Shown here one piece after another: positions 1 through 37,681 of a stretch of DNA of 37,681 nt. The stretch spans positions 1 to 37,681 of the forward strand of contig CALKDH010000001.1 in NCBI GenBank assembly GCA_938086805.1, given 5' to 3'. A program made the translations under genes and the position numbers. Position 1 is the first letter of the stretch; every line of letters starts with the position of its first letter. Source of the stretch: an uncultured PS1 clade bacterium. Lineage in GTDB: Bacteria > Pseudomonadota > Gammaproteobacteria > PS1 > Pseudothioglobaceae. Below the pieces are notes generated by a model. The model made no database searches. It was given only the letters and a program-made list of their open reading frames with translations, and had not been told where the DNA came from.

Positions 1-1043
1 TTGTAGCGTTCAATGTTCTGTGAGCTTTGCCTGCTCTTAACGGTTTCAGGTCTTGCCTGAACTATGTAGATTTTTCCATCTACACCATCAAGGGCCCACT
101 CTATATCCATAGCTCTGCCGTAATGAGATTCAATTTTCATAGCGTAATGAGCAAGCTCCTCAATTTGGGAGTCACTCAGACTGAATTTCAATCGATCTTC
201 ACTATCAACCTCAGTCGTTGCCACTGGAGAATTGGAATTATCCTCAGCATAGACCATCTTTATTGATTTTGATCCAAGGCTTCGGGATAAGATTGCTGGT
301 TTACCTGATCTCAAGGTCGGCTTATGAACATAAAACTCATCTGGATTAACAGAGCCTTGAACAACTGTTTCTCCAAGCCCATAAGCAGATGTTATAAAGA
401 CTGCATCTTCGAATCCTGACTCAGTATCAAGAGTAAACATAACGCCACTAGAGCCTATATCACTTCGAACCATTTGTTGAATTCCTGCAGAGAGTGAAAC
501 CATCTCATGTTCAAAACCCTGGTGAACTCGATAAGAAATTGCTCGATCGTTATAGAGTGAAGCATATACCTTACGAACCGCTATTAAGATATCGTCTATA
601 CCACTTACATTCAAATATGTTTCTTGTTGCCCAGCAAAGGAGGCTTCTGGAAGATCTTCAGCGGTCGCAGAAGAGCGAACTGCAAAGGTAACATCAGAGC
701 CGAGCTGTTGAGTCAGCTTTTCATAACTCTCTACTATTGACTGATGGAGATCTTCAGGAAACGGCGCCTCTTCAACCCATTGCCTTATTAGTAGACCTGT
801 TTTTGTGAGCTCTTGTATATTTGTAATATCGAGATTTGATAAAAGCTCATTGATTTTATTTTTGAGATCTGAATGATCTAAAAAGGATTCAAATGCCTCT
901 GCTGTTGTAGCAAAACCGCCTGGTACACGAACACCTTGCGAATTGAGACCACTTATCATTTCACCAAGTGATGCATTCTTTCCACCAACCTTTTCAACGT
1001 CAGACATACCGACATCTTTAAGCCAGACTATATTCTCAATCAT
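1..1043 (-). CDS. ppsA: Phosphoenolpyruvate synthase, N-terminal part (gene continues past left edge)
   Basis: Reverse-strand reading from ATG at 1043 is open to the window edge: MIENIVWLKDVGMSDVEKVGGKNASLGEMISGL...FAVRSSATAEDLPEASFAGQQETYLNV...MDIEWALDG..IYIVQARPETV, typical of the PEP synthase ATP-binding domain. Not in the supplied ORF track. Confidence 0.95.
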   Translation of the reverse strand, partial: MIENIVWLKDVGMSDVEKVGGKNASLGEMISGLNSQGVRVPGGFATTAEAFESFLDHSDLKNKINELLSNLDITNIQELTKTGLLIRQWVEEAPFPEDLHQSIVESYEKLTQQLGSDVTFAVRSSATAEDLPEASFAGQQETYLNVSGIDDILIAVRKVYASLYNDRAISYRVHQGFEHEMVSLSAGIQQMVRSDIGSSGVMFTLDTESGFEDAVFITSAYGLGETVVQGSVNPDEFYVHKPTLRSGKPAILSRSLGSKSIKMVYAEDNSNSPVATTEVDSEDRLKFSLSDSQIEELAHYAMKIESHYGRAMDIEWALDGVDGKIYIVQARPETVKSRQSSQNIERY

Positions 1044-1333
1044 GAGACCCCTTTTTTGAAGTATTAATATCGGTATACAATTGGATGACAGCTATTCTTG
1101 ACACAAAATGTAATAATAGAGTTTTTCACCAAAAGTATAATTTTAATACATAAAAAACCGCATGGATTAGACATTCTCACAGAGAATCTATTTTTTATCA
1201 CAATATGACAATGATACTATATGACTATTGAAAATTTTTCCTGAAATCTCCTTTTAGATGGGCTTTTGAGAGCAGGATGATAGAAAAAAAATGTATAATT
1301 TACGGTTCACAATTTTTTCATAGGTTTTAAACA

Positions 1334-3322
1334 ATGGCAACACAACTCGAATTAGCAAATGCTATCCGTGCTTTGAGCATGGATGCTGTGCAAAAAGCAA
1401 AGTCTGGGCATCCGGGTGCCCCTATGGGGATGGCTGATATTGCTGAAGTGTTATGGAATAAGCACCTTAAGTTTAATCCCACCAATTCTAATTGGGCAGA
1501 TCGAGATCGATTTGTATTGTCTAATGGCCATGGCTCAATGCTTATCTACTCATTATTGCATTTGACAGGTTTTGACTTGAGCATTGAGGAACTTAAAAAT
1601 TTTCGTCAACTACACTCTAAAACACCAGGCCATCCTGAATATGGATATGCTGATGGAGTTGAAACAACAACTGGGCCATTGGGCCAAGGTATTACTAATG
1701 CTGTAGGTATGGCTATAGCAGAAAGAACTTTAGCGGCTCAGTTCAATAAGCCTGGGCATTCAATTGTTGACCACAATACTTTTGTTTTCATGGGCGATGG
1801 TTGTCTGATGGAAGGCTTGTCACATGAGTCTTGCGCACTTGCTGGAACGCTAGGACTTGGAAAATTAATAGCGTTTTGGGATGACAATGATATTTCAATA
1901 GATGGACATATTGGCGACTGGATGGAAAAAGGAGTGCCTGGTCGTTTTAAATCTTATAACTGGCACGTAATTGCTGACGTTGATGGGCATGACCCTGAAG
2001 CCATAAATGCAGCAATTATTGAGGCAAAAGCTATAAATGATAGGCCAACATTAATTTGTACCAGAACTATTATTGGCTATGGTTCTCCTAATTTGGCAGG
2101 CTCTCATAACTGTCATGGAGCTCCTCTAGGCGATGAAGAAATAGCAAATACTAGAAAAAATATTGGATGGGATTATGAGCCTTTTGAAATTCCACAAGAG
2201 ATTTATGATGGTTGGAATCATAGGGATGTGGGTGAGGCTGTTGAGGATGATTGGAATGAGAGATTTAGAGCCTATAGTGCTTCTTTTCCTCAAGAGGCTG
2301 CTGAATTTGAGCGTAGGATGGCTGGTAAATTGCCTGAAAATTTTTCTACTAAGATGGATGAGTATATTGCCAAAACTCAGAGCGATATGCCTAATATAGC
2401 CTCAAGAAAAGCATCACAGAATGCTATTGAAGCTATGGGCCCCATAGTTCCAGAATTATTTGGTGGTTCAGCAGACTTAACGGGCTCAAATTTAACAAAT
2501 TGGTCTGGAAGCGTTTTGGTTAATGCTGAAAACGCTAACGGAAATTATATTTCTTGGGGCGTTAGAGAGTTTGGAATGGCTGTCATGATGAACGGAATGG
2601 TTTTGCATGGTGGCTTCAAAGTTTATGGTGCAACTTTTCTAATGTTTATGGAATATATGCGAAACGCATTGCGCATGGCGGCTATGATGAAAATTGGAAC
2701 TATCTTTGTCTACTCACATGATTCGATAGGACTTGGTGAGGATGGGCCAACGCACCAGGCAGTAGAACAAATCGCAACCATGAGGGTTATTCCAAACTTC
2801 CAAACATGGCGAGCCTGTGATGCAATAGAGTCAGCAGTATCCTGGAAAATTGCTATGTTAAGAGGTGATGCGCCAACGGCACTTATTTTCTCAAGACAGA
2901 ATCTAACGCCGATGGAAAGAACAAATGCTCAGTTAAAGGAGATTGAAAAAGGTGGTTATGTCCTTTCAGATTGTAGTGGTGTCGCTGACGTTATTCTAAT
3001 TGCCTCTGGTTCAGAGGTTTCACTTGCGATGGAATCAGCAAAAGAAATGACAGGCAGAAAGGTTCGAGTCGTATCAATGCCATCAACTAATGCGTTTGAT
3101 GAGCAAGATCAAGACTATAAAGACTCTGTATTAACTCCAGGAGTTAAGAGAGTTGCAATAGAGGCAGGTGTTGCTGATTCTTGGTATAAATATGTTGGCC
3201 TGGATGGAGGAATTGTAGCGATGAGTTCTTACGGGGAGTCAGCCCCTGCTGGTGAGCTGTTTAAACATTTTGGTTTTACTGTAGACAACGTTGTATCTAC
3301 AGTTGATAGAGTTTTAAGTTAA
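1334..3322 (+). CDS. tkt: Transketolase
   Basis: 662 aa; [54 protein letters not shown] motifs. Confidence 0.97.
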
Positions 3323-3339
3323 TTAATTAGGAGTTTGAA

Positions 3340-4338
3340 ATGACAATTAAGGTTGGTATTAATGGTTTTGGTAGAATCGGAAGAATGGTATTTCGCGCAA
3401 TCGACAAGGATTTTGAGAATCTAGAGGTGGTAGGTGTAAATGACCTTCTTGATAATGATTACCTTTCTTATATGCTCAAATATGATTCGGTTCATGGGCG
3501 CTTTGGTAAGGAAGTTTTAGTTGAAGGCAATAATTTTGTTATCGATGGAAAAAAAATTCGTCTCACTGCCGAGCGTAATCCGGCAGATCTTAAGTGGGAC
3601 GAAATTGGTGCAGACCTTGTCATCGACTGTACCGGTTTTTTCTTAACTGAAGAAGGCTGTCAGGCTCACATTGATGCCGGTGCAAAAAAAGTAATACAGT
3701 CTGCCCCATCTAAAGACAGTACGCCGATGTTTGTTTATGGCGTTAATCATGATGCGTATGATGGCCAGTCAATAATTTCAGCTGCCTCATGTACAACCAA
3801 CTGTTTGGCTCCAATCGCAAAGGTTCTTAATGATGAGTGGGGAATTAAACGTGGATTAATGACAACAGTTCATGCAGCAACAGCTTCACAAAAACCTGTA
3901 GACGGACCATCAATGAAAGATTGGCGAGGTGGAAGAGGCATTTTGGAAAACATCATTCCCTCTTCAACTGGAGCAGCTAAAGCAGTTGGTAAAGTTTTGC
4001 CCGAGTTAAATGGAAAGTTGACTGGAATGGCATTTAGAATTCCTACATCTGATGTCTCAGTAGTTGATTTAACTGCGGAGCTCAATAGTGCATCAGATTA
4101 TGACGCAATTTGTGAGGCAATGAAGTCAGCCTCTGAGGGTTCGATGAAGGGCGTCTTAGGCTATACAGATGAGAAGGTTGTATCAACAGATTTTGTTGGT
4201 AGCACTTGTGCTTCAACTTTTGATGCAGAGGCAGGAATGTCTATGGATGATACCTTTGTTAAGATGGTTTCATGGTATGACAATGAGTACAGTTACACCT
4301 GTAATTTGCTTCGTTTAGCTGGACATATTTCACAGTAG
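3340..4338 (+). CDS. gap: Glyceraldehyde-3-phosphate dehydrogenase (GapA-like)
   Basis: [10 protein letters not shown], catalytic [45 protein letters not shown]. Confidence 0.97.
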
Positions 4339-4366
4339 TATTGTTTCTAATGAGTTGGAGCATTTG

Positions 4367-5539
4367 ATGAATTTACTCAAGATGACAGATTTAGATCTAA
4401 ACGGTAAGAGAGTCTTGATTAGACAAGATTTAAATGTTCCAATAAAAAACGGTGAAGTAACAAGTGATAAAAGAATTGTTGCCTCACTTCCAACTATTCT
4501 CCATGCATCGAAAGCTGGAGCCAAAGTAATGATTACATCACATCTTGGTAGGCCAAATGCAGGCGAGTTTGAAGAAAAATTCTCGCTCCAACCAGTGGCT
4601 GATCATCTTTCAAAGCTGTTAGGACAAAAGGTGAGACTTGAGTCAAATTGGCTTGATGGCATTGAAATAGAGAGTGGTGATGTCGTTCTTTGTGAAAATG
4701 TAAGGTTTAATGAGGGTGAAAAAGAAAACGACGAAGCGCTATCAAAAAAAATGGCCTCCCTTTGTGACATTTGTGTTCAAGATGCTTTTGGAACTGCACA
4801 CAGGGCCCATGCTTCAACCTATGGCGTGACTGAGTTTGCACCAGTGTCCTGTGCGGGGCCACTTTTAGTGGGAGAGCTTGAAGCTCTTGGTAAGGCGCTT
4901 GATAACCCTAAGAGGCCAATGGTTGCGGTAGTTGGAGGTTCAAAAGTTTCAACAAAACTAACAGTTTTGGATGCACTTTCAAAGGTCGTTGATCAGCTTG
5001 TTGTGGGGGGCGGTATTGCAAATACTTTTATTGCCGCTCAAGGCAATAGTGTTGGCCAATCACTTTGTGAGCATGATCTTATTCCAACAGCACAGTCATT
5101 AATGGAGCATTGTCAAATACCTATTCCTGGGGATGTTGTTTGTGGCAAAGAGTTCTCTGAATTTGCAACTGCTGAAACTAAAAATTCGGGTTCAGTGGCA
5201 CCAGATGATATGATTTTTGATATTGGTCCAAATTCAACTTCTGAGCTTTGTGAGATTATGCGAAGTGCGGGAACAATCGTTTGGAATGGCCCTGTCGGTG
5301 TTTTTGAATTCGATCAGTTTTCAAGGGGGACTGAGGATATGGCACGAGCTATTGCAGACTCTGATGCCTTTTCAATTGCAGGTGGGGGCGATACCTTGGC
5401 TGCAGTAGATAAATTTAATATTGAAGATAAGATATCTTATATTTCTACTGGGGGCGGGGCATTCTTGGAGTTCCTTGAGGGAAAAAAACTTCCAGTTGTT
5501 GAGATTCTAGAGAGCAGAATGCAATCATCCGATGATTAG
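4367..5539 (+). CDS. pgk: Phosphoglycerate kinase
   Basis: [40 protein letters not shown]. Start at ATG 4367 preferred over the listed TTG at 4355 because GAGTTGGAG sits just upstream. Confidence 0.96.
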
Positions 5540-6977
5540 AAGAACTAAAATTTTGGCCACTCTTGGTCCATCAACTGACGAACCAGATACATTAAAAGGT
5601 ATTTTGGATGCAGGTGTCAATGTTGTGCGTATCAATTTTTCGCATAACAATGAGAAAGAGCATCTTGCACGAATTGCTCAGATAAGAGAGTACGAAGAAG
5701 AGAATGATGTTTTTATTGGGGTAATGATGGACCTGCAAGGCCCAAAGATCAGAATTGCTTCGTTTAAATCAGAAAAGATTGAACTTAAAAAAGGTGATCA
5801 ATTCACTCTCGATGCTGGTTTAGCTGAGGATGCTGGAGACCAAGATTCTGTTGGGCTTGCCTACAAGCAGCTCCCAAACGATTTGAGTATTGGAAATATA
5901 CTTCTTCTTGATGATGGAAAGATAATTCTTCAGGTTGAACAAATATCTGGGAAAAAAATAAAAACTCAGGTTATCCAGGGTGGATTTCTCTCAAATAACA
6001 AAGGAATTAATTTACGTGGTGGTGGTTTGAGTGCAAGCGCATTAACTGAAAAAGACAAAAAAGATATTGTTACAGCGGCTAAAGCAGACGCTGATTATGT
6101 GGCAATTTCTTTCCCAGTAAATGCAGATGATGTTAGAGAAACTAAAAGATTATTAGTGGAAGCAGGCTCAAATGCAAGTGTAATTGCAAAAATTGAAAGA
6201 GCTGAGTCATTAGAGGATGATGTAATTACTGAAATCATTCAAGAGTCTGCTGGAATTATGGTGGCACGCGGTGATTTAGGAGTTGAAATTGGAGATCCAC
6301 AATTACCTGCTCAACAAAAAAGACTCATATTGTTAGCAAGAGCTAACGATAGATTTGTTATAACTGCTACACAAATGCTTGAATCAATGATTATTAATCC
6401 TATCCCAACAAGGGCAGAGGTTTTTGATGTTGCAAATGCAGTACTTGACGGAACAGATGCAGTAATGCTATCTGCAGAGACTGCAGTTGGTGCATATCCT
6501 GTTAAGGCAGTAAAGACAATGAGTGATGTATGTCTAGAAGCTGAGAAGAGTCCTACAGCAAAAGTTTCACATCATAGGCTTCATGAAGATTTTGAGGGTA
6601 TTGATGAGACTATAGCCATGAGTTCAATGTATGCAGCTAACCATTTAGGTGCTAAGGTGGTTGCTACACTAACTCAAACTGGAAAAACAGCACTTTGGAT
6701 GTCAAGAATAAGTTCTAACATTTCAATTTTTGCAATGTCAGACAACTACAAAACTTTAAAAAAAGTAACGATTTACAGAGGAGTCTATCCTTGTTATATA
6801 GAAAAAAATAGTGCTGATGATTGGAATGATGTAAATAGCAAAGTAATAGAAAACCTACTCAGCAAGTCAGTTGTGGTTGATAAAGACATTGTTATTGTAA
6901 CAAAAGGGATGCATAAAGATAAATCAGGGGGTACAAACCTGATGAAAATTTTGCGTGTCGGTGATGGAAATTATTAA
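5532..6977 (+). CDS. pyk: Pyruvate kinase
   Basis: [46 protein letters not shown]; overlaps pgk end by 8 nt. Confidence 0.96.
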
Positions 6978-7001
6978 TAGAAAATAATAAAGGTGATCAA
7001 T

Positions 7002-8063
7002 ATGGTAAAAAATCAAGAAGAGTTAAGACAAACAGCAAATCAACTTGCTGCTAGAGGTAAAGGCTTGCTAGCTGTTGACGAATCTACTCCAACAATTGGA
7101 AAGCGACTTGCTGGAATTAATGTAGAAAATAATGAAGAAAACCGTCAGGCATACCGTGGCATGCTTTTTACAACAGAAGGGCTCGGCAAGTATATAAGTG
7201 GTGCTATTTTGTTTGAGGAGACACTTTATCAAAAGCACTTAGACGGCGAGACAATGGTTTCTAAAATAAACAAGTTGGGAATTATTCCTGGAATCAAAGT
7301 AGATAAAGGCCTTAGTCCTCTGGCTGGAGGACATGAAGTTGAAACTTGGTGTAAAGGTTTGGAAGGACTAGCCGAGAGAACCGCTGAATATTATAAGCAG
7401 GGGGCTCGATTTGCTAAATGGCGTGCAGTTCTTCAAATTACCGCTGATGGCTGCCCAACTGATCTTGCAATTAAAGAGAATGCTTGGGGCCTTGCAAGGT
7501 ATGCAAAGATTTGTCAAGAATCTGGACTTGTGCCAATCATTGAACCTGAAATTCTTATGGATGGTGATCATACTATTGAAAAGACTGCAGAGGTTCAGGA
7601 AAAAGTCCTTGTTGAGGTTTATAAGGCTTGTTCAGAAAACAAAGTATTTTTGGAAGGAACATTATTAAAGCCCTCTATGACAGTTTCTGGAGCTGACAAT
7701 AAAAATAAAGCTGGTTCTGAAGAAGTTGCCAAGATGACAGTCAGGACAATGAATCGATGTGTCCCAGCTGCAGTGCCTGGAATCATGTTCCTATCAGGCG
7801 GCCTAACTGAGGAGGATGCCTCTGTTTATTTAAACACTATGAACAGCATAGAGCATAAGAGTGCTACTAGTTTGACATTCTCTTATGGAAGAGCACTGCA
7901 ACAATCGTGTTTACAAGCCTGGAAAGGAGAGAATATTGCAGCTGGTCAGCAAGCTTTATTGGCAAGATGTCAAGCTAATTCAGAAGCCTCAACAGGAGAC
8001 TACGTTGCAGGCTCTCAGCCGTCATCTCAAGAGACATTATTTGAGGCTGGCTACAAGTACTAA
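7002..8063 (+). CDS. Class I fructose-bisphosphate aldolase
   Basis: AARGKGLLAVDESTPTIGKRL, RFAKWRAVLQI, Schiff-base motif FLEGTLLKPSM, FLSGGLTEEDA. ATG 7002 with AGGTG upstream preferred over GTG 6993. Confidence 0.95.
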   Translation: MVKNQEELRQTANQLAARGKGLLAVDESTPTIGKRLAGINVENNEENRQAYRGMLFTTEGLGKYISGAILFEETLYQKHLDGETMVSKINKLGIIPGIKVDKGLSPLAGGHEVETWCKGLEGLAERTAEYYKQGARFAKWRAVLQITADGCPTDLAIKENAWGLARYAKICQESGLVPIIEPEILMDGDHTIEKTAEVQEKVLVEVYKACSENKVFLEGTLLKPSMTVSGADNKNKAGSEEVAKMTVRTMNRCVPAAVPGIMFLSGGLTEEDASVYLNTMNSIEHKSATSLTFSYGRALQQSCLQAWKGENIAAGQQALLARCQANSEASTGDYVAGSQPSSQETLFEAGYKY

Positions 8064-8126
8064 TCTTGCTTAAAACCTGAGCTGTGACTTATTTTATCAA
8101 GTCATAGCCTTAAGGCGTATAATTAA

Positions 8127-8151
8127 GGGTCCGATTTATCGGGCCCTTTTT
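8127..8151 (+). terminator. Intrinsic terminator after the fba cluster, or a leader attenuator of mnmG
   Basis: GGGTCCGA-TTTA-TCGGGCCC stem (8 bp incl. one G-U) followed by TTTTT. Confidence 0.75.
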
Positions 8152-8169
8152 ATTGAGAGTTTTGAGAGT

Positions 8170-10041
8170 ATGAAACAAAGTAAATACTACCCTGTAATTG
8201 TTGTTGGAGGAGGTCATGCTGGTACTGAAGCAGCGCTTGCTTCGGCTCGAATGGGAGTGGATACAATGTTAATCACTCACAACATAGAGACTATCGGGCA
8301 GATGAGTTGTAATCCAGCTATTGGTGGAATAGGTAAAGGCCATCTTGTAAAAGAGATTGATGCGATGGGCGGTTCAATGGCGCATGCAATCGATTTATCA
8401 GGTATTCAGTTTAGAACTCTAAATGCATCAAAAGGACCTGCAGTCAGAGCCACTAGAGCCCAAGCAGACAGACTACTGTATAAAGCCTGCATCAGAGAGA
8501 TAGTTGAAAATCAAGAAAATCTAACAATATTTCAGCAGCCTGTTGATGATTTAATTTTAGAGAATAATAGAGTAAAAGGCGTAATTACTCAAATGGGACT
8601 GGAGTTTTTTGCAGATAAAGTGATTCTTACTTCTGGTACATTTTTAGGTGGAGTCATTCATATTGGCCAACAAAACTATCAGGGTGGGAGGGCAGGAGAC
8701 GCTCCTGCTAATATTTTATCTAAAAGATTACGATCCTATGATTTAGGCGTTGGTAGACTCAAAACTGGAACTCCGCCTAGACTTGATGGTAGAACAATTA
8801 ATTTCAATGTGCTTCAAAAACAAGAGGGAGATACGCCTTTACCAAGCTTTTCATTCTTAGGTAAAGCAGCAGACCATCCTGAACAGATACCTTGTTTTAT
8901 TACACACACAAACCCTAAAACTCACGAATTCATTAATAATGGCTTGAAAGATTCGCCGCTTTTCAGTGGCAAAATTGAAGGTGTTGGACCAAGATATTGC
9001 CCATCCATAGAAGATAAAGTTGTTAGGTTTTCTGAACGAGATTCTCATCAAATATTTGTTGAACCTGAAGGTTTGACTACACATGAGGTCTATCCAAATG
9101 GCATATCTACTTCACTACCTTATGAGGTTCAAGAGGAATTTGTGAGCTCAATTAAGGGTTTTGAAAATGCCAAGATAATCCGTCCAGGATATGCAATTGA
9201 ATATGATTTTTTTGACCCAAGGGGACTAAAGCAGACTTTGGAAGTTAAGAAAATATCTGGCTTATTCTTTGCGGGACAGATAAATGGCACAACTGGATAT
9301 GAAGAGGCTGCAGCACAAGGATTGCTGGCTGGAATTAACGCTGCTCTTCAAGTTAAAGAAAAAAATCCATGGGTTCCAAAAAGAGATGAGTCTTATATTG
9401 GAGTCATGGTTGATGACTTAACAACCAAAGGGGCAACAGAACCATATAGAATGTTTACATCAAGGGCAGAATATCGATTATTGCTCAGAGAGGATAATGC
9501 TGATGAGAGATTGACCCCACAAGCCAGGGAGTTAGGGCTGATTGATGATGTGCGCTGGCAAGCTTTTAATGGAAAGTATGAACAGGTTGTTGATGAAAAA
9601 AAACGGCTAAAGTCTTTTTGGATTCAATCAGGCGACACTCAGGTGGAAGAGGTTCTTGGAATTAAATTGAATCACGAATACAACTTAGAGGCTTTGCTGA
9701 AAAGACCAAACATCAATTACAAATTACTAAGTAAGATCGAGAAAGCTAAACCTTTTTTGGAAGATCGATTGATTATCGAGCAGGTAGAGAATCAGATTAA
9801 GTATGAAGGTTACATTAAGAGGCAGTTAGGCGAAATTGAAAAATATCGTAAAAATGAAAATACAAAGCTCTCTTCAAAAATTGACTATAACGAAATTAAA
9901 GCATTATCAAATGAAGTAAGACAAAAATTGAATCAGTTCAAACCAGAAACAATAGGTCAAGCCAGCAGAATTCAAGGTGTGACCCCTGCGTCAATTTCAA
10001 TATTACTTGTATTCCTAAAAACTTACAAAACGCATTCGTGA
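8170..10041 (+). CDS. mnmG: tRNA uridine-5-carboxymethylaminomethyl(34) modification enzyme MnmG (GidA)
   Basis: [71 protein letters not shown]. Confidence 0.97.
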
Positions 10042-10649
10042 GTGAACTAGAAAGGTTGCTTTGTGAGGGTGCAGAGCATATGGAAATGACGCTTACAGAC
10101 TCCCAAGTAGATATGCTCCTCAATTACCATAGGCTTATTGATAAATGGAATAAGGTCTACAATCTAAGCGCAATTCGTGACCCGATTGAGTCAATAAAAA
10201 AACATTTTTTGGACAGTCTCTCAATAGTTAAATTCATACAGCCTGGAATCCTATTAGATGTCGGATCTGGTGCAGGTTTGCCTGGAATTGTCATCGCCAT
10301 TATGAAACCAAATATTAAAGTGTTTACAATAGACAGTGTTGGAAAAAAATGCCGATTTATGCAGATGGTAAAGACAGAGTTATCATTGGGTAACTTAACT
10401 GTAATTAATAATAGGGTTGAAAACTTTAACTATGAAGAAACATTTACACAAATAGTATCCAGGGCTTTTTCATCTGCAGAAGATACAATAGAAAAAACTC
10501 AGCACCTAATTTCCAGTAATGGACGTTATTTACTAATGAAAGGTGATAATATAGATCAAGAAAATCTTCAAAAACTCGACTCTAAAATTCACTCCATAAG
10601 TGTTCCATTTGTCTCAGACAAGAGATCACTTTTAGAAATTAATATATAA
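10038..10649 (+). CDS. rsmG: 16S rRNA (guanine(527)-N7)-methyltransferase RsmG (GidB)
   Basis: Follows mnmG with 4-nt GTGA overlap; [38 protein letters not shown]. Confidence 0.93.
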
Positions 10650-10656
10650 TTTTATT

Positions 10657-11427
10657 ATGCAAATAGTTGATTCACATTGCCATATTGATCGTCTTGATCT
10701 AAAGGCTTTTGGCGGAAGCATTGAATCAATGCTCAAGCATGCTGATGATCTTTCAGTCACTAAATTTCTTTGTGTTTGTATTGATTTAGAGCATTTTGAT
10801 GAAGTCCATAACCTATCCAAGTCTTACCCCAACATATACTCATCTGTTGGTGTTCATCCCACAGAAGTTAATTGCAAGGAACCATCTGTTGAAGAGCTCC
10901 TAGAGTACGCTAAAAGTGATAGAGTGATTGCTATTGGTGAGACAGGTTTAGATTATTTTCATGTAAGAAAGGATGAGGCTGATTGGCAAAGAGATAGGTT
11001 TAGAAGGCATATTGCTGCATCTAATGAGTCAGGGAAGCCAATGATTATCCATATGAGAGACTCAAAAGAGGACACGATAGATATCTTATCAAGCGAGAGA
11101 GCGGAAAAGGGGGTTATGCACTGTTTCGCTGAGGATTTGGAGACTGCTAAAGCGGCGTTAGATTTAGGATTCTATATTTCTTTTTCAGGCATTCTTACCT
11201 TTAAAAGTGCAAAAGAACTAAGGGAGGTTGCAAAACAAATTCCTGCTGATCGTATTTTGATAGAAACAGACTCTCCCTACCTAACACCGGTTCCTTATAG
11301 GGGTAAGCCAAATAGCCCAGCTTATACCTACTATGTTGCTGAAAAGCTTGCAGAAATTCGTAGCACGACTATTGGAGAGATTGCCAAAGTAACAACCCAG
11401 AATTTCAATCAGCTATTTTTCTCTTGA
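10657..11427 (+). CDS. TatD family metal-dependent hydrolase/DNase
   Basis: VDSHCHID, GVHPTE, AIGETGLDYF, LIETDSPYLTPVPYRGKPNSP. Confidence 0.93.
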   Translation: MQIVDSHCHIDRLDLKAFGGSIESMLKHADDLSVTKFLCVCIDLEHFDEVHNLSKSYPNIYSSVGVHPTEVNCKEPSVEELLEYAKSDRVIAIGETGLDYFHVRKDEADWQRDRFRRHIAASNESGKPMIIHMRDSKEDTIDILSSERAEKGVMHCFAEDLETAKAALDLGFYISFSGILTFKSAKELREVAKQIPADRILIETDSPYLTPVPYRGKPNSPAYTYYVAEKLAEIRSTTIGEIAKVTTQNFNQLFFS

Positions 11428-11431
11428 ATTA

Positions 11432-12355
11432 ATGACTATTCATGATGCTCCAAGAATAATCAAGGTTGATGACTTTTCTATTGGTCAAAGACTTGATAAT
11501 TATTTAATTAAGCAACTTAAAGGAGTCCCTAAATCGAGAATATATCGCATTATAAGAAAAGGCGAGGTAAGAGTTAACAAGGGTAGAAAAAAAGCTGATT
11601 ATAAACTTAAAGCTGAAGATTTAATTCGCATACCACCAATTAGAACTTCAACCGAAAAGGTTATTAGTCCTTCACAAGGCCTAATAAAGTCTCTCGAGAA
11701 TGCAGTCCTTTATGAGGACAAAGGGTTGTTAATTATTAATAAAAGTCATGGGATGTCAGTCCATGGCGGCAGTGGGATAAGTGTTGGCATAATTGAAGCA
11801 TTGAAGTCACAATACAATGAACCAATAGAGCTTGTTCACAGGCTCGATCGTGCGACGTCTGGATGTTTGATTCTTGCAAAAAAAAGATCAGTCCTGAAAT
11901 CATTACACTCACAGTTGGTTAATCATCAATTGGAAAAACGATATACGGCACTTGTTAAAGATACATGGAGCAAAAAAAGACACACTATTGATGCCCCTAT
12001 ATATCAAAACTCAAGGTACAGTGTTATTGATTCAAAAGGAAAGGACTCTCTAAGTCACTTTCATCCCATTAAAAACTTTGAACTAGGTGAGTTTAATGCT
12101 TCACTTGTAGAGGTATTGATAGAGACTGGCAGGACACATCAAATTCGTGTTCATGCAAAGTTTGCTGGGCATCCAGTTGCGCAAGATAATAAGTATGGCG
12201 ATGGAGCCTTTGATCAGTTTATGAAAAAGAAAGGTCTAAATCGTTTGTTTTTGCATGCGAAGACACTAACTTTTACAAACCCATTGACAAATGAAATTCA
12301 GAAAGTAACTGCACCATTACCAACTGATTTAGAGACATTTTTAAAGAAGCTATGA
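11432..12355 (+). CDS. rluC: RluA-family 23S rRNA pseudouridine synthase (RluC-like)
   Basis: N-terminal S4-like domain; LVHRLDRATSGCLILAKKR, ETGRTHQIRVHAKFAGHPVAQDNKYGD. Confidence 0.9.
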   Translation: MTIHDAPRIIKVDDFSIGQRLDNYLIKQLKGVPKSRIYRIIRKGEVRVNKGRKKADYKLKAEDLIRIPPIRTSTEKVISPSQGLIKSLENAVLYEDKGLLIINKSHGMSVHGGSGISVGIIEALKSQYNEPIELVHRLDRATSGCLILAKKRSVLKSLHSQLVNHQLEKRYTALVKDTWSKKRHTIDAPIYQNSRYSVIDSKGKDSLSHFHPIKNFELGEFNASLVEVLIETGRTHQIRVHAKFAGHPVAQDNKYGDGAFDQFMKKKGLNRLFLHAKTLTFTNPLTNEIQKVTAPLPTDLETFLKKL

Positions 12356-13194
12356 ATTCCTACATTCGATTAATGAGATTAAATAGGCCTATTGGCTCAT
12401 TTTTGCTTTTATGGCCAACTTATTGGGCACTATTCCTGAGTGCTGATGGTTGGCCAGATATAGATTTGTTAATTATATTTTCATTGGGAGTGATTGTAAT
12501 GAGAAGTGCGGGATGTGTAATCAATGATTATGCAGATCGAGATATTGATAAACACATTAAAAGAACACAAAACAGACCCATAACATCAGGTGAGATCTCA
12601 TCAAGATCGGCATTAATATTATTTGTAATACTATTGCTGGTGGCCCTTATTCTAGTTTTACAAACAAATCTATTAACAATTCAATTGTCTTTGATAGCAG
12701 CTGGACTGGCTACGATTTACCCCTTTACTAAAAGATGGACAAATCTGCCACAACTGGTTTTGGGGGCGGCATTTGGAATGAGTGTTCCAATGGCATTTGC
12801 TGCTCAAACTGGAACTATAACCTTAGAAGCAGGACTTATTTTTTTGGCATCCTTAGTTTGGACTTTGATTTATGATACTTTGTATGCAATGGCTGATCGA
12901 GATGAGGATTTAAAAATTGGTTTAAAGTCAACTGCAATTCTCTTTAAAAGTTATGATCATGTGGTTATTACCATCCTGCAAGTAGTACTTATTTTGCTAT
13001 TTGTTGGAATAGGAAATTCCTTTAATTTAGGTCAAATTTTCTATTTTTCGCTAATTATTATTGCTTGTTTGATGATTTATCATCAATTTCTAATGAAAAA
13101 ACAGCAAAATGAGCAATATTTCAAGGCATTTATTCATAACAATTACATTGGTATGACTGCTTTTGCGGGGATTTTCTTTTCTGTGGCAATTTAG
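12352..13194 (+). CDS. ubiA: 4-hydroxybenzoate polyprenyltransferase
   Basis: RPIGSFLLLWPTYWALFLS, NDYADRDIDKHIKRTQNRPITSG, YDTLYAMADRDEDLKIGLKSTA. Confidence 0.94.
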   Translation: MNSYIRLMRLNRPIGSFLLLWPTYWALFLSADGWPDIDLLIIFSLGVIVMRSAGCVINDYADRDIDKHIKRTQNRPITSGEISSRSALILFVILLLVALILVLQTNLLTIQLSLIAAGLATIYPFTKRWTNLPQLVLGAAFGMSVPMAFAAQTGTITLEAGLIFLASLVWTLIYDTLYAMADRDEDLKIGLKSTAILFKSYDHVVITILQVVLILLFVGIGNSFNLGQIFYFSLIIIACLMIYHQFLMKKQQNEQYFKAFIHNNYIGMTAFAGIFFSVAI

Positions 13195-13230
13195 GTGTAA
13201 ATTCTGTTGTTTTTTTGCAACTTTTTGTCT

Positions 13231-13257
13231 AATTAAGGCCATTTTTGCTTAATTTTT
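13231..13257 (+). terminator. Weak candidate terminator downstream of ubiA
   Basis: AATTAAG-(10 nt)-CTTAATT inverted repeat followed by TTT; AT-rich and short T tract. Confidence 0.35.
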
Positions 13258-13279
13258 AGCTTTTTTTCATCAATAAAAC

Positions 13280-13306
13280 TTGACACTCAGTTTTCCTTAC
13301 TATAAA
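13280..13306 (+). promoter_or_regulatory. Sigma70-type promoter of small protein gene, copy 1
   Basis: TTGACA (13280-13285), 15-bp spacer, TATAAA (13301-13306); same layout as copy 2. Confidence 0.7.
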
Positions 13307-13315
13307 AAGTGCACC

Positions 13316-13335
13316 AATCGGCAAAGATGCCGGTT
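13316..13335 (+). promoter_or_regulatory. 5' leader stem-loop, copy 1
   Basis: AATCGGCA-AAGA-TGCCGGTT, 8-bp stem; located at the predicted 5' end of the transcript. Confidence 0.65.
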
Positions 13336-13361
13336 ATCTTTATAATTAATGGAGAGAAAAT

Positions 13362-13577
13362 ATGTTAAGTAATGTAACTGGTTGGATAAAAAAATTAACA
13401 GAAGCAGGCGTCGGTCTTGTTGGACTTGCAATTGTTGTTCAAGTAATATTTGGTTCAAGCGTAGCATTCCTACCTGGTGATGTTATCGCTAATCTAATGG
13501 GTATTATTGGCTCACTTGGTGCTGCTGGCTTAGTTGGGTTAGTCACAGCTGGATTGTTATACCAAATCCTCAAGTAA
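13362..13577 (+). CDS. Small hydrophobic protein, paralog 1 (71 aa, two predicted hydrophobic helices)
   Basis: GGAGAG RBS 6 nt before ATG; own promoter, leader and terminator; conserved with the neighbouring paralog (…GWxKKLTEAGV…VVQxIFG…AFLPGDV…LVGLVxAGLxYxI). Confidence 0.88.
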   Translation: MLSNVTGWIKKLTEAGVGLVGLAIVVQVIFGSSVAFLPGDVIANLMGIIGSLGAAGLVGLVTAGLLYQILK

Positions 13578-13598
13578 ACATTTCATATTAACTCAATG

Positions 13599-13626
13599 AA
13601 AAACCCGCCGTGAGGCGGGTTTTTTT
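13599..13626 (+). terminator. Intrinsic terminator of paralog 1
   Basis: AAAAACCCGCC-GTGA-GGCGGGTTTTTTT. Confidence 0.93.
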
Positions 13627-13714
13627 ATGCATCATGTAATATTTCTATTATTGTGCTAAGTACTATTAATGCAACATATTGAGTGTTTTTTCCCAAAAAT
13701 GCAATTTAGAAAAC

Positions 13715-13741
13715 TTGACATAATTAAATTGATACTATAAA
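13715..13741 (+). promoter_or_regulatory. Sigma70-type promoter of small protein gene, copy 2
   Basis: TTGACA (13715-13720), 15-bp spacer, TATAAA (13736-13741). Confidence 0.7.
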
Positions 13742-13750
13742 AAGTTCATC

Positions 13751-13770
13751 AATCGGTAGTGATGCTGGTT
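13751..13770 (+). promoter_or_regulatory. 5' leader stem-loop, copy 2
   Basis: AATCGGTA-GTGA-TGCTGGTT; same 8-bp stem with two G-C pairs replaced by G-U pairs. Confidence 0.65.
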
Positions 13771-13795
13771 ATCTTTAAACAAATGGAGAGAAGAT

Positions 13796-14014
13796 ATGTT
13801 AGACAACGTAATTGGTTGGGCAAAAAAATTGACCGAAGCAGGAGTTGCTGTAATTGCACTTGCTGTGGTTGTTCAAATAATCTTTGGCGGTGATGCTGCA
13901 TTCCTTCCTGGCGATGTAACTGGCAGCCTGATTAATATTATCAGTGAACTTGGCTCTGCTAACTTGGTAGGTCTTGTTGCTGCGGGGTTAATATACAAAA
14001 TCTTTACTAGGTAA
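13796..14014 (+). CDS. Small hydrophobic protein, paralog 2 (72 aa)
   Basis: About 45 of 71 aligned residues identical to paralog 1 (counted by eye); GGAGAG RBS; own promoter and terminator. Confidence 0.88.
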   Translation: MLDNVIGWAKKLTEAGVAVIALAVVVQIIFGGDAAFLPGDVTGSLINIISELGSANLVGLVAAGLIYKIFTR

Positions 14015-14033
14015 CATAGCATGTTAACTCAAT

Positions 14034-14061
14034 AAAAAACCCGCCTTTGAGCGGGTTTTTT
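14034..14061. terminator. Intrinsic terminator of paralog 2, probably bidirectional (also serves convergent dapD)
   Basis: AAAAAACCCGC-CTTTGA-GCGGGTTTTTTA; A-run and T-run on both flanks between convergent genes. Confidence 0.9.
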
Positions 14062-14078
14062 ATTGACTCAAAGTTTTT

Positions 14079-14894
14079 TTATATTCCACGGAGTAGTTCA
14101 TTAATGCCAACTTTTGATCGTGTTTTGGCATCAACCTGTTTCACTATCACTGCGCAATAAAGTGAATAACTTCCATCAGGGGATGGAAGGTTTCCAGAAA
14201 CAACAACTGATCCAGCTGGAATTCGACCATAACTCACTTCCCCAGTCATCCTATTGTAAATTTTAGTAGATTGGCCAATATATACGCCCATTGAAATGAC
14301 TGCCCCTTCTTCAACAATGACACCTTCAACTACTTCAGACCTTGCACCAATGAAACAATCGTCTTCAATTATCGTTGGACTGGCTTGCAAGGGCTCTAAA
14401 ACCCCACCAATGCCAACACCTCCTGATAGATGAACATTTTTACCTATTTGGGCGCAAGATCCGACTGTAGCCCATGTATCAACCATTGTTCCAGAGTCAA
14501 CATATGCACCAATATTCACATACGATGGCATTAAAACAGTATTAGGGGCTATATATGAGCCTCGTCTTGCGGTTGCTGGAGGGACGACTCTTACTCCAGA
14601 TGCTTGAAATTCCTTTTCAGTTGTATTGGCATATTTAGAGGGAACTTTATCAAAGTACTGTGTAAAACCTGAAGGCATAGGGGTGTTATCAGCAAGTCTA
14701 AAAGAGAGAAGAACAGCCTTTTTGAGCCATTCATTAACATGCCAATCTCCCACACCTTTTTGTTCTGCAACTCTAGCTTTTCCTGAGTCCAGTAAATGTA
14801 TTGCTTCATTAACAGCATCCTTAACTTCAGGTTTAGCTGTAGCTGGAGTTAAGTGATTCCTATCCTCGAAAGCTGATTCAATAATATCTTTCAT
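14079..14894 (-). CDS. dapD: 2,3,4,5-tetrahydropyridine-2,6-dicarboxylate N-succinyltransferase
   Basis: [71 protein letters not shown]. Confidence 0.96.
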
Positions 14895-14950
14895 GTTTGT
14901 CGCTTTTAAAAAAAAGGCAATTATATCAGTTACATTAGTTTTAAGACTAT

Positions 14951-15670
14951 CTAATGATCATGATGATGGTTGTGATGATGTTCATATGTGGCCATTAACT
15001 CATGAATTTGATCTGCAAAAAGGTCATTAAATTTTTCATCTTTCAATATTGATTCCGGAAGTCCTTCACAGCAAATGTGATGGTATAAACATAAAACTTG
15101 AGTTGACTCCTTCATAACTCGATGGAGATCATGAGACACCATTAAAACAGCACAATTTTGATGTTGATGAATATCCTGTATCAACTTATAGAGCTGCATT
15201 TGACCGTCAACATCAAGATTTTGAGCTGGTTCATCTAGTATTAATACATTTGGCTTATTGAGCAGAGCTCTAGACAGCAAAACTTTCTGTAATTCACCAC
15301 CAGAAAGATCTTTAAGGGGTAAGTCAAGCAATTCGTTTATACCTGTCAAATCAAATGTTTGCTGCATAAAAAATGTATCCAATTTCTGATTTAAAGTAAG
15401 AAAGTCTTTTACGGATATAGGTATGTATGGATTTGCAGTGAATGTTTGAGGCGTATATCCAAGTCTGATGTCACCTTTGTAGTTAACAACTCCAGAGTCC
15501 TGTTTAATGACACCTAGTAAAATTTTGATTAAGGAGCTTTTTCCTGCTCCATTTGGACCAATCAAGGTGACAAATTCACCTTGGTGAAGCTTAAAACTGA
15601 CATCATCAAGAATATTCTTGCCATTATGGCTTAGGGTTATGTTGCTGAGAGTTATTAAAGCATCTGACAT
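14951..15670 (-). CDS. znuC: Zinc-type ABC transporter ATP-binding protein with His-rich C-terminus
   Basis: Walker [10 protein letters not shown], signature [16 protein letters not shown], Walker [14 protein letters not shown]-terminal [11 protein letters not shown]. Confidence 0.85.
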
Positions 15671-15674
15671 CAGT

Positions 15675-15692
15675 ACATTTTATATAACATTT
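15675..15692. promoter_or_regulatory. Candidate Zur-like operator in znuC promoter
   Basis: ACATTTTA-TATAACATTT: right half matches the E. coli-type Zur half-site TATAACATTT, left half degenerate; abuts the znuC start. Confidence 0.3.
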
Positions 15693-15785
15693 ATACTTTC
15701 AAGCCTAAAATAAGGTGTTAGAAGCGCGAAATTCAAAATCTAGTTTCTAAGAATAGATAGATGGTTTAGATGTAAAATTTTAAAT

Positions 15786-18512
15786 ATGAACCAACCTCTC
15801 ATTTTAGTTGACGGAACAGCATTTTTATTCCGCTCTTACTTTTCAACAATCTCTCAAAATTTGACCAATGAAAGTGGTTTCCCTACAGGTGCCATGTTTG
15901 GAGTGGTCAATGCAATCAAGCACTTACAAAGAAAATATCATGATGCAAAATTAATAATGGTTTTCGATGCAAAGGGAACTAACTTTCGTCATGAAATGTT
16001 CCCCGAATATAAGGCAAATAGAACTCCTGCCCATGATGACCTAATTGTTCAAATTGAGCCTTTATATAAAATTGTACGCGCTATGGGTTTTCACTTTTTA
16101 TGTGTAGATGGTGTTGAGGCAGATGATGTGATTGCCACCTTGTCAAAATTTGCAAATGATAAAGGTATTAAAACTATTATCGCTAGTGGCGATAAAGACC
16201 TCTTTCAGCTAGTTGGAGAAAATATTCAACAATTAGATATGAAGGGAAAGCTATTTTCAGAGGACGATGTAAAAGAAAAAATGGGCGTAAGGCCAAATCA
16301 AATTCTAGATTTATTGGCCTTGACTGGCGATAGTTCTGACAATATCCCCGGGGTTCCAAGTGTAGGCCCTAAGACTGCTGCAAAGTGGCTTGAACTTTAT
16401 GAAGATATCAATGGAGTTAAAGCTAATGCAGACAAGATTGGGGGCAAGGTTGGAGAAAGGCTAAGAGAATCTTTTGATGTATTGGAACTTTCATACCAAC
16501 TAGTGAAGCTTAAATTTGACGTGAAACTCCCCTTTAATATTCTTGAAGATGAGCCCGGAGAAAATACCACAGAGCTGATAAAGCTCTACAAAGAATATGG
16601 TTTCTCCATGTGGCTCAAACAAATTGATGATCGTGAGCCCATAAAAGATAAGGAGTCAGCTGAGAATAGCAAGGTTGAGACTATTGATTCAAAATTCTCA
16701 ATGGATGACTACTCAACAGAACTTATTCTGAGTGAAGATGATTTTTCAGCCTTAATATCAAAACTTTCATCAAGTGAATATTTTGTATTTGATCTTGAGA
16801 CTAACAGCCTTGATTATATGGAAGCTCAAATAGTGGGTTTCGTATTCTTAATTAATAAAAATAGCTACTATTTGCCAGTTGCTCATGATTATTTGGATGC
16901 ACCAGTTCAAATGTCAAGATCAAGGGTTTTATCATCTTTAAAGCCAATTCTAGAAAGTTCAACAATTGGCAAGATTGGGCAAAATTTAAAATATGATGCC
17001 CATGTTTTAGCCAATATCAATATCGATTTAAATGGAATTAGGGATGACACAATGCTTAAATCCTATTGTTTAGATTCAGTAGCTAGTCGTCATAATATGG
17101 ATGATCTAGCGCTTCATTATCTGGATCATAAGACTATTCAGTATTCAGACGTAGCTGGGAGTGGAAAAAAACAATTGACATTTAATCAAGTTAATATTGA
17201 AGAAGCTATGCCGTATGCATGCGAAGATGTGATTGTAACCAATGAGCTTAATAATTTGTTCGAGTCCAAGTTACAACCATTCCCAAAATTGTTAGCGCTA
17301 TACAAGAGTATTGAGCTTCCCTTAATCAAAGTTATGCTGAGGTTGGAGAGGAATGGCGCTATGTTAGATGAGGCATCACTTTTTAATCAGCAAAATGAGA
17401 TTAAAAAAGAAATGATGAAAATCCAAACAAAAGCATATGAGATTGCAGGAGATGAGTTCAATTTAGAATCACCAAAGCAAATCCAACAAATTTTATTTAG
17501 TGACGAAGGTTTTGGCCTTGAGCCTAAAAAGAAAACGGCAAAAGGACAGCCATCAACAAATGAGGAGGCATTAAAGCTACTAGATCATCCTTTGGTTGAC
17601 CTTATTATGTCTTACAGAACTCTAACAAAGTTAAATTCAACGTATTTAGAGGCGCTGCCTAAACAAATAAATAGAAGAACAGGGCGTCTTCATACGTCTT
17701 ACCATCAAGCGGTAACGGCAACTGGACGACTATCGTCTTCAAAGCCTAATTTTCAAAATATCCCAATTAGAACTGAGCAAGGCGCCAAAATTAGATCAGC
17801 TTTTATCGCTGAAAAAGGGAATATTATTCTTGCTGCAGACTATTCTCAAATTGAATTAAGGATCATGGCCCACATTTCTGGAGATCAGAATTTGATTGAG
17901 GCATTCAATAAAAATGAAGATGTTCATCGCTCAACTGCCGCACAAGTTTTTGAAACTGAAATTTCGATGGTAACCAAGGATCAGCGCAGAAAAGCAAAGG
18001 CTATTAATTTTGGTTTAATTTATGGGATGAGCGCTTTTGGCCTGGCTAAGCAAATTGACGTTTCTAGGACTGAAGCCAAGCAATATATTGATGGCTATTT
18101 TGAAAATTATCCTGGAGTATTAAAGTTTATGGAGGAGACGAAGGAAAAAGCAAAATCTCAAGGGTATGTAGAAACAGTCCTTGGTAGGAGGCTTTATCTT
18201 CCTCAAATTAACTCTAAAAATAAAATGCTTCAACAGCATGCATTGAGAACAGCAATTAATGCTCCTATGCAAGGATCCTCGGCAGATATCATCAAGAAAG
18301 CGATGCTCGATATTCAATCCTGGATAGACAAGGAGAATCTTAAGATCAAGATGTTTATGCAAGTTCATGATGAGCTGGTCTTTGAATTGGACGCAAAAAT
18401 GTCTGATGCTTATGCAATAGACATAAAAGCACTAATGTCAAATGCACTAAAGTTGAGCATACCGCTTGAGGTGGATGTTGGCATGGGGTCGAACTGGCAA
18501 GAAGCTCATTAA
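15786..18512 (+). CDS. polA: DNA polymerase I, with 5' nuclease, 3'-5' exonuclease and polymerase domains
   Basis: VDGTAFLFRSYF; exo motifs FDLETNSLD, NLKYDAHVL, YACED; polymerase motifs ADYSQIELR, RRKAKAINFGLIYGMSAFGLA, QVHDELVFE. Confidence 0.97.
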   Translation: MNQPLILVDGTAFLFRSYFSTISQNLTNESGFPTGAMFGVVNAIKHLQRKYHDAKLIMVFDAKGTNFRHEMFPEYKANRTPAHDDLIVQIEPLYKIVRAMGFHFLCVDGVEADDVIATLSKFANDKGIKTIIASGDKDLFQLVGENIQQLDMKGKLFSEDDVKEKMGVRPNQILDLLALTGDSSDNIPGVPSVGPKTAAKWLELYEDINGVKANADKIGGKVGERLRESFDVLELSYQLVKLKFDVKLPFNILEDEPGENTTELIKLYKEYGFSMWLKQIDDREPIKDKESAENSKVETIDSKFSMDDYSTELILSEDDFSALISKLSSSEYFVFDLETNSLDYMEAQIVGFVFLINKNSYYLPVAHDYLDAPVQMSRSRVLSSLKPILESSTIGKIGQNLKYDAHVLANINIDLNGIRDDTMLKSYCLDSVASRHNMDDLALHYLDHKTIQYSDVAGSGKKQLTFNQVNIEEAMPYACEDVIVTNELNNLFESKLQPFPKLLALYKSIELPLIKVMLRLERNGAMLDEASLFNQQNEIKKEMMKIQTKAYEIAGDEFNLESPKQIQQILFSDEGFGLEPKKKTAKGQPSTNEEALKLLDHPLVDLIMSYRTLTKLNSTYLEALPKQINRRTGRLHTSYHQAVTATGRLSSSKPNFQNIPIRTEQGAKIRSAFIAEKGNIILAADYSQIELRIMAHISGDQNLIEAFNKNEDVHRSTAAQVFETEISMVTKDQRRKAKAINFGLIYGMSAFGLAKQIDVSRTEAKQYIDGYFENYPGVLKFMEETKEKAKSQGYVETVLGRRLYLPQINSKNKMLQQHALRTAINAPMQGSSADIIKKAMLDIQSWIDKENLKIKMFMQVHDELVFELDAKMSDAYAIDIKALMSNALKLSIPLEVDVGMGSNWQEAH

Positions 18513-18625
18513 TTCGAATGTCGGTGTTTTCTTTAAATACCGAAAGTATAATTTGGCGATAGGCTTGCATTCAGATAAATTAAAATTACTGCCTGAAATA
18601 TAAAAGAAATCACTAGCTGGATTAT

Positions 18626-20374
18626 ATGAAAGATCAATTACAACATTTACTTACTAAGTGTATTCAGGATTTAATTTCAAAGGGCACTCTAAATGAGATG
18701 CCTTCAAAAATTAGAATTGATCATACCAAGGACAATAGTCACGGTGATTATGCTACTAATATAGCATTAATGCTCTCGAGTCAGGCAAAAATGAGCCCTC
18801 TCGAATTGGCACAAATTATTATTGATCAATTAGAACATAGAAGCTTTCTGAAGAAAGTTGAAATTGCAGGTCCAGGCTTTATTAATTTTTTTATCTCACA
18901 GGAATCAAGTATCTCAATCATCAATGAGATTATTGATCAGGCTTCCTCTTATGGTAAATCAGACATTGGGCAAGGAAAAAAAGTGCTCTTAGAATATGTG
19001 TCCGCTAACCCAACTGGACCTCTTCATGTCGGCCATGGAAGGGGCGCTGCCTATGGTGCAACTGTGTCAAACTTGTTACGAAACGCTGGATTCATTGTTG
19101 ACAATGAGTACTATGTGAATGATGCTGGAAGACAAATGGATATTTTAACTGTGAGTATTTTTTTGAGATATTTGTCCTTTTGTGGAGAGAAATTAAGGTT
19201 TCCCGATAATGGCTATCAAGGCCAGTATATTAATGACATTGCGCAAGTAATTTATGACACTTCTGGAAAGGAATTCCATCTTAAATCAGACTTAATTTTT
19301 AAAAATGTATGCAAAGATGGTGCTGAAGGTGGTGATAAAGAGAAACATATCGACCAATTAATTGAGAAAGCTAAATCCAAATTAGGAGGGGGCTTTAAGG
19401 CTGTTTTTAAAGTTGGAATTGAAAGCATACTCAGTGGAATTAAAAATGATTTAGCTGAATTCGGAGTCGTGTTTGAAAAATGGTTCTCGGAGCAGTCTCT
19501 AATTGATAATGGTCTATCAGAATCCTGTATCTCTAAGCTTAAGAATAGTAAGAACTTATACGAAAAAGATGGAGCATTATGGTTTAAGACAACAAACTAT
19601 GGTGATGAAAAAGATCGTGTCGTTGTTCGTGATAATGGAAATCATACTTATTTTGCATCTGATATAGCATACCACCTTGACAAGTTAGAGAGGGGTTATG
19701 ACAAAATCATTAATGTCTGGGGTGCTGATCATCATGGATATATTCCAAGAGTTAAAGCATCAATAGAAGCCTTAGGACATAGCTCAAATAAATTAGAGGT
19801 GTTGTTAGTGCAGTTCGCAAATCTTTATCGAGGAGGGAGCAAGGTTCAAATGTCAACTCGAAGTGGTTCTTTTGTTACATTGGAAGATCTAAGAGCGGAA
19901 GTGGGAAATGACGCTGCGCGTTTTTTTTATATCCTTCGAAAATCTGAGCAACATATGGATTTTGATTTAGATTTGGCAAAATCTAAAACCAATGAAAATC
20001 CTGTTTACTATATTCAATATGCCCATGCTAGAATCTGTTCAGTTTTTAGGCAAGCAGTTGAAAAAGAGATCGAGTTAAATGTGGATCAAGCAAACTTATC
20101 ACTGCTTATAGAGCAGACTGAAAAGGATATCTTAAGAGAACTGAGTCGTTTTAAGAGTGTTTTAGAATCATCAGCAATTCAATACGAGCCACATCAGCTT
20201 GCTTACTATCTCAGAGATCTCTCCACTCATTTTCATAGCTACTATAACGCCTGCAAGTTTATCGTGGACGATAAAAGCCTTACACTTGCGAGGTTATCAC
20301 TAATTAGTGCCACTCAACAAGTTCTCAAAAATGGACTATCAATTCTAGGGGTAGGTGCTCCAGAGTCAATGTGA
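18626..20374 (+). CDS. argS: Arginyl-tRNA synthetase
   Basis: [44 protein letters not shown]. Confidence 0.96.
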
Positions 20375-23300
20375 ATGATCAACAACAAAGGGATGATGCA
20401 TTAAATTTAAGTGAGTCATTCATTGTTCAAGCTCCAGCAGGTTCTGGAAAAACCGAGCTTATTGCGCAAAGATACTTGAAATTACTGGGCTCAGCTGAGC
20501 AGCCAGAAAATATTCTTGTTATGACGTTCACAAATAGGGCGGTAGATGAGCTCAAGCATCGAATTATAAGTTCACTAAATCAAGCCATAAATGAGCCTCC
20601 CCTTGAGAAATATAAACGAACAACTTATGACCTTGCTAGCAAAGTCTTAAACCAATCTGTTAAGAGAGGATGGGATCTTATTAATCACCCTTCTCGGTTA
20701 AAAATAATAACAATCGACTCACTTTCTAATCTAATTGTATCCAGATTTCCATCGCTTGAACAATTGGTTCCTCCAAGAACCATGGTTGATTCATTTGAGT
20801 ATGACACAATTTATCGTAGGGCTGCAGAAGAAACATTGCTACTAATAGAGGATGATGAATATCAAAAAACTATTTCATCAGTCTTGCTCTATCTTGACAA
20901 TGATGTTGATAGATTCTATCGACTTGTAGAACAGATGCTGAAAAAAAGAGAGCAGTGGCTCCCAAAAATATATGCTGAAGGCGCTTTAGATATAAGCTAT
21001 ATCGAAGATTTCTCATGTGAGTTGATTGCTGAACATCTCAATTCACTCAGAGCTAAGGCTGACACAATACTTAGTCCTAATTTTTTCTCTCTCCTTAAAC
21101 AAAGCAAAAGAGATGATGTATCAAAAATCATAAAGCTCCCTGGCAAAGAGGTTGATGATTTAGGAAAATGGCAAATTATTTCTGAACTATTAATAACTAA
21201 AAGTAAAAGTAACTGGAGAAAGAGCGTTGATGTGAAAATGGGCTTTCCTCCAGAATTAAGAGAAGAGAAGATCAGGTTTAAAGAAATTCTAGAGGACCTA
21301 AAATCACAATTCGAGTTCAAAGAACTACTCATTAATTTAGATTATTTGCCAAGTAGCAGTCTTCCAAGCCAGATAAAAAATTCTATTTCAGATATTATTC
21401 AAGTTTTAAAGTTAAGTGTTGCAAAGCTCAACATAATTTTTGATCAGGAAAAATTACAAGACTTTTCTGAGGTCAATATTCAGGCAATAAATGCTCTAGA
21501 CAGTCGAGATAAGATAAGTGATATTGCTTTGCTATTGGATTATCAAATTAATCATATTCTGATTGATGAATTTCAAGATACTTCATACTCACAATTCAAT
21601 TTAATTGAGCGGCTTATAGATGGATGGCAAAAAGGAGATGGAAAAACTATGTTTTTGGTTGGTGATCCAATGCAATCAATCTATAAATTTAGAGAATCTC
21701 AGGTTGGAATATTTATTAATGTTGCACGAAATGGAATTGGTAGTCATAAGATTAAACCTTTAAAACTAAAGGCAAACTTTAGATCAAATAAAAGTATAGT
21801 GGAAACAAATAATGAAATTTTCTCTAGAATTTTTCCAGATAAAGATGACTTAATTAAAGGTGCAATTCAATATTCAAGTTCATATGCGTTTTCTAAAAAC
21901 GAACAACATGAAGCGGTTTCGTTTTACCCATTTGGCCCTAATAATGATCTAGGAGAGGCTGAACAAATATTTAAAATTGTTAATCAATCTCTTTTGAAAG
22001 ACCCTGAGAAAGAGATTGCTATTCTGGTTAGGTCAAGATCTCATCTTGCAGAGATTTCATCAGTTCTTCAAAAAAATAATATACATTTTGAAGCTCTAAA
22101 TACTCAAGCTTTAAGATCCAATCTCTTTACAAGAGATTTACTGAGTTTGACAAGAGCTCTTCTAAGCTTGGGAGATAAGCTGGCATGGCTGTCTCTGCTA
22201 AGATCCCCCTGGTGCGGTTTGAATTTGAGTGATTTGTTAATTTTAAGTCAATCAAACGATCAAACTATTTTTACCCAGTTAAAGGATTTAGAGACCAAAG
22301 AGGGGATGAGTTTTGATGGCATTAAAAGGGGTCGGCATATATACTTTGCAACACAAGATGCTATTTTTTCTGAAGGTAGGTTTTCTTTTGTTGAGCGGCT
22401 CTCTTATGTGATGAGTCAGCTATTTAATGATAACGAACTCACAAGTTTACAAAGAACGATTAAAGCTCAATTCCTTGAAGTTCTGAATCATTGTGAGATG
22501 AATGAAAATCTTAATATTCAGGTGATTGAGTTAATGCTGCAGAATCTCTATGCACCCTCTCAAGTTTCAAATGTGAAGTTGATGACTGTTCATCAGTCAA
22601 AGGGTTTGGAATTCGATACAGTTATTATTCCAGGACTTGGTAAAAAAGGAAGGAGTGATGATCTTCCTTTAATGCAATTTCAAGAATTTCCAAATAACAA
22701 GGTTTTATTGTCACCAATAAAGTCTTCCTATGACAAAAAGGAGAATGAAACATACCTTTATTTGAAGCATTTACAAATGCAGCAATCACACTTTGAGTTG
22801 ATGAGGCTTTTGTATGTTGCAATGAGTCGAGCTAAAAATAAAGTTCACTTGTTGGGCTGCTTATCAAAAAATGGAAAGGCAGTAACTGGATCATTTCTAT
22901 CTTTGCTTAATAAGTACTATGAAAAAGATTTAGAATTAAATCTAGAACAGAGTGAACAAAGCCATGGTGAGCTTAGCGCACCAAAACTTTTAAGAGTCAA
23001 AAATCTAGATACTAAATCTATTCACAGAAATAGCATAACTGAGGAGAAAAAAAACCCTCCAAAAACCCTCGATGTAATTTATCAGGGGTCAATTGGGACA
23101 ATCATTCATCACTATTTGGAGCATGGAGAGTTCAATCCTTCTATGCTTGCAGTTGAAACAAGACTGCGAGAAATGGGGGCTCCATCAAAATTACTAAAGC
23201 AATTCTCATGTTCCATTATAGAAATACTCTCAAAAACAAAGCATGACGAACATTTTGAATGGATTTTTAAAGATAGAGAATCAACCGAAGTAGAGTCAGA

Positions 23301-23547
23301 GTTCAGAACTGCAAGCGAATCCATAGTTATTGATCGACTATTCATTGAGGATGGAACTTTATGGATTATTGATTTCAAATCAGCATCACTTAATAAAGGT
23401 GAGACTCTGAATGAATTTATTGATCGACAAAAATTTTCACATCAATCCCAGATAAAAAAATATACAGAGGTTTTAGCAAATTTTTATGACCTTACCACTA
23501 AAGCAGCGATATATTGCCCTGCAGAAAGTCAATTAATTTTATTCTAA
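20371..23547 (+). CDS. UvrD/Rep-family helicase with C-terminal nuclease (AddA/RecB-like)
   Basis: Walker [77 protein letters not shown]-terminal LWIIDFKSA nuclease motif; 4-nt overlap with argS. Confidence 0.9.
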
Positions 23548-23626
23548 TCAATAGTAAAGGAAAATAACTGGACAAAGCGTCCAATTCCTCATATGATGTC
23601 AGCCAATTCTTTTATCATTTATCTCT

Positions 23627-24790
23627 ATGTCTAAGCGAAATAATAATGTTGGTTGGACTGACTATACTCAGAAGTACGGCGGGCGGAAAATAAAAACTAT
23701 CAATCCAGATGTTCAAAGTGGTTCTTCTGTTTTGTTTGAAAACTTTGAGGATATGCAGTTGGCTCTTGAGGGTAATTACCCTGGTGTAGATTATGGCACG
23801 CATGGACTATCAACACAGAAAGCCTTTGAGGAGGCTATCTGTAGACTAGAAAATGGACATAGAGCATATGCATTTCCGTCCGGAATCAATGCGATCACAA
23901 ACACTCTAATGGCATTCACTAAAAGTGGTGATGAGGTTTTGCTCTGTGATAATGCCTATGGACCAACTAAGAGATTTTGTCACAATATTCTTGCCAAATA
24001 TAATGTTAAGACAACTCATATTGAATCCAATATAGGTAGGGAGATAAGTGCTTACTTTAATGACAAAACAAAGCTTATTTTTCTAGAGTCGCCCGGCTCT
24101 AATACATTTGAGATTCAGGATATATTAGAAATTGTTAAGGCAGCCAAAAAAGCTGGAATAATGATAATTATTGATAGTACATGGGCTACTCCGCTCTATC
24201 TGAAGTCACTTGATCTTGGAGCTGATGTCGCCATTCAATCGGTCACAAAATACATCTGTGGGCATTCAGATGTTTTGATGGGGTGTGCTACTGTCAATGA
24301 AAAGTATGCTGATGAATTTGCGAACTATTTTCAAACTGTTGAAAATTATACTAATCCTCAAGATTGCTATTCAGCACTAAGAGGCCTAAGAACTCTTAAA
24401 GTCCGATTAGAGGAGCATGAGAGATCAGCCTTTGAGGTTGCGTACTGGCTTGAAAAGCAGGCGATTGTGGATTGTGTGATTCATCCTGGACTGGAGTCAC
24501 ACCCTCAACACTTGCTATGGAAGAGGGATTTTTTAGGAGCATCAGGACTATTCTCCTTTACGTTCAAAAAGCACTACTCAGCTGATCAAATTGCTAAATT
24601 TATTAACTCTCTTGAAATGTTTGGTCTTGGGTTTAGTTGGGGTGGTTATAAAAGTCTTCTGACCGCGAGACCCTATGAGCGCGATGGTAAATGGCTTCAT
24701 GATGGTAAGCATGTGATCCGCCTAAGCATAGGGCTAGAGGAAACTAAAAAATTAATAGAAGATTTGGATCAAGCCTTTAAAAAACTTTAG
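23627..24790 (+). CDS. metC: Cys/Met metabolism PLP-dependent enzyme, cystathionine beta-lyase-like
   Basis: YGTHGLSTQKAFEEAICRLENGHRAYAFPSGINAI, VTKYICGHSDVLMG (PLP lysine), GLGFSWGGYKSL, HVIRLSIGLE. Confidence 0.88.
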   Translation: MSKRNNNVGWTDYTQKYGGRKIKTINPDVQSGSSVLFENFEDMQLALEGNYPGVDYGTHGLSTQKAFEEAICRLENGHRAYAFPSGINAITNTLMAFTKSGDEVLLCDNAYGPTKRFCHNILAKYNVKTTHIESNIGREISAYFNDKTKLIFLESPGSNTFEIQDILEIVKAAKKAGIMIIIDSTWATPLYLKSLDLGADVAIQSVTKYICGHSDVLMGCATVNEKYADEFANYFQTVENYTNPQDCYSALRGLRTLKVRLEEHERSAFEVAYWLEKQAIVDCVIHPGLESHPQHLLWKRDFLGASGLFSFTFKKHYSADQIAKFINSLEMFGLGFSWGGYKSLLTARPYERDGKWLHDGKHVIRLSIGLEETKKLIEDLDQAFKKL

Positions 24791-25624
24791 TTATTTATGG
24801 GCCAGCTCCCTTTTATCATTAATCACAGTAATGCGTTGCATGTGCCTAAGTTTAGGTAAATAGTCACATACAGCGTAGTGCTGGGTAATTCGATTATCCC
24901 AAATCGCGACGGAGTCATCTTCCCATTGAAATCTCACTTGAAATTCAGGTTTATTCATATGTTGATACAGGAATTGTAAGATATGATCGCTTGGACCCTG
25001 ATTTTCATTGACGATATTGCGTGTAAATGATTGGTTGACATTGATATATTTGAGACCAGACACTGGATGTGTCTCAATAACTTTGTGAACGGCTGATCCG
25101 ACATCTTTCAGAGCGTTGTTTACTGATTCAACACCCCCGTCCCTGAGATAGTCATTTCTAAATGTACCCATATCATGGATTGCTTCTAGATTTTCTAGAT
25201 ATTGTTTCCAGCCATCTGGTAATTGGTCATAGGCAGCACTCATGCTTGCCCAAAGGGTATCTCCTCCAAATTTTGGTACTTTAACGCCATGGAGAATGCT
25301 AGCAAAAGGAGGGTTTGACTTAAATGTTAGGTCTTTGTGCCAGTCAGCTGTATCTGGTTTATTATTAGCATCATTTCTCAAGAGAACAATGCTTTGATAA
25401 CCCTCAACATGAGGATAGACAGGGTGTCCAGGGTCAATTTCTCCCAAGCTTTCGGCAAGATGCATGTGAGATTTAGGTGAAAGCTCTTGATTACGAAAAA
25501 AAATCACCTGATACTTAATCAGTGAATCATAGATTTGATCAATAGTTTGAGCATCTAAGTTATTTAGTGACACTCCTGAAATTACTGCTCCAATCGAGGG
25601 CGTTAGTGGATCTGCTTTAAACAT
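24791..25624 (-). CDS. TauD/TfdA family 2-oxoglutarate-dependent dioxygenase
   Basis: ADWHKDLTFKSNPPFASILHG (HxD), GGDTLWASMSAAYDQLP, VAIWDNRITQHYA.DYLPKLRHMQRIT. Start at 25624 preferred because GGAG lies 6 nt upstream. Confidence 0.9.
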   Translation of the reverse strand: MFKADPLTPSIGAVISGVSLNNLDAQTIDQIYDSLIKYQVIFFRNQELSPKSHMHLAESLGEIDPGHPVYPHVEGYQSIVLLRNDANNKPDTADWHKDLTFKSNPPFASILHGVKVPKFGGDTLWASMSAAYDQLPDGWKQYLENLEAIHDMGTFRNDYLRDGGVESVNNALKDVGSAVHKVIETHPVSGLKYINVNQSFTRNIVNENQGPSDHILQFLYQHMNKPEFQVRFQWEDDSVAIWDNRITQHYAVCDYLPKLRHMQRITVINDKRELAHK

Positions 25625-25665
25625 TCTTAACTCCATTTTTTTCGAATTTTATACAAAAAAACTGA

Positions 25666-26835
25666 CTAGTTAGTTTTTTTTGAAAACCACCATAGTAACA
25701 CAATGAGTTGCAATATTAGTAAGGGAAGAACTGACAACAGAACGACTTCCCAACTAAAATTAAAGACAAACCATCCAGCTGAAAGTGCGGCTAATGCCTG
25801 AAAACCAAACACTAAGAAGTCGTTAATCGATTGAGCCTTAAATTTTTCATTTTCATTGTAGGCTTGTGGAAGTAGGTTAGTTCCACCTATAAAAAGAAAG
25901 TTCCATCCAAGTCCAAGTAGAGCGAGGGACCACCAATAGTTTGCCAGTGCATGACTAATAAAGGCGATGAAAACGGAGAAAAACATTAACAAAACACCAA
26001 TTAGCATCATTCTTGTCAGTCCAATAAATCTGACTATGTAGGCTGTAAAAAGTGAGGGTAGAAACATTGCAATGACATGACTTTGAAGAACAAGTTTGGT
26101 GTTATGAAGTGAATGCCCATCCATAACATGCATACTTACAGGTGTAGCAGTCATAATGAAACTCATGACAACATAACCAGTCGTTGCAGCAGAGACAGCA
26201 ACAATAAAGGAGCCTTGCTGAATGATGCTCATTAACGGACGCTTTGACCTATCCATTTGCTCCTTAAATTCTACTACTGGCTCAAAAAAGGTCATCAAAA
26301 TAAATGCAACTATGAAAAGGAGCGCCAGCAATAAAAATGACCCTATAAATTCAGTCTCTAGGATGCTTTTTCCAAAAGTTGCAATTTCAGTTCCAAGAAA
26401 TGCAGAAACTAAGCCTCCAAGAAGAACCACCGCAGTTGCTGAAGCTCTTTGCTCTTGACTCACACTTTCAATAGCTGCAAAACGAAATTGCATCATAGTT
26501 GCGACTGTAGCACCAAGGCAAAAACTAGCAAAACTAAACAGAAAGAATATTTCCTGAGCTATTGAAACAATACACAGCCCAATTAGAATGATCGAATAGA
26601 TGCACGCACTTAAAAAAACTTTTTTTCGGCCATAGATTGACATCAGGCGAATCACAGGAATAACGCTAAGGGCAGTCCCTACAACAATAGTTGCAACTGG
26701 AAGTGTTGATAAACTTTTCGTTGGGGCGAGTTCACTACCAATGATTCCTGCAACAAAAACCATGAAAACACTTAATGACATAAATAGGGATTGACAGGCA
26801 GTCAAAATCCATACATTTTTTGGGAGAGTCAACAT
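25666..26835 (-). CDS. Major facilitator superfamily transporter
   Basis: 389 aa, about 12 hydrophobic segments, MSIYGRKKVFL loop, LGLGWNFLFIGGTNLLPQAY. Confidence 0.85.
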   Translation of the reverse strand: MLTLPKNVWILTACQSLFMSLSVFMVFVAGIIGSELAPTKSLSTLPVATIVVGTALSVIPVIRLMSIYGRKKVFLSACIYSIILIGLCIVSIAQEIFFLFSFASFCLGATVATMMQFRFAAIESVSQEQRASATAVVLLGGLVSAFLGTEIATFGKSILETEFIGSFLLLALLFIVAFILMTFFEPVVEFKEQMDRSKRPLMSIIQQGSFIVAVSAATTGYVVMSFIMTATPVSMHVMDGHSLHNTKLVLQSHVIAMFLPSLFTAYIVRFIGLTRMMLIGVLLMFFSVFIAFISHALANYWWSLALLGLGWNFLFIGGTNLLPQAYNENEKFKAQSINDFLVFGFQALAALSAGWFVFNFSWEVVLLSVLPLLILQLIVLLWWFSKKTN

Positions 26836-26849
26836 TGTGAACTAGATTG

Positions 26850-28205
26850 TTATTTTTTCTGAGGTCGTTTCCACTTGTCTATGGTCGACTGTTTATTTCT
26901 ACTCACAGTAAGTTTATTATCTGGAGCATTTTGCGTAATGGTTGAGCCTGCTCCAATAGTAGCATTTTTACCAATACTAACAGGAGCAACTAGTTGACTA
27001 TTAGAGCCAATGAATGCGCCATCTTTAATTTCAGTTTGATGCTTGTTTGAGCCATCATAATTGCAGGTAATCACACCAGCACCAATATTTACATCGCTTC
27101 CAATTTTGCTGTCACCTACATAGCTCAGATGTGAAATTTTAGAATTGTTACTGACTGATGATTTTTTGATCTCAACGAAGTTACCAACTTTTGAATGATT
27201 TCCTATAGTCGTATCGGGTCGAATTCTGGCAAAGGGGCCAATAGAAGTGCTGGAACCAATAGTAGAATTTTCAATAATTGAATTTGGCAAGATAACTGCA
27301 TTATCGCCGATTTTAGAATCTTTTATAATGCAATTAGGCGAAATTAAAACATTATTTCCTAAAACATTGTCTCCCTCAAAGACAACATTAATATCAATAG
27401 TGCAGTCATCTCCAAACTTTAAATTGCCTCGACAATCAAAACGGCTAGGGTCCATAAGAGTCAGGCCTGATGACATAAAATTTTCAGCCTGTTTCATTTG
27501 ATAGAGTCTTTCAGCTTGGGATAGTTGTTTTTTGTCATTTATACCCATGACCTCATCTGCACTTTCACATATAAATGAAGCAATATTAACATTATCTTTG
27601 ACAGCTATTTCAACAATATCAGTCAGATAGAATTCTCCTTGAGCATTATTGGTCTTCAATTCATTCAAATACTTCTTTAATAGGGAGCCCTTAAGTGCCA
27701 TGATTCCGGTATTGATTTCTTTAATCTTTAGATCAGTCTCACTGGCGTCTTTTTGTTCAACGATTGATTTAATTAATCCATTTGTATCTCTAATGATTCT
27801 TCCATATCCAAAAGGATCATTTAACACAACGCTTAAAAGTGAGAATCCATTGGTTCGAGCTTTTTTGAGTAACTCTTCTATTGTTTTGCTTTGCAGAAGT
27901 GGCACATCTGCATAAAGTATAAGGCATATGGAGTTTTCCTCAATAAATGGAATGGCTTGCTTCACAGCATGACCAGTCCCCAGCTGTTTTTCTTGAAGTA
28001 CCCAATTAATTTTACTTTCCGTTATTGCTGATTTGACAGACTGAGAGTTATGACCAACAATGATATTCATTTTTTCTACGTGATTTTTTGCAACATCTAC
28101 AACGTGTTGAAGTAGATATTTATTGCCAACTTTATGGAGCACTTTGGAAGTTTGAGACTTCATTCTTTTGCCCTGACCAGCGGCTAATATGATGGCATTG
28201 TTCAT
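26850..28205 (-). CDS. glmU: Bifunctional UDP-GlcNAc pyrophosphorylase / glucosamine-1-P acetyltransferase
   Basis: IILAAGQGKRMKSQTSKVLHKV, QLGTGHAVKQA, left-handed beta-helix repeats, GAGVITCNYDGSNKHQTEIKDGAFIGSNSQLVAPV. Confidence 0.97.
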   Translation of the reverse strand: MNNAIILAAGQGKRMKSQTSKVLHKVGNKYLLQHVVDVAKNHVEKMNIIVGHNSQSVKSAITESKINWVLQEKQLGTGHAVKQAIPFIEENSICLILYADVPLLQSKTIEELLKKARTNGFSLLSVVLNDPFGYGRIIRDTNGLIKSIVEQKDASETDLKIKEINTGIMALKGSLLKKYLNELKTNNAQGEFYLTDIVEIAVKDNVNIASFICESADEVMGINDKKQLSQAERLYQMKQAENFMSSGLTLMDPSRFDCRGNLKFGDDCTIDINVVFEGDNVLGNNVLISPNCIIKDSKIGDNAVILPNSIIENSTIGSSTSIGPFARIRPDTTIGNHSKVGNFVEIKKSSVSNNSKISHLSYVGDSKIGSDVNIGAGVITCNYDGSNKHQTEIKDGAFIGSNSQLVAPVSIGKNATIGAGSTITQNAPDNKLTVSRNKQSTIDKWKRPQKK

Positions 28206-28261
28206 CTTAATATTTGGCTAAAATCTTTCGTAAAGGAATAATGATTGGGTTAATTTTCTTT

Positions 28262-28282
28262 AATGTTACCCTTTGTAACATT
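28262..28282. promoter_or_regulatory. Perfect dyad in the glmU/aquaporin divergent region; candidate operator
   Basis: AATGTTAC-CCTTT-GTAACATT, 8-bp perfect arms. Confidence 0.4.
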
Positions 28283-28374
28283 TAAAGGCCAAATTAAAAA
28301 AGATTTTGTAATGCCTCTGTAGTATTTCAACTTTATAATTCTCAACTAATTTTACTAAATGATTCAATAAATCA

Positions 28375-29043
28375 ATGTATAAGAAATTGACCGCAGAGCT
28401 ACTTGGTACTTTTATTCTGGTATTCGCAGGAACTGGGGCGATCATGATTAATGATATTGCTCAAGCAATCGGCCATGTAGGCATAGCATTAACTTTTGGA
28501 TTCGTAATTGTAGCTTTGATCTATAGTTTTGCGCATGTTTCTGGGGCTCATTTCAACCCAGCGGTCACAATAGCATTTTGGTCGATGGGCGAATTCAATA
28601 AGAGAAATGTACTGCCCTATATTACAGCTCAAATAATTGGTGGCTTGTTAGCTAGTTTGTGTCTTTATTATCTGCTATCAGAAAATTTTACTGACGTATC
28701 TGAAGTAAGCTATTTGGGGGCAACGATTCCTAGTGGCTCTGTGTCACAATCTTTTGGATTTGAATTTATTCTGACCTTTATCTTGATGATTGTCATCTGT
28801 GCATCAGCTGTTCATGGAAAAGCTACAAAAGATTTTGCTGGCTTGGCAATTGGACTTACCGTTGGCCTTGAGTCAATGTTTGCTGGCCCAATAACAGGGG
28901 CAAGTATGAATCCTGCTAGGAGCATAGGGCCAGCAGTCATTAGCGGAAATCTTGAGCATCTGTGGTTATATATTGTTGCTACTATTCTTGGTGCTATATT
29001 GGCATCCATGGTTTTCTTGAAAGTTTTTAAATCTGATACATAA
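28375..29043 (+). CDS. MIP/aquaporin family channel (NIP-like)
   Basis: Both NPA boxes: HFNPAVTIAFW and GPITGASMNPARSIGPAV; six hydrophobic segments. Confidence 0.93.
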   Translation: MYKKLTAELLGTFILVFAGTGAIMINDIAQAIGHVGIALTFGFVIVALIYSFAHVSGAHFNPAVTIAFWSMGEFNKRNVLPYITAQIIGGLLASLCLYYLLSENFTDVSEVSYLGATIPSGSVSQSFGFEFILTFILMIVICASAVHGKATKDFAGLAIGLTVGLESMFAGPITGASMNPARSIGPAVISGNLEHLWLYIVATILGAILASMVFLKVFKSDT

Positions 29044-29053
29044 GCTATTTTTT

Positions 29054-29467
29054 ATGATTAAAAAAGTTTTGATTCTATGCACTGGTAATAGTTGTCGGAG
29101 CATCATTGCAGAGGCACTAATTAACAATGAATTTAAAGGGAAAGTAGTGGCGTGCTCAAGCGGAGTTTCCGCCAGTGGAATGGTTAATCCAAATGCGAAA
29201 AAAATTCTCCAGTTAAACAACATTTGGAGTGACGAATACCATTCCAAGGTGATAGAGTCTGTAATGCACCTATCATTTGATTTAGTAATTACAGTTTGTG
29301 AGAATGCAAGTCAAACTTGCCCAGTATTTCCTGGCAATACTCCAGTTACCCATATGGGTTTTGATGATCCAGATGGCAAAAGTTTTGAGTCGTTTGAACT
29401 TTGCTTCAATCAGATTAAAGAAAACTTATTGCCCTTTATCAAGACTTATTTTGATGATGTTAATTGA
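29054..29467 (+). CDS. arsC: Thioredoxin-type arsenate reductase / LMW-PTP-fold protein
   Basis: CTGNSCRS (CX5R) plus VCENASQTCPVFPG (CX6C), the three-cysteine arrangement of Trx-coupled ArsC. Confidence 0.88.
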   Translation: MIKKVLILCTGNSCRSIIAEALINNEFKGKVVACSSGVSASGMVNPNAKKILQLNNIWSDEYHSKVIESVMHLSFDLVITVCENASQTCPVFPGNTPVTHMGFDDPDGKSFESFELCFNQIKENLLPFIKTYFDDVN

Positions 29468-29512
29468 TGCAATAAAAATATTCAACCATTCTCAATCTAA
29501 GTGGTTATATTA

Positions 29513-29536
29513 AGCCTAATTTAATAGGTTTTTTTG
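29513..29536 (+). terminator. Intrinsic terminator after arsC
   Basis: AAGCCTA-ATTTAA-TAGGTTTTTTT, 7-bp stem incl. one G-U, T tract. Confidence 0.65.
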
Positions 29537-29619
29537 GTAAGATGTGATGGAAGACATGAATTAAATTCAATTGATTTAGATTTATTACAAATAATTACAC
29601 ACAATCAATTTACAACTTC

Positions 29620-29625
29620 TATAAT
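29620..29625 (+). promoter_or_regulatory. -10 element (TATAAT) of the DUF47-PiT operon
   Basis: TATAATG in a 238-bp intergenic region; no clear -35. Confidence 0.5.
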
Positions 29626-29705
29626 GCGCATTTTTATCGTTATTTGATAAAAATTTTGTTTTTAGTTCCATTACCTTTTTTAACTATTAGGAGTAGTTTA
29701 GAGTT

Positions 29706-30386
29706 ATGAATCGAAAAGACAACATCACAAGTTTATTCGGCAAATCGCCAATAAGTCCACTTCAGAAGCATATGAAACAAGCACACTCATGCCTCAAAGA
29801 GTTTCGTGTATTTGCTAAGGCCGCTAATTCTCAAGATTGGGAAAAGGCTCAAATAGCGCATATCTCTATCGGTAAAAAAGAGCAAAAAGCAGACGTTCTT
29901 AAGAAAAAATTAAGAATGAATCTGCCTAGCACATTTATGATGCCTTTTTCTAGAAGGGATTTGTTAGATGTTCTCTTAATCCAGGATTCGATTGCTAACA
30001 TTACAAAAGACTTGGCAGGTTTGATGATGTCAAGAAAAATGGTTTTTCCAAAAGAATTTGCGAATGATTTTTTAGATCTGTCGAAGTTATGTATCAAAAC
30101 TTCAGCTGCTGCATTGGATGCTATTAATGAGTTAGATGAGCTTTTAGAGACTGCATTTAGTAGTCGAGAGCGCAAAATTGTTGACACAATGATTAAAAAG
30201 GTTAATGAATTGGAGCATGAAACAGATGTTGCTCAAGAGTTAATAAGGAACAAGCTCTACTTGCTTGAGGCGTCATTACCTCCTGTCGATGTAATGTTTT
30301 ATTATCGGGCCATTGAGTGGCTTGGTGAGACTGCAGATGCTGCTCAAAAGGTAGGTTCGCGTTTCGAAGTTATGTTAACTAAATAG
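29706..30386 (+). CDS. DUF47/PhoU-like phosphate transport regulator
   Basis: 226 aa helical; LEHETDVAQELIRNKLYLLEASLPPVDVMFYYRAIEWLGETADAAQKVGSRFEVML; immediately upstream of a PiT transporter. Confidence 0.9.
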   Translation: MNRKDNITSLFGKSPISPLQKHMKQAHSCLKEFRVFAKAANSQDWEKAQIAHISIGKKEQKADVLKKKLRMNLPSTFMMPFSRRDLLDVLLIQDSIANITKDLAGLMMSRKMVFPKEFANDFLDLSKLCIKTSAAALDAINELDELLETAFSSRERKIVDTMIKKVNELEHETDVAQELIRNKLYLLEASLPPVDVMFYYRAIEWLGETADAAQKVGSRFEVMLTK

Positions 30387-30395
30387 GAGCGCATC

Positions 30396-31676
30396 ATGGA
30401 AATCATCATTCAAAACAGTGATATTCTTATCATGTTGGCCATTGGATTTGGTCTGTTTATGGCATGGGGTATTGGTGCAAACGATGTAGCCAATGCAATG
30501 GGCACTTCGGTTGGCTCAGGCGCTATAACATTTAGGCAGGCAGTCATTATTGCCGTTATTTTTGAGTTCGCCGGTGCTGTCTTGGCTGGTGGAGAGGTCA
30601 CAGCTACAGTTCGCAAGGGCATCCTTGATGCTGGAGCATTTACATCCAATCCAGAGTTATTAGTCTATGGAATGCTTGCATCACTCTTAGCAGCTGCAAC
30701 ATGGCTTTTAATTGCGTCATCATTAGGCTGGCCAGTCTCAACCACTCATTCAATTGTTGGTGCAATTGTTGGGTTTGGAGCAGTTGGAGTCGGCATAGAA
30801 GCGGTCTCATGGGACAAAGTGTATGCCATTATTGCAAGTTGGGTAGTCTCCCCCCTAATTGCAGGAACAATGGCAATCATTATTTTTAAAAGCCTACAGC
30901 GTCTTGTAATTGATACTGAAAATCCTTTAGAAAATGCAAAAAAATACCTGCCTTTTTATGTCTTTTTTGTGGGTTTTGTGCTCTCTTTGGTAACGCTTTT
31001 AAAAGGGCTTAAACATGTTGATTCATTGAAACATCTCGGTAAAGATTTGCCTACAAGCATGATGATAGCGACTTTAGTTGGAATACTGGCAGCTATTATT
31101 GCTGCAATCATAATTAGGCGCATTAAAACTAATCCTGAAGATGATAATGAGTTTTCCTATGCGAATATGGAGAAATTATTTGGTGGATTGATGGTGATTA
31201 CAGCCTGCTCAATGGCTTTTGCACATGGTTCAAATGACGTTGCAAATGCTATTGGACCGTTAGCTGCAGTCTATAGTATTGTAGAGTCAGGTGGTCAAAT
31301 CGTTTCAAAGAGTGCGCTACCCTCTTGGATCCTGCTTGTAGGGGGCGGAGGTATAGTCTTTGGCCTTGCAACTTTTGGATTCAGGGTGATGCGAACTATA
31401 GGTAAAAATATTACTGAACTTACCCCAAGCCGTGGATTTTCTGCAGAACTCGCTGCAGCAACAACTGTTGTATTTGCCTCCTATACAGGTCTTCCAGTTT
31501 CAACAACCCAGGTGCTTGTTGGCGCTGTTCTTGGAGTAGGTATTGCCAGAGGTGTGGCATCACTAAACTTGAGAGTTATTAATAGAATATTTCTCTCTTG
31601 GCTTATTACGTTGCCAGCTGGAGCAATAATGTCGATTCTGTTTTTCTTCACACTTAAGGGTATTTTTAGTGCCTAG
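30396..31676 (+). CDS. PiT family inorganic phosphate transporter
   Basis: WGIGANDVANAMGTSVGSGAIT, GWPVSTTHSIVGAIVGFG, AFAHGSNDVANAIGPLAA, GLPVSTTQVLVGAVLGVG. Confidence 0.95.
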   Translation: MEIIIQNSDILIMLAIGFGLFMAWGIGANDVANAMGTSVGSGAITFRQAVIIAVIFEFAGAVLAGGEVTATVRKGILDAGAFTSNPELLVYGMLASLLAAATWLLIASSLGWPVSTTHSIVGAIVGFGAVGVGIEAVSWDKVYAIIASWVVSPLIAGTMAIIIFKSLQRLVIDTENPLENAKKYLPFYVFFVGFVLSLVTLLKGLKHVDSLKHLGKDLPTSMMIATLVGILAAIIAAIIIRRIKTNPEDDNEFSYANMEKLFGGLMVITACSMAFAHGSNDVANAIGPLAAVYSIVESGGQIVSKSALPSWILLVGGGGIVFGLATFGFRVMRTIGKNITELTPSRGFSAELAAATTVVFASYTGLPVSTTQVLVGAVLGVGIARGVASLNLRVINRIFLSWLITLPAGAIMSILFFFTLKGIFSA

Positions 31677-31714
31677 AGCGTATAATTCGATGATCATTTT
31701 ATTTAAATAAGACT

Positions 31715-31942
31715 ATGACATTAGAAGAGGTGCAAGCAAAACTAGAGAATGGAATAGAAGGCTCCGAAGTCGTAATGGAGGGTGATGGCTGTAACTGCTC
31801 AGCAGTCATTGTCTCCTCAGCATTTGATGGTTTATCTTTGCTGCAAAGGCAGAGGCTAGTTTTGGGCTTGGTTAAGGAAGAAATAAAGAGTGGAGAGCTT
31901 CACGCTTTGAGTGTCAAAACATTTACCCCAGATGAGAGATAG
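31715..31942 (+). CDS. BolA/IbaG family protein
   Basis: 75 aa; GDGCNCSAVIVSSAFDGLSLLQRQRLV..LVKEEIKSGELHALSVKTFTP. Confidence 0.88.
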   Translation: MTLEEVQAKLENGIEGSEVVMEGDGCNCSAVIVSSAFDGLSLLQRQRLVLGLVKEEIKSGELHALSVKTFTPDER

Positions 31943-31985
31943 TATATAATTCACTCCTTTTTTAGAAACTTGAAGATATAACGTT

Positions 31986-32198
31986 ATGCAAACAGATATT
32001 CATCCTTCATACCAAACTATTAAAGTTGTGTGCAGTTGCGGAAACTCATTCGAGACACGCTCAACTTCAAGTAAAGACGAAATACATCTTGATGTTTGTT
32101 CAAGCTGCCATCCATTCTATACGGGAAAGCAAAAAATTATGGACACTGCTGGCCGTGTTGAAAAGTTCAAGTCACGTTACGGCGCTTTCAAACGTTAA
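31986..32198 (+). CDS. rpmE: 50S ribosomal protein L31 (zinc-ribbon type)
   Basis: [23 protein letters not shown]...[31 protein letters not shown]; four Cys retained. Confidence 0.96.
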
Positions 32199-32217
32199 TT
32201 TCAAATTAAGGCACACT

Positions 32218-32242
32218 TAAAGCCACAAATGTGGCTTTTTTT
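32218..32242 (+). terminator. Intrinsic terminator of rpmE
   Basis: AAAGCCAC-AAAT-GTGGCTTTTTTT. Confidence 0.9.
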
Positions 32243-32308
32243 GTGTCAGAAGGAAACTAAAGAATAAGTAATTAAATTGATATAATCAACTATTTTTGAG
32301 ACAACATA

Positions 32309-33349
32309 ATGGCATTTGACTACATTAATGCTTTACTGAAAAAAGAGGTAACTCGGACACCTATTTGGGTCATGAGGCAGGCAGGGAGATATTTGCCTGA
32401 ATACCGTGCTACAAGAAAAAAAGCGGGGGATTTTTTAACACTTTGTAAGTCAAGTGACTTGGCTTGCGAGGTGACACTTCAGCCTCTTGAGCGCTTTGAT
32501 TTAGATGCAGCTATTCTTTTTTCAGATATCTTAACGATTCCAGATGCAATGGGACTTGGACTTCACTTCGTAGAGGGAGAGGGTCCAAAGTTCACTAATC
32601 CCCTCAACACGCTTCAAGACATTGAAAATCTGAAAAAACCAGATGTGTCTCAAGAGCTCTCTTATGTTAGTGAAGCCGTCTCTGTTATTAAAAAAAATCT
32701 GAAGGGTAGAGTCCCACTCATAGGTTTTACCGGGAGCCCCTGGACCTTAGCTACTTACATGATTGAGGGTGGATCCAGTAAGACTTTTTCAAAAGTTAAA
32801 GGTCTGATGTATGAGAATCCAAAGCATATGCATCAGCTTCTCGATGTGCTTGCTGATACTATTATTGATTATCTAAATTCTCAAATTGAATCTGGTGCTG
32901 ATTCCGTTATGATTTTTGATACCTGGGGTGGCCTTTTAAATAAAGAGAGTTATGAAAACTTTTCACTAAGGTATATGTCAAAAATTGTTGATGGAATTAC
33001 TCGAGAATACGAAGGAAAGATAATTCCAGTTACGCTCTTTACAAAAGGTGGCTCGGCTTGGCTTGAGCAAATTGCAGATACTGGCTGTGATGCGATTGGC
33101 ATTGACTGGACCATTGAGATAGGCGAAGCAGAGAGAAGGGTGGGTGGTCAGGTTGCACTTCAGGGTAACCTCGATCCGTCAGTACTCTTCGCATCACAAG
33201 AGGTAATAAAAACTGAAGTGAATAAAATCCTAGGGCAGTTCAAAGGCTCAACTGGGCATGTATTTAATTTAGGCCATGGAATTACACCCGAGGTTAATCC
33301 AGAGAGTATGAAATTCTTAGTTGATGCAGTGCATTCATATTCAAAATAA
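32309..33349 (+). CDS. hemE: Uroporphyrinogen decarboxylase
   Basis: [47 protein letters not shown]. Confidence 0.97.
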
Positions 33350-33416
33350 AAAATCAGTTAAATTGAGATCTAGTTGCACTATGTTAAAATTAATTTAAAT
33401 AAAAAGAAATAATACT

Positions 33417-34217
33417 ATGTCACGAATTTATGATATTTTTAAAAAACTTGATGAAGCTGATCAAACAGCCTTTATTCCCTTCATCACTGCGGGAGATGGT
33501 GGTTTAGATAATTGTGAGGCACTTGTTTTTACCTTGGCCGATAGCGGTGCTGATATTATTGAATTAGGAATGCCGTTTTCTGACCCAATGGCTGATGGGC
33601 CAGTGATTGCAAAATCTCATGAAAGAGCCGTGGCTGATGGCATTGATCTCAATGATGTTTTTGCCATTGTTGAAAGATTTAGAGAGCATAATCAGACTAC
33701 CGGTATTGTCTTAATGGGCTATACCAATCCAATTGAAGTTTACGGGTTTAAAGATTTTGCAGCCAGAGCTGATGAAGCTGGTGTGGATGGAATTCTGGTT
33801 GTTGATATGCCACCTGAAGAGGTGGCAGATCTCAAAAAAGAACTTGATGAATTTAACATTGATTTAATTTTTTTAGTGGCGCCAACAACAACAGATGAGC
33901 GTTTAAAGCTGATTTCAAAGATCGCAAGTGGATACATTTATTATGTTTCACTGAAGGGAGTTACAGGTGCTGGTAATTTAGATGTTGACTCTGTTAACTT
34001 CCACTTAAAAAGAATGAGAAACTACATCCAGCTCCCTGTTGGGGTTGGCTTTGGAATTAAAGATGCTGAAACAGCTAAGCAAGTTGGAGAAAATGCAGAT
34101 GCTGTGATTGTTGGAAGTGCTCTGGTTTCAATCGTTGAGGAGCTGTCTTCTGATAAAGATAGAATGGTCACTAAGGTTGGGAATCTAGCTAAAGAGATCT
34201 CTAACGCAATTACATAA
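33417..34217 (+). CDS. trpA: Tryptophan synthase alpha subunit
   Basis: FIPFITAGDG, IIELGMPFSDPMADGPVIAKSHERA, YYVSLKGVTGA, GVGFGIKDAETAKQ. Confidence 0.96.
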   Translation: MSRIYDIFKKLDEADQTAFIPFITAGDGGLDNCEALVFTLADSGADIIELGMPFSDPMADGPVIAKSHERAVADGIDLNDVFAIVERFREHNQTTGIVLMGYTNPIEVYGFKDFAARADEAGVDGILVVDMPPEEVADLKKELDEFNIDLIFLVAPTTTDERLKLISKIASGYIYYVSLKGVTGAGNLDVDSVNFHLKRMRNYIQLPVGVGFGIKDAETAKQVGENADAVIVGSALVSIVEELSSDKDRMVTKVGNLAKEISNAIT

Positions 34218-34229
34218 ACAAGGTTAAGT

Positions 34230-35075
34230 ATGAGTTGGCTAGAAAAAATAATGCCATCAATTGGCAAGAATGCTAAAAAGAATATCCCCGAAGGCCTTTG
34301 GAGCAAGTGTCCTGAATGTAATCGAGTACTCTACCAAGAGGAGCTAGAGCGCCTACTCTATGTTTGTCCAAAGTGTAATCACCATTTAAGGATTTCTGCT
34401 AGAAAAAGACTCGAGAGTTTCCTCGATATGGAAAATCAAGTTGAGTTAGCCGCAAATGTTCAATCAACAGACCCCTTAAAATTTAAGGATCAAAAAAAAT
34501 ATAAGGACCGTTATCAGGACGCACAAAAATTTACAAAAGAAAAAGACGCTTTAGTTGTTAAAAGTGGTTTTTTGAAGGGATTACCAGTTGTCACAGCGGC
34601 CTTTGACTTTAGTTTTATGGGCGGTTCAATGGGATCAGTTGTAGGTGAGAAGTTTGTTAGGGCTGCTAATTCAGCTATAGAGAACAATCAACCTTTCATT
34701 TGTTTTTCTGCCAGCGGAGGAGCGCGCATGCAAGAAGGATTGTTTTCTTTGATGCAAATGTCTAAAACCTCTCTGGCTGTGAAACTATTGGCTGATAAAA
34801 AAATTCCTTTCATTTCTGTTTTAACAGACCCTACGATGGGTGGAGTCTCAGCAAGTCTTGCAATGCTTGGGGATATTCAGATTGCTGAACCTAATGCGAG
34901 AATTGGATTTGCTGGTGCAAGGGTGGTTGAGCAGACAGTTCGGGAGGAGCTTCCTGAGGGCTTTCAAAGGAGCGAATTTTTGCTTGAGAAGGGCGCTATT
35001 GATATGATTGTCCATCGTTCGGAATTAAGAAATAAAATTTTTCAATTGCTCTCAGCACTTCACACCCAATCATAG
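34230..35075 (+). CDS. accD: Acetyl-CoA carboxylase carboxyltransferase subunit beta
   Basis: Zinc finger [51 protein letters not shown]. Confidence 0.97.
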
Positions 35076-35100
35076 ATTTGTTTGACATTAAGTTTACATT

Positions 35101-36030
35101 TTGAAAATATACTTAGCTAATCCTAGGGGTTTTTGTGCTGGAGTCGACAGGGCCATAGAGATCGTTGAACGAGCGATTGAAAAACATGGCTCGCCTATTT
35201 ATGTCAGACATGAGGTTGTTCACAACAAGTATGTGGTTGATAATTTAAAGAATAAAGGCGCTATTTTTGTAGATGAAATTTCTGAAGTTCCAGAGGGAAG
35301 TGTTGTAATCTTCAGTGCACATGGGGTTTCACAGGCAGTTCGAAGAGAGGCTAGTAATACCTCAGCTATTATTTATGATGCAACCTGTCCGCTGGTTACT
35401 AAGGTGCATAAAGAGGTAATTCGTCGCCAAAAAAATAATCATCAAGTGATACTTATTGGTCACGCTGGCCATCCAGAAGTAGAGGGAACTCTAGGCCAGT
35501 CCATTGATTCACACAACATCACTTTAGTTGAATCGGCCAGTGACATTGAAGACTTAAATTTTAATCAAGAAAGAGATATTTCATACACTACTCAAACGAC
35601 CCTATCTGTTGATGATACAAAAGAGGTAATTGAGGTATTACAAGAAAAATTTCCTAACATACAGTCTCCAAAAAAGAGTGATATTTGCTATGCAACACAA
35701 AACCGTCAGGATTCAGTAAAAGAGGTCATGAAGCATTCGGAAATCCTCTTAGTGATTGGCTCAAAAAACTCTTCAAACTCAAATCGTCTTAAAGAAATTG
35801 CGGATAATCAGGGCAAGCCAGCCTACTTAATAGATAGCTCTGATGATATCAAGGATCAATGGTTAGAAAATATTGCATCAGTTGGAATTACAGCAGGCGC
35901 TTCAGCCCCGGAGATTTTGGTGCAAGAGGTGGTTAGTTTCTTGGCGTCCCAGGGAAGGCATGAGATTATAGAGGTAGATGGCGCAAAAGAATCTGTTAAT
36001 TTTCCTGTTCCTGCATCTTTAAAAAATTAA
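35101..36030 (+). CDS. ispH: 4-hydroxy-3-methylbut-2-enyl diphosphate reductase
   Basis: [62 protein letters not shown] start. Confidence 0.96.
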
Positions 36031-36048
36031 TTGATAGGAAATTAAACA

Positions 36049-37050
36049 ATGAAAAAATATAATATTTATGGAATGGGCGCTGCAATCGTAGATACTGAGG
36101 TTGTTGTGAGTGATGCCTTTATTAAAGAAAATGATATTGGTAAAGGGCTGATGACTTTGGTTGATGCAGAGAGACAAAAATATCTTTTAGACTCTCTTAC
36201 GACTCAGCGTGTACCTGTAAAGATGAGTTGTGGCGGTTCGGCTTGCAACTCCGTTGTTGCAGCAAGTATGTTCGGTTCAAGCACCTTCTTCTCTGGCAAG
36301 GTGGCTAATGATGATGTTGGTGACTTTTTTGTAAAAGACCTCAATAAATCTGGAGTTGATTTTCATCAGGTTGACCCATCAAGTGGAGTTACTGGAAAAT
36401 GCCTGGTCATGGTTACGCCAGATGCAGAAAGAACGATGAACACTAATTTGGGCGCGAGCCTCGAGCTGACATATCGTGAAGTTGATGAAGAAGCGCTAGC
36501 CAATTCACAGTGGCTATATATTGAAGGATATGTTGTGACTGATGATCAAAGAACTGCGGTTGCAAGGGATGCTATGAGGTTCGCAAAAGACAATGGCGTT
36601 AAGACTTCCCTAAGCCTTTCTGATCCTTTTGTTGTTGAGGTATTTGCAGATAATATTAAAACTATAATTGGAGATGATGGTCTTGACTTAATTTTTTGTA
36701 ATGGGGATGAAGCAAGAAGCTTTACTGATACTCATACTATTGAGGCAGCTGCAGAGGGCTTAAAAAAATATGCAAAGACTTTTGTGATTACTAGGGGTCC
36801 TGGAGGATCATTAGTATTTGATGGTGCTAATCTAATTCATACTGAAGGGGTTTTAGCAAGTGCAGTAGATACCAATGGCGCAGGAGATATGTTTGCTGGT
36901 GCATTCTTACATGCAATTACTCAGGGCAAGGACTTTTCTTGGGCCGCTGGCTTTGCTAATGCGGCATCTTCCCGAGTTGTTAGTCAGTTCGGACCTAGAA
37001 TTAATTCAATTGAATATATAAGCCTTAAACAACAATTTAAACTAAGTTAG
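36049..37050 (+). CDS. PfkB-family carbohydrate/adenosine kinase
   Basis: YGMGAAIVDTEV, SCGGSACNSVVAAS, VDTNGAGDMFAGAFLHAI. Confidence 0.9.
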   Translation: MKKYNIYGMGAAIVDTEVVVSDAFIKENDIGKGLMTLVDAERQKYLLDSLTTQRVPVKMSCGGSACNSVVAASMFGSSTFFSGKVANDDVGDFFVKDLNKSGVDFHQVDPSSGVTGKCLVMVTPDAERTMNTNLGASLELTYREVDEEALANSQWLYIEGYVVTDDQRTAVARDAMRFAKDNGVKTSLSLSDPFVVEVFADNIKTIIGDDGLDLIFCNGDEARSFTDTHTIEAAAEGLKKYAKTFVITRGPGGSLVFDGANLIHTEGVLASAVDTNGAGDMFAGAFLHAITQGKDFSWAAGFANAASSRVVSQFGPRINSIEYISLKQQFKLS

Positions 37051-37152
37051 ACATCATATGACTTTGATTTAGCCTGAAACTATTGTAAATTCTTTTCACA
37101 TTGTTTATCATGTACTTAGAATTGTTAGTAATTAAGGGTAACTTATTAAATT

Positions 37153-37437
37153 ATGGCAAAAGCAGTATCAAGATTGTTTCAGCTTAGAAAGGCTCTCTAT
37201 GAGTGTGAGAAAGAGTTTGGGTTGGCCGGTTATTCAGAAGTTGAAAAGGCAGTTTTTTCTTACATTAGTTCGAATGCTAATGCGACCATCACTTCAATTA
37301 AAAATGACCCCTATTTTAATAAATACTCCTTATCGACAATTAAAAGAGCGGTTCTTTTCTTAACTTCTAATGAAATTATTAAGGCTGAACAGTCAACTTT
37401 GGACAAAAGGGAGATGCTTTTGACGCTGCAATCTTAG
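37153..37437 (+). CDS. Small winged-helix/MarR-like DNA-binding protein
   Basis: 94 aa; FGLAGYSEVEKAVFSYISSNANATITSIKNDPYFNKYSLSTIKRAVLFLTSNEIIKAEQSTLDKREMLLTL resembles wHTH helix-turn-helix plus wing. Confidence 0.65.
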   Translation: MAKAVSRLFQLRKALYECEKEFGLAGYSEVEKAVFSYISSNANATITSIKNDPYFNKYSLSTIKRAVLFLTSNEIIKAEQSTLDKREMLLTLQS

Positions 37438-37452
37438 CAGCAAAGAGTTAAA

Positions 37453-37681
37453 GTGAGCGTTGCCTATAGATATCTCACTAAAAAAAAGTACAATAGGATT
37501 CGACTGATTCTGCTAGAAGCGATTAATAAATTAATACAGAGGATTGAATCTTACTTGCAGTTAAAAGGGTGTTGCCCTAAAACAATTAGGAAGAAAAACC
37601 TAGATGAAGCATTAATCTGCATACTTCAAAAATTTATTAAAAGCGATAACTCCTTTAAGGGAATCGCAGATGGGTCTTGCA
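37453..37681 (+). CDS. Partial ORF of unknown function, open at right edge
   Basis: GTG-start reading frame without stop to window end: MSVAYRYLTKKKYNRIRLILLEAINKLIQRIESYLQLKGCCPKTIRKKNLDEALICILQKFIKSDNSFKGIADGSC...; in frame with and directly after the wHTH stop. Confidence 0.4.
   Translation, partial: MSVAYRYLTKKKYNRIRLILLEAINKLIQRIESYLQLKGCCPKTIRKKNLDEALICILQKFIKSDNSFKGIADGSC

Follow-up and report, generated by a model that had tools for sequence, protein, structure and literature searches.

The window (the whole 37,681-nucleotide stretch of DNA analysed here) carries two adjacent monocistronic units that encode paralogous small membrane proteins not covered by any family model in the libraries searched. 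It belongs to a Thioglobaceae bacterium of the SUP05/Pseudothioglobus type, the closest named loci being Candidatus Thioglobus, Pseudothioglobus and SUP05 records. One large marine order retains the protein family in almost every high-quality genome and much of another order has it too, while hundreds of virus contigs carry it; the family has neither a model in those libraries nor a known function. An earlier note, made from the letters of the window, had missed the conservation across another streamlined marine order and the carriage by hundreds of viral contigs, which are the more important findings. The reading we favour, tentatively and at somewhat less than an even chance, is that free-living marine gammaproteobacteria have in this product an inner-membrane protein that assembles with itself, and that phages supply it anew late in infection; our restraint reflects that assembly, abundance and role are inferred.

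Both units (13280–13626 and 13715–14062) follow the same order of TTGACA, −10 element, 5′ hairpin leader, Shine–Dalgarno sequence, ORF and intrinsic terminator (Table 1), and the likeness between them extends beyond the ORF to the promoter, leader, Shine–Dalgarno sequence and terminator. The earlier note had described a tandem-duplicated complete transcription unit in which each copy has its own promoter and terminator, a short structured leader, a GGAGAG ribosome-binding site and an ORF of 71–72 aa, with the two proteins about 63% identical. This description was borne out, the measured protein identity of copies A and B being 63–64%. Two of the signals needed revision. TTGACA and TATAAA are literally present with the 15-bp spacer that had been proposed, but the −10 conserved in relatives is an overlapping TAAAAA lying 16–17 bp from TTGACA, and the element is therefore better read as having a normal 17-bp spacer; the unit 1 promoter is kept in all aligned Thioglobaceae units. 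Strong CCCGCC/GGCGGG terminators had been given for both copies, and both folds are indeed strong, but the sequence is exact only in unit 1, unit 2 having CCCGC/GCGGG and a 6-nt loop. A generic terminator scan picked up neither, probably because A–T pairs lengthen the stem into the T run. About 57 distinct Thioglobaceae units share the identical layout, and this recurrence, together with the low dN/dS of both genes (0.20 and 0.15), argues that the two-unit layout is not due to chance.

Table 1. Features of the two units and their neighbours (window positions), and two-piece tmRNA genes of marine phage loci (positions within each locus).
Feature	Position	Strand	Details or basis
Unit 1 promoter	13280..13308	+	TTGACA 13280-13285, 17 bp, TAAAAA 13303-13308; overlapping TATAAA 13301-13306
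Unit 1 5′ leader hairpin	13316..13335	+	AATCGGCA-AAGA-TGCCGGTT; covariation over 29 leaders
Unit 1 Shine–Dalgarno GGAGAG	13352..13357	+	predicted pairing with upstream UCUUUAU
Copy A, 71-aa small membrane protein	13362..13577	+	ORF, dN/dS, tree
Unit 1 intrinsic terminator	13604..13626	+	CCCGCC-GTGA-GGCGGG then T7; -19.5 kcal/mol, z -6.35
Unit 2 promoter	13715..13743	+	TTGACA 13715-13720, 17 bp, TAAAAA 13738-13743
Unit 2 5′ leader hairpin	13751..13770	+	AATCGGTA-GTGA-TGCTGGTT
Unit 2 Shine–Dalgarno GGAGAG	13785..13790	+	sequence
Copy B, 72-aa small membrane protein	13796..14014	+	ORF, AlphaFold2 helices, dN/dS, tree
Unit 2 intrinsic terminator	14040..14062	+	CCCGC-CTTTGA-GCGGG then T7; -16.7 kcal/mol, z -5.90
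Upstream neighbour, ubiA-like prenyltransferase	12352..13194	+	conserved synteny; name inferred from sequence
Downstream convergent neighbour, dapD-like succinyltransferase	14079..14894	-	conserved synteny; name inferred from sequence
tmRNA, L106	5372..5681		
tmRNA, L132	5318..5635		
tmRNA, L142	5320..5645		
tmRNA, L081	3237..3554		
tmRNA, L110	4105..4437		
tmRNA, L137	4092..4424		
tmRNA, L138	5492..5802		
tmRNA, L155	4588..4908		
tmRNA, L157	1653..1973		

The leader hairpin begins near the expected transcript start in both units. Across 29 distinct leaders, 88% of cells are paired and both sides change in six of eight pairs; the covariation score is 0.461 against 0.292 for shuffled alignments, and none of 500 shuffles reaches the observed value. 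Occlusion of the Shine–Dalgarno sequence by the leader is predicted to be strong in unit 1; as this pairing is not kept in all relatives, the idea of an occluding switch was dropped. The promoter-leader motif occurs nowhere else in the window's own genome, and an Rfam search of the window gave no match. The high expression proposed in the earlier note found no support in codon usage: the codon adaptation indices of the two copies (0.655 and 0.596) lie within those of ordinary window genes and at or below those of ribosomal genes (0.60–0.78), so that any case for high expression would have to come from the anatomy of promoter, leader and terminator.

Both genes are under purifying selection: among orthologues within the genus, the median dN/dS is 0.20 (copy A) and 0.15 (copy B) rather than the value near 1 that the earlier note had named as evidence against its proposal. 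An AlphaFold2 monomer built from 63 diverse sequences reached a pLDDT of 87.9 and a pTM of 0.61; the diverse sequences cured the low confidence of a poor model (pLDDT 62.6) based on 16 sequences only. For copy B the predicted helices span residues 2–30, 41–54 and 57–71. The earlier description of a "two-helix" protein holds in part, as the model has three helices; the view that the product is small, hydrophobic and probably a membrane protein was supported. Residues 15–30 and 57–71 are strongly hydrophobic, and residues 2–14 are amphipathic. In host sequences both termini are positive and the 31–41 loop is negative, a charge pattern that by the positive-inside rule would make the protein an inner-membrane hairpin of N-in/C-in topology. 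In phage sequences the N-terminus has hardly any net positive charge, and the topology call is weaker for phage copies for that reason. T13, F30, G31, F36, G39, G53 and L60 are near-invariant over 172 sequences, and no His or Cys ligand is conserved in the family alignments.

Neither protein matched a family in Pfam, NCBIfam or PHROGs or in a sequence search of the PDB, and Foldseek of the model against the PDB and BFVD likewise gave no match, in keeping with the earlier failure to assign a family; literature searches found no description of this small protein family. The weak best matches were likewise to short hydrophobic helical proteins: the T4SS pilin family PF18895 scored 7.4 bits (E 6.4) against a Pfam curated cut-off of 26.6 bits, and the match to the inovirus major coat protein PH75 (E = 0.24) vanished with wider profiles, so that membership was rejected in both cases. 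Phylum-level matches in G588, G622 and G777 were partial and were taken as chance, the one in G622 being a short match over a different small ORF.

The survey of copy number and synteny that the earlier note had proposed was run on Thioglobaceae. The gene is present in 49 of 83 genomes and, wherever it and its neighbours could be read, always lies between ubiA and dapD; the locus is vertically inherited within this family. Only the window's genus has the tandem pair, and one genome (G008) has three copies, whereas other genera have a single copy; in the tree, one duplication falls at the base of the tandem clade. Several lineages have lost the gene or show it in decay, which argues that it is not essential everywhere. 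Between ubiA and dapD, only the terminator remains in L168, the L066 gene is a pseudogene that lacks a promoter, and the L065 copy has an internal deletion, while genus g5 and most of g8, which to judge from genome size and contiguity are probably symbionts, lack the gene.

When the family profile was run on an even sample of gammaproteobacterial genomes across the class, relatives were found in only four other genomes, two of which fall in one order with genomes of 0.7–1.8 Mb. This second streamlined marine order, which is probably SAR86 to judge from its genome size, family structure and marine streamlining, has the family in 164 of 199 genomes and in 37 of the 40 high-quality ones. With few exceptions, two genes (A and B) lie side by side. 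The gap between them (median 46 nt) contains a hairpin of −15.9 kcal/mol or stronger in all 41 distinct gaps, followed in some by a U run; among L178–L237 these hairpins are 9–14 bp long and their sequence varies between genera. The data suggest that a conserved element between the two cistrons sets the A:B stoichiometry, and a hairpin of this strength would suit unequal amounts, with A as the major and B as the minor product. The puf operon has a strong intercistronic hairpin between two small hydrophobic genes, for which unequal amounts are expected, and the SAR86-like arrangement may work in a similar way, although the proteins are unrelated and the arrangement was observed in the SAR86-like order and not in the window, whose copies each have their own promoter.

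Relatives are also encoded on at least 423 IMG/VR contigs. A SAR86-type query confirmed 94 viral contigs, with further types among them, and the contigs that carry the gene reach 179 kb. The contigs examined carry genes of T4-like phages (tail tube, RNR, 5′ exonuclease, QueE, cytidyltransferase and Hsp20), and the family copies sit among clear phage structural and replication genes, usually as a separate unit whose position differs among phage lineages. Of 52 distinct phage copies, 16 have a strict T4 late promoter no more than 180 nt upstream, where about 2 would be expected from background density. In many phage leaders a hairpin that covaries and has a YGNRAH loop precedes AAACTA; in the 20 aligned leaders, from which rows off the ungapped register were omitted, the stem is 100% paired and the covariation score is 0.817 against 0.259 shuffled. 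Vertically inherited homologues exist in plausible hosts, and the tree (about 76 columns, unrooted) places phage proteins in at least three spots: beside single-copy Thioglobaceae, beside Thioglobaceae of the LPGDV type, and within the SAR86-like A clade. As the alignment is short and the tree unrooted, the number and direction of transfers should be taken as approximate. A whole-phage HMM scan of the cultured pelagiphage HTVC008M found no family member, and a blastn match to it proved to be a 20-bp chance match within a 1,371-bp (456-aa) gene; a tblastn search of INPHARED gave no match even at E = 10 and is uninformative, as the query was probably masked by the low-complexity filter.

On the membrane-protein reading that we favour, each unit would yield an integral inner-membrane protein of roughly 72 residues, in which the amphipathic N-terminal helix would run into transmembrane helix 1, the F-x-x-G-D loop would be periplasmic, and a short semi-amphipathic helix and an LGxxG break would lead into transmembrane helix 2, placing both termini in the cytoplasm. 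The protein may self-assemble, into homo-oligomers in genomes with a single gene and into mixed A/B assemblies in those with both paralogues, and the assembly would be plentiful in the cytoplasmic membrane, where it would have a structural or protective part that free-living, streamlined marine gammaproteobacteria need. T4-like phages of such bacteria would have taken up host copies, probably on three or more occasions, and would express them, with late promoters in many lineages, such that the membrane function is maintained in the infected cell. This reading best fits the combination of core status in free-living marine cells, paired paralogues, a small hydrophobic hairpin and phage carriage. 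A broader proposal, possible rather than probable in our judgement, is that the new family forms a shared host-phage physiological module on which SUP05/Thioglobaceae and SAR86-like free-living cells depend, with T4-like phages carrying copies to keep the host membrane working late.

Other roles must be weighed against this reading. Class II phage holins such as pinholin S21 have 65–95 aa, two hydrophobic segments, an N-in/C-in topology and late expression; the family protein falls in this size range with two predicted transmembrane segments and, in silico, the same topology. It may thus be a small membrane pore or channel, conducting ions or solutes in hosts and acting in phages as a class II holin-like late lysis or permeabilising protein. 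The 72-aa length, two hydrophobic segments, N-in/C-in charges, short helix and glycine break resemble small pore proteins, and late promoters in phages would suit this role, but we consider it unlikely: hosts have a core, vertically inherited chromosomal gene with a constitutive-looking promoter, no holin family was matched in sequence (best holin match E = 0.52), and the phage neighbours that could be named (tail tube, RNR, exonuclease, QueE and Hsp20) are not lysis genes. No endolysin was found among ten phage neighbours checked against PHROGs, and in these loci no lysis gene was recognised next to the family gene. We think it improbable that the protein instead mediates phage-host interaction by blocking or modifying DNA entry of superinfecting phages, through host copies and through phage copies directed against rivals, with host duplications tracking phage pressure, since inheritance is vertical and nearly universal at a single conserved locus rather than in a patchy defence island, many phage copies have late rather than early promoters, and selection is purifying with no sign of an arms race; its occurrence in both hosts and phages, the duplication and triplication in one genus, and the loss or decay in some Thioglobaceae, among them probable symbionts in genera with small genomes, would nevertheless accord with such a role.

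Cyanophages carry the host membrane genes hli and psbA, and by the same logic the protein might be a membrane subunit of one particular host complex (respiratory, rhodopsin or transport), or a factor in its assembly, that phages keep to sustain energy metabolism. The loss pattern and phage carriage resemble those of host-derived phage genes that sustain host physiology, and the conserved T13, F30, G31, F36, G39, G53 and L60 suggest specific packing; there is, however, no consistent partner gene, as neighbours differ among Thioglobaceae, the SAR86-like order and phages, and the alignments lack a conserved His or Cys ligand, so that this role also seems quite doubtful. Very improbable, and already disfavoured, is a bacteriocin-, type I toxin- or microcin-like peptide, or an ORF that is a by-product of a regulatory RNA. 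A small hydrophobic product, tandem copies and a structured leader would fit, but no leader peptide is evident, neither an immunity or exporter partner nor an antisense gene was noticed in the surroundings, conservation is too wide, and dN/dS values of 0.15–0.20 show that the protein itself is selected.

By analogy, a host membrane protein on marine T4-like phages would be similar in kind to cyanophage hli and psbA: in both cases marine phages of the T4 type have a small host membrane protein that they apparently took up on more than one occasion. The family differs in that its sequence is unrelated and lacks pigment ligands, its hosts are streamlined gammaproteobacteria, and it has no known function. 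Should the family serve to sustain the inner membrane, it would be the counterpart of these genes outside photosynthesis, and phage takeover of SUP05 and SAR86 would become testable; as the protein is small and encoded by a single gene, tests of expression, localisation and assembly or conductance are feasible in E. coli.

Several phage loci show further elements near the family gene. The phage leader element described above, with its YGNRAH loop on a 4-bp fully covarying stem and then AAACTA and a U-rich stretch before the Shine–Dalgarno sequence, is found for example in L106 (about 4930–5000), L132, L120 and L126, with no Rfam match at the gathering threshold. In one phage lineage (L079, 5340–5540, and relatives), a membrane-like protein of 63–66 aa (GKIWPILNWLSLNI), which has no PHROG match, adjoins the family gene. 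A permuted, two-piece tmRNA lies close downstream of the small gene in many marine phage loci (Table 1); nothing scored above the cut-off for tmRNA in the incomplete host genome of the window. Marine phages (Melnitz, pelagimyophages) are known to have two-piece tmRNA (PMC9004378).

Relatives also occur in other gammaproteobacteria. A distant adjacent pair in an unrelated 2.3 Mb genome (L074, 1208–1432 and 1480–1704, minus strand), close to a pilT/pilU-like ATPase, forms a very long branch in the tree, and a 2.7 Mb genome encodes a 183-aa member with a long lysine/threonine-rich C-terminal tail (L075, 1150–1701, minus strand).
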